Assembly: GCF_009695655.1 (NCBI RefSeq)
Contig: NZ_VUNM01000010.1
Span: 1 to 60,096, forward strand
Direction: 5' to 3'
Source of the DNA: Sharpea porci
GTDB taxonomy: Bacteria; Bacillota_I; Bacilli_A; Erysipelotrichales; Coprobacillaceae
Length of the DNA stretch: 60,096 nucleotides
Shown here: in pieces, positions 1 to 60,096 of the stretch
How the letters are laid out: each line of letters opens with the position of its first letter
Numbering within the stretch: the stretch's first letter is position 1
Made by a program: the position numbers and the translations under genes
Notes under the pieces: model-generated
Told to the model about the DNA's origin: nothing
Seen by the model: only the letters and a program-made list of their open reading frames with translations
The model's database searches: none

Positions 1-122
1 AAGGAACGGTGATGTTTTTGTATAACTGTCTTGCCATCCACCTGCATAGCAGGTGGTTTATTGTTTCGCGTCCTACGTACGCTCAACTGTCTAAAGACTA
101 GATACAAGCTTCGCTTGTACTA
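1..122. other. Non-coding edge with small hairpins, possible IS end
   Basis: No gene is visible. A perfect 8-bp stem CCACCTGC/GCAGGTGG (38-45 with 49-56) is followed by a T-rich stretch, and a second small hairpin ACAAGC-TTC-GCTTGT lies near 103-117. Subterminal hairpins like these occur at ends of IS200/IS605 elements, and a broken IS200-type gene is present at 21.7-22.2 kb, but no transposase lies here. The assignment is a guess. Confidence 0.25.
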
Positions 123-153
123 CAAAAAAAAGACAATGTTTGACATTGTCTTT
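123..153 (-). terminator. Intrinsic terminator of the tre operon
   Basis: Read on the minus strand, AAAGACAATG pairs with CATTGTCTTT around a short loop and runs into an uninterrupted T tract (A run on the plus strand at about 124-131). The upstream arm reaches the stop codon of treC. Confidence 0.85.
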
Positions 154-1778
154 TATTTACGCAATACAATTGTTGCATAAGGTGGGAGTTTTAGTGTTTT
201 TTCTACTGTTATTGGGTAATTGGAAAGAAGTGTTGTGTAGCTTATATAACAATCATCTAGCGTAACTGTTGTCTCCTGATTCCACATATTACAGATTACA
301 ATAAGCTCATCATCTTGATATTGACGTTGATAGCTCATGATATCTTCTCGGTCATCATAAAGGAAGCTGATTGTGCCTTCACTAATGACAGGGAGTTCAT
401 GTCTCAGTTTGACTAGCTGCTTATAGTAATTGAGGATGGAATCCTTGTCATTGATTTCTTCTTTGACATTAATATGTTTGTCTGTATGAGGCATAGTAAT
501 CCAAGGTTCATGGTCTGAGAAGCCGGCATAAGTGCTGTCATCCCATTGCATTACTGAACGGCTGTTATCGCGTGAGCGGGCACTGAGTATATGAAGAGCT
601 TCTTCTCTCGTATGTCCTGCTTCAAGCAATATCTTGTAGTAATTCAGACTTTCAACATCACGATATTCTGAGATATCTTCATAATGACTATTCAACATGC
701 CTAGTTCTTCACCTTGATAGATATATGGTGTCCCTTGCATCATATGAATCATTGTCGCAAGCATCTTGGCAGACTCTTTCCAGTACTTCCCTTCATCGCC
801 AAAGCGAGAAACAATTCTTGGCTGATCATGGTTGCACCAGAACAAAGCATTCCAGCCATGTCCTGCTTGCATACCAAGCTGCCAGTTCTTGAAGAGGTCT
901 TTAAGTTTCTTATAGTCCGGTTTCATAAGTTCCCATTTCTTGTTGTCTTTGTAGTCAACTTTGAGATGATGGAAACTAAATGTCATCTTGAGTTCTTCTC
1001 TTTCACGATTAGAATACTTGATGCAGTCTTCAAGTGATGTTGAGCTCATTTCTCCAACTGTAACCATATCTTTGATACCTGTATCATGGACAAGTTCATG
1101 GATATATTCATGGACATGTGGCCCATCCGTATAGAAACGGCGTCCATCACCTTCATAGTCGTTGTCATAGCTTCCTTTAGAAATAAGATTGATGACATCA
1201 AATCTAAATCCTTGAATACCTCTTTCTTTCCAGAAACGAATGACTTTCTTGAGCTCTTCACGTACATGAGGATTATCCCAGTTAAGGTCAGCCTGTGTCT
1301 TATCAAAGAGACATAAATACCACTTCTTCAGTTCAGGAACATAGTTCCAGGCTGGTCCACCAAACTTAGACACCCAGTTATTAGGGATGTCTTTTGAGTC
1401 TTTGAAGATATAGAAGTCCTGATAATAGGGATCTCCTTGTAGTGCTTTTTGAAACCATTCATGGTCTGTTGAAGTATGGTTGAAGACCATATCCATCATA
1501 AGACCAATATCTCTTTTACTAGCCTCGTTGATTAATTCATCTAAGTCTTCATCCGTACCATACATAGGGTTGATATGATAATAATCAGCAATATCATAAC
1601 CATTATCTCTTTGTGGAGATATCACAAAGGGTGTGAGCCATAAATAGTCTACGCCAAGATCTTTTAAATAATCTAAGCTTTCTGTAATGCCTTTTAAGTC
1701 ACCAATACCATCATGATTAGTATCTTTGAATGACTTTGGATAGATTTGATAAATGACTTTGTTTTTAAAATCAGTCAT
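153..1778 (-). CDS. treC: Trehalose-6-phosphate hydrolase (GH13)
   Basis: Cytoplasmic enzyme that splits trehalose 6-phosphate, the product of PTS uptake, into glucose and glucose 6-phosphate. The 541 residues show the GH13 motifs in order: DMVFNH (about 96-101), GFRFDVINL with the likely nucleophile Asp194, VGEMS with the likely acid/base Glu243, and NHDQPR (about 316-321). Length is typical for the TreC/TreA branch. It starts 8 nt after treP behind GTAGGTGAG, so the two are co-transcribed. Sequence alone does not exclude oligo-1,6-glucosidase, which is closely related, but a trehalose-type EIIBCA upstream and a GntR regulator on the other side make TreC by far the best call. Confidence 0.93.
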   Translation of the reverse strand: MTDFKNKVIYQIYPKSFKDTNHDGIGDLKGITESLDYLKDLGVDYLWLTPFVISPQRDNGYDIADYYHINPMYGTDEDLDELINEASKRDIGLMMDMVFNHTSTDHEWFQKALQGDPYYQDFYIFKDSKDIPNNWVSKFGGPAWNYVPELKKWYLCLFDKTQADLNWDNPHVREELKKVIRFWKERGIQGFRFDVINLISKGSYDNDYEGDGRRFYTDGPHVHEYIHELVHDTGIKDMVTVGEMSSTSLEDCIKYSNREREELKMTFSFHHLKVDYKDNKKWELMKPDYKKLKDLFKNWQLGMQAGHGWNALFWCNHDQPRIVSRFGDEGKYWKESAKMLATMIHMMQGTPYIYQGEELGMLNSHYEDISEYRDVESLNYYKILLEAGHTREEALHILSARSRDNSRSVMQWDDSTYAGFSDHEPWITMPHTDKHINVKEEINDKDSILNYYKQLVKLRHELPVISEGTISFLYDDREDIMSYQRQYQDDELIVICNMWNQETTVTLDDCYISYTTLLSNYPITVEKTLKLPPYATIVLRK

Positions 1779-1786
1779 ATACTCAC

Positions 1787-3724
1787 CTACTTCATTGTAA
1801 TAATTGATGTATTGAGATCTGCTTTAATACCTGTATGTAGTTCTGTATCTTTAGCTAGTCCTTTATCTGTGATGATACACATAACTGTATCTTCATGGTT
1901 AGCGGCTTTGATCTTATCTTTAGAGAACTTGATTAAAGGTGTACCCTTCTTAACAACATCTCCAACACGTACTAAGTTTTCAAAGCCTTCACCATTCATA
2001 TAAACAGTATCTAGTCCAATATGAATAAGTAATTCAGCACCATTTTCTAACTTCAAGCCAACAGCATGTCCTGTTTCTTCCATCATCACCTGGACTTTGG
2101 CATCACATGGAGCTTTGATTTCTTCACCATCTGGTACAATCGCAACGCCTTCACCCATTAAGCCTTCAGAGAATACTTTGTCATGAACGTCTTTAAGAGG
2201 AATAACAGTACCTTCAACACAACCACATACGTCTACTTGCTTAGAGGAAGCTGTAAATTCTTCTTCTTTTTTTACATCATCAATGTCAGCAACAAGACCC
2301 TTTTCAGATTCAGTTAAGCGTTTCTTACCTAAAATCAAGACAAGAACAATTGGAACAACAATTGCAACAGCCATACATAATGCGAATGATCCCCAATATT
2401 GTGGTTTAATAGAAAGAATACCTGGTAAACCACCAACACCAATACCATTAGCTGTTGTATTCGTTAATGTACATAGCATACCAGCAATACCAGAACCAAT
2501 CATGCCACATACAAATGGGAAACGATATTTCAAGTTAACACCAAACATTGCTGGTTCAGTAACTCCTAAATAACAAGAGATAGCTGAAGGCATATTAACT
2601 TCCTGTGCTTTCGCATTTCTTTTTTGAAGAATTGCCATACCTACAACAGCAGAACCCTGAGCAATATTAGATAAAGCAATCATTGGCCATAAGCCTGTAC
2701 CCTTGAAATCAGCAACTAACTGTAAATCGATGGCATTGGACATATGATGTAAACCAGTAATAACAAGAGGAGCATAGAAAGTACCAAATACTGCACCAAA
2801 TAAAACCTTGACTGGGCCTGTAATACCAGCATAGATGACTGCTGAGATGGCTGAGCCAATCTTCCAGCCAATAGGACCAAGTACGAAGTGTGCCATCATG
2901 ACAGCAAGTAATAATGAACAGAATGGTACAACAATCATAGAAACAACCTTAGGCGTAATCTTCTTGAAGAAACGTTCTAAGTAAACAAGTGTAAAGGCAG
3001 CAAGCATGGCAGGAATAACCTGTGCCTGATAACCAATCATATTCACCTTGATAAAGCCAAAGTTCCATACAGGAATCTTGCTGGCAGGTGTTGAGGCAAC
3101 TGCATATGCATTTAATAACTGAGAAGAAGTTAATGTAATACCAAGCACAATACCAAGTATTTCTGTTCCCCCCATCTTCTTCATAACACTCCAACAAATA
3201 CCTAAAGGAATACCAATATGGAAGACTGCCTCACCAATTAACCATAAGAAACTATCAACACCATTCCAGAACTGTGAAATCTGCACCAATGTCTTAGTGC
3301 CATTATCAAACATATAAATAGAATCAATAACATTTCTAAAACCAAGAATTAAACCACCACAAATAATAGCAGGAAGTAATGGTGTAAAGATTTCAGCTAA
3401 TGTACCAACAAGTCTCTGTAAAACATTCTGATTGGCTTTAGCTGCTTTCTTAACTGCAGCCTTATCAACACCTTCAATACCAGAAACCGCAATAAAATCA
3501 TCATAGAAATCACTAACTTCATTCCCAATAATAACCTGGAACTGACCTGCCTGAGTAAATGTCCCCTTAACAATACCCATCTTTTCAATATTATCCACAT
3601 CAGCTTTTGCAGGATCAGCTAATACAAAACGCATTCTTGTCATACAGTGTGTAACAGCACTGATATTTGTACGCCCGCCAACATATGTAAGTAGCTCTTT
3701 GGCATCCTCAATATACTTACCCAT
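1787..3724 (-). CDS. treP: Trehalose-specific PTS enzyme EIIBCA
   Basis: Membrane permease that imports and phosphorylates trehalose, first gene of the treP-treC operon. The 645 residues contain an N-terminal EIIB domain with the phospho-cysteine in THCMTRMRF (Cys27), a hydrophobic EIIC domain of roughly 110-470, and a C-terminal EIIA domain of roughly 500-645 with the active-site HIGLDT (His568). Many trehalose permeases lack their own EIIA and borrow one from the glucose system. This one carries it, so it needs only HPr. The start is set by AAAGGAG about 9 nt upstream. Its promoter carries two palindromic operators and a cre site (see 3744-3813). Confidence 0.93.
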   Translation of the reverse strand: MGKYIEDAKELLTYVGGRTNISAVTHCMTRMRFVLADPAKADVDNIEKMGIVKGTFTQAGQFQVIIGNEVSDFYDDFIAVSGIEGVDKAAVKKAAKANQNVLQRLVGTLAEIFTPLLPAIICGGLILGFRNVIDSIYMFDNGTKTLVQISQFWNGVDSFLWLIGEAVFHIGIPLGICWSVMKKMGGTEILGIVLGITLTSSQLLNAYAVASTPASKIPVWNFGFIKVNMIGYQAQVIPAMLAAFTLVYLERFFKKITPKVVSMIVVPFCSLLLAVMMAHFVLGPIGWKIGSAISAVIYAGITGPVKVLFGAVFGTFYAPLVITGLHHMSNAIDLQLVADFKGTGLWPMIALSNIAQGSAVVGMAILQKRNAKAQEVNMPSAISCYLGVTEPAMFGVNLKYRFPFVCGMIGSGIAGMLCTLTNTTANGIGVGGLPGILSIKPQYWGSFALCMAVAIVVPIVLVLILGKKRLTESEKGLVADIDDVKKEEEFTASSKQVDVCGCVEGTVIPLKDVHDKVFSEGLMGEGVAIVPDGEEIKAPCDAKVQVMMEETGHAVGLKLENGAELLIHIGLDTVYMNGEGFENLVRVGDVVKKGTPLIKFSKDKIKAANHEDTVMCIITDKGLAKDTELHTGIKADLNTSIITMK

Positions 3725-3743
3725 CTTTTAAATCTCCTTTTAT

Positions 3744-3798
3744 ACTTGTTTAAACATGTTTAACACAGTCATTATAACATCTTGTTTAAACAAGTCAA
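3744..3798 (-). promoter_or_regulatory. treP promoter with two TreR-type operators
   Basis: On the minus strand TTGACT (3793-3798) and TATAAT (3771-3776) are 16 bp apart. A perfect palindrome CTTGTTTAAACAAG (3781-3794) fills the spacer and overlaps the -35 end. A near-copy, ACTTGTTTAAACATGT read on the plus strand (3744-3759), lies just past the expected transcription start. The centres are 36 bp apart. GntR/UTRA-type TreR repressors bind palindromes of this size, so both are taken as TreR operators. Binding is inferred. Confidence 0.8.
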
Positions 3799-3799
3799 T

Positions 3800-3813
3800 A
3801 TAAAACGCTTTCA
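3800..3813 (-). promoter_or_regulatory. cre site (CcpA) upstream of treP
   Basis: The minus strand reads TGAAAGCGTTTTAT, matching the cre consensus TGWAARCGYTWWCW at 13 of 14 positions. It sits directly upstream of the treP -35 box and between the two divergent promoters, so it could place both treP-treC and treR under carbon catabolite control. Confidence 0.65.
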
Positions 3814-3826
3814 TTTAGAAAATTAT

Positions 3827-3854
3827 TTGCATGTTCACATTTTGAAGGTAAAAT
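3827..3854 (+). promoter_or_regulatory. Putative treR promoter
   Basis: TTGCAT (3827-3832) and TAAAAT (3849-3854) are separated by 16 bp and lie about 27 nt before the treR start codon. Confidence 0.5.
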
Positions 3855-3880
3855 AGTTGTTATGACGAGGGGGTAATGTT

Positions 3881-4606
3881 GTGCCTAAGAGTAAATTTGA
3901 ACATATCTATCGTGATTTAAAAGAAAAGATTGAAACAGAAGAGTATCCTTATATGGAATTATTGCCAAGCGAGAACCAGCTCATCGAAGTCTATGACTGT
4001 TCACGTAATACCGTCAGACGTGCCATCAAGATGTTAGCGACTGAAGGCTATGTTCAGTCCCAGCATGGTGTAGGTGTACGTTCGCTTTATCGCCCTATTC
4101 ATCGTACTAACTATTTGATTGGTGGTATTGAGACATTTAAAGATTCTGCGATTCGCAATAATATTACTACAAATACACACGTTATCTCTTTTGAAGATAT
4201 CATTTGTGATCAAAAGCTAGCTGAAACAAGTGGTTTTGAAGTTGGTACACCACTCTACTATATTAAAAAGGTACGTTGTATTGATAATAAACCTGTCATC
4301 CTAGACATCAATTATTTCAACAAGAGAATTATTACTGATCTTACGAAAGAGATTGTTGAGGATTCATGTTATGACTATTTTGAGAATGAATTACATATCG
4401 ATATAGCGACAAGTAAGCGTCTCTTCACTGTCGAACGTGTCACAAAGCAAGACCAGGACAATCTTGAACTGAACGACTATAACTGTTTGGCTGTTATTAG
4501 AGGGCATGTCTTTACGGCTAGCAGCGAACTCTTTGAATATACCATCAGTAGACATCGTCCTGACTATTTTGCTTTTGCCGATACAGCAATTAGAAAACAT
4601 GTTTAA
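3881..4606 (+). CDS. treR: GntR/UTRA-family trehalose operon repressor
   Basis: DNA-binding regulator of 241 residues: an N-terminal GntR winged helix-turn-helix (about 5-70, with ENQLIEVYDCSRNTVRRAI as the recognition region) and a C-terminal UTRA effector domain (about 90-235), which in TreR binds trehalose 6-phosphate. Length and layout are normal for TreR. The likely start is GTG at 3881, placed 7-8 nt behind GAGGGGG; no in-frame ATG fits better. It is divergent from treP-treC, and the shared intergenic space holds two matching palindromes. Confidence 0.9.
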   Translation: MPKSKFEHIYRDLKEKIETEEYPYMELLPSENQLIEVYDCSRNTVRRAIKMLATEGYVQSQHGVGVRSLYRPIHRTNYLIGGIETFKDSAIRNNITTNTHVISFEDIICDQKLAETSGFEVGTPLYYIKKVRCIDNKPVILDINYFNKRIITDLTKEIVEDSCYDYFENELHIDIATSKRLFTVERVTKQDQDNLELNDYNCLAVIRGHVFTASSELFEYTISRHRPDYFAFADTAIRKHV

Positions 4607-4632
4607 AAGGCTTCACGAAGAAGCCTTTTCTT
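4605..4632 (+). terminator. Intrinsic terminator of treR
   Basis: AAAAGGCTTC pairs with GAAGCCTTTT (10 bp, 5-nt loop), followed by CTTA. It overlaps the treR stop codon. It is one of two near-identical hairpins in this intergenic region (the other is at 4779-4801). Confidence 0.75.
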
Positions 4633-4686
4633 ATGGGCATCATTTTCTCATCATAGTCAGAAAGAAATCAAACACAAAGTATTGTG

Positions 4687-4749
4687 AAAGTGCCTGTTAA
4701 CTAAACTTTTTTATCATTTTTTCAAATTAGTTTAGTTAACTAGCACTTT
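4687..4749. repeat. Long inverted repeat between the treR and ADP-ribosylhydrolase terminators
   Basis: The 21-nt arms 4687-4707 and 4729-4749 are complementary except for two adjacent positions; both carry GTTAACTAAAC in opposite orientation. The 21-nt centre is T-rich. It is flanked by a 31-bp direct repeat (4603-4633 and 4777-4807, two mismatches). It may be a miniature inverted-repeat element or an extra bidirectional terminator; neither is proven. Confidence 0.6.
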
Positions 4750-4778
4750 AAAACCTTATTAATCATCAACGTATACTT

Positions 4779-4801
4779 AAAAGGCTTCATGAAGAAGCCT
4801 T
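4779..4801 (-). terminator. Intrinsic terminator of the ADP-ribosylglycohydrolase gene
   Basis: Read on the minus strand, AAGGCTTC pairs with GAAGCCTT and the hairpin runs into TTAAG. The sequence is nearly the same as the treR terminator at 4605-4632, so this looks like a duplicated terminator. Confidence 0.6.
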
Positions 4802-4804
4802 ATC

Positions 4805-5692
4805 TTACTGACATAATTTTTTTGCGATAGCTTCGGCCTGGTCACGACCACGTAGCTGTTCAAGCCAATGCTCAGGAATCGCATCATAGCCATAAAGAAT
4901 ACCCGCTAGCCCACCAACTACACAAGCCGTTGTATCTGTATCATCACCAAGATTGACAGCTTCTAAGACTGTATCTCTGTAGTTATCATTATGAAGAAGA
5001 CACCAAACAGCTGCTTCTAGTGTACTGAGGACATAGCCTGAGGAATCAATTTGATCACGTGTAGCAGTGAATAGTTTGCCTGAAAGAAAGGGCTTGAGCT
5101 TACGATCACAGCCATGCTTAAATCTTATACAAACGTCTTGATAAGCTTCCTTAGCATCCATGCCGCGAAGCAAGTCAGCAGCCATTTCTACATAGATCTT
5201 ACAACAATCCACTGATAACTTATGTCCATGGGTCATTGAAGCAACAGCTTCAACACTTTCTTCCCTAAAATCATCATCAAAGTATTTAAAAGCTATGGGG
5301 AGTATACGCATGAGGGCACCATTACCATTATTATGAACACCTTTTAATCCAGCATCAGTGGGATAAATCCCATTCGCCATATTACAAATAGCTGTATTGG
5401 TAGTTGCCCCAATATCAAAGACAACACCATCAGGTGTATAAGCACCTGACATACGCCACTCAACAAAGAGATTACCAATCTCCTGTATACCCATATCCTG
5501 TCCTAATCCATCAGCTAATGCCAGCAATAAAGCAGAATCATCGGACCAAGTGCCTAAAGGTTGATTATGATAACCACCTGATGTCATACCTGTTGCTTTG
5601 AAGCTATCACGTTCTTTAAATTCATAAGGTACACCTAGAGCATCACCAATGACTGCTCCCATAATACCACCCATTATTTGATTATTATTCAT
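4805..5692 (-). CDS. ADP-ribosylglycohydrolase family protein
   Basis: A DraG/ARH-fold enzyme of 295 residues that in characterised members removes ADP-ribose from proteins or small molecules using two metal ions. The metal-binding motifs are present: GDALG (about 16-20), GTWSDDS (47-53) and LGDDTDTTA (248-256). Start and RBS (TAGGAG) agree. It is transcribed alone towards the tre operon with its own terminator. The substrate is unknown: no ADP-ribosyltransferase or macrodomain gene is adjacent. Family members also act as ADP-ribose or nucleoside processing enzymes, so the exact reaction is not assigned. Confidence 0.88.
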   Translation of the reverse strand: MNNNQIMGGIMGAVIGDALGVPYEFKERDSFKATGMTSGGYHNQPLGTWSDDSALLLALADGLGQDMGIQEIGNLFVEWRMSGAYTPDGVVFDIGATTNTAICNMANGIYPTDAGLKGVHNNGNGALMRILPIAFKYFDDDFREESVEAVASMTHGHKLSVDCCKIYVEMAADLLRGMDAKEAYQDVCIRFKHGCDRKLKPFLSGKLFTATRDQIDSSGYVLSTLEAAVWCLLHNDNYRDTVLEAVNLGDDTDTTACVVGGLAGILYGYDAIPEHWLEQLRGRDQAEAIAKKLCQ

Positions 5693-6023
5693 ATAAATCT
5701 CCTAACCTTGAAACTGCATCTATTTTAAAATCTTTATATGAACTTTTATATGAACAGAATCTATATTTTATCACTTGTACTTCATTCTATCATTAGTTAA
5801 AGCTGAACTACTCATGACTAAATCCTCGAGTATGAACCCGTATAATCATAAAAACTTGGCCTTCATTTGTATTAAATATATTCGATAGGAAAAGAATCCC
5901 GTTATCTTCAATAATGAAATCTATTTCGTTTTAGCCCCTTTTGCTTTTACCTTTTCCTCTATAATAAAATATATTAAATCGATAATCCTTTCCTTCATTA
6001 GAATATGATTTTAATATCTCAGA

Positions 6024-6069
6024 TATAGTGAACTACTACCTATCTAAAGGTAGGTGGTAGTTCACTATA
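6024..6069. repeat. Hairpin-forming inverted repeat, 19-bp arms
   Basis: Arms 6024-6042 and 6051-6069 are complementary with one mismatch around an 8-nt loop; the shared core is TATAGTGAACTAC. There is no T tract on either side, so it is not a typical terminator. It could be an element end or a folded DNA target. Confidence 0.65.
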
Positions 6070-6312
6070 ATCTATATACAGTTTTAAAAAATCAACGACT
6101 ATTTGAAGTCCTTATTTTAGATTAGTCGCATTATTTTGGACAGTTAATTCGTTTTCGTTAATAGATAACGTATTTTACCATCCGTTCATCTGCTTGAGCA
6201 TGTCCTAATGCCTTATCGATACGCAGATGTGCTTGGTTTCCCTGGTGTCTATGATCATAGCGCCTTCACGATTCTTGTCAGCATCTCCTCGCTGCAGGAG
6301 ATCTCATGACCG

Positions 6313-6486
6313 TCAATCATAAATGCATTCAGAAAGCATTGCCTTAATTTTGTAGAAGAGACATTCGGATATGCCGTTCTCATAGCAGTATCTTCTGATG
6401 ATGAGTCCGCTTTCTTTCTAATCCTCAATGATTGCAGGCCAGTTGTATCGCTTGCAGTTGTTTGGTGTTAATCTGTATAGATCCAT
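6313..6486 (-). pseudogene. IS66-family TnpA-like remnant
   Basis: The minus-strand frame from the ATG at 6484-6486 reads a short helix-turn-helix protein. Key strings are YNWPAIIED, then a stop, then KESGLIIRRYCYENGISEC and FYKIKAML. This resembles the small TnpA accessory protein of IS66 elements (typically W-x2-II...SG-I--FC--NGIS---FY-W). In-frame stops interrupt it and the TnpB/TnpC genes are not intact nearby. Confidence 0.5.
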
Positions 6487-6662
6487 AGTCTTTCGTTTTA
6501 ATTTATATAAAAAGAACAGTATCAACAAACACTGTTCATACATATCCTTCACGAACCTCTTATTCCTTTTTCATACCTTCCTTTTCACAAGGTAAATTTA
6601 CTTTGTAAATAAAAAAGCAACACGTTAAACATATTGCAATTGGAATCTGTTAATTAGAATCT

Positions 6663-6780
6663 GATAGGGAACAACTCTCATAAATATCGAATGATTCAAA
6701 TTTCCTATTTGATAATTTTTTCGTTATAGCATTGATTCCTTGAATCGAGATTTGTATTTAACTGAGAGAAGTTCCCTATC
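6663..6780. mobile_element. MITE-like inverted-repeat element, 118 bp
   Basis: The 18-bp ends GATAGGGAACAACTCTCA (6663-6680) and TGAGAGAAGTTCCCTATC (6763-6780) are inverted copies with two mismatches. The interior is AT-rich and has no coding capacity. No clear target duplication is visible. It lies just downstream of the ATP-grasp gene, so a role as an oversized terminator cannot be excluded. Confidence 0.45.
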
Positions 6781-6809
6781 AAAAATTATAATTCTAACTC
6801 TTTAATACT

Positions 6810-7595
6810 TTATTTTTCTATGCCGAATTTTCTAAAATCAAATTCATCTTCACGTTCTAATATTTGAGACCATCTAGCTGATATTAATTTTGCATATCTA
6901 AAATCTACTAATCCATATGAACCTAATGCATATGCATCATTACATTCAATTAATATGGTTTTATTTTCTGATGTAACTCCAACGTCTATAGAACATGCTA
7001 CTGGTCTATCTTTCCATTTTCTAAAATCTTCCATGATATTATCAATCACTTTTGGATTATATGTATAATGATAATCCCCTTTATAGGGACGAATATCAAT
7101 GATTTCATCATAATATATAAAATAGCGCCATTCTTTTCTTATGTCTATTGCTTCGCTGCAGATGACTTCATAATCTTCCTGGGAGTTCCCACAACCAATT
7201 AAATCATTAATTGATTTAATTACTTTACCTGTAAAAACTTTAGATTTCACAGGTTTAACAAACCACCCTGCTGACCATTTGTCAGGATTACTGGAGATAG
7301 AATTGATAGTATCATGCCAAATGTTTCTACCTAAATATTTCTTCAAACAATCAGGATAGTCATCTACATGAACATTTTTATAACCAAATTTTTCAAAAAT
7401 AGTATCACATTGTTGAATATAGTCTAAAACAATATCTTCTTTAGTAACGACATCATAGATATCATCTAAACTTTCATATGGAATAATTTCAGCACCTAAT
7501 TCACTAAAACCGTAAATAGCTTTTGTGAAGGTTTCACTATGACCTAACATAAGTCCTGAGTTAGAATTATATTTACATTTTACATATACTTTCAT
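6810..7595 (-). CDS. ATP-grasp domain protein (R2K-like)
   Basis: Protein of 261 residues, probably an ATP-dependent carboxylate-amine/thiol ligase. Visible features are an N-terminal alpha/beta region, a basic segment WFVKPVKSKVFTGKVI that would place lysines at the nucleotide site, and IDVGVTSENKTILIECNDAYALG near the C-terminus, whose E-x-N resembles the metal site of ATP-grasp enzymes. The pattern recalls the R2K clade of stand-alone ATP-grasp ligases, often seen in phages and modification systems. The start at 7595 is preferred over an upstream in-frame ATG at 7646 because AAGGTGGTGA lies just ahead of it. No partner gene is nearby; the substrate is unknown. Confidence 0.65.
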   Translation of the reverse strand: MKVYVKCKYNSNSGLMLGHSETFTKAIYGFSELGAEIIPYESLDDIYDVVTKEDIVLDYIQQCDTIFEKFGYKNVHVDDYPDCLKKYLGRNIWHDTINSISSNPDKWSAGWFVKPVKSKVFTGKVIKSINDLIGCGNSQEDYEVICSEAIDIRKEWRYFIYYDEIIDIRPYKGDYHYTYNPKVIDNIMEDFRKWKDRPVACSIDVGVTSENKTILIECNDAYALGSYGLVDFRYAKLISARWSQILEREDEFDFRKFGIEK

Positions 7596-7654
7596 TTCTA
7601 TCACCACCTTTTCATAACAGTAGCCACATTTCAAACCCTTGCTCATACTCTATA

Positions 7655-7828
7655 ATATACCGCCAGGTTTGGACAGTGGCTGAGACACAAGATAAGGGTC
7701 GTCATACTCAAGCAGTGGAAGAAGCCTTCGAAGATATACAGGAGCCTATGCTCCTAAACAGGAAGCTTCCCTACCACTTCAGCGATGAGAGGATATTTCC
7801 ACTGTCTACTTGACAGGGGTCATATCAT
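7655..7828 (+). mobile_element. Transposase C-terminal remnant and IS end
   Basis: A plus-strand frame without start codon reads IYRQVWTVAETQDKGR ... AVEEAFEDIQ ... IFPLST and stops at 7811-7813. The last 38 bp (7791-7828) recur at 15847-15884 in the same orientation, also at the edge of a transposase scrap and also encoding IFPLST. This points to the right end of one IS type. The family is not certain; the partner copy suggests an IS21-like element. Confidence 0.5.
7791..7828 (+). repeat. 38-bp direct repeat, left copy
   Basis: Identical over 38 bp to 15847-15884. It includes CTACTTGACAGGGGTCATAT. The two copies bound about 8 kb of unusually AT-rich genes and IS remnants. Confidence 0.9.
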
Positions 7829-7909
7829 TCAAAAAGTTTTTTTGTATAAAAACTGTGTTTTGTTTTCTTTTTTATTATATACTATGATATCAAAAAAGGA
7901 TGTGAGTGT

Positions 7910-8803
7910 ATGTTATTAAGTGATAAACTAACGAATAAAGTTGATTTTTCTAAAAGTGAAATTGTGATTGCTGATTTTATTATTCAATTAGGAGAAAAAA
8001 TAAAAAATTATTCAGCAAGGAGTATTGCCAAAGAAACCTATACGTCACCAGCAACAGTCTTAAATTTATGTAAGAAAACTGGAATTGAAGGTTTTGATAA
8101 TTTTAAGAAGGCTTATTTATGTGAAATTGAGTATTTAAATCAGCAATTTGGGAAAGTTGATCCTAATTTTCCTTTTGATCCAGGAGATACTATTTTTAAA
8201 ATAGCTAATAAAATGAGCTCTTTATATGAAGAAACAATTAAAGATACGTTATCTTTATTACATCATGATTTATTTCAAAAAGCTGTTCAATTATTAAATG
8301 ATAATAACAATATTCATATTTATTCATATGGAACAGCTTTAAATATAGCAGAATCATTTAAAGAAAAAATGATGAAAATAGGAAAGAATGTATATATTAC
8401 TAATAATTTAAATTATCAACGTTATGAAGTAAATTGTATTCCTAAAGGGGATTGTGTGATTTTTATTTCTTATTCTGGAGAAACCAAGCCACTTATCAAT
8501 ATGGCAAAAACATGTCAAAAGAAAAATATTCCTTTTTTAAGTTTAACTTCTTTTGGAGAAAATACGTTAAGTCAAATGAGTAATGCTAAATTATATATTT
8601 CTACAAGAGAAAATTTAAAGCATAATATTGCAAATTTTAATAGTAATTTATCTATTTATTTTTTATTGGATTTGTTGTATGCTTCTTATTTTTCTTTAGA
8701 TTATGAAAATAATTATAATAAAAAATTACAATTTACATCTAAATCAGAAAGTACAAGACATTCTTCAAATCCAATATTGATGGATGAATCTAAACAGTGT
8801 TAA
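7910..8803 (+). CDS. RpiR/MurR-family regulator with SIS domain
   Basis: Transcription regulator of 297 residues. An N-terminal HTH_6 domain (about 1-75, with SARSIAKETYTSPATVLNLCKKTG as the helix-turn-helix) is followed by a sugar-isomerase (SIS) effector domain (about 110-235), including the loop FISYSGETKPLI that in this family binds phosphosugars. Start: ATG 9 nt behind AAAGGATG. It precedes a GH1 6-phospho-beta-glucosidase and a PTS EIIC on the same strand, so it likely senses the phosphorylated sugar those genes handle. Codon use is extremely AT-rich, as in the rest of this island. Whether it activates or represses cannot be read from the sequence. Confidence 0.88.
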   Translation: MLLSDKLTNKVDFSKSEIVIADFIIQLGEKIKNYSARSIAKETYTSPATVLNLCKKTGIEGFDNFKKAYLCEIEYLNQQFGKVDPNFPFDPGDTIFKIANKMSSLYEETIKDTLSLLHHDLFQKAVQLLNDNNNIHIYSYGTALNIAESFKEKMMKIGKNVYITNNLNYQRYEVNCIPKGDCVIFISYSGETKPLINMAKTCQKKNIPFLSLTSFGENTLSQMSNAKLYISTRENLKHNIANFNSNLSIYFLLDLLYASYFSLDYENNYNKKLQFTSKSESTRHSSNPILMDESKQC

Positions 8804-8867
8804 ATAATAAAAAGCATTTAATTCCAAAATTTTTAAACATTGTTAAAAACGAAAGCTATTCAATTAT

Positions 8868-8913
8868 AAAAGCCTTTCTTCTATGTTTTAATAACCATAG
8901 AAGGAGGGCTTTT
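8868..8913 (+). promoter_or_regulatory. Hairpin that buries the Shine-Dalgarno of the next gene
   Basis: Arms 8868-8885 and 8896-8913 form an 18-bp RNA helix, continuous if two G-U pairs are allowed, with a 10-nt loop. The 3' arm contains AAGGAGGG, the Shine-Dalgarno of the GH1 gene that starts at 8917, and ends in TTTTT. The structure could therefore stop transcription, block translation, or both. A regulator or RNA that opens it would be needed for expression. Confidence 0.75.
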
Positions 8914-8916
8914 TAA

Positions 8917-10323
<1,407 letters not shown>

Positions 10324-10332
10324 GAGGAGAAA

Positions 10333-11619
10333 ATGATGAATAGTTTTTTAGATAAAATGGGTGAAAAATTGATGCCATTTGCATCTAAAATAAGTACAAA
10401 TCGTTATTTAAATGCGATTAAAGAAGGTTTCTTTGGCGTAATGCCAGTTATTATTGTTGGTTCTTTATTCTTACTTTTTACAAGTATTCCTATTAATGGT
10501 TATAGTGAATTTATGACAGGACTTTTAGGGAAAAATTGGAGTCAAATATTTATGGTTCCTTATCGTATGAGTTATGGAATCATGTCTATTTATGTAGTTG
10601 TAGGAATTGCGCGCTCTCTTGCACAGTTTTATAAAGTAGATACAAGAGAGTCAGTAGTTATATCATTTATTGCTATCTTCATGTTAACACCTGTTTTAGT
10701 AACAGAAGATGGATTAAAAGGGTTACCCCTTGATAATTTTAGTGCATCAGGATTATTTTTAGCAATTATTACAACTTGTTTAGCAGTAGAAATCTTTAGA
10801 TTTGTTGTTCAAAAAGGATGGACAATTAAATTACCGGATGCAGTACCTAAAAATGTGGCTAAACCATTTGAAGCTTTAATTCCAGTAGCTATTATCTTTA
10901 TTGTTTTTAACTTTGTAAGAATTGGTTTTGAAATGACAAGTTTCAAAAGCGCACAAAATTTCATTTTTACAATGTTACAACAACCATTGCAATCTATTGG
11001 TAGTACATTACCAGCTACAATTTTAGTTTTATTAATAGAATCAATTTTATGGATTTTTGGTTTACATGGATCAAGTATTGTTTCTTCAGTAATGAATCCT
11101 ATTTGGAGATCATTATCTGCTGAAAACGCTGCGGCAATTGAACTTGGAAAGGCTGCTACACATATTGTCAATTATCAATTTATTGCTAATTTTGTTAAAT
11201 TAGGAGGAACTGCAGCTACTTTAGGATTAGCACTTGTGATTGTTTTTACTGCTAAATCATCTAGATATAAAGCTTTGGGTAAATTATCATTAATTCCTTC
11301 ATTATTTAATATTAATGAACCACTGATTTTTGGTATGCCAATTGTTTTAAATCCAATTATGGCTATTCCATTTGTGATTGCTAATATTACAATGGCGATT
11401 GTCACTTATGCTTCTACATATATTGGATTAGTCCCAGTAAGTATTGGGGTTGAAGTTCCTTGGACAACACCACCAATTATTTCAGGTTTCATTTTATGTG
11501 GTATAAGAGGAGCTCTATTACAAATTGTATTATTACTTATCTCTATGGCTATTTATTATCCATTCTTTAAAATGGTAGATAAACAAGAAGTTAAAAAAGA
11601 ATCTATTGAAAAGGCATAA
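10333..11619 (+). CDS. PTS EIIC, lactose/cellobiose family
   Basis: Integral membrane transport subunit of 428 residues with about ten hydrophobic segments and the family pattern of CelB-type EIIC proteins (N-terminal amphipathic MNSFLDKMGEKLMPFASKI, internal LIESILWIFGLHGSS, and FNINEPLIFGMPIVLNP). It follows the GH1 gene by 9 nt with RBS AGGAGGAG. EIIC needs EIIA and EIIB to phosphorylate its sugar. No such gene lies in the island, so this permease must borrow them from elsewhere or transport differently. A terminator hairpin spans its stop region. Confidence 0.9.
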   Translation: MMNSFLDKMGEKLMPFASKISTNRYLNAIKEGFFGVMPVIIVGSLFLLFTSIPINGYSEFMTGLLGKNWSQIFMVPYRMSYGIMSIYVVVGIARSLAQFYKVDTRESVVISFIAIFMLTPVLVTEDGLKGLPLDNFSASGLFLAIITTCLAVEIFRFVVQKGWTIKLPDAVPKNVAKPFEALIPVAIIFIVFNFVRIGFEMTSFKSAQNFIFTMLQQPLQSIGSTLPATILVLLIESILWIFGLHGSSIVSSVMNPIWRSLSAENAAAIELGKAATHIVNYQFIANFVKLGGTAATLGLALVIVFTAKSSRYKALGKLSLIPSLFNINEPLIFGMPIVLNPIMAIPFVIANITMAIVTYASTYIGLVPVSIGVEVPWTTPPIISGFILCGIRGALLQIVLLLISMAIYYPFFKMVDKQEVKKESIEKA

Positions 11620-11633
11620 TTGCCTTTTCTTTA
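11608..11633 (+). terminator. Hairpin terminator or attenuator after EIIC
   Basis: GAAAAGGCA (11608-11616) pairs perfectly with TGCCTTTTC (11621-11629), followed by TTTAAT. The stop codon is in the loop. It would reduce expression of the downstream peptidase, AEC and yitT genes relative to the sugar genes. Confidence 0.7.
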
Positions 11634-11649
11634 ATATAGGGGGAAAAAA

Positions 11650-12765
11650 ATGTTATATAAATACGAAGAAGATTATGTTGAAAAAGAAAATAAGTATTCT
11701 GTAGAACTTTTAAAACAGTTAGCAGCTATTCCAGCCCCTTCTTATCATGAAGAAAAAAGAGCTCGATTCTGTAAACAGTGGTTTGAAGAAAGAGGCATTG
11801 ATGCAAAAATCGATAAGATGAATAATGTAGTGATTAAGATGTTTGATGAGAATCAAGATATTGCGGTATTTTGTGGTCATCTTGATGTTGTTTTTGCTGA
11901 TAGGGAGCTATTAAAAATAACACAAAAAGGGCATTATTTATATGGACCAGGAGTAGGAGATGATACAGCCAATGTTGTTCATTTAATGCAAGTGATTCAT
12001 TATATTCACCTTCATCATTTACATGGAAAGACAGGTGTTTTATTTGTTTTAAATACGTGTGAAGAAGGATTAGGAAATTCTAATGGGTGTCGCTATATTG
12101 TTGAACAGTATAAAAACCGTATTAAATCATTTATTTCTTTTGATGGATATTTGAATCAGTGTACAAACAGTGCTGTAGGTTCTAAACGTTATCGTTTGAC
12201 TGTTCATTGTCAAGGAGGACATTCTTATGCTGATTTTGGTAAAGAAAATGCTATTGAAACTTTAAGTAAAATTATGTATGAATTAAGTCATCAACAAATA
12301 CCACAAGAAGCTAAAACAACTTATAATTTTGGAAAAATAGAAGGTGGAACAACAATCAATGCAATTGCTTCTAAAGCTACATTACTTTATGAATATCGTT
12401 CTTCTATGCAAAGCTGTTTAGATATCATGGAGAAACAATTTCAAGAAATTGTTTCTCATTATTCAAATGTAGAAATTGAAATTTTAGGAGTAAGACCAGG
12501 AAATGGTTTATTAAATCGAGAGAAATTTGAAAAATTTACAGATCATAATATAAAATTGATTAAAGAATATTATTTAGGTGATGTAGAAAAATGTGCTAAT
12601 GGTACAGATTCAAATATTCCTTTATCTTATGGAATATGCGCTAATACGATTGGAACTTTAATGGGAGAAAAAGCACATACTTATGATGAATGGATTGATT
12701 TAGATTCTTATAAAATAGGTTTTAAAGTTATGATGAATATTATTTTAGAATATTTTAGGGATTAA
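11650..12765 (+). CDS. M20-family metallopeptidase/deacylase
   Basis: Zinc-dependent hydrolase of 371 residues in the ArgE/DapE/carboxypeptidase family. Metal and catalytic residues are visible in order: CGHLDVV (His77, Asp79), GVGDDTAN (Asp104), CEEG (Glu138-Glu139), and a C-terminal GEKAHTYDEW carrying the last metal ligand. A dimerisation lid domain lies between (about 180-290). It sits between a sugar EIIC and an AEC carrier. Substrate is unknown: a dipeptide or N-acylated amino acid would fit the family. The following transporter starts 1 nt after its stop, so the two probably act together. Confidence 0.87.
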   Translation: MLYKYEEDYVEKENKYSVELLKQLAAIPAPSYHEEKRARFCKQWFEERGIDAKIDKMNNVVIKMFDENQDIAVFCGHLDVVFADRELLKITQKGHYLYGPGVGDDTANVVHLMQVIHYIHLHHLHGKTGVLFVLNTCEEGLGNSNGCRYIVEQYKNRIKSFISFDGYLNQCTNSAVGSKRYRLTVHCQGGHSYADFGKENAIETLSKIMYELSHQQIPQEAKTTYNFGKIEGGTTINAIASKATLLYEYRSSMQSCLDIMEKQFQEIVSHYSNVEIEILGVRPGNGLLNREKFEKFTDHNIKLIKEYYLGDVEKCANGTDSNIPLSYGICANTIGTLMGEKAHTYDEWIDLDSYKIGFKVMMNIILEYFRD

Positions 12766-12766
12766 A

Positions 12767-13663
12767 ATGAATGTTTATTTAGTAATTAATAAAATTTTAC
12801 AGTTGTTTATGATGATTGTTTTAGGTTTTATTTTAGGAAAAATGAAAGATTTTGATGAGAGCTTTATCGATAAAATGAATCGTTTTGTTTTAAATATAAC
12901 AATGCCTTGTTTAATTATTTCATCTGTAAGTGCCAATAAAAATGGTATTCCCTATCAAGATTTATTTTTATCAATGGTTATTTTAATTATTATATTACCT
13001 ATTTTTGCATATTTATGTTTGAAAATAAGTTCTTTAAAAGATAAATCACTCTATTTATTTATGATAATCTACCCTAATGTAGGTTTCATTGGTTTTCCTC
13101 TATTACAATCATTATTTGGTAAACAATCGCTTTTATTGACAGCTTTAATTAATATGCCTTTTAACCTATCATTGTTTACTTTAGGTGTGATGATTATGTC
13201 AAATAATAAATCATTTCAAATAAAAAAACTCATTACACCAGGAATTATTGCTTCATTGATTGCAGTGTTATTATATATTTTTTCAATATCATTACCTGAA
13301 ACATTGTCACAGCCTATTCAATTGATAGGCAATATGACAACACCATTGGCAATGATTATTATTGGAGCAACGCTTTCTAAATATCCTATCATGGAAATAT
13401 TTCTCGATAAAAAGACTTATTTATTTACAATATTCATTGATTTACTCATTCCAATGATTTTTTCACCGTTAGTTCATTTTTTTATCAAAGATACAATGAT
13501 TCAAGCAATGACGATAATTATTTTAGCGATGCCTGTAGCTAATGGTGCTGTTATCTTTGCGAAAAGATATCACCAAAATGAATTTTTAGCAGCAAAAACA
13601 GTTTTTCTATCAACTTTGTTATCAATTATAACAATACCGGTGGTGGCTCTATGTTTCATTTAA
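12767..13663 (+). CDS. AEC (auxin efflux carrier) family transporter
   Basis: Membrane protein of 298 residues with about ten transmembrane segments and the two-repeat AEC pattern: FVLNITMPCLIISS in the first half, YPNVGFIGFPL in the middle and TTPLAMIIIGATLSKYP in the second. Bacterial AEC members move organic acids, amino acids or dipeptides. It starts 1 nt after the M20 gene and overlaps the yitT start by 13 nt, so translation is probably coupled. A second, frameshifted AEC gene at 53.6-54.5 kb also neighbours a GH1 gene. Confidence 0.9.
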   Translation: MNVYLVINKILQLFMMIVLGFILGKMKDFDESFIDKMNRFVLNITMPCLIISSVSANKNGIPYQDLFLSMVILIIILPIFAYLCLKISSLKDKSLYLFMIIYPNVGFIGFPLLQSLFGKQSLLLTALINMPFNLSLFTLGVMIMSNNKSFQIKKLITPGIIASLIAVLLYIFSISLPETLSQPIQLIGNMTTPLAMIIIGATLSKYPIMEIFLDKKTYLFTIFIDLLIPMIFSPLVHFFIKDTMIQAMTIIILAMPVANGAVIFAKRYHQNEFLAAKTVFLSTLLSIITIPVVALCFI

Positions 13664-14511
13664 ATAAAAAATATTTATTAACATTGATAACTGTTATTTT
13701 ATGTGCTTTTATACAGGCATATGTTATTAAAGTATTTATTCAACCTGCTAATTTATTGTCAAGTGGATTTACAGGAGTTTCGATATTGATTGAAAAAATT
13801 ACATCAACTTATTTTCATTTCTCATTTTCTACTTCTTTAGGAATGATTGTATTAAATGTACCAGTAGCTATCTTATGTTACAAAAGTATTAGTCCAAGGT
13901 TTACATTCTTTTCTTTATTAGAAGTTTTTCTAGCAAGTTTCTTTTTAAAAATAATTCATTTTCCACCTTTTTTTGATGATACTTTGTTGAATGTGATTTT
14001 TGGTGGAACTCTTTATGGATTGATGACGGCAGGTGTTTTAAAAATGAATGCCTCAACAGGAGGAACAGATTTTATTGCATTATATATTTCTAATAAAAAA
14101 GGGAAATCGATTTGGAGCTATGTTTTTATATTTAATTCAATTATATTATTGATTTTTGGATTTCTGTTTGGTTGGATCCATGCGGGATATTCTATTTTAT
14201 TTCAATTTATTTCTACTAGAACAATAGATTCATTTTATCATCGTTATGAACGTGTTACTTTACAGGTAACAACAAAAAAAGCACAAGCTGTGATGAATAA
14301 ATATATTAAAAATTATCGACATGGAATATCATGTGTTGAAGCTATTGGAGGATATAGTCATGAAAAGATGTATTTATTACATACAGTTGTTTCTAGCTAT
14401 GAGGTTTTAGATATTGTAGAGTTAATGAAAACAGTAGATCCTCATATTATTGTTAATGTTATAAAAACTGAAAATTTTTTTGGTGGTTTTTATCGTCCAC
14501 CGATTGATTGA
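13651..14511 (+). CDS. YitT-family membrane protein
   Basis: Protein of 286 residues with five or six hydrophobic segments in the first two thirds (including LMTAGVLKMNASTGGTDFIALYIS, the conserved YitT glycine-rich turn) and a soluble C-terminal DUF2179 domain (about 200-280, VTLQVTTKK ... HGISCVEAIGGYS). The function of the family is unknown; proposals include transport. It is the last gene of the island operon, with a 13-nt overlap with the AEC gene and a terminator right after it. The N-terminal start at ATG 13651 is supported by GGTGG upstream. Confidence 0.87.
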   Translation: MFHLNKKYLLTLITVILCAFIQAYVIKVFIQPANLLSSGFTGVSILIEKITSTYFHFSFSTSLGMIVLNVPVAILCYKSISPRFTFFSLLEVFLASFFLKIIHFPPFFDDTLLNVIFGGTLYGLMTAGVLKMNASTGGTDFIALYISNKKGKSIWSYVFIFNSIILLIFGFLFGWIHAGYSILFQFISTRTIDSFYHRYERVTLQVTTKKAQAVMNKYIKNYRHGISCVEAIGGYSHEKMYLLHTVVSSYEVLDIVELMKTVDPHIIVNVIKTENFFGGFYRPPID

Positions 14512-14513
14512 TT

Positions 14514-14543
14514 AAGGCAATTGAAAGATTGCTTTTTTCTTTT
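14514..14543 (+). terminator. Terminator of the AT-rich island operon
   Basis: AAGGCAAT pairs with ATTGCTTT (one G-U), followed by TTTTCTTTT. It ends the operon just before the IS30 remnant. Confidence 0.75.
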
Positions 14544-14547
14544 GATG

Positions 14548-15398
14548 AATTGTCAAATTAAGTGCAACACGATGTATGTGAGTCTATTTCGTTCATTACT
14601 TCATTTGGGTCTTATAGCCAAGGCATTTTCGTGGCCGATTATTCATCAGTTCAAGATTATGCTTTAGCTCATCTTCATCGGCAAGTGATAGGTCCATTGG
14701 TGTTCTCATTTGTTCCTTTTTGCCTGGCACAGTATGGATTGCAGAAGCAGGTACTGCAATGTAGCGCATTTTCTATATCCTCATAACCGGCGAATTCTTT
14801 TCCGCGGTCGAACGTTATCATCTTGACCATGTCTTCGGGAAAATCTCTTAATGCTTTGATGATAGCCTGGCTGACAATTTCGGCTGGTCTTGTAAAGTTT
14901 CCTTTTCTTCTTAGACGTGCCATTGTGACAGGACCAAGCCTTTTCTGGTGAATCATTCTTTAGATCGTTGATGTGGAAGGAACTTTGTGTGCTGTTTTTC
15001 TATCTGCGATTTGTTCAGGCGACCAGTGATCTTCTATTCTGGATTTCACGTAAGATAGCGTATCCTCACAGGAAATATATTTTCTGCCACAATGATGTTT
15101 TCTGTTTTGATATATTTCCTGGGCTTTCGAAGGGATATACCGGGAATCTCGTTCATTTGTTTGGCTTCGTTTCAATTCTCTGGAAATCGTACTCGGACTT
15201 CTTCCAAGCTGCTTCGCTATTTCACGAATCGATACGTCAGAAGAAGAAAGTAAAGATATGATTGTTCTCTCATTTATGTTAAGATGGTTGTAGTTCATGG
15301 GATTCTCCTTGATAAATGTTTGTTTTGTCACTCACATTTTATCATTGAACCCATGGACTTCTTTTATTCTTATAGGCTGTTGCACTTATTATAATAAT
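14548..15398 (-). mobile_element. Degenerate IS30-family element
   Basis: The ends are marked by AAGTGCAACA at 14560-14569 and its inverted copy TGTTGCACTT at 15378-15387. The only gene is a broken transposase on the minus strand. The element is shorter than a typical IS30 (about 1.1 kb) because of an internal deletion. Confidence 0.75.
14558..15298 (-). pseudogene. IS30-family transposase, frameshifted and deleted
   Basis: The 5' part reads a canonical IS30 N-terminus: NERTIISLL, helix-turn-helix IREIAKQLGRSPSTISREL and HWSPEQIADR. A stop/frameshift occurs near 14957, after PSTSTI. The 3' part resumes with MIHQKRLGPVTMARLRRKGN, then the catalytic ITFDRGKEF, and CARQKGTNENTNG carrying the last acidic residue. 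Sequence between RPAE and IVSQAIIKAL that normally holds the first catalytic Asp is missing. Two more frameshifts precede NEVMNEIDSHTSCCT at the C-terminus. It cannot make active transposase. Confidence 0.85.
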
Positions 15399-15463
15399 TT
15401 ATCGATACAATAAAGGAGCTCACCAGACGAAAAGGAGCTCCCATATGAATTATTAACATTTAG

Positions 15464-15802
15464 ATGAAAAAAGCACTAATTGATATTTTATACCAACTTC
15501 ACTGCTCGATGAGAGAGATTGGAAGGCGTCTCAATATCTCTCATTCTACTGTTTCCAGATATCTCAATAATGTTCATAAATAGAAATCAATACCTAATAT
15601 TCATGTTAAATATAAAGACTTTATCGATTATCTTCTCAAAAATTATGACTGGAGAGTCAACTCGATTGAGACATGTGTCTACAAATTTAAAAAATATCAT
15701 CCAACTAAACCGTCAGTAAGTACTCAACAGGTTTACATTTGGATCAACGACGAAAAAGTTGAGAAGAGCAAAGGAAAACTCCAGGAGCAAGCACAACAAT
15801 AA
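15464..15802 (+). pseudogene. IS21 IstA-like fragment with in-frame stop
   Basis: From ATG 15464 the frame reads MKKALIDILYQ and a helix-turn-helix REIGRRLNISHSTVSRYL. After an in-frame TAG at codon 39 it continues with KYKDFIDYLLKNYDW and QVYIWINDEKV before ending at 15802. The order HTH, then a second DNA-binding-like region, resembles the N-terminus of IS21 IstA. The catalytic domain and IstB are absent. A duplicated AAAGGAGCTC lies just upstream (about 15412-15440). Confidence 0.45.
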
Positions 15803-15846
15803 AAAAACAAGGCCAAATCTAATTGACCTTGCTTGGTAGTTGTTTT

Positions 15847-15884
15847 GGATATTTCCACTGTCTACTTGACAGGGGTCATATCAT
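15847..15884 (+). repeat. 38-bp direct repeat, right copy
   Basis: Identical to 7791-7828. It lies about 45 bp beyond the IstA-like fragment and is likely the right end of the same IS type. Together the two copies bracket the AT-rich island. Confidence 0.9.
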
Positions 15885-15923
15885 ATCATTACTAGTGTTT
15901 CCTATACTACATTTTATATGTTT

Positions 15924-17849
15924 TTAGTGAATTAATTTAGCTGCAATGTATCCTTCGTGTACAGCATCAAAAATTTGACGAACACGTTTAGCATCACCAA
16001 CATTAAATACTTGCATATCTGTTTCTTCTTCTAACTTTGTATAGATAGAGTTATCTGGAACGAAACCTGCTGCAATAACTACATTATCACAAGCTACATT
16101 TTGTTCATTACCATAACGGTCTGTTAAGACAATAGTATGATTCCCTACTTCAATTAATCTTAAACCTGTTTTAATTTCAATATCTGTTTGTGAGATTGCA
16201 ATAGAGTATGCTTGGCATGCATTCGTCTTTTGTGCTAAGAAATGATCAGTCATTTCTACAATGATTACTTTTTTACCTTCAGCTTTTAATTCCAGTGCTG
16301 TTTCTGCACCAGTGATACCTCCACCAATAACAACAACTGTATTACCATCAACTTTTTCTCCACCTAAATAATCCATTGCGTTTACTACCATTTGACTATC
16401 AATATTTATGGCTTTAATTTTTCTAGAAACACCACCAGTGGCAGCAATACATACATCATAATTACCTGCAACGATTTCTTCATATGTTGCTTCTTTATTA
16501 ATAACTGTAATATTCTTATGTGCGTCAATATGATCTTTATAATATGAAATTAAACGGCGAATATTCTTTTTGTTTTCTGGTTTTGCCGCTTCAATCATCG
16601 CACCACCAAATTCGCGTTTTTCATAAATCGTTACTTTATGACCATTATTTGCAGCTGTTAAAGCAGCTTCACATCCAGCTGGTCCTGCTCCAATAACAAC
16701 AACATTTCTTGGATTAGTTGTATTAATTGTTTCTCTTTCAAATTTATATAAACCTGGATTAACTGTACAATGAATAGCTGTATGATTTAATAAACCTCTA
16801 TCTAAGCAGCCAATTAAACAGTTAATACATGGTTTAATTTCACTTGCTTGACCATACTCAGCTTTAATAGCCCAATGTGGATCTGCTAATTGAGAACGAC
16901 CTAAAGCAACAAATTCACCGCAACCATTTTTCAACAATTCTTCTGCTTCATCAGGTGTAAAAACATTATGACCTACAAAGACTGGAATATTAACTGCATC
17001 AGCAATTTTTTTACAGTCAGCACCATTGAAACAGTTAGGCTTTAAGAATTCCATTGCAGCAGTTGCATGAGTACCAGCCATAACGTTGATATAAGATACT
17101 CCTTCTTTTTCTAATGCTTTCGCAACTTCTATTGTTTCATCTAATGTAATTCCTTCTGGTTCCCAGTCAACTGTACTTAATTTAACACCAATTGGGAAAT
17201 CAGGACCACATTTTTTCTTCATATCTCTTACCATTTCAATTAATAAGCGCATACGATTATGTAATGATCCACCATACATATCTGTTCTATGATTATCATG
17301 TGGTGATAAGAAGTTTGTTGGAATACATCCAGCTGCACCATGAATTTCTACAACATCAAAACCTGCATGTCTACATCTTAATGCAGCATCACCAAATTTT
17401 GAAACTAAGTCATGAATTTCATCTACAGATAATTCTCTCGGTAATTTAGCACCTGCTTCATACCATGGTTCAAAAGTGATTGGAGATGCACCGATAACGT
17501 CTGCACTACCAACGAAACCAGCATCACGACCTGGATGAGCTAACTGTATACCAGCTGCAGCACCATGCATTTTTAATGCATCAGATAACTGTGATAAACC
17601 TGAAACGAATTCATCACCATCAGCACGCAAACCACAAGATGTCATTGGAACAGGAGTTGCGTTATCCATAAAAATTAAGCCAGCACCACCTTCAGCCGCG
17701 TCAACATATGCTTGAATCTGGCGTGAACTTACTGAACCATCAGGATTTCCTAAATAAGTTCCCATTGAATTACGAACAATTCTGTTTTTAAGCACAACAT
17801 TACCAATTTTTCCTTTTTTAAATAAATTAGGATAATATTTGTTTTTCAT
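15924..17849 (-). CDS. NADH:flavin/2-enoate reductase family oxidoreductase
   Basis: Flavo-iron-sulfur enzyme of 641 residues in the Old Yellow Enzyme/2,4-dienoyl-CoA reductase/BaiCD family, which reduce alpha,beta-unsaturated carbonyl compounds. An FMN barrel fills about 1-335 (GIQLAHPGRD, EIHGAAGCIPTNFLSPHDN). A [4Fe-4S] motif C-x2-C-x3-C-x11-C (CINCLIGC and a later Cys) follows near 340-360. FAD-binding VVVIGAGPAGCEAA (about 380) and NAD-binding TVVVIGGGITGAETA complete it. The start is set at 17849 because GGAGGAG lies 6 nt upstream; an ATG at 17864 would begin inside that RBS. It is divergent from a TetR regulator. The substrate is unknown; family members act on bile acids, cinnamate and enoates. 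Confidence 0.88.
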   Translation of the reverse strand: MKNKYYPNLFKKGKIGNVVLKNRIVRNSMGTYLGNPDGSVSSRQIQAYVDAAEGGAGLIFMDNATPVPMTSCGLRADGDEFVSGLSQLSDALKMHGAAAGIQLAHPGRDAGFVGSADVIGASPITFEPWYEAGAKLPRELSVDEIHDLVSKFGDAALRCRHAGFDVVEIHGAAGCIPTNFLSPHDNHRTDMYGGSLHNRMRLLIEMVRDMKKKCGPDFPIGVKLSTVDWEPEGITLDETIEVAKALEKEGVSYINVMAGTHATAAMEFLKPNCFNGADCKKIADAVNIPVFVGHNVFTPDEAEELLKNGCGEFVALGRSQLADPHWAIKAEYGQASEIKPCINCLIGCLDRGLLNHTAIHCTVNPGLYKFERETINTTNPRNVVVIGAGPAGCEAALTAANNGHKVTIYEKREFGGAMIEAAKPENKKNIRRLISYYKDHIDAHKNITVINKEATYEEIVAGNYDVCIAATGGVSRKIKAINIDSQMVVNAMDYLGGEKVDGNTVVVIGGGITGAETALELKAEGKKVIIVEMTDHFLAQKTNACQAYSIAISQTDIEIKTGLRLIEVGNHTIVLTDRYGNEQNVACDNVVIAAGFVPDNSIYTKLEEETDMQVFNVGDAKRVRQIFDAVHEGYIAAKLIH

Positions 17850-17932
17850 ATTTTTCTCCTCCATCTTATATCATATAGATTAAATTATGATATAATCCTC
17901 ATAAGAAAAAAATCACAAGAAAAAAGAAAAAA

Positions 17933-17946
17933 GTTGCTTAAGCAAC
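17933..17946. promoter_or_regulatory. Palindromic operator for the TetR regulator
   Basis: GTTGCTTAAGCAAC is a perfect 14-bp palindrome placed between the divergent oxidoreductase and TetR genes, with a half copy (AGTTGC) at about 17960. Size and position suit a TetR dimer. Confidence 0.6.
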
Positions 17947-17973
17947 AAAAATAGAAAGAAAGTTGCAAAATAT

Positions 17974-18546
17974 ATGAAAGAAGATTTACGTGTTATAAAA
18001 ACTAAAGATAATATAAAAAAGAGTATGCTTCATCTCCTTAAAAAATATCCATTTAAAGATATTACTATGTCCATGCTGGTAGATGAATGTCGCATTAATA
18101 AAACAACATTCTATCGTCATTATTCAGATAAATATGACTTAATTGAAAAGATTTCTAAAGATTATATATCCTTATTTAGTAAAGCAAGTTCAAACTTTGA
18201 AAATGGGATCAATGTACATAATATTGATTGTTTAATTCAATTCTTTGATGATAATAAAGATGGACTTTTAATTTTAGAATCAAAAAAACTACCCATTAAT
18301 ATATTTGAAGATATGCATACTATCATGACATTAGACCTCTGCACATATTTCAAAAAATCTATTAATCAGGATGATTTAATTAAACTATATGCATCTCTTA
18401 TTTCAAATAATATCTTAACAACCATTAAATGGTACCATAAAAACTATTTAAATTTTGAAAGAAATCAGATTATTCAAATTGTTTTACAAACCGTTGAAAC
18501 AGGACTTGAACAATCAATCACTGCTATCATGAAAGGCCAAAAATAA
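17974..18546 (+). CDS. TetR/AcrR-family regulator
   Basis: Regulator of 190 residues. The N-terminal helix-turn-helix (about 10-60) has the TetR signature KYPFKDITMSMLVDECRINKTTFYRHYSDKYDLIEKI; the C-terminal part is an all-helical effector domain resembling the DhaS/TetR_C_33 type. ATG start with GAAAG upstream. It is divergent from the enoate-reductase-like gene and the space between holds a perfect palindrome, so it most likely represses that enzyme until its substrate appears. No other target is evident. Confidence 0.87.
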   Translation: MKEDLRVIKTKDNIKKSMLHLLKKYPFKDITMSMLVDECRINKTTFYRHYSDKYDLIEKISKDYISLFSKASSNFENGINVHNIDCLIQFFDDNKDGLLILESKKLPINIFEDMHTIMTLDLCTYFKKSINQDDLIKLYASLISNNILTTIKWYHKNYLNFERNQIIQIVLQTVETGLEQSITAIMKGQK

Positions 18547-18979
18547 CTCTAACATTTTTATAAAATATGTTAAGTGCTATATCTTCTTCTATTTCAGTGG
18601 GTGAAACAGGACTTGTATGTAAACAAAAATCTACTATTAATTCGTTTTTGCTTTATATAAAACAAGCAATAAAAGAAAACCAATCATAAAAAGATTAACA
18701 AAATAGTTAATCCTTTTATGATTTTCTATTTGCGTTTCGCCTTCGTTAGTAAACTGCTTTTTAGAGCTCAGCAATATAGTAATCAACATAAAATCACTTA
18801 ACTATTTTGTATATACATTAATTTACTCTAAAAGAAAAAAGACCACGATAGATTAAATCTTCGAGGTCTTCTTGGTTCTTGTATCGTTGAGTATTATTCA
18901 CCAACAAAAGACATAAGTCTTATTTATCGTTTTACTAACAGTTTATTAAATTGGATAAACTTTATGTGTGGCGTGTAAT
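18547..18979. other. Intergenic region with a hairpin
   Basis: No gene seen. An inverted repeat AAAAGATTAAC (18689-18699) with GTTAATCCTTTT (18706-18717) could end transcription from the TetR gene. A 14-bp string TGAAACAGGACTTG of the TetR 3' end (about 18493) recurs at about 18603, possibly a small duplication. Confidence 0.5.
18831..18871 (-). terminator. Probable terminator of the fic gene
   Basis: On the minus strand AAGACCTCGAAGAT pairs imperfectly with ATCTATCGTGGTCTT and runs into TTTTTTC. It lies about 110 nt after the fic stop. Confidence 0.55.
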
Positions 18980-20035
18980 TTATCTTTTTGTAACATAATA
19001 AGTACTTCTTCCTGTACCATAACGTTCAACACTGCCTTCTTCAACTAATTCTTTAAGAGCTTTAAGAATTGCTGAACGCCCAATTGTTGGACAGTTCATA
19101 ATAACATCTGCCCCAGTAAACTTACCTATCTTGTTTACAGTATATGCTCTAACGATATCTTTAGCACTGCTTATTCCTGAATTCAAGTTAACTCTTTCTT
19201 CAAATTCCACATAACATGCAAGAATCATCTGTAACATATATTTGATAAATGGTGTGGGATCATTTAATTCTTCATGCCAACCTTGATTAGCATTTTCTAA
19301 CACATCATAGTATACTTCTTTTGTTTTTTCTATTTGCTTTTCTATGCTAATATACTTTCCTACAACGAAACCACTTCTGTATAAAAGTAATAAAGTAAGC
19401 AATCTACTCATTCTACCGTTACCATCATTAAAAGGATGAATACATAAAAAATCTATAATGAAACAAGGAATAAGAATAAGTGGATCAATTTTTTCAAGTG
19501 CGATTTCCCTATTGAAGCTTTCACAAATAGCATCAATTGCACTAGCTGTTTCATAAGGTGCTACAGGAGTAAATCGCGTTACTTGTGTACCATCGGGTAA
19601 GGTTTCGTTGATGTAATTTTGTGTATTTTTATAACTTCCTCCATAACTAAAACCTGCAGGCTTCATTAAATCTCTATGAAGCTGTAGAATATAGCGTCCT
19701 TCAATCGGGATAAGATCATGACTTTCGTGAATTGTATTTAATACGTCTTTGTACCCAACAATTTCTTTTTCACTTCTGTTTCTAGGCGTTGTCTTTTCTT
19801 TAACTAATTCTTTAATTCGAGTACTAGTTGAAAAAATACCTTCTATGATATTGGATGATTCAGTACTCTGTATCTTGGCTATTTCTACCAACTTATCTAA
19901 CTCTGCTGGCTTTTGTCTAATATAAAGATCCTGTCTTCCTTTATATTCATGTATTTTAGAAAGATAATTAATAATTTCCATATCAATCTTTAGGTTTGCC
20001 AACTTAGAATAATCAAAACTTCTCAAATCTATCAC
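18980..20035 (-). CDS. Fic-family protein with N-terminal autoinhibitory motif
   Basis: Protein of 351 residues that probably transfers AMP (or another nucleotide) to a target protein. A Fic_N region precedes the core, whose catalytic motif is HPFNDGNGR (200-208) with His200. The antitoxin-like inhibitory motif S/T-x3-E-G/N is present upstream as SNIIEG (61-66), the class II layout in which the same chain restrains itself. The C-terminus (about 290-351) looks like a winged helix (TGADVIMNCPTIGRSAILKALKELVEEGSV). The start is GTG at 20035 behind GAAAGGA. It stands alone with no partner toxin or antitoxin. Its cellular target is unknown. Confidence 0.88.
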   Translation of the reverse strand: MIDLRSFDYSKLANLKIDMEIINYLSKIHEYKGRQDLYIRQKPAELDKLVEIAKIQSTESSNIIEGIFSTSTRIKELVKEKTTPRNRSEKEIVGYKDVLNTIHESHDLIPIEGRYILQLHRDLMKPAGFSYGGSYKNTQNYINETLPDGTQVTRFTPVAPYETASAIDAICESFNREIALEKIDPLILIPCFIIDFLCIHPFNDGNGRMSRLLTLLLLYRSGFVVGKYISIEKQIEKTKEVYYDVLENANQGWHEELNDPTPFIKYMLQMILACYVEFEERVNLNSGISSAKDIVRAYTVNKIGKFTGADVIMNCPTIGRSAILKALKELVEEGSVERYGTGRSTYYVTKR

Positions 20036-20197
20036 GTCCTTTCGTCCATCAAATTCGTTTATCGTCCATATTGTATCGCGTTGTGGACAATAATTCTATT
20101 TGTTGGATATAAATTTACTCAAATTATCGTAAACTTACTATTCAAAGACCAACTATGATATTAATATTATTAATCCCGTACACATTATTATTACCTT

Positions 20198-20238
20198 GTT
20201 ATTCCGAAAAAAAATATTTTTCATTTTTTCGGAATAAC
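20198..20238. repeat. Perfect 15-bp inverted repeat between fic and rpsR
   Basis: GTTATTCCGAAAAAA (20198-20212) and TTTTTTCGGAATAAC (20224-20238) are perfect inverted copies around an AT-rich 11-nt centre. There is no trailing T tract in either direction. It may be an operator or element relic. Confidence 0.6.
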
Positions 20239-20266
20239 ATATCGTTTTGGTTTACAGTTTACTAGC

Positions 20267-20293
20267 ACAAAAAAACCTCAGTTTCCTGAGGTT
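20267..20293 (-). terminator. Terminator of rpsF-ssb-rpsR
   Basis: Minus-strand AACCTCAG pairs with CTGAGGTT over a 4-nt loop and is followed by TTTTTTT. Confidence 0.9.
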
Positions 20294-20309
20294 AATTCTG
20301 TAGATTTAA

Positions 20310-20540
20310 TTATTCACCAACGTATGGTAATAAAGCCATCTGTCTAGCTCTCTTGATAGCTCTAGCTAACTGTCTCTGATACTTAGCTGAAGTACCAGTT
20401 ACACGTCTAGGGATGATCTTACCATTAGCTGATACGAATCTCTTTAATAATTCTACATCTTTGTAATCGATGTATTCGATTTTATTCTTAGTGAAATAGC
20501 AGACTTTCTTTCTGCCCATTCTCTGTCTTCTGAATGCCAT
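20310..20540 (-). CDS. rpsR: 30S ribosomal protein S18
   Basis: Small basic ribosomal protein of 76 residues that forms a dimer with S6 on the 30S platform. The family core is clear: [23 protein letters not shown] and [26 protein letters not shown]. Last gene of rpsF-ssb-rpsR, 16 nt after ssb, with its own RBS GGAGGA and a strong terminator behind it. Confidence 0.98.
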
Positions 20541-20556
20541 AGTCTTTTCCTCCTAT

Positions 20557-21129
20557 TTAAAATTGAATGTCGTCATCCATGATATCATACGCATTAACAT
20601 CATCACTGAAGTCTTTATCTAAATCGACTTGTTTTGAATTTGTATCATAGAAACTTTGACGATTTGTATTGTTGGACTGATTATTGAATGTATTTTGTTG
20701 GTTTGAATAATTATTCTGTTGATTACCAAATGCATTCTGATTGTTGTAAGAGTTGTTGTTATTGTAAGAAGACTGGTTGTTATAGCTTCCCTGTGGTCTA
20801 GCTTCAGCTTCTCGACGTGATTCGAGGAACTTCACACTATTGCACATCACTTCCACAACATAGACCTTCTGGCCTTGGTTGTTTGTGTAATTTCTTGAAC
20901 GAAGTGAACCATCAACACCTACAAGTGAGCCCTTATGACAATACTGAGCTGTGCTTTCTGCAGCTTTATTCCATACAACACATGGAATGAAGTCAGCAGA
21001 CTGACCATCTTGAGTTGTGAATCCACGATCTAAAGCCAATGTAAAACTTGTAACAGCAGTACCATTACCTGTTCTTCTTAACTCTGGATCTCTGGTCATA
21101 CGACCAACTAGGACAACACGATTAATCAT
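20557..21129 (-). CDS. ssb: Single-stranded DNA-binding protein
   Basis: Binds single-stranded DNA in replication and repair and recruits partners by its tail. An OB fold fills about 1-105 (MINRVVLVGRMTRDPELR, FIPCVVWNKAAE, VDGSLRSRNY). A disordered Asn/Gln-rich linker with repeated SYNNQ-like units (about 112-165) leads to the acidic tip MDDDIQF. The usual tip is DDDIPF; here Gln replaces Pro, which is worth noting since the tip contacts SSB-binding proteins. The gene lies between rpsF and rpsR in the standard bacterial order. Confidence 0.97.
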   Translation of the reverse strand: MINRVVLVGRMTRDPELRRTGNGTAVTSFTLALDRGFTTQDGQSADFIPCVVWNKAAESTAQYCHKGSLVGVDGSLRSRNYTNNQGQKVYVVEVMCNSVKFLESRREAEARPQGSYNNQSSYNNNNSYNNQNAFGNQQNNYSNQQNTFNNQSNNTNRQSFYDTNSKQVDLDKDFSDDVNAYDIMDDDIQF

Positions 21130-21142
21130 TTAGTGCACCTTC

Positions 21143-21436
21143 TTATTTTTCGTCACGACGTAAAGTTAAGTGACGTAAAACATTAGCGTTGATACGTGAT
21201 AAACGTTCGAATTCAGCAATATCATCAGTGTTAGTATGAGTATCGATTACTACATAATAACCCTTCTTGTAATCCTGAATTTCATAAGCTAATTCACGCA
21301 TACCCATTTCTTCAGATACGTTGTCAATGACACCGCCATTTGAAGTGAGGACACCTTTTAAATCTTCAAGAGTCTTGTTTCTCACATTCTCTTCTAAATC
21401 AGGTTTGAAGATCATCATAATTTCGTACTTATTCAT
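21143..21436 (-). CDS. rpsF: 30S ribosomal protein S6
   Basis: Ribosomal protein of 97 residues that pairs with S18. Family strings: MNKYEIMMIFKPDL, MGMRELAYEIQDYKKGYYVVI and LRHLTLRRDEK. The start at 21436 is chosen because AAAGGAGG lies 8 nt upstream and the longer frame upstream has no family similarity. First gene of the operon. Its 5' leader carries a hairpin with the features of the S6:S18 binding motif. Confidence 0.97.
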   Translation of the reverse strand: MNKYEIMMIFKPDLEENVRNKTLEDLKGVLTSNGGVIDNVSEEMGMRELAYEIQDYKKGYYVVIDTHTNTDDIAEFERLSRINANVLRHLTLRRDEK

Positions 21437-21439
21437 TCT

Positions 21440-21500
21440 TTTTACCTCCTTTGGTCTAAACGGTTCCTTAGCGGAACAGGGCAAGTCACAACTTGCCTTG
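21440..21500 (-). promoter_or_regulatory. Putative S6:S18 autoregulatory mRNA leader
   Basis: On the minus strand the leader forms GGCAAGT/ACTTGCC, then GTTCC-GCTAA-GGAAC followed by CCGTTTAGACC just ahead of the AAAGGAGG of rpsF. A stem next to an exposed CCG in front of rpsF is the published S6:S18-binding motif by which the protein pair represses its own operon. The match is by eye. Confidence 0.6.
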
Positions 21501-21502
21501 AC

Positions 21503-21531
21503 ATCATAACACGACCAACTATAAAAAGCAA
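21503..21531 (-). promoter_or_regulatory. Putative rpsF promoter
   Basis: Minus strand TTGCTT (21526-21531), 17-bp spacer, TATGAT (21503-21508), directly before the leader hairpins. Confidence 0.5.
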
Positions 21532-21639
21532 TCACAAATCCAAAAAGTGACCAAAATAACGTGAAAATTGAAGATGATTAATTATGACAACTTCAACCAT
21601 TCAATCAAAAGTTTATGCATCTTTCCTAGCTTTACGAAC

Positions 21640-22320
21640 ATAAATAAATAGCCGGTGGCTTTTCAGTTTCTGCCTACCAGTGACGCGTGAACCGCGTTTT
21701 ACGTTGTGCGGGTTGACCAACTGTCAGTTCATTTATTTCTTGGTTTTCATTTCTCGACCTTGAATCCAGCAAGCAGATCTTCAAAGTCCATTGCCAGTCG
21801 ATCTATTTCTTTGTCTTCCACCAGCTGATTTCTTATGTACTCTTTTATTTTCTTCGTATTCTTTCCAACTTTATCAACATAATATCCTCTGTACCAGAAG
21901 GATCTGTTCTGATACTTGAATCTTTTCTTCAAAAAATTATTTGAGGCTTTTCCCTTCAGCTATTATATTTTTCCAGAGACGGTATATTTTGGCGGAATCT
22001 CAATTGGCATATGTACATGATTAACACAAACTTCTTCTTTAATGATGTTGATGCCCTTCCATTCACATAGCTGTCTCAAAATTTGTCCAATTTCAAACCT
22101 TCGAGCATCATAAAATGCCTTTCTTCTGTATTTTGGTGCGAAAACCACATGATATTTACAATTCCACTTAGTGTGTGATAAACTGTCTAATCATCATTAT
22201 ATGACATGAAAGTGTCCTCCTATTCTGTATTGCAGTTGTTAGCCGCAGAATAATTATAATGTGAGGACTCTTTCTTTGCCACTTGGCTAAAGCTCGAGTG
22301 GACCCCCAGACAATCCGGGA
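21640..22320 (-). mobile_element. IS200-like element (approximate limits)
   Basis: The broken tnpA is flanked by imperfect hairpins typical of this family: AGCC-GGT-GGCT near 21651-21660 on one side and a structured stretch around 22262-22310 on the other. Such elements lack terminal inverted repeats, so exact ends cannot be set by eye. Confidence 0.5.
21747..22207 (-). pseudogene. IS200-type TnpA transposase, frameshifted
   Basis: A Y1 (HUH) transposase gene of IS200/IS605 type in three reading-frame pieces. The ATG at 22205-22207 has RBS TAGGAGG and reads MSYNDD before a TAG caused by an apparent 1-nt loss. The next piece holds HVVFAPKYRRKAFYD and the metal-binding CVNHVHMPIEIPPKY. A small deletion near 21955 shifts the frame again. 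The last piece carries the catalytic tyrosine in FWYRGYYVDKVGKN. Both active-site parts survive, so inactivation is probably recent. No tnpB is present. Confidence 0.85.
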
Positions 22321-22333
22321 GTTTTATGTTTCA

Positions 22334-22375
22334 CAATAAAAGCGACGAGCTAAACATATAACTATGCTCATCGCT
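22334..22375 (-). terminator. Probable terminator of the dinJ-yafQ pair
   Basis: Minus-strand AGCGATGAGC pairs with GCTCGTCGCT (one mismatch or wobble) and is followed by TTTATT. A second hairpin built on GCAATTCA/TGAATTGC lies at about 22387-22415, between it and the toxin stop. Confidence 0.5.
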
Positions 22376-22434
22376 AAATCATTAGCAATTCAGGTTTTAA
22401 AAACATGAATTGCCGAAAGACTTTATACCGAATA

Positions 22435-22716
22435 TTACTTATTGAGAAGATCAGAATGGCTTCCGGTATCTACTAAAGTCAATGTAATTATATCGTATTC
22501 AATAAGATATATGAGAAGCCAATCTGGTTGAATATGACATTCACGAAAACCTTTTAGATTTCCCTTTAATTCGTGGTCATGATACTTTTCTTCAAGAACT
22601 TTACCCTGACGTAAACAATCAACAACATCATCAAGAAGATTCAAATCTAGCCCTCTCTTCTTCATTCGTTTATAGCTTTTTTTATAAGCTGACGTAAATT
22701 TGACTTTTAAAAGCAT
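22435..22716 (-). CDS. YafQ-family mRNA interferase toxin
   Basis: RelE-superfamily toxin of 93 residues that in YafQ cleaves mRNA on the ribosome. Family residues are visible: basic N-terminus FTSAYKKSYKRMKKRG, DHELKGNLKGFRECHIQPDWLLIY with the paired histidines and Asp, and the C-terminal GSHSDLL with the last catalytic His. Length is normal. Its ATG follows the antitoxin stop without a gap, giving translational coupling. It lies beside the IS200 remnant, a common neighbourhood for mobile TA pairs. Confidence 0.9.
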   Translation of the reverse strand: MLLKVKFTSAYKKSYKRMKKRGLDLNLLDDVVDCLRQGKVLEEKYHDHELKGNLKGFRECHIQPDWLLIYLIEYDIITLTLVDTGSHSDLLNK

Positions 22717-22989
22717 TTATTCCTCAAGAGCCTTTTTAAGATCTTCCATACTTGTATACCCCGCAATGTCAGGATTGCGGGAAATTCTTCTCGCTTCACT
22801 AGCAGCGTCAAGAAGTTCTTTTGAATATTGTGGAACTTCCACTTTGAAAGGAATTCCTCCTCTCAAAACACACTGTTTTAGAAAGATATTAACGGCACCA
22901 GACATATCTAAACCAAGTTCACTAAACAATTCGTTCGCTTGTTTTTTAACATCTGCATCAATACGAATTTGAGTTGGAACAGTTGACAT
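22717..22989 (-). CDS. RelB/DinJ-family antitoxin
   Basis: Antitoxin of 90 residues. The N-terminus is a ribbon-helix-helix DNA-binding domain (TVPTQIRIDADVKKQANELFSELGLDMSGAVNIFLKQ), so it should also repress its own promoter; the acidic C-terminal part (TSMEDLKKALEE) would wrap the toxin. The start at 22989 is preferred over 22998 because GGAG lies 9 nt upstream of it and touches the other ATG. First gene of the pair with the YafQ toxin. Confidence 0.9.
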   Translation of the reverse strand: MSTVPTQIRIDADVKKQANELFSELGLDMSGAVNIFLKQCVLRGGIPFKVEVPQYSKELLDAASEARRISRNPDIAGYTSMEDLKKALEE

Positions 22990-23166
22990 AAAAATCATCT
23001 CCTTTCATTCAAATTATATGCTTTCAGTTTACAATGTCAATCATAATAGCAATATTATAGCAAAGAGTTATTAGGGATTCTTTACTTATATCCTTGTTAT
23101 AAACACCAATGATACTACCATAATTGTTTATGAATATTGGACTAGCACATACTTAATCTACTTACA

Positions 23167-23248
23167 CAAAAAAGGCGGTTGATACCAATAAGGTTTACCG
23201 TCTTCTAAGTTTAATTTCTATTTTATTTAATAGGGCAAAGACACCCTA
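23167..23248 (-). terminator. Possible terminators after the GH1 gene at 23.3 kb
   Basis: Two weak candidates follow the gene on the minus strand. One is TAGGG/CCCTA (23231-23248), running into an AT-rich tail. The other is AAGACGGT/ACCGCCTT (23172-23204) with a 17-nt loop, running into TTTTT. Neither is as clear as other terminators in this window. Confidence 0.4.
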
Positions 23249-23274
23249 TACTATTTATAAGCACTGAAAGAATA

Positions 23275-24711
<1,437 letters not shown>

Positions 24712-24773
24712 CTATTATCATTTTACATGAAATATCTGATAGTTAGATTTATTTTCATTTTTGGAAAGAACAA

Positions 24774-25406
24774 TTATAAATCTTGAGGTGTAGTAATTTT
24801 CTTATTGTCATAGTCACCTAATACCACATAGACATCTTCATGCAGTGCTTCAACACAGCTTGCATCATCCGTAACAGCAAGATGATGTTCATTGACATAG
24901 TGATATGCCTTTGTAATCAGTGATGTCTTAAAGGCCTGAGGTGTCTGGGCGTTATAGAGTTCACTGCGCTTAAGGGTTTCAACAACTTTACCATCAACAA
25001 CACGCTTAACAGTATCGATTGAAGGCACCATTGCTAGACATGCATCATGTTCTTCTAAGCTTTTACATAAGCGATCAAGTAAGTCCGACTTGATAAAACA
25101 ACGTGCACCATCATGAATCATGACATAGTCCTGATTAACAGCTTGTAAGCCATTAGTGACTGAATTCTGTCGCTCAGCACCACCTTCTACAAAGATAATA
25201 CGCGAGGATGCAATAAGTTTTTTGAAGTCTTCCTGTTCTTCTTTCTTTGTCACGACAATGATTTGTTTGCATCTTGAATCATTTAGAAAAACATGCATGG
25301 TCTTTTCATAGACTGTTTGACCATCAATGTTATAATACATTTTGTTGTAGGAGAGGCCAGTACGTTTACCTGCTCCAGCACAGAGAATAATTGCACTATA
25401 ATTCAT
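24774..25406 (-). CDS. ispD: 2-C-methyl-D-erythritol 4-phosphate cytidylyltransferase
   Basis: Nucleotidyltransferase of 210 residues that makes CDP-methylerythritol in the MEP isoprenoid pathway. The glycine-rich CTP site AIILCAGAGKRTGLSYNKMY opens the protein; GGAERQNSVTNGL, IHDGARCFI, YNAQTPQAF and VTDDASCVE are IspD landmarks. It is slightly shorter than the usual 225-235 residues. TarI of teichoic acid synthesis is a related enzyme, but the motif set favours IspD. It lies 9 nt after the CapA-like gene, so both are probably co-transcribed. Confidence 0.85.
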   Translation of the reverse strand: MNYSAIILCAGAGKRTGLSYNKMYYNIDGQTVYEKTMHVFLNDSRCKQIIVVTKKEEQEDFKKLIASSRIIFVEGGAERQNSVTNGLQAVNQDYVMIHDGARCFIKSDLLDRLCKSLEEHDACLAMVPSIDTVKRVVDGKVVETLKRSELYNAQTPQAFKTSLITKAYHYVNEHHLAVTDDASCVEALHEDVYVVLGDYDNKKITTPQDL

Positions 25407-25415
25407 CTTTTCACC

Positions 25416-26489
25416 TTATTTCTTTAAAGTGCCATCTTCATTAAAGGAAATTTTGAAGACGGATGAAGACTGGTTGACTTTATTGATAATACGTTTTTTT
25501 GTTGTTCCTTCAGCAATTGTTGGTTGATAATTATTACGGTTTGTAACGGATGAGATGGATGCTGGAATGATTTTGATATTGTCGTTGTGTTCAAGCTTGT
25601 CATTCTTGAATGTAAAGGACTGCTGGAAAATCATCGTATCTTTGTCAGCAGGATTCTGATTGCCACCAAAACAGAAGTTACCAAGCGAATAAGCAATATA
25701 AGCATTCTTATACTTTTCTACACCCTGTACAACATGTGGATGATGCCCAATGACAAGATTAGCACCCTGATCTATCGCATAATGGGCTAAATCTTTCTGC
25801 ATTTGTTCAACGGTATATTGGCGTTCAATACCACCATGCTGGCTGACAATAATAAGATCAGCCCCTTCCTTCTTTAATTTCTTAATACCCTCATCAATAT
25901 AGGTCTTACTTTTATTGAATTTTGTTTGATTTAGACCTGAGAAATCAACACCAATATTCCCAATCTTCTTTCCTTTGACTTCAACTAATGAAACTGCCTC
26001 ATAACTGGCATAAGGCATCTTGTTGTCTTTAAATGTGTTGATTGTATCATCATAGCCTTCTTTGCCATAATCATAGGCATGATTATTCGCAAAGCTAACT
26101 GCATCAACACCACCATCTTGAATAATCTTGATATAGTCTTTGTCAGCTTTAAAGTTAAATGTCTTTGTCACAAGACTATTACTATTCGTTAATGTGCCTT
26201 CGAAGTTAACTAAAGTGTAATCATCTTTTGTAAAAGTGTCTTTGACATTTTTAAAGAAGTAAGCTGGTCCATACTGTTTATAATATGGAATCATACTTGT
26301 GCTATAGGATGCAGTAGCACCTTTACCAAGTGTGACATCACCTGTTGCACTGATTGTGATTGTTGTGTCTTTGGTTTCTTTAGTTTTTGTTTCCTTTTTG
26401 ACTGCTGGTTTATTGACTTTCTTTGTAGCTGGTGTACTTGTGCAGCCTGCAAGTAAGAAAGCTGTTAAGAGTAATGCAAGTTTTTTCAT
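25416..26489 (-). CDS. CapA-family lipoprotein (metallophosphatase fold)
   Basis: Exported lipoprotein of 357 residues. The signal MKKLALLLTAFLLAGC has a lipobox with the modified Cys16, followed by a Thr/Lys-rich linker. The PGA_cap domain (about 45-330) shows SATGDVTLG, NFEGTLT, FANNHAYDYG, IVSQHGG and GHHPHVVQG, the usual metal ligands of this calcineurin-like fold. In Bacillus CapA takes part in poly-gamma-glutamate synthesis, but no capB/capC is present, so a wall or envelope hydrolase role is more likely here. It precedes ispD. Confidence 0.85.
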   Translation of the reverse strand: MKKLALLLTAFLLAGCTSTPATKKVNKPAVKKETKTKETKDTTITISATGDVTLGKGATASYSTSMIPYYKQYGPAYFFKNVKDTFTKDDYTLVNFEGTLTNSNSLVTKTFNFKADKDYIKIIQDGGVDAVSFANNHAYDYGKEGYDDTINTFKDNKMPYASYEAVSLVEVKGKKIGNIGVDFSGLNQTKFNKSKTYIDEGIKKLKKEGADLIIVSQHGGIERQYTVEQMQKDLAHYAIDQGANLVIGHHPHVVQGVEKYKNAYIAYSLGNFCFGGNQNPADKDTMIFQQSFTFKNDKLEHNDNIKIIPASISSVTNRNNYQPTIAEGTTKKRIINKVNQSSSVFKISFNEDGTLKK

Positions 26490-26520
26490 ATTTTTCCTTC
26501 CCTTCTTTTATCATCTTACA

Positions 26521-26549
26521 AAAAAAAGATACCTATGACTAGGCATCTT
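26521..26549 (-). terminator. Terminator of ychF
   Basis: Minus-strand AAGATGCCTA pairs with TAGGTATCTT and is followed by TTTTTTT; the stem overlaps the ychF stop codon. Confidence 0.85.
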
Positions 26550-27648
26550 ATACATTAAATTTAAAGAACATGACATCGCCGTCTTTACCAACGTATGTCT
26601 TACCTTCTTGTCTGATTTTACCAGCTTCTCTTAAAGCATTTTCACTCTTATATGTCATCATATCATCATAGGAATATGTTTCAGCACGAATAAAGCCTCT
26701 TTCAAAGTCCGTATGAATCTTACCAGCCATTTGTGGTGCTGTCATGCCATCAGTAAATGTCCAGGCACGACATTCATCAGGTCCAACAGTAAAGAAAGTC
26801 TTGAGATTTAATAAATGATATGTTTCTCTAATTAGCTTATCCAAGCCACTTTCTTCAATACCTAAGTCTTCCATGAAGATAGCACGGTCTTCTTCATCTA
26901 AACCTGCTAGTTCACTTTCAATCTTAGCACAGATTGGAATAACATCAGCACCTTCATTAGTAGCATATTCCTTAAGCTGTAGATAGTATGGGTTGTCTTC
27001 TGGATTTTCAATATCTTCTTCACCCATATTAGCGACATAGATGATTGGTTTAATAGAAAGTAAATTATATTGGTTGACATAAACCATTTCATCTTTATCG
27101 AATTCAAGTACACGAGCAGACTTTCCTGCTTCGAGTGTTTCTTTGATTGGTGTAAGAACTGCCATTTCTTCCTGAGCATCCTTTTCACCTGATTTTGCTT
27201 TTCTTTCAAGCTTTTCAATACGTTTATCAACTGTTTCTAAATCCGCCATCACAAGTTCGAGATTAATTGTTTCTACATCACGTACAGGATCTACTGAACC
27301 ATCTACATGCGTAATATCCTTATCTCTAAAACATCTTACAACTTCACAGATTGCATCTGTTTCACGAATATTCGCTAAGAACTTATTACCTAAGCCTTCA
27401 CCTCTGCTTGCCCCTTTTACAAGACCGGCAATATCTGTAAATTCAAATGTTGTATGAATGACTTTCTTTGGATTAAAGAGTTTTGCGAGATCATCAAGAC
27501 GATGATCGGGTACTTCTACAACACCGACATTGGGATCAATGGTAGCAAAGGGATAGTTTGCGGCTTCTACCTGTGAATTTGTGATTGCGTTAAATAATGT
27601 TGATTTACCTACATTAGGTAAACCTACGATACCAGCAGTTAATGCCAT
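26548..27648 (-). CDS. ychF: Ribosome-binding ATPase/GTPase YchF
   Basis: Obg-family P-loop protein of 366 residues that binds ATP and ribosomes. Walker A GLPNVGKST is at the N-terminus, the switch region TTFEFTDIAGLVKGASRGEGLGNKF follows, and a C-terminal TGS-like domain ends with RGFIRAETYSYDDMM and GKTYVGKDGDVMFFKFNV, the typical YchF ending. The ATG at 27648 fits the GGAG spacing (9 nt) better than the one at 27654. Neighbour of the DUF951 gene as in Bacillus. Confidence 0.96.
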   Translation of the reverse strand: MALTAGIVGLPNVGKSTLFNAITNSQVEAANYPFATIDPNVGVVEVPDHRLDDLAKLFNPKKVIHTTFEFTDIAGLVKGASRGEGLGNKFLANIRETDAICEVVRCFRDKDITHVDGSVDPVRDVETINLELVMADLETVDKRIEKLERKAKSGEKDAQEEMAVLTPIKETLEAGKSARVLEFDKDEMVYVNQYNLLSIKPIIYVANMGEEDIENPEDNPYYLQLKEYATNEGADVIPICAKIESELAGLDEEDRAIFMEDLGIEESGLDKLIRETYHLLNLKTFFTVGPDECRAWTFTDGMTAPQMAGKIHTDFERGFIRAETYSYDDMMTYKSENALREAGKIRQEGKTYVGKDGDVMFFKFNV

Positions 27649-27694
27649 TTTCATTCACTCCTTTTATTCCCATTCATTCTATAATAAACCATAC

Positions 27695-27721
27695 AAAAAA
27701 GCAAAGATTACTCTTCGCTTT
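27695..27721 (-). terminator. Terminator of folD-DUF951
   Basis: Minus-strand AAAGCGAAGA pairs with TCTTTGCTTT (one G-U) and leads into TTTT; it overlaps the 3' end of the DUF951 gene. Confidence 0.75.
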
Positions 27722-27902
27722 GATGTACAACAACTTTCTTTAATTTCTTTTCAAATGCCTTTCTGCTAAACATGACAACAGCACCACAACCCTGACATTT
27801 GATTTTAATATCCGCACCCATACGAATGATTTCCCATTGATCACTCTTATGACATGGATGTGGTTTTTTCATAACAACAATATCATGTAATCCGTATTCC
27901 AT
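27708..27902 (-). CDS. DUF951-family small zinc-ribbon-like protein
   Basis: Protein of 64 residues matching the DUF951 pattern: V-M-KKPHPC near residue 18, WEIIRMGADIKIKCQGCG with a C-x2-C pair, and VMFSRKAFEKKLKKV. The three cysteines and a His could bind one metal ion. Function is unknown. The start overlaps the folD stop by 1 nt, and ychF follows. In Bacillus the same family (yyzM) sits next to ychF close to the origin. Confidence 0.88.
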   Translation of the reverse strand: MEYGLHDIVVMKKPHPCHKSDQWEIIRMGADIKIKCQGCGAVVMFSRKAFEKKLKKVVVHQSEE

Positions 27903-28750
27903 TACTGAACCCTTCTCTTATATGATAATAATGTATTCTTCATAAGCATTGCTATTGTCATTGGACCAACACCACCAGGTACTGGTGTAATAGCAGCAAC
28001 TTTATCTTTCACGTCATCAAAGTCTACATCACCACATAACTTCCCATTCTCATCACGATTCATGCCAACATCAAGAACAACAGCCCCTTCTTTAACATAA
28101 TCAGCAGTGAAGAACTTAGCTTTGCCTATAGCCGCAATAAGCACATCAGCACGTGACGTTACTTCTTGAAGATTCTTTGTATGACTATGAGCTATTGTCA
28201 CGGTGGCATTATGGTGTAGTGCTAATAAAGCGACTGGCTTACCGACAATATTACTACGTCCCACAACAACAACTTCCTTGCCATCCAAATCATATCCTAT
28301 CTCATCAAGCATGACCATCATGCCATAAGGAGTACATGGAATAAAGCCTTCTTCATTTAAGAAAAGTTTAGCGATATTAGCTGGATGGAATCCATCCACA
28401 TCCTTCTCTGGTGCAATCGCTTTTAAGACCTTTTCTTCATCAATAGTCTTAGGTAATGGTAACTGTACAAGAATACCATCAACGCTATCATCATGATTCA
28501 ATTCATCAATAAGCTTTAATAATTCCTCTTCACTCATTGTTGCATCCTTATTGATACGTAAGCTTTCCATACCAACATAAGCACAAGCCTTCTCTTTATT
28601 ACGTACATAAACCTGACTTGCTTGATTGTCCCCCACAAGAATCACAGCAAGCTTAGGCACTCTCTTGCCTGTCTTTCTGATTGCCTCAATTTCTGCTTTA
28701 ATGGCATCTTTTGTTTTTGTAGAGATCTCTTTTCCGTTTATTAATTTCAT
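27902..28750 (-). CDS. folD: Methylenetetrahydrofolate dehydrogenase/cyclohydrolase
   Basis: Bifunctional folate enzyme of 282 residues interconverting methylene-, methenyl- and formyl-tetrahydrofolate. The catalytic YVRNKEKAC places the key lysines at 52 and 54; GILVQLPLPK, DGFHPANIAKL, VVVGRSNIVGKP (NADP site) and TPVPGGVGPMT are all canonical. Normal length. RBS GGGGTGAGG precedes the start. It is coupled by a 1-nt overlap to the DUF951 gene. Confidence 0.97.
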   Translation of the reverse strand: MKLINGKEISTKTKDAIKAEIEAIRKTGKRVPKLAVILVGDNQASQVYVRNKEKACAYVGMESLRINKDATMSEEELLKLIDELNHDDSVDGILVQLPLPKTIDEEKVLKAIAPEKDVDGFHPANIAKLFLNEEGFIPCTPYGMMVMLDEIGYDLDGKEVVVVGRSNIVGKPVALLALHHNATVTIAHSHTKNLQEVTSRADVLIAAIGKAKFFTADYVKEGAVVLDVGMNRDENGKLCGDVDFDDVKDKVAAITPVPGGVGPMTIAMLMKNTLLSYKRRVQ

Positions 28751-28802
28751 ATCCTCACCCCCTATTTTTCCCCATTATAAAGGAATCAACACCAATATAA
28801 AA

Positions 28803-28832
28803 GCAAAAAATATCTCCCCAAAAGGGAGATAT
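28803..28832 (-). terminator. Terminator of ohrR-trxB
   Basis: Minus-strand ATATCTCCC pairs with GGGAGATAT around a short loop and is followed by TTTTTTGC. Confidence 0.85.
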
Positions 28833-28834
28833 CC

Positions 28835-29746
28835 TTAAATTAAACTATCAGCAACATGCTGTCCTGCAATAGCACCATCACTAGCCGCAGTAATAACCTG
28901 ACGTAAGTGTTTCTGGCGTACATCACCAATTGCATAAATGCCTTTGATACTTGTTTCCATGTTATCATCTGTAAGAACATAACCACGTTCATCTAAGATG
29001 CCTAAGTCTTTCACAAAGCCAGTAATTGGATCAGCCCCAACAAATGGGAAAATACCACTTACAGGAATAACTGATGGTTCATTAGTATCAGAATCAGTTA
29101 CCTTTAAGCCTACAACCTTATTGTCTTCTGAGAGCACTTCTGCTGGTTTCTTCTTAAAATGGAAGACAATATTGTCAGCAGCTAATGCCTTATCTGAAAT
29201 AATCTTGTCAGCTCTAAAGACATCTCTTCTCATTACAACATGCACCTTATCCACAATGGTAGAAAGATATGTGGCTTCTTCAATAGCAGAATTACCACCA
29301 CCAATAACAGCTACTTCCTTACCACGATAGAAAGGTCCATCACATACAGCACAATAAGAAACGCCTCTACCTGTCATTTCTTCTTCACCAGGAATATTCA
29401 TCTTACGTTCTTTTGTACCTGTAGCAATAATAACTGCCTTAGCTTCAATCGCATCATCACCTAAATGCACAATCTTCTTATCGCCTTCAACAGTAACACC
29501 TGTTACTTCTGCCATTTCGAAAGAAGCACCAAAGCTTAAACCATGTTCATACATATCATAGGCTAACTGTGGCCCTGCAATTTTTTTAATACCTGTGTAG
29601 TTTTCAATTTCAGCTGTCAGATTCAGTTTTCCACCAGGTGCTCCAGATTCCACAATTGTCACCTGTGCTCCTGCTCTTGATGCATATAAGGCAGCTGTTA
29701 AGCCAGCAGGTCCTGCACCAATAATAACAACATCAGTCTTCTTCAT
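28835..29746 (-). CDS. trxB: Thioredoxin reductase
   Basis: FAD/NADPH disulfide reductase of 303 residues. FAD site VVIIGAGPAGLTAALYASRA, redox-active CAVC (Cys132, Cys135), NADPH site VAVIGGGNSAIEEA, and C-terminal GIYAIGDVRQKHLRQVITAASDGAIA define it. It starts 3 nt after the OhrR-type regulator gene on the same transcript, which suggests that thiol stress sensed by that regulator controls the supply of reduced thioredoxin. Thioredoxin itself is not in this window. Length is as expected for the low-molecular-weight bacterial type. Confidence 0.95.
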   Translation of the reverse strand: MKKTDVVIIGAGPAGLTAALYASRAGAQVTIVESGAPGGKLNLTAEIENYTGIKKIAGPQLAYDMYEHGLSFGASFEMAEVTGVTVEGDKKIVHLGDDAIEAKAVIIATGTKERKMNIPGEEEMTGRGVSYCAVCDGPFYRGKEVAVIGGGNSAIEEATYLSTIVDKVHVVMRRDVFRADKIISDKALAADNIVFHFKKKPAEVLSEDNKVVGLKVTDSDTNEPSVIPVSGIFPFVGADPITGFVKDLGILDERGYVLTDDNMETSIKGIYAIGDVRQKHLRQVITAASDGAIAGQHVADSLI

Positions 29747-29749
29747 ATT

Positions 29750-30205
29750 CTATTCCTCACTTTCAAAAGATGGCTCAACATCTTCTTTTCCTAATATCTT
29801 ATATAATAAACGATATAATTCATCTGCTTCTTCTTTATCAATATTGACACATGCCCCTAACTGATTAGGAATATTCTTTGCCTGTTCTTCAAGTGCTAAA
29901 CCAGCATCAGTAATCGTGACATTAAGAGAACGCTCATCTTTCTTGCTTCTCTTTCTTTTAATCAGCCCTTTAGCTTCTAAACGCTTTAATAATGGTGTTA
30001 ATGTACCTGAATCTAGAAACAATGCTTCTCCTAGCTCTTTGACATTCACCTGCTTCTTCTCCCACATCACCATCATCGTAATATATTGGGTATATGTTAG
30101 GTCTATTTGATCTAATAATGGTTTATATTTCTTTGTGATTAAATGACTTGCAGCATAGAGAGGAAAGCACAGCTGATTCTCTAGCTTTAAACAATCATAA
30201 CTCAT
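29750..30205 (-). CDS. OhrR-type MarR-family thiol-peroxide sensor
   Basis: Winged-helix regulator of 151 residues. The N-terminus CLKLENQLCFPLYAASHLITKKYKPLLD is the OhrR signature, with the peroxide-sensing Cys13 in QLC-F; the DNA-binding part is GEALFLDSGTLTPLLKRLEAKGLIKRKRSKKDERS. OhrR normally represses an organic hydroperoxide reductase gene (ohr). None is adjacent; trxB follows instead after 3 nt. A palindrome lies upstream at 30222-30237, consistent with autoregulation. An extra Cys5 and an unusual C-terminal acidic tail are also visible. Confidence 0.87.
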   Translation of the reverse strand: MSYDCLKLENQLCFPLYAASHLITKKYKPLLDQIDLTYTQYITMMVMWEKKQVNVKELGEALFLDSGTLTPLLKRLEAKGLIKRKRSKKDERSLNVTITDAGLALEEQAKNIPNQLGACVNIDKEEADELYRLLYKILGKEDVEPSFESEE

Positions 30206-30221
30206 ATCATGTCACCTCACT

Positions 30222-30237
30222 AAGTTGTGTACAACTT
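30222..30237. promoter_or_regulatory. OhrR-type operator candidate
   Basis: AAGTTGTGTACAACTT is a palindrome broken only at the two central bases, 17 nt before the ohrR-type start codon. Size, AT-rich arms and position suit a MarR/OhrR dimer. Confidence 0.6.
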
Positions 30238-30280
30238 AATTTCATATATACCTTAACATCAACATTCATCACTGTCAACA

Positions 30281-30496
30281 TTAGTGCTTATCTCTTTTCT
30301 CTTCCCACAAATCATAAAAGAAACACAACGCTAACAAGAATAAATAAACATACATCACATCATTCACTACTCTCATAACAACATTAAACACATCATTATT
30401 CTTCACAACACACTTATCCAAAAACATAAAGAAAGCATAAACACCAATAATCACAAATTGATATTTTCCATATATTAATTTCTTGAGCTTCTCCAT
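30281..30496 (-). CDS. Small membrane protein of unknown function
   Basis: Short protein of 71 residues with two hydrophobic stretches, FVIIGVYAFFMFL (about 13-25) and VMYVYLFLLALCFFYDLW (about 48-65), separated by a charged segment, and a basic C-terminus. The ATG at 30496 is chosen because GGGAG lies 8-9 nt upstream; a GTG at 30505 is possible. It is not recognised. It lies between the giant surface gene and the ohrR promoter on the same strand. Confidence 0.55.
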   Translation of the reverse strand: MEKLKKLIYGKYQFVIIGVYAFFMFLDKCVVKNNDVFNVVMRVVNDVMYVYLFLLALCFFYDLWEEKRDKH

Positions 30497-30551
30497 AACA
30501 ACCACTCCCTATAAAAATCTTAACATTCTCCCATTCCTTCAACAAGAACTA

Positions 30552-30581
30552 CGACAAAAAGGCCGAACAAACGTTCGACCT
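30552..30581 (-). terminator. Terminator of the surface-protein operon
   Basis: Minus-strand AGGTCGAAC pairs with GTTCGGCCT over AAAC/GTTT and is followed by TTTTTG. Confidence 0.85.
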
Positions 30582-30596
30582 CAATACTACATATAT

Positions 30597-33500
30597 TTAT
30601 TGCTCATTATGTGTCTTCAAAAGCATATAGAATACAAAACCTAAGAAGCCCACAAAGGCTAATAGCATCGTCAGTATTCCAAAATGAGTACCTGTAGGTA
30701 CTACACCATCTTTGTGATTAATGAATGTGATTGTATCATTATCAACAGCCTTACTCATATTATCAGCATTAACCACATTACCATCATTAATATTATGAGA
30801 AACTTCATAATCAGTTTCTGCTTCTTTAATGCTGTAGGATGCTGTCTTAGGTACATTCTTAAAGACAACAGATTCATTGTGTTTAAGTGTAATTTCTGCA
30901 CTTAGGGTATTGTTGTTGCTTGCAGGAGCACGTCGAGGTGCGACTGTATTTGGCTTTAAATGCGTACTCTTCTTGATGACTTTAGGATTGTTCTTTGATG
31001 AAGCATTGAAGGTATCAACCTGAATTTCTTCATCATCAGAAACATTATTAAATGTTACAGTAAATGTAAATGGCTTACTATAATCACCAAACGAACCTGT
31101 AACACGGTTTTTCAGTACAATATTAGCTGCTTCAGGTAATGCATTATTGAATGTAACATCAATATCATTGCCTTCAACAACTGTTTCTTCATCAGTAGCT
31201 AAATCAACATAAGCTTTATCATTAGTTTTCGTCTTCTGATAGCTTCCAGCAACAAGATCATAGCTTGCCTTACCTCTATTTGCCTTTTCAGTTATTTGGT
31301 ATTTTGTAGTAGCAGGCACATTCTTAAATGTCACCTCATCACCACTTGCAAGCTTAGCATTCACTACAGCCTTACCATTATCATCAGGTGTAATCATACC
31401 TAAATCTGACATAAAGCCTTCATTAGGAATATTTGAGAAGTTAATATTGAATTCAAACTTATCATCACTCTTATTACCACTTGTTGTCTTCTTGAGTGTT
31501 AGGTTCTGATAGAACTCTAGCTTGTTTGTGAATGTCACAACAATATTCTCATCTTTGTCCACATTCTCCCAGGCTGTAGAAAGAGCGGTGTTAGTAGCAT
31601 CAACCATATCAGCAGACTGTGCTGTCTTCCCACCTGTAATCTTATAAGAAGGCTTGTATTCACCTGCTGCTTCAGTAATTTTATACTGTGCACCAACAGG
31701 AAGATTATCAATCTTTAATTCTTCATCCTTCTTCATCGTTACATGCACATAGCCATTACCATCACTATCTGACGTAAACACATTATTACCTAGCTTATAC
31801 TCTGTATTCTTTTCAAGCTTCTTGAATGCAACATCAAAGTCATATGTATGTTCATTGACAGAGAAACCTTCGACCTGTTTCTTAAGTGTAAAGCCGTTTG
31901 TTTCTACATCTAGATTCTTTTCTTGATAGTGGTTTTCAAACAAAACATCAGCATGATAATTATCATCATTTAACGTTCCACTTGCATTCTTATTAGTAGT
32001 ACTGAACTCTTCATACTCATTTTCTTTTACTAAATATGTTGTTCCTTCAGGTATATCCGTCAAGTGTGCTGTTTCTCCGTCTTTTAAGCTTACTCTACCG
32101 ATACCATCATTAAATACAACATCACCAAATATTTGTGTACCTTTAATATTTTTTCCAGATAGTATAATTGTGAAAAGGTAATGCATATCTTTATATTTAT
32201 TTGGAACTTCAATTGTCGGTGAATCTTCAGTTACTTTATATTCTTTCTTTGTGGAAGGTATGACTTCCCCATTTTCATTGAAGCCAGTTACAATTGCATA
32301 GTAGCCATACCCATCTCCAATACCACCATAATCAGATCTAAATCCAAAAGTAACACTGTCTCCATCAATATCATATTCTTTAGTGTTACTTGTATTTGTA
32401 TGATTGCCGCCGCCAAGCTTTCCTGAGATTGAGGTGCTGTGATTATTTGAAGCTGTGTAGTTTGGATGTTTTCCTTGCCACATGCATACCCAGTCACAAT
32501 CACTTGACTCACCACCATAAATTATCTTCACATGAAGTTTGGATGCGCCATCAATTGTTACAACATCGTTTATATTCATGCCTTCTAAATAGTTACCATT
32601 TTGGATTCCTTCATCATTTATATTAGGTGTATGAGAGTATTTAGTTACTGGAATATCAGTCAATACCAATTGTTTACCATCCACCTTCTTAGTTATATCA
32701 ATACTATAGTAATCTTTCTTTACTACTCTTGTATCAGTATTTACGATTTCCGAAGGATTTTCTTTTGTAGTTACAACTGGATTATTCTCTTCATTCGAAG
32801 ATGTATAGCCTTCTACAGTATCTTCCCATGCATAATAAGTTGCATGATCATCAGCAACATTAAATTCATAAGTCCAAACATCACCATCTTTAGTTATTGT
32901 AGCATCAGTATCAGATGAATAAGTAGCCCTATCTTCAGCATGAACTTCAGTTATAATACTCAAGTTCTTAAATAGTGAAATAATATTTGATCCGATTTCT
33001 TTTAGTGTCTCAATGAATCCAATGTTATTCGCTTTTGCGCCTGTTGAAGTAGCCTTATAAGTGAAATAACCTTTACCATCACCACCATAATAAGCTTTAC
33101 TCATACCAGTTTCACTAGGATCATAATTAGGTAGCTTATAGCTATATCCAAACATATCCCCATTCCAATCCGATATATTAAGCCATGGCTCAGAAACATA
33201 TATTCTTTCTAAATTATCACAATAAGAAAACATAATCGATACCTCACAAGAGTAAGTAGCATAACGATTAACATGCATATTTGAAAGATCTAATTCTTTT
33301 AATTTTTCACAACCAGAAAACATGCCATTCATATAACGTGCAGCTTCAAAATGAGAAACGTCCAAAGTTTCAACGTTTTTCACGCCATTAAACATATATT
33401 CCATACTATATATTGATGGAGTGTTAAAAGAAGATACATCCAGAGACTTTAACGAAATACATGCATAAAACATTCCGTTCATATCTTCAACTTTAGCAGT

Positions 33501-36500
33501 ATTAAATGAAGATAAATCTAATGAGATAAGTGAACTACAGTCTCTAAACATATAAGACATATCTATAACATTTGATGTGTCAAACCTTGAAAGATCTAAG
33601 GCTTTTAAATCTGAACAAGAATCAAACATACAAGACATATTTTCAACGTTTGAAGTAACAAAAGATGATAGATCCAATGATTCTAAAAGTGAACATTCAC
33701 AAAACATTCCGTACATATTTTTAACATTTCTGGTATCAAAGGAAGAAATGTTTAGTTTATTTAATTTAGAACAGCTTCCAAACATATACTTGAAGGAAAT
33801 CACCTTTGACGTATTAAATTTAGAAAGATCTAATGATATCAATGAGGAGCAACGATAAAAAATTCTAGTCATATTTTCAACATTAGCTGTATCAAAATTA
33901 GAGACATTTATAGACATTAGAGAATTGCAATCACTAAACATTCCTTCCATATTTGTGATTTTGCTAGTATCAAAATTAGATAAATCTATTGATTCTAATG
34001 CTTTATTGCTAGAATACATTTCCTGCATACTTGTCATAAAAGCAGTATCTATTTTATTTGTATCTATCTTAGTAGCCTTATCAAAATATGAGAACATATA
34101 TTTTACTGCATCCGACATCCTTATCGTTTGTGCATTCGTCCAATAATAAATAACGTTATCTTTTTGCCAGCCATATATCTTATAACGTGCATTTGCATCA
34201 TAGAAATTTTTATCAAGTCGAACTGCATTATTCGGCACTTCGGTTTCCGAAATATCACTATACAAAATCGAAGTCACACTATTAGCTTTAAAATTTAAAA
34301 TATGAGAAAATGGACTATTTCTAATTTTGGAAGAATAATTGACTTTATCATTCAAATTATCCTCCCTCCACTCCACATAAGAAGGAATTTTTGTGATATC
34401 TGTAGTGATATGAATAACAGGTGTTGGTCTTTCTTCATTTGTCTTGTTGTCTTTCCAGACCTTCTTGACAATGATTTTGCCATCTTTAATCTTCTCGTTA
34501 TCTACACGATATTTATTGTTAGTGTTATGTTCTTGACCATCAATTGTGTATTTACCGTCTTTCTCAATAACGACTACATGCTTGGTGCTTTCAGCCGTAT
34601 ATCCAGTTGGAGCTTTTGTTTCCTGAAGGATATATGTACCTGACTCAAGGCCAGCGAATGTCACAAGCCCATCAGCTCCTGATATAGATGTTTTATTAAC
34701 CTTTGTTCCTTTATTAGATGTTCCTTTCAAAGAGAACTCTGCACCTTGGAGTAATGAGTCATCATATGATGACTGCTTTGAAATTTGAATTGTATGATAT
34801 GGTTCATTATAAATAATGATGTTGCCTGTCTTATCAGTTACTGCATCCTGTATGCCTGCATTACCCTTGTCATCAATAATAGCAGTATATTCTACATCAT
34901 TAGTAATATAGCCTTCTGGTGTACCCACTTCCTTAAGCGTATAGACACCATATTCTATATTTTCAAATCTAACAGTTCCATAATCATCCGATGTCGCATA
35001 TAAAAGCACATCATTCTTGTAAGCTGATTTACCAGTCAGACTAAAACGTGCATTTTTGACACCTAAAGCCTTATTAACTAAATCTCGTTTTTCAAATACA
35101 ACATCACCATGTATTCTTGGATCATCTGTCAATGTAACGACATTGTCATTCTTTGTAATTTCTTCATTGCTATTCTTATAGACAGTAAACTGACCATTAT
35201 CATTGATAATGACTTTGTATTCTGTCTTGTCTAGAAAATAATCAGCTGGAGAATATGTTTCTTTGAGTGTATATGTACCTTTTTCAACATCTTCAAATAC
35301 AAGATTGCCCTTTGCATTTGTTGTTTCAGTGACATCAATCTTAGTATTGTAATCTGATGTACCATAAAGACGATACTTGGCGCCTTCAACAGAATCATCG
35401 CTTTCAGATGACTTCTTATGGATATTAACATTGCCTGTCATCTTGAATGATACCGTTGTATAGTCATGATGGATCAACGCTGTTTTCTCATTATCTTTAT
35501 TGTCTATTGTTGTATCTCTGACGTAGATATTATTGTAGGAATTCTGATAACCATCAGCCTTGCCTTCAACTTTATCAGGTGCCTGCATATAAAGAACGGC
35601 ATTAAGCGTTTCACCTTCATTAAGTATATAGTCGCCACCATTAGTATTCTTAGAACAATCAATAACTATTGCTTTTACAGAAGAAAGTTTTATATTTTCA
35701 TCAAACTTCTTCCATATTGTACTGTCATTGAGATCATTGTTGTTGTCTATTGAAAGGTTGTTTTTTTCACTATAGTAAACAACAGGAGCGATACCTTTAG
35801 ACTTCAGTTGTGTAAGATCCAATGAACTTAATGTTCCATGCCAGTCTGATTTCTTGCCATTAACTAAATAGTTCTCAAGTGAATCATAGATAATGATATT
35901 CTTTCTCTTTGTCGTATAAGAGTTGACAAGACGTGTTTCATAAGAATACTCATCTTTACCTGATACAAATGTATTGTATGAATAAGCACTTTCCTTAGCT
36001 GACTTGACTTGAAGCTGTAATCCTGTAAGTGATGAGGCAATGTTGGAGATACTGTATGGATCTTCATCATAGAGGAATTTGGCTGCATTAGTTTGTTTAT
36101 CTAGGTCTATCATGTAGGCCTTATTAGCTGCTGACATGTTACCACCATTATCCGCAAAGCCATTTGTAATATCCTCGTTACCTGTTTCATAAGCTACTGG
36201 GTTGATGATGTTTTCGCCATAGTCCTTCACAGATTCCCAGCTCATCATAACACTCAGATATAGGCTGTAATACTTTGCTTGTAATGGAATATCAACAATG
36301 ATGAGATCTCGCCCACTCTGCATATAGTTCTGCTTGATTTCATAACTGAAGTCATTCTTGCTTAGTGTGCCCTTTTCAGTTTCAACCTGTAACGTACCTT
36401 TCTTAAGATGTGTACCTTTAGGTAAAAGATCATAGAAACGTCCTGAATCCTGTACAAGATAACTTGTCTTGTCATCAGTTTTAATTGTTTCCTTCTGGTC

Positions 36501-38462
36501 AATCTTCCATCTTAATTCATAAGCCTTCTTAGCTGGATTATTTCCAGTTGAGAGAAGATGCTTGTTGAGGCTTGAGGATTTCTCTGGTCCGATAGCTCTA
36601 TCAAATGCATAACTTCTTACTGAAGAAATCACATTATTCTGAGAATCTGTGATTTTCGAGTCTGAGAAATTTTGTAATTGAATAATATTCTTGTCTTTAA
36701 TCTTAGAATCAATATATTTAGAGCTCTTCAAACTCATATACGGATAGATTTCAATAAATGTATGATAATGTGCATTGGATGTTGTAACTCTGAATCCAGT
36801 CACGTTTGATTCATTTGTAAAAGTGATTTTCGCACTTGTTAATGTAGAAACAATTTTGGTGTTGTCAACATGAGCACCGCTAGTATCATATGAAGCTACT
36901 TTCTGCCATTCTCCATCATTATTACGCACCCAGAAATAAATTGGATCTTCATTCTTTCCCTGCGTATCCACAACGAATTTTTGTTCAGCTGAATCGAATT
37001 TACGAATTTCATACTTGACAGACCAATCTACAGAGGTATAATGATAGTCATCTTTATCAAGTTTTCTTGCATCTTCAGGAATATTATAATAATGCGCATT
37101 ATTTTTCACATTATCCGTGATATTCTCATCCAGATAGAAAGTATCTGTCGTTAATTCATAATTAACCTTGTTCTTGCCATAGTTATCAGGATTGTCTCTA
37201 CTTCCGCTAACCGTATATGGATAAGGATAAGATAACAAATTCGTATAATATTTAAACTTATCTATAGTTTTACCAGATTGAAGTTGATCAAGGTTATAAG
37301 AAGCAAAATCCCAGTAATAATGAAATTTATCATACCAGTTATTATTCCCATAATTCTGACTGCTGAAACGTCCTACTGGATAAACAAACTTAGGTGTATC
37401 CCATCTAAATTCCTGACTGGATGAAGCAACTGTAGGTGTATCCACCTGATCAACAGGTGTGACTGTTGCCTTTACATCATTGTCTAAGGTATAGAAGTCA
37501 TCTTTCTCATACTTTACAGGATCATAAGCAGTAAGAACATAGCTTGTATTTTCATCATTTGTTTGATTGTTGAGAACGTTTTGCGTACTAAACTTTAAAC
37601 TACCACTTCTATATCCAACAACAAGTAGTCCATCAGTCTTAGGATTGTCTTCAAGAGTCAAGTTATAAGGCTGAGTTAGGGGTTCTTTGAGCTTTGTATC
37701 AATCTGCCATATGAGAAACCATTTGTCTTTTGTGTTTTCAGGTTGAGTTCCCCAGCTTTTGTCCCATTGACGATAGATTTTTTGAGGAATTTGCTTTTTA
37801 ACTGAGAAAATGGTTGCTGAAGTATTGATGTAGACAGGAATCATAGCTGTATCAGCTGTTTCTGTTTTACCATTATTTATGAGTGAAAGATGTGCCTGGA
37901 ATGGATCTGAAGCTTCCATGTCCTTATAGCTAAAAGTATTTTGGCTTGTTAGATAAGATACTTCGATATAGCCATGGCTACTGCCTGAGAGAACATGTCT
38001 GTTGTAAATAATGATATTGTTGTGATCATCACTTTCCTTATAGGCATAGTCAACCTTATGAGAAGAATCTTCTTCCTCTTCTTTAACAGCTTCTTCTTCA
38101 CTTGGTACTGAGAGCTCTATGTAATCCGCATATTCACCATTACGATTCTTGAGAAGTCTCTTTGGAATAGTAATCTGAAAGCCATTTTCAACAATGTCAT
38201 GTTCTGCTGAAGTATCATAGTTGATTCTATAAGTGAAACGATGCTTGTCATAAGTTGTAGTTGGAGTCCAGACATAGCGACCTTGGTCATCTAACTTAGC
38301 GCCACTAGCTACCTGGACACTGAAATTGTCTATGGCAGTTGTTTTTGTATCTTCTGCCTTGACTGGTGCAGCATTAGGTATAAGCAACGAGACAACCATC
38401 AACAAGCTCATGCCTAAGGCTACTATGATATGTAATGTCTTGTTCATGAATCTTTTCATCAT
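30597..38462 (-). CDS. Giant CnaB/BspA-type sortase-anchored surface protein
   Basis: Cell-wall adhesin of 2,621 residues. Signal peptide 1 to about 36 (cleavage after VKA). Residues 37 to about 1000 look like an adhesin head. Three CnaB (SpaA-like) domains follow at about 1010-1320. A fourth CnaB-like unit opens with KIIVKKVWKDN (about 1324) and is completed only near 1850-1905 (WTYEFNVADDHATYYAWEDTVEGYTSSN). Between lies a BspA-type repeat block (about 1465-1740) of roughly nine 23-24-residue units built on LDLSxFDTSxVxxMxxMF. A glycine-rich, CUB-like stretch sits at about 1930-2075, then three DUF7601/FctA-like pilin domains to about 2580. The sorting signal is VVPTGTHFG, a hydrophobic helix and a short tail. 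No sortase gene is nearby. The start overlaps the upstream stop (ATGA). Confidence 0.88.
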   Translation of the reverse strand: MMKRFMNKTLHIIVALGMSLLMVVSLLIPNAAPVKAEDTKTTAIDNFSVQVASGAKLDDQGRYVWTPTTTYDKHRFTYRINYDTSAEHDIVENGFQITIPKRLLKNRNGEYADYIELSVPSEEEAVKEEEEDSSHKVDYAYKESDDHNNIIIYNRHVLSGSSHGYIEVSYLTSQNTFSYKDMEASDPFQAHLSLINNGKTETADTAMIPVYINTSATIFSVKKQIPQKIYRQWDKSWGTQPENTKDKWFLIWQIDTKLKEPLTQPYNLTLEDNPKTDGLLVVGYRSGSLKFSTQNVLNNQTNDENTSYVLTAYDPVKYEKDDFYTLDNDVKATVTPVDQVDTPTVASSSQEFRWDTPKFVYPVGRFSSQNYGNNNWYDKFHYYWDFASYNLDQLQSGKTIDKFKYYTNLLSYPYPYTVSGSRDNPDNYGKNKVNYELTTDTFYLDENITDNVKNNAHYYNIPEDARKLDKDDYHYTSVDWSVKYEIRKFDSAEQKFVVDTQGKNEDPIYFWVRNNDGEWQKVASYDTSGAHVDNTKIVSTLTSAKITFTNESNVTGFRVTTSNAHYHTFIEIYPYMSLKSSKYIDSKIKDKNIIQLQNFSDSKITDSQNNVISSVRSYAFDRAIGPEKSSSLNKHLLSTGNNPAKKAYELRWKIDQKETIKTDDKTSYLVQDSGRFYDLLPKGTHLKKGTLQVETEKGTLSKNDFSYEIKQNYMQSGRDLIIVDIPLQAKYYSLYLSVMMSWESVKDYGENIINPVAYETGNEDITNGFADNGGNMSAANKAYMIDLDKQTNAAKFLYDEDPYSISNIASSLTGLQLQVKSAKESAYSYNTFVSGKDEYSYETRLVNSYTTKRKNIIIYDSLENYLVNGKKSDWHGTLSSLDLTQLKSKGIAPVVYYSEKNNLSIDNNNDLNDSTIWKKFDENIKLSSVKAIVIDCSKNTNGGDYILNEGETLNAVLYMQAPDKVEGKADGYQNSYNNIYVRDTTIDNKDNEKTALIHHDYTTVSFKMTGNVNIHKKSSESDDSVEGAKYRLYGTSDYNTKIDVTETTNAKGNLVFEDVEKGTYTLKETYSPADYFLDKTEYKVIINDNGQFTVYKNSNEEITKNDNVVTLTDDPRIHGDVVFEKRDLVNKALGVKNARFSLTGKSAYKNDVLLYATSDDYGTVRFENIEYGVYTLKEVGTPEGYITNDVEYTAIIDDKGNAGIQDAVTDKTGNIIIYNEPYHTIQISKQSSYDDSLLQGAEFSLKGTSNKGTKVNKTSISGADGLVTFAGLESGTYILQETKAPTGYTAESTKHVVVIEKDGKYTIDGQEHNTNNKYRVDNEKIKDGKIIVKKVWKDNKTNEERPTPVIHITTDITKIPSYVEWREDNLNDKVNYSSKIRNSPFSHILNFKANSVTSILYSDISETEVPNNAVRLDKNFYDANARYKIYGWQKDNVIYYWTNAQTIRMSDAVKYMFSYFDKATKIDTNKIDTAFMTSMQEMYSSNKALESIDLSNFDTSKITNMEGMFSDCNSLMSINVSNFDTANVENMTRIFYRCSSLISLDLSKFNTSKVISFKYMFGSCSKLNKLNISSFDTRNVKNMYGMFCECSLLESLDLSSFVTSNVENMSCMFDSCSDLKALDLSRFDTSNVIDMSYMFRDCSSLISLDLSSFNTAKVEDMNGMFYACISLKSLDVSSFNTPSIYSMEYMFNGVKNVETLDVSHFEAARYMNGMFSGCEKLKELDLSNMHVNRYATYSCEVSIMFSYCDNLERIYVSEPWLNISDWNGDMFGYSYKLPNYDPSETGMSKAYYGGDGKGYFTYKATSTGAKANNIGFIETLKEIGSNIISLFKNLSIITEVHAEDRATYSSDTDATITKDGDVWTYEFNVADDHATYYAWEDTVEGYTSSNEENNPVVTTKENPSEIVNTDTRVVKKDYYSIDITKKVDGKQLVLTDIPVTKYSHTPNINDEGIQNGNYLEGMNINDVVTIDGASKLHVKIIYGGESSDCDWVCMWQGKHPNYTASNNHSTSISGKLGGGNHTNTSNTKEYDIDGDSVTFGFRSDYGGIGDGYGYYAIVTGFNENGEVIPSTKKEYKVTEDSPTIEVPNKYKDMHYLFTIILSGKNIKGTQIFGDVVFNDGIGRVSLKDGETAHLTDIPEGTTYLVKENEYEEFSTTNKNASGTLNDDNYHADVLFENHYQEKNLDVETNGFTLKKQVEGFSVNEHTYDFDVAFKKLEKNTEYKLGNNVFTSDSDGNGYVHVTMKKDEELKIDNLPVGAQYKITEAAGEYKPSYKITGGKTAQSADMVDATNTALSTAWENVDKDENIVVTFTNKLEFYQNLTLKKTTSGNKSDDKFEFNINFSNIPNEGFMSDLGMITPDDNGKAVVNAKLASGDEVTFKNVPATTKYQITEKANRGKASYDLVAGSYQKTKTNDKAYVDLATDEETVVEGNDIDVTFNNALPEAANIVLKNRVTGSFGDYSKPFTFTVTFNNVSDDEEIQVDTFNASSKNNPKVIKKSTHLKPNTVAPRRAPASNNNTLSAEITLKHNESVVFKNVPKTASYSIKEAETDYEVSHNINDGNVVNADNMSKAVDNDTITFINHKDGVVPTGTHFGILTMLLAFVGFLGFVFYMLLKTHNEQ

Positions 38463-39013
38463 ATGTCCGTTCCTCTCTTATTTTGTAAGTATTTTATTAA
38501 GTAATAAAATAAGGCAAGTGCCGAGAGAAACAAAGCAACGATGTATTTCATGATACTTGTTGCATCTTCAGTCTTTACATGTTTTGTCTTCTTAGATACA
38601 ACATTCTTTTCTTGTTTGATTGTGTTGTTAGTAACGTTTGAGCCAAAGATGATATCCGTCTTATTTATGCCATCTTTACTCGCATAAATAGCTGATTCCA
38701 TCTTGCCATCCGCATTTCTAGTTACAACAACAGTTGTGTGGTAGGTTGTGCCCTTGTCATCAGTAATCAGATAGTGGTAGTTATCTGCCTTGGTAATTGG
38801 AATGACAAAGGACTTTGTTTCATTATTGAGCGTCAGGTTTTCCGTACTAGGAAGTGGGGAATCCGTAGAGGATATTGTCACTTTATGAGACGTATTTCCC
38901 TTTGCGGTAATAGGCAATGTAATTGTATGTTTAGAGGCATGAACACTGCCCATACCAAGCGTCAAGAAAAGCATCATCCATCCTAGCAGGATATTCGTTT
39001 TCTTTCTTTTCAT
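38459..39013 (-). CDS. Small exported partner of the giant surface protein
   Basis: Protein of 184 residues from the ATG at 39013, which has GGAGGG 6-7 nt upstream. It has an N-terminal signal peptide (KRKKTNILLGWMMLFLTLGMGSVHA), one pilin-like beta domain (about 27-125, with NYHYLITDDKGTTYHTTVVVTR resembling FctA/Spy0128-type domains), a Lys-rich linker and a C-terminal membrane segment SIMKYIVALFLSALALFYYLI. There is no PTG-type sorting motif before that segment, so it is probably membrane-held rather than sortase-processed. Its stop overlaps the start of the giant gene, indicating coupled translation and a joint role. Confidence 0.7.
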   Translation of the reverse strand: MKRKKTNILLGWMMLFLTLGMGSVHASKHTITLPITAKGNTSHKVTISSTDSPLPSTENLTLNNETKSFVIPITKADNYHYLITDDKGTTYHTTVVVTRNADGKMESAIYASKDGINKTDIIFGSNVTNNTIKQEKNVVSKKTKHVKTEDATSIMKYIVALFLSALALFYYLIKYLQNKRGTDI

Positions 39014-39137
39014 TTTCCCTCCATTAAAGAAAGCATATTCTGCGAATGTAATGTTTTCATGAGATGAAGGCATACATTGATTGGTCAATAAGAGAAATAT
39101 CTTGTTTAGGCGGTGGAATATGCATCAGTCACTGAAT

Positions 39138-39151
39138 TCTAAGCGCTTTCA
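39138..39151 (-). promoter_or_regulatory. cre-like site upstream of the surface operon
   Basis: The minus strand reads TGAAAGCGCTTAGA, 13 of 14 matches to the cre consensus. It lies 125 bp before the small surface gene, suggesting that adhesin expression responds to sugar supply through CcpA. Confidence 0.5.
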
Positions 39152-39409
39152 TTTTGACGCATATAAAACATTGATATTCATGATTTATCGCTTATTCACC
39201 TAGTGGTAGTTTGTATGTATGCCTAAATGGCGCATTGTATATTTCTTTCATCCCTCCTTTTTATGACAATGATATTTTGTAGTCCATAGAGATATTCATA
39301 GCTTCCCGTGATGAAAATGTCATATATTTGTCATCTATCCCTATGCCTACAGTATACATATATTTTCAAAATCCGAAAGCATAAAAATGTCATTTTTCAA
39401 ATTTTATTA

Positions 39410-39422
39410 TTGACATTGTCAA
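39410..39422. promoter_or_regulatory. Palindrome TTGACATTGTCAA
   Basis: Six-base arms TTGACA/TGTCAA around one central base. Related strings ATGTCAT and TTGTCAT occur at about 39317-39396. It may be a repressor operator or only a -35-like coincidence. Confidence 0.35.
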
Positions 39423-39627
39423 ATAAAAGTGTTATAGGCTTCAATTTACTTTTATATTACCCTTATTATATTAATGTTACCTATGTCATACATTATTGAT
39501 AAATGAGATACTTTATTATATGTATGATTATTAAGTTTATCTCCTTAACGAAAGAACTTTCACAGCTTTGTTTTAGATTTAAGTATAATACACCTTTTTA
39601 CTAAGATGGCATGTAAGCTATTGTGGC

Positions 39628-39656
39628 TTGACATTCAAATGTAAGCGCTGTATCCT
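39628..39656 (+). promoter_or_regulatory. bgl operon promoter with internal cre
   Basis: Perfect -35 TTGACA (39628-39633), 17-bp spacer, -10 TATCCT (39651-39656). The spacer and -10 contain TGTAAGCGCTGTAT (39640-39653), a cre-like sequence with two mismatches to the consensus. CcpA bound here would block RNA polymerase directly. Confidence 0.75.
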
Positions 39657-39665
39657 ATTTGTATA

Positions 39666-39730
39666 GAGATCGTGACTAATGCGATTAGGCGAGACTATAA
39701 ACAGTTTTAGACTGTTTTAGTCTCGTTTTT
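39666..39730 (+). terminator. RAT antiterminator target overlapping a leader terminator
   Basis: AGATCGTGACTAATGCGATT followed by AGGCGAGACT (39666-39695) matches the ribonucleic antiterminator of BglG/LicT proteins. Its 3' end is the 5' arm of a terminator: CGAGACTA...AAACAGT pairs with ACTGTTTTAGTCTCG (to 39725), followed by TTTTT. The two structures exclude each other. This is the classic layout for sugar-dependent antitermination, placed within about 10 nt of the expected transcript start. Confidence 0.88.
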
Positions 39731-39745
39731 ATTAGGAGAGAAAAA

Positions 39746-40591
39746 ATGCAATATAAAGTAACGAAAGTCTTTAACAACAATCTCATATTTTCTAAGAATG
39801 AATTAGGTCATGATATTGTTTTAAAAGGAGCTGGTATTGGTTTTCAAAAGCATAAGGATGATCTTGTTGATGGTAATAGGATTGAACATATCTTTGTATT
39901 GAAAGATGATGATGTCAGTAATAAACTTACTCAATTATTGAAACAGATTCCTGATGAATATTTAAGCGTTGTTGATGAGATTAAGACATTTGCCCAAGAG
40001 AAGCTCCATAAGACACTAAGTGATAATATTTATATTACTCTTACGGATCATATATATTTTGCGAAACAGAGGCTAAGTGAAGGTTTAATCTTTCAAAATC
40101 AGCTACTGTGGGAAATTAAAAGATTTTATAAGACTGAATATGATGTTGCATTAGAAGCTATACATCTTATCAATCGAGATCTCCATATTCATCTTCCTGA
40201 TGAAGAAGCAAGCTTTATTGCATTACATATTATTAATGCTGAAATAGGAGGCAAGGAAATACAGTCAGCTGTAGACATAACACAGCTCATCAAACAAATT
40301 GTTCAGATTGTTCAATATCAACTCAAAATACAGTTTGATGAAGATTCTCTATCATATACAAGATTCATTTTACATCTCAAGTTCTTTGCTCAACGTGTAT
40401 TAATGAAGCAAAAATTTGATGATGATGTAGAATTTCTCTATGAACAAGTACATGCTAAAATGCCTGATGCATTTAATTGCGCATTAAAAATATATGATTT
40501 TGTTGAAAAAAAATATAAGTATGAAGTCTCGAAAAGTGAGATTGTTTATCTCACCATACATATTAATAGAATTTATACAAGCGAGCATTAA
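39746..40591 (+). CDS. licT: BglG/LicT-family transcription antiterminator
   Basis: RNA-binding regulator of 281 residues. The CAT domain (about 1-58: MQYKVTKVFNNNLIFSKNE, KGAGIGFQKHKDD) binds the RAT RNA. PRD1 (about 70-170, including HIYFAKQRLSEG and LPDEEASFIALHIINAEIGG) and PRD2 (about 175-281, with RFILHLKFFAQRVL and EIVYLTIHINRIY) carry the histidines phosphorylated by HPr and the EII. Two RAT-like targets are in its own transcript, one in the leader and one before bglP. Strong RBS TTAGGAGAG. The symbol follows the LicT/BglG family; the sugar could be any aryl- or oligo-beta-glucoside. Confidence 0.92.
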   Translation: MQYKVTKVFNNNLIFSKNELGHDIVLKGAGIGFQKHKDDLVDGNRIEHIFVLKDDDVSNKLTQLLKQIPDEYLSVVDEIKTFAQEKLHKTLSDNIYITLTDHIYFAKQRLSEGLIFQNQLLWEIKRFYKTEYDVALEAIHLINRDLHIHLPDEEASFIALHIINAEIGGKEIQSAVDITQLIKQIVQIVQYQLKIQFDEDSLSYTRFILHLKFFAQRVLMKQKFDDDVEFLYEQVHAKMPDAFNCALKIYDFVEKKYKYEVSKSEIVYLTIHINRIYTSEH

Positions 40592-40601
40592 TTGAGCAAC
40601 A

Positions 40602-40656
40602 AGATTGTGACTGCGTAAGAGCAGGCAAGACTTAAAATATATCTATTTTAAGGAGG
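40602..40656 (+). promoter_or_regulatory. Second RAT-like element with Shine-Dalgarno hairpin
   Basis: AGATTGTGACTGCGTAAGAG and CAGGCAAGACT (40602-40632) match the LicT target better than the leader copy does. Its last two bases start a hairpin CTTAAAATA (40631-40639)/TATTTTAAG (40644-40652) whose 3' arm takes in the start of the AAGGAGG of bglP (40650-40656). No T tract follows. Binding of LicT here would compete with the hairpin and could free the ribosome site, rather than prevent termination. Confidence 0.65.
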
Positions 40657-40663
40657 CGTCACT

Positions 40664-42493
40664 ATGACAAACAAAGATCTCGCAAAGACAATATTAAAGG
40701 AGGTGGGTGGAAAGAGTAATGTTATTACTTATTCGCATTGTTCTACTAGATTAAGGTTTGACTTAAAAGATGTGAATAAAGTAAACCAAAAAACACTGGA
40801 GAATACTGAGGGTGTACTTTCTGTTATGGAAGTAGCTGGTCAAACACAGGTTGTTCTTGGTAGCAACGTCCAGTATGTCTATGATGAACTTGTTTCACTC
40901 TTTCCATTAAATGGAGAAACTGCTCCAAAAAGCGAAAACAAGAAAGGCTTTTGGGGAACAGCTCTTGAACTTATTTCAAGTTTATTTACTCCCCTCATTG
41001 ATACTTTAATTGGAGCTGGTATTTTAAAAGGCTTATTAAGTGTTTTAACGGCTACAAAGCTCCTTACAACTGATAGTGGGACTTATCAAATTCTTAATGC
41101 TGCTGCCGATAGTTTGTATTATTTCTTACCAGTTGTTATTGCAATTACATGTTCAAAGCGTTTGAAAACAAATCTCTTTGTATCTGTAACAATTGCTGGA
41201 GCATTGCTCTATCCAAATTTAACAGCCTTATATGACGCTGGAAAGTCTATCAGTTTCTTAGGTATTCCAGTACATTTAACAGCTTTTAAATCAAGTGTAT
41301 TCCCTATTATATTTGCGATTGTTTTCTTATCATTTGTTGAAAAGGGATTAAAGAAAATACTACCTGATCAAATTAGAAGTAGGCTTGCTCCTTTCTTCTC
41401 ATTGTTGATTGTTGTACCAGTAACAATTATTATCTTTGGTCCAGTTGGTTCTTTCTTGTCTTCAACAATTGCGAATTTCTATATGACACTTTATAGTTTT
41501 AATAAGATTGTTGCAGGTGGCTTTATTGGTGCTATTGCACAAGTATTGGTTGTCTTTGGTATTCATTGGGGATTATTCCCTATTATCTTCTCGAATGTTG
41601 AGAAGTTTGGCTACGATACAATCTTAGCTGTATTTGGGCCATCTATTATCGCACAGTCAGGTGCAGCTTTAGGTGTTTACCTTAAGACAAAGGATGCAAA
41701 ATTGAAACAAGTAGCTTCTCCTGCAGCTATCATGGGCTTCTTTGGAATTTCTGAACCAGCCATCTATGGTATTACGCTTAAATATCGTAAAGCTTTCCTT
41801 TGTGCCATTATTGGTGGTGGTATCGGTGGTGCTATCGCCGGTGGAGCAGGTGCACGTGCAATGGCTGTAGCTGTTGCGTCCGTACCAACATTCCCTGCAT
41901 ACTTCGGTACAGGATTCGTTGGCTTCTTAGTTGGTTATTTCTCTGCCTTCCTTATTTCAGCAGTTCTAACATATTTCTTTGGCTTTAATGATAGTATGAT
42001 TCCTGAAGAGGAAAAAACAGCTGAAAATAACACGCCTGGTACCTTAGAACTTCATGCTCCTGTTTCAGGACAGATTATGCCTTTAAGTGATGTAAAAGAT
42101 CCAGCTTTCTCTAGTGGATCTCTTGGTAGCGGCTTTGCGATAATGCCTACAGATCACAACGTCTATGCCCCTGTTTCAGGCACTATTTCCGTTGTCTTCC
42201 CTACAAAGCATGCCTATGGTATTACTACAAAAAATAACGAAGAAATCCTTATTCATATAGGTATTGATACAGTAAAACTAAATGGTCAGTATTTTACTTC
42301 GCATGTAAAGCAAGGAGATATTGTTATTGCAGGGGACTTACTCGCAACTGTTGATTTTAATAAAGTGAAGGAAGCAGGATATGATCCATCTGTTATTGTT
42401 GTTGATACATCAAATAAGAAATCAATAAAACTGCTAAACAAAGAGGACAAGATTACACAAAATAGTATCATTGCTGAAATTGGAGCAATGTAA
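40664..42493 (+). CDS. bglP: Beta-glucoside PTS enzyme EIIBCA
   Basis: Permease of 609 residues that imports and phosphorylates beta-glucosides. EIIB (about 1-85) has the phospho-cysteine in YSHCSTRLRF (Cys26), EIIC is the hydrophobic middle (about 100-450, FGIHWGLFPIIF and ISEPAIYGITLKY), and EIIA (about 470-609) has HIGIDTVKLNG (His531). The domain order B-C-A and the RAT elements upstream fit BglP/BglF. Its EII also signals to LicT by phosphorylation. No 6-phospho-beta-glucosidase is in this operon; three GH1 genes elsewhere in the window could serve it. The esterase gene follows after 1 nt. Confidence 0.93.
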   Translation: MTNKDLAKTILKEVGGKSNVITYSHCSTRLRFDLKDVNKVNQKTLENTEGVLSVMEVAGQTQVVLGSNVQYVYDELVSLFPLNGETAPKSENKKGFWGTALELISSLFTPLIDTLIGAGILKGLLSVLTATKLLTTDSGTYQILNAAADSLYYFLPVVIAITCSKRLKTNLFVSVTIAGALLYPNLTALYDAGKSISFLGIPVHLTAFKSSVFPIIFAIVFLSFVEKGLKKILPDQIRSRLAPFFSLLIVVPVTIIIFGPVGSFLSSTIANFYMTLYSFNKIVAGGFIGAIAQVLVVFGIHWGLFPIIFSNVEKFGYDTILAVFGPSIIAQSGAALGVYLKTKDAKLKQVASPAAIMGFFGISEPAIYGITLKYRKAFLCAIIGGGIGGAIAGGAGARAMAVAVASVPTFPAYFGTGFVGFLVGYFSAFLISAVLTYFFGFNDSMIPEEEKTAENNTPGTLELHAPVSGQIMPLSDVKDPAFSSGSLGSGFAIMPTDHNVYAPVSGTISVVFPTKHAYGITTKNNEEILIHIGIDTVKLNGQYFTSHVKQGDIVIAGDLLATVDFNKVKEAGYDPSVIVVDTSNKKSIKLLNKEDKITQNSIIAEIGAM

Positions 42494-42494
42494 T

Positions 42495-43535
42495 ATGCTT
42501 GAAGTCAACAATATTCCCTTCTATAAAGATACAAACCTGCTCTTTAAACGTATACCTCATACAGATAAACTACATATTCTTGATCCAACAGTTATTGAAA
42601 AAGTGAAAAAGAGTGGTTTTATTCTTGAAACTGATATTTCTCAAGATAATCAGTCAATAGACGCCTTAGCTTTAAGGCAAACAATGGGTTCACCTAACAA
42701 TGATATAACAAGCACTCCAATAAAAATAGAAACTCGACTCATTCCTTTAAAAGACCGCCAGATTCCAATTAGGATTTTTAAACCTAACACTCCAACAAGC
42801 CATATGATTATCTTTATTCATGGTGGCGGTTATATTGGTGGAAGTTCATGTGTTTCGACAAATCCATGTAAATATCTATGTGAATGCGCACAAGCAATGG
42901 TTGTGTCAATTGACTATCGTCTTGCCCCTGAAGCTCCTTTCCCAGCTGCCTATAATGATTGTAAAGAAGTCACACAATGGCTTTTAGGCCATCTTGAATT
43001 ATGGCAAATTGATTCCAAACATGTTGCTATATGTGGTGAAAGTGCTGGTGGTGCACTTGCTTTAGCCATTAGTGCTACAGAGTTAGGAAAGTCCATCGCC
43101 TTAACCATCCCTATCTATGCAGCTCTTGATGTCAACAACAATAAACAACTCAATTACTGGTCATATGATCATTATCCAGTCATTGAGACACAAAAAGATT
43201 ATATGAAGACAAGACTCAATAGATTCATTCTACTTAATGACTTAATGGTACATCTCTATGCCTATCATGTACATGACTACTGTGATGAACGCTTGTCTCC
43301 CCTCTATACAAAGCATTTACAGAATATTTCCCATGTTCTTCTTATTGAAGCAGAATATGATTATTACCGGCTATCAAATGATCAATTTGCGAAAAGATTA
43401 ATCGATCATCATATTCCTTGTACACTTGTTCGTTATCAAGGTATGGATCATGGTTTCTTTGATCGTATTGGCACCTGCGTTCAAACAAAGGACTGTATAG
43501 AAACCATAGCTCTCTATTTTCAACAATTATTATAA
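42495..43535 (+). CDS. Alpha/beta hydrolase, HSL-type esterase
   Basis: Cytoplasmic carboxylesterase of 346 residues in the hormone-sensitive-lipase group. The oxyanion motif HGGGYIGG, nucleophile elbow GESAGGALA, the acidic residue in EAEYDYYRLSND and the His in GMDHGFF make a complete triad. The start at ATG 42495 is used because GGAG lies 9 nt upstream inside the bglP 3' end; an ATG 24 nt earlier overlaps bglP. As the last gene of a beta-glucoside PTS operon, it may remove acetyl or acyl groups from imported glucosides. That role is inference. A strong terminator follows. Confidence 0.87.
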   Translation: MLEVNNIPFYKDTNLLFKRIPHTDKLHILDPTVIEKVKKSGFILETDISQDNQSIDALALRQTMGSPNNDITSTPIKIETRLIPLKDRQIPIRIFKPNTPTSHMIIFIHGGGYIGGSSCVSTNPCKYLCECAQAMVVSIDYRLAPEAPFPAAYNDCKEVTQWLLGHLELWQIDSKHVAICGESAGGALALAISATELGKSIALTIPIYAALDVNNNKQLNYWSYDHYPVIETQKDYMKTRLNRFILLNDLMVHLYAYHVHDYCDERLSPLYTKHLQNISHVLLIEAEYDYYRLSNDQFAKRLIDHHIPCTLVRYQGMDHGFFDRIGTCVQTKDCIETIALYFQQLL

Positions 43536-43563
43536 TCATTCCACGTAATATATAATTCCAATG

Positions 43564-43604
43564 AAAAACAGTCTCAATCTCTTAAATAGAGATGGGACTG
43601 TTTT
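43564..43604. terminator. Bidirectional terminator between bgl and trp operons
   Basis: AAAACAGTCTCAATCTCT pairs with AGAGATGGGACTGTTTT, with A and T runs at the ends, so it can stop both the esterase transcript (plus) and trpA transcript (minus). Confidence 0.88.
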
Positions 43605-43607
43605 CAA

Positions 43608-44384
43608 TTATAATGCTGCACACATATCTTTGACATAATTATAAACTGCATTTTCAACATCCTGGTCTTGATTCGCAATAATATTGACAATGCCACTGCC
43701 GACAATAACACCATCCGCAAAACTTGCCATTTCCTTGGCTTGTTCTGGATTATGAATACCAAACCCTACTGCTACAGGTGTTTGCGTGATATCTTTAATG
43801 CTTTCAACAATATCGGGAAGATTGAGGGCAAAAGCAGCGTTAGAGCGTGTACCTGTAACCCCCATTGATGATACAAGATAGATAAATCCTTCTGCTTCCT
43901 GGGCAATCATTTTGACACGTTCTTTTGATGTTGGGGCAATCATGGATATCAGGCTTACACCATATTGTCTACAGACATCGCTGACTTCCTTAGCTTCTTC
44001 ATAGGGAAGATCAGGAATAATAATACCATCAATAGCAACTTCCTGGCATTTCTTAAAGAATGCATCATAACCATAATGAAAGACAACATTTAAATATGTC
44101 ATGAAACATAATGGAATATCAATACCTTCTTCTCTGATTTCTTTAACCATGGCCATAACATTATCTGTATGAACATCATTTTTTAATGCACGAACATTCG
44201 CATTTTGAATTGTTGGTCCTTCAGCAATAGGATCACTGAAAGGTATGCCTATTTCTATCAGTGATGCCCCTGCTTCTGTTATTTTATGAATATAGCGTTT
44301 GGTTTGATCTAGGGTTGGATCACCTGCTGTTAAGAAAGCGATAAAGGCTTTTTTATCTTTAAAAGCATTTTGTATTCTATTCAT
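43608..44384 (-). CDS. trpA: Tryptophan synthase alpha subunit
   Basis: Cleaves indole-3-glycerol phosphate to indole and glyceraldehyde 3-phosphate, passing indole to TrpB. The 258-residue TIM barrel has the catalytic pair in [19 protein letters not shown] (Glu44, Asp51) and the phosphate loop [10 protein letters not shown] and GVIVGSGIV. Normal length. Last gene of trpEGDCFBA, overlapping trpB by 8 nt. Confidence 0.97.
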
Positions 44385-45561
44385 AGATTTCTTTCCCCCT
44401 ATATCTTGCGATTGCGGCTACATCTTTATCTCCTCGACCAGACAGACAAACAATAATAATCTGGTCTTTACGCATACTTCCGGCAATCTTCTTGGCATAT
44501 GCCACTGCATGAGCACTTTCAATAGCACAAATGATGCCTTCTGTCTTTGCGAGATATTCAAATGCATCAACTGCTTCATCATCTGTAATGCCGACATAGC
44601 TGGCACGCTTAGTTGCTGCGAGATAGGCATGTTCTGGACCTATACCAGGATAATCCAGGCCTGCTGAGATGGAGTAGACAGGAGCAATCTGACCATATTG
44701 ATCCTGACAGAAGAGTGATTTCATACCATGGAAAACACCAATCGATCCAGTGTTAATAGTAGCGGCTGTTTCTGGCGTATCAATGCCCTTGCCGGCTGCT
44801 TCACAGCCAATGAGCTGGACATCTTGATCAGGAATGAAGTTGTAGAAAGTACCCATGGCATTGCTTCCTCCGCCAACACAGGCCATGACAATATCAGGAA
44901 GCTTGCCTTCTTTTTCAAGAATCTGTGCACGTGCTTCTTTAGAGATTACAGATTGGAAATCTCTTACCATCATAGGGAATGGATGGGGACCCATCACAGA
45001 GCCTAGGCAATAGAGTGTATCATCCACACGTTTTGTCCATTCACGCATACATTCGTTGACTGCATCTTTGAGGGTCATTGTACCTGTCGTAACAGGATGA
45101 ACATGAGCACCTAAGAGTTCCATACGATAAACATTAAGAGCCTGACGATCTGTATCGACCTTTCCCATAAAGATATCACACTCTAAATCAAGAAGAGCGG
45201 CTGCTGTAGCTGTTGCCACGCCATGCTGTCCCGCGCCAGTTTCAGCAATCAAGCGTTTCTTGCCCATCTTTTTGGCCATTAAAGCCTGACCTAGGACATT
45301 GTTGATTTTATGGGAACCAGTATGATTTAAATCTTCTCTTTTAAGATATATCTTTGCCCCACCTAAATCTTCACTCATTTTCTTTGCATAATAGAGTAAT
45401 GAAGGTCTTCCCGCATATTCTTTCAGTAATGTATTCAATTCTTCATTAAATGCTGGATCATTCTTATAAAACTCATATGCTTCTTCTACTTTATGTATCT
45501 CATTCATCAGGGTTTCAGGAATATACTGTCCCCCAAATTCACCATATCTACCTTTAGCCAT
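44377..45561 (-). CDS. trpB: Tryptophan synthase beta subunit
   Basis: PLP enzyme of 394 residues joining indole and serine. The Schiff-base lysine is Lys85 in [17 protein letters not shown] binds the PLP phosphate; REDLNHTGS and GRGDKD are conserved. The start at 45561 is chosen because GGAG is 8 nt upstream and [18 protein letters not shown] is the standard beginning; a GTG three codons earlier is closer to the RBS than usual. It overlaps trpF by 8 nt. Confidence 0.97.
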
Positions 45562-46135
45562 TTCTAACACTCCTAATCACTTCTTTAATCAAAGTTTCAT
45601 TCTTTACACCTTGCTTTTCAACACCACTTGATATATCTAAGGCATAAACATTTGTTTTTAATGCTTCTTGGATATTATTCTTGGATATTCCCCCAGCTAG
45701 AAAGATGGGATGATTAAGTTCTTGTATTTGACTCCAGTCAAAGCTTTGCCCACTTCCAGGCTGCACACCATCCAAGAGATAATAATTCACATCATAGCTT
45801 TTCATTTCATCTTTACCAACACGGATGGCCTTGATAATAGGCACATCAACGACTTCTTTAAGCTGCTTGATATAACGTTCATCTTCTTGTCCATGAAGTT
45901 GTATAAGATCAATAATATGGTCTTGCACAACTTCGCTGATGAAAGTAATTGGTGCATTCACAAATACACCAACAGCCTGAATATCAGGATCAAGTAGTTG
46001 TTTGAGCTTTTTGGCTTTTTCTTTTGTCACCTGTCTTGTACTTTTCGCAAAGACAAAACCGATATAATCTGGTTTATATTTATTGACATAAGTTATATCT
46101 TCTTCTCTAAAAAGACCACATATCTTAATTTTCAC
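45554..46135 (-). CDS. trpF: Phosphoribosylanthranilate isomerase
   Basis: Amadori-type isomerase of 193 residues. Catalytic Cys6 in KICGL and the general acid Asp in [11 protein letters not shown] are present, with [10 protein letters not shown] as a phosphate loop. The start codon is GTG, 7 nt after GAGG, and overlaps the trpC end by 11 nt. TrpC and TrpF are separate proteins here, not fused as in enterobacteria. Confidence 0.95.
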
Positions 46136-46913
46136 CTTTTAACCTCTTCAACATAGCACCTTTATCACGAGCTCTCATAAGAGTTTCTCCAATCAGTACA
46201 CCATTCACATGATGCTCTTCAAGTTCCACAATCTGACTTCTCTCTTGAATACCGCTCTCACTCACAAACAACACATCTTCAGGTATCATATTCAGGAAAC
46301 GTAATGAATGATGAATATCAACACTAAAATCTCTTAAGTCTCGATTATTCACCCCAATAATTCTTGCCTTAGCTTTAATAGCTTTTTGGAGCTGTTCTTC
46401 ATCACGTGCTTCAACCAAGGCATCTAAGCCAAGTTCATGACATATGGATAAATAGTGCTTGAGTTGTTCTAACGTCAATATGCCACTAATCAATAATACC
46501 GCACTTGCTTTCGCAATCTTTGCTTGATAAATCATATATTCATCAATTATGAAATCTTTTCTTAATGTAGGTATACTAACCTCTTCACTAATCTCCTTAA
46601 GATAACTCAGATGACCTTGAAAATAATCCGGTTCAGTAAGAACTGATATGGCATGAGCACCAATATCTTCATATTCTTTCGCAATTTTTAAATAATCAAA
46701 GTCTTGCGCAATCACCCCTTTTGAAGGTGAGGCTTTCTTGACTTCACATATATAGGAAAGAGCAGGCTCTTTGAGTGTGTTATATAAACGAAAATGTGAT
46801 TTGGGAAGTTTATAAGCCTGCTCTTTCACTTCTTCTAAAGGGACCAACTGCTTCTCCCTTTGTATTCTTTTTTCAGTACTTCTTACAATCTCATCAATAA
46901 TCATATCTTTCAT
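46125..46913 (-). CDS. trpC: Indole-3-glycerol phosphate synthase
   Basis: Ring-closing step of tryptophan synthesis, 262 residues. Catalytic lysines and acids are in [11 protein letters not shown] and [29 protein letters not shown] and VSESGI are conserved. It overlaps trpD by 4 nt at its start. The Shine-Dalgarno is weak, consistent with coupling to trpD. Confidence 0.96.
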
Positions 46914-47932
46914 CCATTACTTGCTTTAATATATTCTTCTAGTTTTTGTAAGGCTTGCCCATTATCAATAAGCATTGCTGCTTTTTGTATTCCCTGGGAA
47001 ATATCATCAGCCTCGCCACCTACATAAAGAGCAGCTCCTGCATTTAAGAGAACGGCATTGCGCTTTGTTCCTTGAATTTCACCACTTAGAATACCTCTTG
47101 TAATAACTGCATTCTCTTTCGCATCACCGCCTACTAATTCTTCCTTTTGACCACGTACTAAGCCCAAGTCTTCTGGCTGAATTGTTGTTGTGCGGTAATA
47201 GCCATCTTTAAGTTCACATACAGTCGTTGGAGCACTTACTGAAATCTCATCAAGCTTGTCCTGACCATAAACTACGAGGGCTCTTTTTACACCTAGCTTA
47301 TCAAGTACTTTCGCAATAGGTTCAACAAGATATTCATCATAAACCCCAAGCAAGAACATTGTTGGCTTCGCAGGGTTAGTAATTGGTCCAAGAATATTAA
47401 ATACTGTTCTAAATCCTAATTCTTTTCGAATTGGGCCAACATATTTCATAGCTGAATGATATTGCTGGGCAAAGAGGAAACATAGCCCGACATCTTTCAA
47501 CATTTGGTTGGCTTTAATAGGATCCTGATGGATATTTACGCCAAGAGCTTCCTGTACGTCCGCTGTTCCTGAAAGTGATGAAGCAGCTCTATTGCCATGT
47601 TTCGCCACTTTAATACCACTTGCCGCAATCACAAAGGCACTTGTCGTTGAAATGTTGAAGGAATGGGCACCATCGCCTCCTGTTCCTACAATTTCTAAGA
47701 CATCAAAGTCTGGATGTTCTACAGGTGTGGCGAGTTCACGCATGGCTGCAGCACAACCTGATATTTCTTCGATGGTTTCGGCTTTTGTAGATTTTGTACT
47801 TAATGCGGCAAGAAAGGCAGCATTCTGTGTTGGTGTTGATTGTCCACGCATGATTTCATTCATCACCTGATAGGCTTCTTCATATGTAAGATCGCCTTTA
47901 TTCACAATTTTCTCTATAGCTTCTTTAATCAT
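46910..47932 (-). CDS. trpD: Anthranilate phosphoribosyltransferase
   Basis: Adds phosphoribosyl to anthranilate; 340 residues. The PRPP site [23 protein letters not shown] and GPITNP are the family landmarks. Separate from TrpG. It overlaps trpG by 8 nt. Confidence 0.96.
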
Positions 47933-48503
47933 AACTTGTCTCCTTTAAGAAATTCTTGATCATTTTTTCACCCTTACTTGTCAGGATGGATTCGGGATGG
48001 AATTGCAGGCCATAGATGGGATAATCCTGATGCTTGATAGCCATGATGGCACCATCATCACTACGGCCAATAATCTGTAATATATCCGGCCAGTTATTCT
48101 CACTACCAGCTAGTGAATGATATCTTCCCACAACTGTTCTTTCACTTACTCCTTGAAAAATAGGTGAAGTCGTATCAATTGTTATTGTTGAAGATTTTCC
48201 ATGCATTAACTTTGGCGCATAGTCCACTGTTCCGCCAAAACTTTCGATAATTGCCTGATGACCTAAACATATACCTAGCATCGGAAAGTCTTTTTGGCAT
48301 TTTTGAATAAGCTCTTCACAAATACCAGCATCTTCTGGTCTTCCTGGACCTGGTGAAATGATGATGGCACGTGGCTTTAAGCTCTTGATGTCTTCAACGC
48401 TTTTTTCATCATTTCTGATTACAACGATCTCATGATCAAATTGACCAATAAGCTGATAAAGGTTATAAGTAAATGAATCATAATTATCAATAAGTACAAT
48501 CAT
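47925..48503 (-). CDS. trpG: Anthranilate synthase glutaminase subunit
   Basis: Class I glutamine amidotransferase of 192 residues supplying ammonia to TrpE. Cys79 in [10 protein letters not shown], His169 and Glu171 in LQFHPESIL form the triad; [11 protein letters not shown] is the oxyanion loop. PabA is nearly identical in form and the protein could serve both, but the operon position argues for TrpG. It overlaps trpE by 4 nt. Confidence 0.95.
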
Positions 48504-49963
48504 ACATCAATACCTCCATTTGCCTCTTTCAACGCTTCAATAACAGCAGCAGCTTTATTAAAGCATTCCTGATATTCATTATTACCAACACTATCAGCCA
48601 CAATCCCCGCTCCTGAACATACATAGAGTTTACTTGCTTTCTTATAAGCAAGACGAATACCAATACATGTATCCATATTACCCGTTAAATCTAGATAGCC
48701 AATGGCACCGCCATAAATACCTCTTTTGACACCCTCAAGTTCACTAATAATATTGACAGCACGAATTTTAGGTGCCCCGGAAAGTGTTCCAGCAGGCAAG
48801 GTGTGTTCTAAGGCATCAAGAGCGTCTCTATCTTTCGTTAGCTTACCAGAGACTTTCGAGGCAATATGTATGACTTTAGAAAACTTCAGTACTTCTTTAT
48901 AGCTATCAACATTAACACTGCCTATTTCTGAAATACTGCCTAGATCATTTCTTCCTAAATCCACCAACATATTATGTTCTGCAAGTTCTTTTTCATCATG
49001 AAGCAGATCATCAATCAATCTTTCGTCTTCTTCATCATTTCTGCCTCTTGGTCTTGTCCCAGCGATTGGGAAACTTGAAACAATTCCATCTTCTAATTTC
49101 ACCATTGTTTCAGGTGAAGCCCCAGCCACTTCAAGTGTCTGAGAATGGAAATAAAACATGTAGGGTGAAGGATTTGTGGTTCTTAGAATGCGGTAGGTAT
49201 CAAGAAGGGAGCCACTGCACTTTGCTTCAAGACGATTAGCTAATACGGCTTGAAAGATATCCCCTTCAATAATATGTTTCTTTACTATTTCGACCTTTGC
49301 ACAATATTCTTCTCTTGAGAACTGTGGTGTAAATGCACTTTTTAGGCGAAGTGGTTCTTCAAACTTCATTTCTGTATGTTTAATGATATTTTCTATTTCA
49401 AGAATACGTTCACATTTTTTGTGGTAATCTTCTTCTATATTGTCTGTTTCAACATTAACAATGATGGATATCTTTTGTTTATAGTGATCAAAGCAGATGA
49501 TTTCATCAAAGAACATCAAATCCACATCCTTAAAATGCGTATCATCTTTTTCAACAAGTTTAAGTGCCTTTTCATGATATTTCGCATAGTCATAGCTAAA
49601 AAAGCCGACTAGCCCTCCCGTAAGTGTTGGGAAATGTGCTAATTTCATACTTTTATGATGATTCATGAACTGGCGTATATACTTTGTTGGATCTTTACGG
49701 CCTTCATCAAAGCCATCAAAAGTTAAACGATAATTATTACAAGTAATCTCATGTTTTGGATGAAAGCCAATGAATGAATATTGTCCCCATTGATTACTAT
49801 GCTCATTACTTTCAAGAATGAAACAGTGGTCCGTGATACTACGTAATTTTTTTAGGACCATTATAGGTGTAAAGAAGTCACTATAGATTTCTTTTCTAAG
49901 TGGGATATATCGATATCCTGTCACGTCCATCTTTGTCATATCTTCTAAGCTTGGTTCAAACAT
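48500..49963 (-). CDS. trpE: Anthranilate synthase component I
   Basis: Chorismate-using enzyme of 487 residues. The N-terminal part contains FILESNEHS, the LLES-type region where tryptophan binds for feedback inhibition. The chorismate domain shows IFQAVLANRLEA, PSPYMFYF, SPETMVKLEDG, PIAGTRPRG, DLGRNDLGSI, GTLSGAPKIRA and RGIYGGAIGY. First gene of the operon, with RBS AGGAGGAC right after the T-box terminator. All seven tryptophan genes from chorismate are present in one operon. Confidence 0.96.
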   Translation of the reverse strand: MFEPSLEDMTKMDVTGYRYIPLRKEIYSDFFTPIMVLKKLRSITDHCFILESNEHSNQWGQYSFIGFHPKHEITCNNYRLTFDGFDEGRKDPTKYIRQFMNHHKSMKLAHFPTLTGGLVGFFSYDYAKYHEKALKLVEKDDTHFKDVDLMFFDEIICFDHYKQKISIIVNVETDNIEEDYHKKCERILEIENIIKHTEMKFEEPLRLKSAFTPQFSREEYCAKVEIVKKHIIEGDIFQAVLANRLEAKCSGSLLDTYRILRTTNPSPYMFYFHSQTLEVAGASPETMVKLEDGIVSSFPIAGTRPRGRNDEEDERLIDDLLHDEKELAEHNMLVDLGRNDLGSISEIGSVNVDSYKEVLKFSKVIHIASKVSGKLTKDRDALDALEHTLPAGTLSGAPKIRAVNIISELEGVKRGIYGGAIGYLDLTGNMDTCIGIRLAYKKASKLYVCSGAGIVADSVGNNEYQECFNKAAAVIEALKEANGGIDV

Positions 49964-49981
49964 ACACCTGTGTCCTCCTAT

Positions 49982-50212
49982 AAAAAAACGCCCTTAAGGA
50001 ATAATCCTCAAGGACGATAAAAATCGTTTAGCCACCTTGTCATGTATAATCATGATTCCATCAAATCACTGGCTACTAACGTAAGCCCTACGTCAAAGAA
50101 TTTCCTCTTCGCCCTCAGTGGCCCATTTAATAGACTGCCATTACCTATCTCTCAGCAACGATAAGCTCTCTGTGAATACATCTTCTATTTTTACTTCCAC
50201 CTCACTGGTTTA
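49982..50212 (-). promoter_or_regulatory. T-box leader of the trp operon (tRNA-Trp)
   Basis: The minus-strand leader shows T-box landmarks in order: a stem I base (CAGTG pairing with CACTG), AGAGAGC, GCTGAGAGA, a candidate UGG specifier (50123-50125) just before the 3' side of the stem, and the T-box AAGGTGGCTAAACG (50025-50038). Its UGGC would pair with a GCCA acceptor end, as expected for tRNA-Trp. The terminator (49982-50015) pairs CGTCCTTGAGGA with TCCTTAAGGGCG before TTTTTTT. Uncharged tRNA-Trp should prevent termination. The exact specifier is read by eye; a second TGG is at 50138-50140. Confidence 0.88.
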
Positions 50213-50217
50213 GACAC

Positions 50218-50246
50218 ATTCTATAAATCTCGTTCACTAAAGTCAA
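50218..50246 (-). promoter_or_regulatory. trp operon promoter
   Basis: Minus strand TTGACT (50241-50246), 17-bp spacer, TAGAAT (50218-50223), which puts the transcript start a few bases before the T-box leader. Confidence 0.75.
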
Positions 50247-50318
50247 CAACATAACAAGCATTTGTCTTGTTTTCCAAATTATTCTATTATTATTTGTTTA
50301 TTTCATAATTATTCTTAT

Positions 50319-50344
50319 TAAAAAAGAGAAACTACTGTTTCTCT
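50319..50344 (-). terminator. Terminator of the FAD dehydrogenase gene
   Basis: Minus-strand AGAGAAAC pairs with GTTTCTCT and runs into TTTTTTAA; it overlaps the stop codon. Confidence 0.85.
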
Positions 50345-51747
50345 TCAATAATATGTCTTGCGACTAAGATACCATTTGCGCCAGCTTGAGCTAAACCTCT
50401 TGTTAGACCTGCCCCATCACCAGCAACATAGAGATGATCAATCTCTGTTTCAAAACCTGGGCGGACTTTTGGTCTTGCAGAATAGAATTTTGCTTCAACA
50501 CCATAGAGAAGCGTATGGTCATTCGCAATACCAGGTGTCACATGATCAAGTGCTTCAATCATTTCAATAATGGATTTCATTGTATTATAAGGTAATACTA
50601 AACCTAAATCACCTGGTACAGCTTCTGGCAATGTTGGTATTGTATAGCCTTCTTTGATACGTTTTGTTGTACTGCGACGACCTCTTTTAATATCACCATA
50701 GCGTTGTACGATAACTGAACCATTAGAGAGCTTGTTGGCAAGTTTCGCAATCGCATGGGCAAATTCATTAGGCTGATTAAAAGGTTCACTGAATTGATGT
50801 GAGACAAGCAAGGCAAAGTTTGTATTATGGGAACCAAGTTTAGGATCATGATAGCTATGACCATTTGCCATCATTGTCCCTTCATGGTTTTCTATGACAA
50901 CATGTCCACTTGGATTAGAACAGAATGTTCTGACCTTAGTTCCAACAGATGTATTATATATAAACTTCCCTTCATATAAGTTTTCATTAATTTCATCCAT
51001 AACAACATTGCTTGTTTCCACACGTACACCAATATCAACCTGATTATTATACATCTTAATATCATGCTGGCTGAGAATATGATCAAGCCAGGTTGCACCA
51101 TCACGACCAGGGGCAAGCAATACATCATTGGCATAAAGCTTATCCCCCTTTTCAAGCTCAACACCAACAACTTTATTATCTTCCACGATAATATCTTTGA
51201 CAGCAGTTTTAAAACGCATATCGATATGTTTTTTGAGTTCTTCACTCATTTCTGTCATAATCCTTAGGTTTTCTTCCGTGCCTAAGTGACGTACCTTAGC
51301 ACGAAGCAATTTTAATCCAACAGCATAACCTCGTCTCTCAATTTCCCGGATTTTATCGGTTGTAGGATCAGTGATGTCTTTTGTCGCTCCATGCTTTAAA
51401 TAAAGCTCATCAACATACTTAATCACATCCACAACCTCATCATCAGGCAGATAGTCCGTTAACCAGCCACCAAACTCACTAGTTATATTGAACTTCCCAT
51501 CAGAATACGCACCAGCACCACCAAAACCACATGTAATTGAACAAGCAGGTAAACAACCTGGCTGTTCTTCTTTAATCTCAGGACAACGCTTAATCTTTTT
51601 ATCTTTGATTGGACAATGACGATACATAACATCATGCCCCTTATCCACAAGTAATACCTTTAATTCAGGTTTCTTCAAATACAATTCATAACAAGCCATA
51701 ATCCCAGCAGGACCAGCTCCAACTACAATCACATCATATTGATTCAT
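50332..51747 (-). CDS. FAD-dependent dehydrogenase (COG2509-like)
   Basis: Flavoprotein of 471 residues. The N-terminus YDVIVVGAGPAGIMACYELYLK is an FAD Rossmann site; a Cys-rich stretch follows (HCPIKDKKIKRCPEIKEEQPGCLPACSITCGFGGAGAYSDGKF), LLAPGRDGATWL lies in the middle, and LYVAGDGAGLTRGLAQAGANG closes the FAD site. The pattern matches a widespread group of uncharacterised NAD(P)/FAD-dependent oxidoreductases. The many cysteines could bind a metal or act in redox, which is inference. The start at 51747 has AGAGG 7 nt upstream. Monocistronic. Substrate unknown. Confidence 0.82.
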   Translation of the reverse strand: MNQYDVIVVGAGPAGIMACYELYLKKPELKVLLVDKGHDVMYRHCPIKDKKIKRCPEIKEEQPGCLPACSITCGFGGAGAYSDGKFNITSEFGGWLTDYLPDDEVVDVIKYVDELYLKHGATKDITDPTTDKIREIERRGYAVGLKLLRAKVRHLGTEENLRIMTEMSEELKKHIDMRFKTAVKDIIVEDNKVVGVELEKGDKLYANDVLLAPGRDGATWLDHILSQHDIKMYNNQVDIGVRVETSNVVMDEINENLYEGKFIYNTSVGTKVRTFCSNPSGHVVIENHEGTMMANGHSYHDPKLGSHNTNFALLVSHQFSEPFNQPNEFAHAIAKLANKLSNGSVIVQRYGDIKRGRRSTTKRIKEGYTIPTLPEAVPGDLGLVLPYNTMKSIIEMIEALDHVTPGIANDHTLLYGVEAKFYSARPKVRPGFETEIDHLYVAGDGAGLTRGLAQAGANGILVARHIIEEKQ

Positions 51748-51878
51748 ATTATACCTCTCTTTCGGACAAACCATCTTATTCTACCATACATACGTTTAAA
51801 TTTGAAACTCTTTTTGTGAACTTATACGTCTCTTTCGTGTAAAGTTTTGTATAATAGAATCATCATAAGGAGATTATT

Positions 51879-52676
51879 ATGGAGTTGACAATGCTTGGTA
51901 CGGGAAGTGCCTTAGTAACGGAATGTTTTAATACATGTTATGTGTTTGAAGAGAATGATCAATACTTTCTTGTCGATGGAGGAGGCGGCAACGAGATACT
52001 CAAACGTCTTAAAGACAACAATATCGATTATCGAAATATTCATGACATCATGATTACCCATAAACATATTGATCATTTACTTGGTATCATCTGGATTATG
52101 CGTCTGATTCTTCAAAAAATGCTTTCAGGAGAATATGAAGGCGAAGCTTATATCTATGGCCATGATGAAGTAATCGCATTACTAAATGATTTCGCAAACA
52201 AGCTTTTTACCGCCAAACAGACAAGTCTAATTGATGAACGGTTGCATCTTGTCGTTGTAACGAACGGTGAAAAGAAAACTATTATTGGTCATGAAGTGAC
52301 CTTCTTTGATATTCATTCCACAAAAGCTAAACAGTTTGGTTATATGATGAAGCTAGATGAAGGGTATCTCGTATGTTGTGGTGATGAACCATTGAATGAA
52401 CGTAATGCCTCATATGTAAATAATGCGAAATGGCTTTTACATGAAGCCTTCTGTCTTTACAAAGACAAGGAAATCTATAAGCCCTATGAGAAACATCATT
52501 CTACAGTTAAGGATGCAGCTATGATTGCACAAAAATATCATGTTGAAAACTTATTGTTGTATCATACAGAAGATGATCATATTATTGTCCGCAAAGAAAT
52601 CTATCGTGATGAAGCGAAACAGTATTATTCAGGAAGATTATATATTCCTGATGATAACGAAACAATTATCCTATAA
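51879..52676 (+). CDS. MBL-fold metallo-hydrolase (RNase Z-like)
   Basis: Protein of 265 residues with the metallo-beta-lactamase fold. LGTGSALVTECFNTCYVF starts it, FLVDGGGG follows, and the metal motif THKHIDHLLG gives His61, His63, Asp65 and His66. Later ligands are in CCGDEP and LLYHTEDDH. It resembles the RNase Z/arylsulfatase branch but lacks an obvious exosite arm. Function is unknown. Divergent from the FAD dehydrogenase gene and ended by a shared terminator. Confidence 0.82.
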   Translation: MELTMLGTGSALVTECFNTCYVFEENDQYFLVDGGGGNEILKRLKDNNIDYRNIHDIMITHKHIDHLLGIIWIMRLILQKMLSGEYEGEAYIYGHDEVIALLNDFANKLFTAKQTSLIDERLHLVVVTNGEKKTIIGHEVTFFDIHSTKAKQFGYMMKLDEGYLVCCGDEPLNERNASYVNNAKWLLHEAFCLYKDKEIYKPYEKHHSTVKDAAMIAQKYHVENLLLYHTEDDHIIVRKEIYRDEAKQYYSGRLYIPDDNETIIL

Positions 52677-52712
52677 AAAAGTGTAGCAGGATTAACCTAC
52701 TACACCTTTTAT
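52675..52712. terminator. Bidirectional terminator
   Basis: GTGTAGCAGG pairs with CCTACTACAC (one mismatch) with A and T runs on the two sides, ending the MBL gene (plus) and the PHP gene (minus). Confidence 0.8.
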
Positions 52713-53578
52713 AGTTTATGGAATACTGGCTGCATATGATCAAAGGTTGTGATTTCTTCAAAGCCTATTTCATCTTTTAGTATCGCATAGGCATCTTTGA
52801 TATGATCAGCGAGATATTTTGTCGAATGGGCATCTGAGCCAACAGTAATTATCTTGCCTCCAAGATCCTTATAAAGCTTAAGAATCTTGCGGCTAGGCTG
52901 TGTGTCCGCAAGGCCATAGTGCCATGAAGATGTATTGACTTCAATACCTTTATTATCATGAATAGCCTGTTTTAAGATTTCCGCAATGATATCTTCAAGC
53001 TTTTCAAATGGATAGACACCATTCTTGTCATAACGAACAAGTAAGTCTAAGTGGGCAAGAACGGAATAATTCTTGAAGAGTTTCATTGTCTTAAGAATTT
53101 CACGATAATATTCTTCATTATATTCTTGTTGGGTTTTACCAGCCTGGAAATCCTGTGTCCAGAATTCTAAGTTATTGACCTGATGCATGGAGAAAAGCAC
53201 AAAGTCTAACTGATCCTGATAATGATTATAAAGCTTCTTGTAGTCATCAACAGTAATTGACTGAATGCCAAATTCTAAGCCTGATCGAATGGTGATATCT
53301 TTGCTATAAGTTACACGCATTCTTAAGAGTTTAGCGAAGTATTCTGGGTAGTTGACATTGGCAAGGGGATCCATTTCATCCTTGCTTGAAGAAATGCCAT
53401 CGCCCCCACGCCATTCAACCCCTCTTGGGTCATCCCAGTCGCGTTTAATACCATAGTCGACATGATCAGTAAAACATATTTCATTTAAGCCTAAAGAGAT
53501 GGCTTGTTGGATTTGGTTATCCATAGGTTCTCTTGAGTCATCTGAGAATTCACTATGAAGGTGATAATCTGCATACAT
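52709..53578 (-). CDS. PHP-domain phosphatase, HisJ-type
   Basis: Metal-dependent phosphoesterase of 289 residues. DYHLHSEFSDD gives the first metal ligands (His6, His8), with FTDHVDYG, GLEFGIQ, FSMHQVNN, LAHLDLLVRYD and TVGSDAHSTKYL as later ones. The layout is that of histidinol-phosphatase HisJ/HisK. No other his gene is in the window, so another sugar- or nucleotide-phosphate substrate is possible. It follows the frameshifted AEC gene by 13 nt. Confidence 0.85.
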   Translation of the reverse strand: MYADYHLHSEFSDDSREPMDNQIQQAISLGLNEICFTDHVDYGIKRDWDDPRGVEWRGGDGISSSKDEMDPLANVNYPEYFAKLLRMRVTYSKDITIRSGLEFGIQSITVDDYKKLYNHYQDQLDFVLFSMHQVNNLEFWTQDFQAGKTQQEYNEEYYREILKTMKLFKNYSVLAHLDLLVRYDKNGVYPFEKLEDIIAEILKQAIHDNKGIEVNTSSWHYGLADTQPSRKILKLYKDLGGKIITVGSDAHSTKYLADHIKDAYAILKDEIGFEEITTFDHMQPVFHKL

Positions 53579-53591
53579 ATTTATTTCCTCC

Positions 53592-54522
53592 TTAAGTTAA
53601 AAATAAAGCAACAATAATAGGAATGGTGATAATGGAAATAATTGTGGTGATAAAGACGGACTTGGCTGCCAATTCATTATTGCCCCCATATAAGTTAGTA
53701 AAGAGAACGGCAGAGTTGCCTACAGGCATAGCTATACAGATCAGTGTTACACCTAATATGAGTGGGTCTTTAATAAAGCTTGATAGGAGATAGTAGGCAA
53801 TAATGGGCAAAACAAGCTGTTTAAGAATGGTATAGGGATAGAGTCTCAATTCATCAAAAACAGTCTTAAAAGGAATACGGGCAAGAGTTGCGCCAATAAT
53901 CATCATGGCTAAAGGTAGGTGTTGTAATATCGCCTACGGTTGTCAGCGTATGGGTGATAATATGGGGGAGATGAATATGGGCAAGATAGATGATTAAGGC
54001 AAGTAGACATGAATAGGTTGCAGGTGAGAGAATCTTTTGCCAGGTGACATCGATCTTTGCTTCACTGCCCATATTAATAATATAGAGTCCATAAGTATAG
54101 ACGGACATATTGAAGACCATGTTGAAGACGGTTGTATAAAAGATAGAAGCATTGCCAAAAATACTCTTCATGACTGGAAAACCGATAAAACCGATATTAG
54201 AAAAGGTGGTCATAAAGACATAAAGACCCATATCTTGTTTGGGAACTTTTAATATATTCGCTATGACATATCCAGCAACTGGTAATAGTAAGAATGTCGC
54301 AATCGCAATCAAGAAGACATAGCCAACTGTTGAAAGTGATGCGTATTTAGTGATGGAAAGTGAATTGCCGACAACCATACAAGGAATGGTGACATAGAGG
54401 ACAAGTTTGTTGAGATTATTGTTGAATGTATTATCAATGATATGAATTTTATAAAGAAAATAGCCTAGAAAGAGGAGGATAAAGAGTTCAGCCATCTGAC
54501 TGACGATCACTTGCATACTCAT
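53592..54522 (-). pseudogene. AEC-family transporter split by a 4-bp duplication
   Basis: One AEC carrier gene read in two frames. The 5' part (54522 down to about 53920) holds NKLVLYVTIPCMVVG, FSNIGFIGFPV and ends in GDITTP; the 3' part resumes as MMIIGATLARIPFKTVFDEL and continues to the normal C-terminus. At the junction the plus strand has AGGTAGGT (53913-53920). Removing one AGGT restores TTPLAMMIIGATLAR, the wording seen in the intact AEC protein at 12.8 kb (TTPLAMIIIGATLSK). It starts 2 nt after the GH1 stop. It may be a recent mutation, a slippage switch or a sequencing error. Confidence 0.9.
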
Positions 54523-54524
54523 AA

Positions 54525-56027
<1,503 letters not shown>

Positions 56028-56074
56028 TTATTATAATGAAAGAGGGACTAGATATGATCTTTTTTCATAATTCG

Positions 56075-56102
56075 CAAAAAAAGCCATGTGTTTCCACATG
56101 AC
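56075..56102 (-). terminator. Terminator of parA-parB
   Basis: Minus-strand GTCATGTG pairs with CACATGGC over GAAA, followed by TTTTTTTGC. Confidence 0.9.
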
Positions 56103-56989
56103 TAAATATCTTCTATAACACCCATAAGTTCAAGAATACGATTAAGATCTTTGACATCCGTATATTTTATTGTGATAGCCTTATCTTCGACCTTTACACG
56201 TGTTCCATATTTCTTACGAATTAATCCTTCAGCATAAGTATACTGTGCATTCTTTTCTTTTTTAGGCGCATTTTTTCGTGCTTGAGAGAGTTTTACACCT
56301 TTGACAATATCTTCTACCTGGCGAACACTTAAGCCTTCGTCAATCGTTCTTTTCGCAATCTTCAGGGCTGTTTCTTCTTTAAGGCCGATTAATGGTCTTA
56401 CATGTCCCATTGATAATGTTCCATCAAGGACATATTGTTGTAGTTGTTCGGGCATATTGAGCAAGCGCAAAGTATTAGCCACATGTGCTCTTGATTTTCC
56501 AACTCTTTTAGCGAGTTCTTCCTGTGTAAGATTGAGTTTCTCCATCATTGCTTTATAAGCCTGAGCTTCTTCAATCGCATTCAGATCTTCACGCTGTATG
56601 TTTTCAAGCAGCGCAATTTCCATCATCTGATCATCAGTAAACTCTACGATAATAGCTGGAATTTCCTTCAATCCTGCAATTTTGCTGGCACGCCATCTTC
56701 TTTCACCGGCAACAATATCATAACCCTGGATGGACTTCTTTAAGAGAATCGGCTGGAAGACGCCATGTTCTTTAATCGAAGCCGCTAATTCATTAAGTGC
56801 TTCTTCATCAAAATATTTTCTAGGCTGATAAGGATTAGGACGTATCTCATCTACCGCAATCATATTTTGGGCCATTTCAGGTGCTTTCTTTTCAATTGCA
56901 TCAATCATGCTTGTCAAATCAGTACCTGTTGTTCCATTTTGGAAGATTGCATCAAGACCCTTCCCTAATCCACTCTTCTTCTTAGGCAT
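56102..56989 (-). CDS. parB: Chromosome partitioning protein ParB/Spo0J
   Basis: DNA-binding CTPase-type clamp of 295 residues that loads at parS and aids chromosome segregation. The N-terminus KKKSGLGKGLDAIFQ would contact ParA. IRPNPYQPRKYFDEEAL and GYDIVAGERRWRASKIAG are the CTP/ParB motifs, LTQEELAKRVGKSRAHVANTLRLL the helix-turn-helix, and the C-terminal part dimerises. It overlaps parA by 8 nt. No parS palindrome was found within the window. Confidence 0.95.
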   Translation of the reverse strand: MPKKKSGLGKGLDAIFQNGTTGTDLTSMIDAIEKKAPEMAQNMIAVDEIRPNPYQPRKYFDEEALNELAASIKEHGVFQPILLKKSIQGYDIVAGERRWRASKIAGLKEIPAIIVEFTDDQMMEIALLENIQREDLNAIEEAQAYKAMMEKLNLTQEELAKRVGKSRAHVANTLRLLNMPEQLQQYVLDGTLSMGHVRPLIGLKEETALKIAKRTIDEGLSVRQVEDIVKGVKLSQARKNAPKKEKNAQYTYAEGLIRKKYGTRVKVEDKAITIKYTDVKDLNRILELMGVIEDI

Positions 56990-57749
56990 TTCTCTTCACC
57001 ACTTCCTTTGCCAGCTGATTATAGGCCTTCGCTCCACCTGAACGTGGATCATAGTCAAATATATCGAGACCTTCGGAAGGTGCTTCAGATAGCTTAATAT
57101 TTCTAGGAATAACAGTGTCGTAGACTTTTTCTTTGAAATACTTACGTACTTCCTGTGTGACTTCAACACCTAAGTTTGTACGATTATCCAACATTGTAAG
57201 GAGAACACCTTCTATTGTAAGATCCTTATTAAAGACAGATTGTGTCAATAAGATTGTATTTAATAACTGTGTTAAACCTTCAAGTGCATAATATTCACAT
57301 TGTACAGGGATGAGTACTGAGTTAGCTGCTGTTAAAGCATTTGTGTTCAACAGACCTAATGCAGGAGGACAATCAATGATAATATATTCATAGTTTTCAC
57401 GTGCATTTCGCAAAGCATCTTTTAAACGCTGTTCACGGCCATGTGTGACTGTTGAGAGCTGCACTTCTACACCTGCTAAATCAATACTTGCAGGCGCAAT
57501 GTCTAAATTTGGTACATTCGTAGGGATGATGACATCTTCAATAGGTATTTGGTCAATAAGCACATCATATGTAGAACGTTCTAAAGCACCACGGTTAACA
57601 CCAATACCCTGAGTAGCATTTGCCTGAGGGTCAACATCAATCAACAAGACCTTCTTTTTCATATATGCGAGCGCGGCACAAAGATTAACACTTGTCGTGG
57701 TTTTACCAACCCCACCTTTTTGATTTGTGATTGCGATTACTTTTCCCAT
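56982..57749 (-). CDS. parA: Chromosome partitioning ATPase ParA/Soj
   Basis: Deviant Walker A ATPase of 255 residues: AITNQKGGVGKTTTSVNL, then LLIDVDPQANATQG and YIIIDCPPALGLLN. It positions origins together with ParB and, in Bacillus, influences DnaA. Start with RBS GGAGGT. The chromosomal parA-parB pair is normally next to oriC, supporting an origin-proximal location. Confidence 0.95.
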   Translation of the reverse strand: MGKVIAITNQKGGVGKTTTSVNLCAALAYMKKKVLLIDVDPQANATQGIGVNRGALERSTYDVLIDQIPIEDVIIPTNVPNLDIAPASIDLAGVEVQLSTVTHGREQRLKDALRNARENYEYIIIDCPPALGLLNTNALTAANSVLIPVQCEYYALEGLTQLLNTILLTQSVFNKDLTIEGVLLTMLDNRTNLGVEVTQEVRKYFKEKVYDTVIPRNIKLSEAPSEGLDIFDYDPRSGGAKAYNQLAKEVVKRNA

Positions 57750-57766
57750 TGTTTTACCTCCATTCT

Positions 57767-57792
57767 AAAAGGAGGTTTACTCCTTTTATCGT
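57767..57792 (-). terminator. Hairpin between psd and parA
   Basis: AAAAGGAG (57767-57774) pairs perfectly with CTCCTTTT (57780-57787). On the minus strand it ends in TTTTAG just before the parA RBS. Probably the terminator of the pssA-psd transcript. Confidence 0.65.
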
Positions 57793-58652
57793 TCTATTCT
57801 CATGCCTACTTTTTCCCCAAGTAAGACTTTTGTTTCATTATTGTTCTTCGAATTTCTCATAATATCATCATCTACTTTAAGAATACCCTGTTTGAATAAT
57901 AATACAATAGTACTTCCACCAAACTCAAAATATCCTTTTTCATCACCACGTTTAAAAGTAGTAATTGGATGATTGGTAATCTTCCCTACCATCATAGCAC
58001 CAACTTCCATCATCACAACATCATCAAAATGTAATGTATGAAGTAAGCTATAATTACGGCTATTTGTCTTATAGATTGGATAATAATCATTAGCGACAGG
58101 ATTAACAGTATGAAAGACACCAGGTATATAATGATCTTCTTCTTTCCATCCATCATCAAAGAAATGATAACGGTGATAATCATCGACAGTTAATCTAAAG
58201 ATCAGTGCTTGTCCACCTTTAAATGTATCACTAATTGATGGAGACATGAAGAGGTCATCTAATTTATATTGTGTATTTTTTATGGTAAGAATGGTATTGG
58301 TATCAATTGGATGTACTGAAAGTTTCCCATCACATGGTGATATTAAGATATTATCATCTTGAATGATTGTTCTTTGATTTTCTTTAATTTTTCGAGTAAA
58401 GAAATCATTAAAATCATGATAGTCTTTGTCTTCATATTGGCTCATGTCAATATGATTCTGCTTAATAAACTTCTTAATACGACCTTTAGAAAGTGCTGAT
58501 GACATATAAATACCACCACACTTCGTTACAAAAGGAAGAGTCATCACCTTAAGTGCTCCTCTTCCGATTACTGATCCATATAGCTTTTTTAAGAATATAT
58601 CTTGTGATTCATTATAGTTAAACTTTGAACCATCTCTTAATAATATACTCAT
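57786..58652 (-). CDS. psd: Phosphatidylserine decarboxylase
   Basis: Makes phosphatidylethanolamine from phosphatidylserine at the membrane. The 288-residue proenzyme carries the self-cleavage site FGGSTIVLLF near residue 250, where the Ser becomes the pyruvoyl group, as well as SPCDGKLSVHPI and VDDYHRYHFFDDG. The GGST form replaces the LGST of proteobacteria. It starts exactly at the pssA stop, forming a two-gene phospholipid operon. Confidence 0.94.
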   Translation of the reverse strand: MSILLRDGSKFNYNESQDIFLKKLYGSVIGRGALKVMTLPFVTKCGGIYMSSALSKGRIKKFIKQNHIDMSQYEDKDYHDFNDFFTRKIKENQRTIIQDDNILISPCDGKLSVHPIDTNTILTIKNTQYKLDDLFMSPSISDTFKGGQALIFRLTVDDYHRYHFFDDGWKEEDHYIPGVFHTVNPVANDYYPIYKTNSRNYSLLHTLHFDDVVMMEVGAMMVGKITNHPITTFKRGDEKGYFEFGGSTIVLLFKQGILKVDDDIMRNSKNNNETKVLLGEKVGMRIER

Positions 58653-59290
58653 TAACGTCCCATCCTTACATATCCATTTATGACTAATACTGCTAGTAAG
58701 ATTGCTCCAGCACCAATCATCGCTAAGATACCTTTTAAGCCTGGTTTAGGCACTTTGAAGTCAAGGACAAATAAGAAACCAACAACACCTAACCCAAAGA
58801 AATAGATTTGTTGGACAACATGAATAGGGAACCATACAGTCAAACAATAAATCATTGGGAATATTAAAGATGATGATGTTACTGGTAAACCCTGATAGAA
58901 CTTTCTTTTTTCTGATGTTTGTTGCTGTCTTGTTTCTTCAACAACATTAAAATATCCTAAACGAATTACGGCACCTAAGACATAAATCGCAAAGAGCAGG
59001 AAGCACCAAGGTTCAGTAAATCCCATACTATATGCAATTAAAGATGGAAATACACCAAAAGATACAAGATCTACCAATGAATCTATCTGTATCCCAAACT
59101 TCTTTTCTTCAACTGTACGATCCTTCTTACTTCTTGCAACAATACCATCAAAAGAATCAAAGAAGCCGCACATCATAAGACAAAATAATGCTAATACATA
59201 ATTCTGTGAAAATGCGAAATGTGTTCCTAATAAGGCACTTAATAAACTCATATATGTTAGGATAACTGTATAATTATAGAAACCAATCAT
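58652..59290 (-). CDS. pssA: CDP-diacylglycerol-serine O-phosphatidyltransferase
   Basis: Integral membrane enzyme of 212 residues that makes phosphatidylserine. The CDP-alcohol phosphotransferase motif D-G-x2-A-R-x8-G-x3-D-x3-D is complete in FDGIVARSKK...GIQIDSLVD. About seven hydrophobic segments follow. The start at 59290 is used because GAGGAG is 6 nt upstream; a more distal ATG at 59308 overlaps that RBS region. Together with psd it gives the whole route to phosphatidylethanolamine. Confidence 0.93.
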   Translation of the reverse strand: MIGFYNYTVILTYMSLLSALLGTHFAFSQNYVLALFCLMMCGFFDSFDGIVARSKKDRTVEEKKFGIQIDSLVDLVSFGVFPSLIAYSMGFTEPWCFLLFAIYVLGAVIRLGYFNVVEETRQQQTSEKRKFYQGLPVTSSSLIFPMIYCLTVWFPIHVVQQIYFFGLGVVGFLFVLDFKVPKPGLKGILAMIGAGAILLAVLVINGYVRMGR

Positions 59291-59443
59291 ATATTCTCTC
59301 CTCTTCACTCATAACAATGGCATTATATCACGATTGATTTTATTTTTATAGTCTTATATGAATTGCAATGAATATACAATATATTTTTAATTTTCTTTAT
59401 TTTCATACTGCCTCTATGTTAGTGTGTATAGGAGGTGAAGAAA

Positions 59444-59929
59444 ATGAGTACATTATTTCATAAAGTATCTTTCAATCAATTTGCATTAGCTTACAAGAAT
59501 AAAGACTTAGAAAGTATCTACAAAGATATTAAACTCCCACAAAGAGCAACCAAAGGTTCGGCAGGATACGATTTCTTTGCGCCATTTGACTTCTCTTTAA
59601 AGCCAAATGAAACAATCACAATTCCTACAGGAATTCGTTGTGAAATGAGTGAAAATCTCGTACTAATGATTTTTCCAAGAAGTGGACTAGGATTTAAATA
59701 TCGTTTACAGTTAAATAACACTGTAGGTATTATTGATTCAGATTACTTCCATTCAGATAATGAAGGCCATATCTTTATCAAAATAACGAACGATACAAAT
59801 GAAGATAAAGTTATTGTTGTAAAAAAAGGACAAGGATTTGCCCAAGGTATAATTATGCAATATTTCCTTACTGATGACGATGATGCATCAGCGATAAGAA
59901 ATGGTGGATTTGGATCCACGACCAAATAA
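59444..59929 (+). CDS. dut: dUTP diphosphatase
   Basis: Trimeric dUTPase of 161 residues that removes dUTP and supplies dUMP. Motifs in order: I TKGSAGYDFFAP, II PRSGLGFKY, III NTVGIIDSDY with the catalytic Asp, IV KKGQGFAQGIIMQY, V RNGGFGSTTK, so all five are complete. The start is ATG 59444 with GGAGG 8 nt upstream. Monocistronic, with a terminator right after it. Confidence 0.94.
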   Translation: MSTLFHKVSFNQFALAYKNKDLESIYKDIKLPQRATKGSAGYDFFAPFDFSLKPNETITIPTGIRCEMSENLVLMIFPRSGLGFKYRLQLNNTVGIIDSDYFHSDNEGHIFIKITNDTNEDKVIVVKKGQGFAQGIIMQYFLTDDDDASAIRNGGFGSTTK

Positions 59930-59938
59930 ATGAACTTT

Positions 59939-59967
59939 GGAATGGCACTAGCCATTCCTTTTATTTT
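59939..59967 (+). terminator. Terminator of dut
   Basis: GGAATGGC pairs perfectly with GCCATTCC over ACTA, followed by TTTTATTTT. Confidence 0.9.
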
Positions 59968-59970
59968 ATG

Positions 59971-59998
59971 CAAAAGAAAAAGGACCTTCCGGTCCTTT
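59971..59998 (-). terminator. Terminator of the rRNA operon
   Basis: Minus-strand AAAGGACC pairs with GGTCCTTT over a 4-nt loop and runs into TTCTTTTG, directly after the 5S rRNA. Confidence 0.85.
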
Positions 59999-60096
59999 GC
60001 CTACCTGGCAGAGCGCTATTGTCGCACTTGCGCACTATCGTCGCCGCTGCGGCGCTTAACTTCTGTGTTCGGGATGGGTACAGGTGTGCCCGCCGC
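59999..60096 (-). rRNA. rrf: 5S ribosomal RNA, 3' part
   Basis: The minus strand contains the hallmark CCCATCCCGAACACAGAAGTTAAG (positions about 60052-60080) and ends in TGCCAGGTAG, both typical of 5S rRNA. About 98 of the usual 115 or so bases are inside the window; the 5' end is cut off. It implies an rRNA operon on the minus strand just beyond the edge. Confidence 0.93.

Follow-up and report, generated by a model that had tools for sequence, protein, structure and literature searches.

A BspA-type leucine-rich module lies within a split CnaB domain of a giant Sharpea surface adhesin

Results and Discussion

Sequence comparisons confirm that Sharpea, a gut bacterium, has a giant surface adhesin in which one CnaB domain is split in two by an insert. 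The insert is a BspA/DUF285 leucine-rich module. The adhesin is encoded in the window, the whole 60,096-nucleotide stretch of Sharpea porci DNA that was analyzed; it has Pfam matches to SpaA, DUF285, DUF7601, and DUF5979 and carries a VPTGT sorting signal. The features of the protein are listed in Table 1. It is most probably a tip-type adhesin of a sortase-assembled pilus, in which the CnaB domain acts as a socket and the BspA leucine-rich repeat (LRR) module is spliced between strands two and three.

Table 1. Features of the giant adhesin and the adjoining gene, in window coordinates
Feature	Position	Strand	Remarks
Giant adhesin ORF, 2621 aa	30597..38462	-	signal peptide at N-terminus ending VKAED; C-terminal VPTGT and hydrophobic tail
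N-terminal adhesin region, residues 40-1000	35463..38345	-	homologous over full length in slot-carrying relatives
Three SpaA (prealbumin-like) stalk domains, residues ~1009-1317	34512..35438	-	PF17802; boundaries by eye
CnaB first half, residues 1326-1360	34383..34487	-	Lys1334 at 34461-34463
Inserted BspA module, N-terminal cap, residues 1361-1465	34068..34382	-	
BspA/DUF285 leucine-rich repeats, ten 26-residue motif copies	33168..34067	-	
C-terminal cap and linker, residues 1766-1839	32946..33167	-	contains the protein's most hydrophobic interior 15-mer
VHAED, signal-peptidase-site-like motif, residues 1840-1844	32931..32945	-	
CnaB second half, residues 1852-1911	32730..32909	-	Glu1880 at 32823-32825; Asn1908 at 32739-32741
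DUF7601 first strand, residues 1920-1932, detached from remainder	32667..32705	-	joined 59.5 bits, profile 2-116
~120-aa domain inside DUF7601, CUB-like by eye	32280..32642	-	without Pfam or PDB family
Rest of interrupted DUF7601	31923..32183	-	alone 50.4 bits
Small FctA-like (weak) membrane-anchored protein	38459..39088	-	PF12892 16.6 bits, below cut-off 22.1

Two other loci bear on this protein family. The near-identical S. azabuensis DSM 18934 ortholog (L012, 6050-12886) stops about 350 residues early and has lost the sorting signal, which may be due to a frameshift, a strain difference, or an assembly error. A fourth BspA-bearing surface protein with another architecture is found in the same genome (L011, 2252-6169).

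A CnaB domain in two halves

The break in the CnaB domain comes after its second strand. A sequence-only reading of this DNA had placed a CnaB-like start near residue 1324 and the second half about 500 residues further on; the first-half motif KDGKIIVKKVW was located from residue 1326 (window 34487) and the second-half motif WTYEFN from residue 1863 (window 32876). The span of 32800-34510 given in that reading had the correct ORF, strand, and motifs but ended slightly too soon, as the second half reaches approximately residue 1911 (window 32730).

When the two halves of the window protein were joined, they matched PF05738 (Cna_B) with 25.4 bits against a cut-off of 22.3, whereas single halves matched nothing in Pfam, which is the outcome that the sequence-only reading had anticipated for a search with the joined segments. 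The joined halves of two paralogs in the same genome, C15 and C42, and of a relative, G019, scored 23.0, 27.1, and 27.3 bits, respectively, against the same cut-off. Pfam Cna_B does not recognize the joined domain of G431 or the uninterrupted domain of G533. A second CnaB profile was made with proteins from other genomes that have CnaB domains in tandem. With this profile, the window halves scored 32.6 bits joined and 9.1 and 20.3 bits alone, and none of 1000 random partners on either side reached the joined score. Margins were less clear in the same random-partner control for C15, a goat homolog, G431, and G628. A looser control, with a less strict cut and partners taken from all domains, left the joined score unexceptional because other stalk domains matched as well; it was set aside as uninformative and the stricter control was used instead.

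A joined profile of ten domains had its best PDB matches in the B region of the S. aureus collagen adhesin Cna, 1d2p (E 5e-7) and 1d2o. The alignment to 1d2p runs unbroken across the join, where the two parts of Cna are only a few residues apart, and by it the insertion falls after the second strand and before the third. We take the strand names from the Cna B fold. The residues Lys1334, Glu1880, and Asn1908 form a candidate isopeptide triad. The Lys and Glu columns are invariant in all ten aligned domains and the Asn column in nine; in the tenth domain, from G014, an Asn stands where it is expected, although the aligner did not place it. Because this triad is conserved in relatives, an isopeptide bond would close the CnaB domain across about 490 residues.

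The BspA module in the slot

The insert matches DUF285 (PF03382) with an E-value of 1.5e-95. Its motif recurs ten times at intervals of exactly 26 residues, and the insert is completed by caps at both the N- and C-terminal ends and by a linker. The sequence-only reading was right about the BspA/DUF285 family of the module between the halves, but its count of nine repeats of 23-24 residues has to be corrected. The insert is a clear member of the BspA/DUF285 surface proteins; their repeats normally stand as separate domains, while in Sharpea they lie inside another domain. Going by what is known of the family, the LRR may present a binding face to a ligand.

The slot in relatives

The paralogs C15 and C42 have the identical split, one with a longer and one with a shorter LRR, and a BspA module also fills the slot in a second Sharpea genome. 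The same split was found in G019 of the same family, in a Clostridia MAG from goat ileum, and in G431, G494, G476, G614, and G628 of the same order. Across the paralogs, the second Sharpea genome, and at least seven other genomes, the BspA modules that fill the slot differ in length. The distance between the halves varies from ~280 to 820 residues (about 281-818) across family members.

Two relatives have a different slot content. In G533 the slot is empty, with the halves about 15 residues apart. This protein shares its entire N-terminal region (E 8e-221) and SpaA domains with the window adhesin. Its divergent CnaB domain matches the second-half profile (E 1.2e-7) and also the first-half profile (1.1e-15), which includes G533 itself among its twelve rows. 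In G014 the slot is filled by an InlB-type repeat and DUF6273, the latter just below the cut-off. Since relatives have it empty, filled with BspA, or filled with InlB and DUF6273, this is a genuine slot with exchangeable contents. The claim that a leucine-rich module is looped out of an isopeptide-type domain is supported, with the splits in relatives and the empty slot of G533 providing stronger evidence for it than the profile search.

No relative was found in the viral contigs searched, and a search of plasmids with the second half and the CUB-like domain gave no match. An apparent split in G469 was rejected, as its breaks are N runs in the assembly. A diversity-generating retroelement behind the DUF6273 filling of G014, a candidate prompted by the 3' position of the domain and the hairpin after the stop, was also rejected; the sole reverse transcriptase match in G014 resembles those of group II introns, and a search there for a template repeat came up empty. 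The G533 protein (L118, ORF residues ~1200-1480) has an extra insertion of about 270 residues in a SpaA domain, which from its sequence may be another stalk domain serving as host.

Chains divided at the split

In the window protein, both CnaB halves are encoded on one chain. In G014 and G448, the halves and with them the reactive residues are divided between two polypeptides, the second of which has its own signal peptide; the signal peptides suggest that these chains are secreted. Gene 1 of G014 stops directly after DUF6273 and has no sorting signal. Gene 2 begins about 60 bases further on, beyond an 11-bp hairpin, and encodes a strong signal peptide (hydrophobicity 2.7) followed at a short distance by the CnaB second half, stalk domains, and a sorting signal.

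The genus mates of G448 have a single chain of ~2420 aa, and in G448 itself this chain is in pieces. Chain C contains the N-terminal region, SpaA1, and SpaA2 minus its last strand. Chain B starts with a signal peptide and BspA, supplies the SpaA strand that chain C lacks, together with the Asn of that strand, and continues with SpaA3, the CnaB first half, and InlB-like and BspA repeats. Chain A has a signal peptide, DUF6273, the CnaB second half, DUF7601 domains, and a sorting signal. The exact partners of these chains are uncertain since chain C is on a separate contig from A and B, where another BspA gene with a signal peptide follows it. Altogether, G448 has at least three putatively secreted chains (L133 2985-5999, L117 951-4319, L132 3-5087), among which both SpaA2 and CnaB are divided. 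The chain genes are separated by short hairpins in G014 (L060 6150-6230) and, by eye, in G448 between chains A and B (C51 ~6405-6450). Judging from these gene arrangements, a natural join resembling that of Tag and Catcher is possible in G014 and G448.

The one-chain adhesin of the window could also end up as two chains if signal peptidase cuts VHA/ED before the second CnaB half, with the mature chains held together only by the CnaB fold and the isopeptide bond. This would supplement the split-domain reading, not replace it, and we consider it unlikely. In three of the proteins, no interior segment is more hydrophobic than the linker, which ranks 1 of 2500 in the window protein, and VHAED or VHAAD comes after it; VHAED also ends the N-terminal signal of C42. 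The pattern V[HN]A[EDAG][ED] occurs in seven of 11 linkers compared to a shuffle mean of 0.008, although it was picked after the data were seen and the sequences are related. Separate genes encode the two chains outright in G014, with its strong signal peptide, and in G448, with a signal-peptide-bearing chain. However, the hydrophobicity of the linkers (1.2-1.5) is lower than that of real signal peptides (2.5-3.1), and the motif is missing from the linkers of C42, the goat homolog, G614, and G628. VHAED may be a mere relic of the leader of a fused gene. The linker motif would be either the leader of a once separate gene or a place where the chain is still cut.

A broader proposal is that these tip adhesins consist of chains that are secreted separately or are cut by signal peptidase, and that the chains weld to one another by means of split stalk domains, with the Lys and Asn parts on successive chains, at each module insertion. 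We consider this rather unlikely. If true, the self-welded chains would do in nature what the engineered SpyTag/SpyCatcher join does, and binding heads could be swapped on a fixed stalk.

Structure model

AlphaFold was run on residues 1318-1912 with three input sequences, two of them nearly identical. The mean pLDDT was 68.8. The LRR was modeled confidently (pLDDT ~90), confidence was middling for the short strands of both CnaB halves, and pLDDT fell below 50 in the linker (model 455-535) and the last CnaB strand. The model does not contradict a closed CnaB fold, but it does not display the closure either. A VIA fold search of the model found the gut BspA-type LRR proteins 4fd0, 4fdw, 4h09, and 4gt6 (Z 16-19); it returned BspA-type and other LRR matches only and nothing on the CnaB part.

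The low confidence of the C-terminal strand, together with joined scores below the Pfam cut-off in some members, could mean that the halves are not one fold at all. They would then be a spare strand pair and a degenerate domain, left over from recombination and without functional closure. We regard this as very improbable given the joined-profile tests, the Lys, Glu, and Asn kept across wide divergence, and the uninterrupted homolog in G533. Least probable of all is that the BspA block is simply a further domain in tandem between two stalk domains and the split only appears from stalk-domain similarity: SpaA, DUF7601, and CnaB are all beta-sandwich stalk domains and other stalk pieces did equally well in the loose control, but the first half has only strands A and B before the LRR, the second half lacks them, and for the window protein the strict random-partner control and the empty-slot homolog also speak against it.

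In the split-domain reading, the chain would form strands A and B, exit into the LRR solenoid, and come back to finish the CnaB domain, so that the whole BspA module of about 480 residues separates the second strand from the third. A spontaneous bond would then form from Lys1334 on strand A to Asn1908 on the last strand, with Glu1880 assisting. This bond would lock both ends of the loop at its base, and the LRR would be held out sideways from the force-bearing stalk under shear. Relatives accept different modules, so the socket serves for the exchange of putative binding heads. By the same chemistry, two chains would be linked in the relatives with two genes.

Pilus operon context

The operons of C15 and C42 end with the giant adhesin, which comes after an FctA/DUF7601-type pilin, an S26 signal-peptidase-like protein, a sortase-like protein, and a small pilin. 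Pfam was used for the C15 pilin only and the remaining genes were assigned by sequence resemblance. The G014 operon has the same kinds of genes, assigned by Pfam. G014 and both paralogs thus show the Cpa-like combination of a sorting signal and a pilus operon with a sortase, an FctA-type pilin, and a SipA-like protein. The window copy has the sorting signal, and its only pilus gene is the small FctA-like gene directly upstream, at the place of the small pilin in the paralogs; a major pilin gene and the sortase-like and S26 genes accompany the paralogs and not the window copy. A pilus-tip location for the window adhesin is what we infer from this context.

The S26-like proteins of these operons (L135 2035-2520, L136 1884-2363, L134 109-621) seem, by eye, to be without the usual catalytic Lys. 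SipA of streptococcal pili is similarly without it.

Comparison with known systems

Adhesive domains inserted in the loops of CnaA or CnaB domains are already established in Cpa, RrgA, GBS104, and Mfa5 (PMC12617251, PMC7835359). FCT-type pili have the same operon gene content, and their tip protein Cpa has a thioester domain within an isopeptide domain (PMC6194298, PMC12617251, PMC7900414). Cpa (Spy0125), the FCT tip pilin of group A streptococci, resembles the Sharpea system in its operon, with a SipA-like signal peptidase homolog, a sortase, and an FctA-type pilin, and in having its adhesive domain between the bond-forming residues of an isopeptide domain. In contrast, the insert of Cpa is a thioester domain, which Pfam did not find in the Sharpea adhesin, and that of Sharpea is a BspA leucine-rich module. 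The Sharpea adhesin is also much larger, and its slot is seen to be exchangeable across species. In RrgA, GBS104, and Mfa5, a vWA binding domain interrupts an isopeptide-bonded domain between its strands B and C, with the Lys in the first segment and the Asn in the second (PMC7835359). The host is CnaA-like and the insert vWA in those proteins, compared to a CnaB-like host and an LRR insert in Sharpea. Leucine-rich repeats go unmentioned in a recent survey of isopeptide bonds, and no report of BspA in CnaB was found among open-licence papers.

SpyTag/SpyCatcher is an engineered split CnaB domain that is cut at the last strand. The domain described here is likewise a two-piece CnaB with the Lys and the Asn/Asp apart, in G014 and G448 on different proteins. 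Here, however, the split is natural and comes after strand B, and the bond between chains is only putative. If the two-chain forms do ligate themselves, the protein-ligation tool in widest use would have a natural equivalent that can be tested, and pilus tips would have a new route of assembly. With homologs that are empty, hold BspA modules of varied length, or have another filling, a CnaB domain of gut Firmicute adhesins is a reusable socket for putative binding heads, and the slot offers a loop-insertion point for protein engineering.

A second interrupted stalk domain

The DUF7601 domain that follows CnaB (residues 1920-2180) is also interrupted, by a domain of about 120 residues. Joined, its pieces cover almost the entire profile, with a higher score than the distal piece alone (Table 1). 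The same DUF7601 is uninterrupted in the goat homolog, and in G014 the extra domain precedes an intact DUF7601. An AlphaFold model of this region had a pLDDT of 39 and was unusable. The extra domain has no match in Pfam or the PDB, and its resemblance to CUB is a guess made by eye. At window 32280-32642 (KYSHTPN...YGYYAIVTG), it is conserved in the adhesins of Sharpea, G019, and G014.
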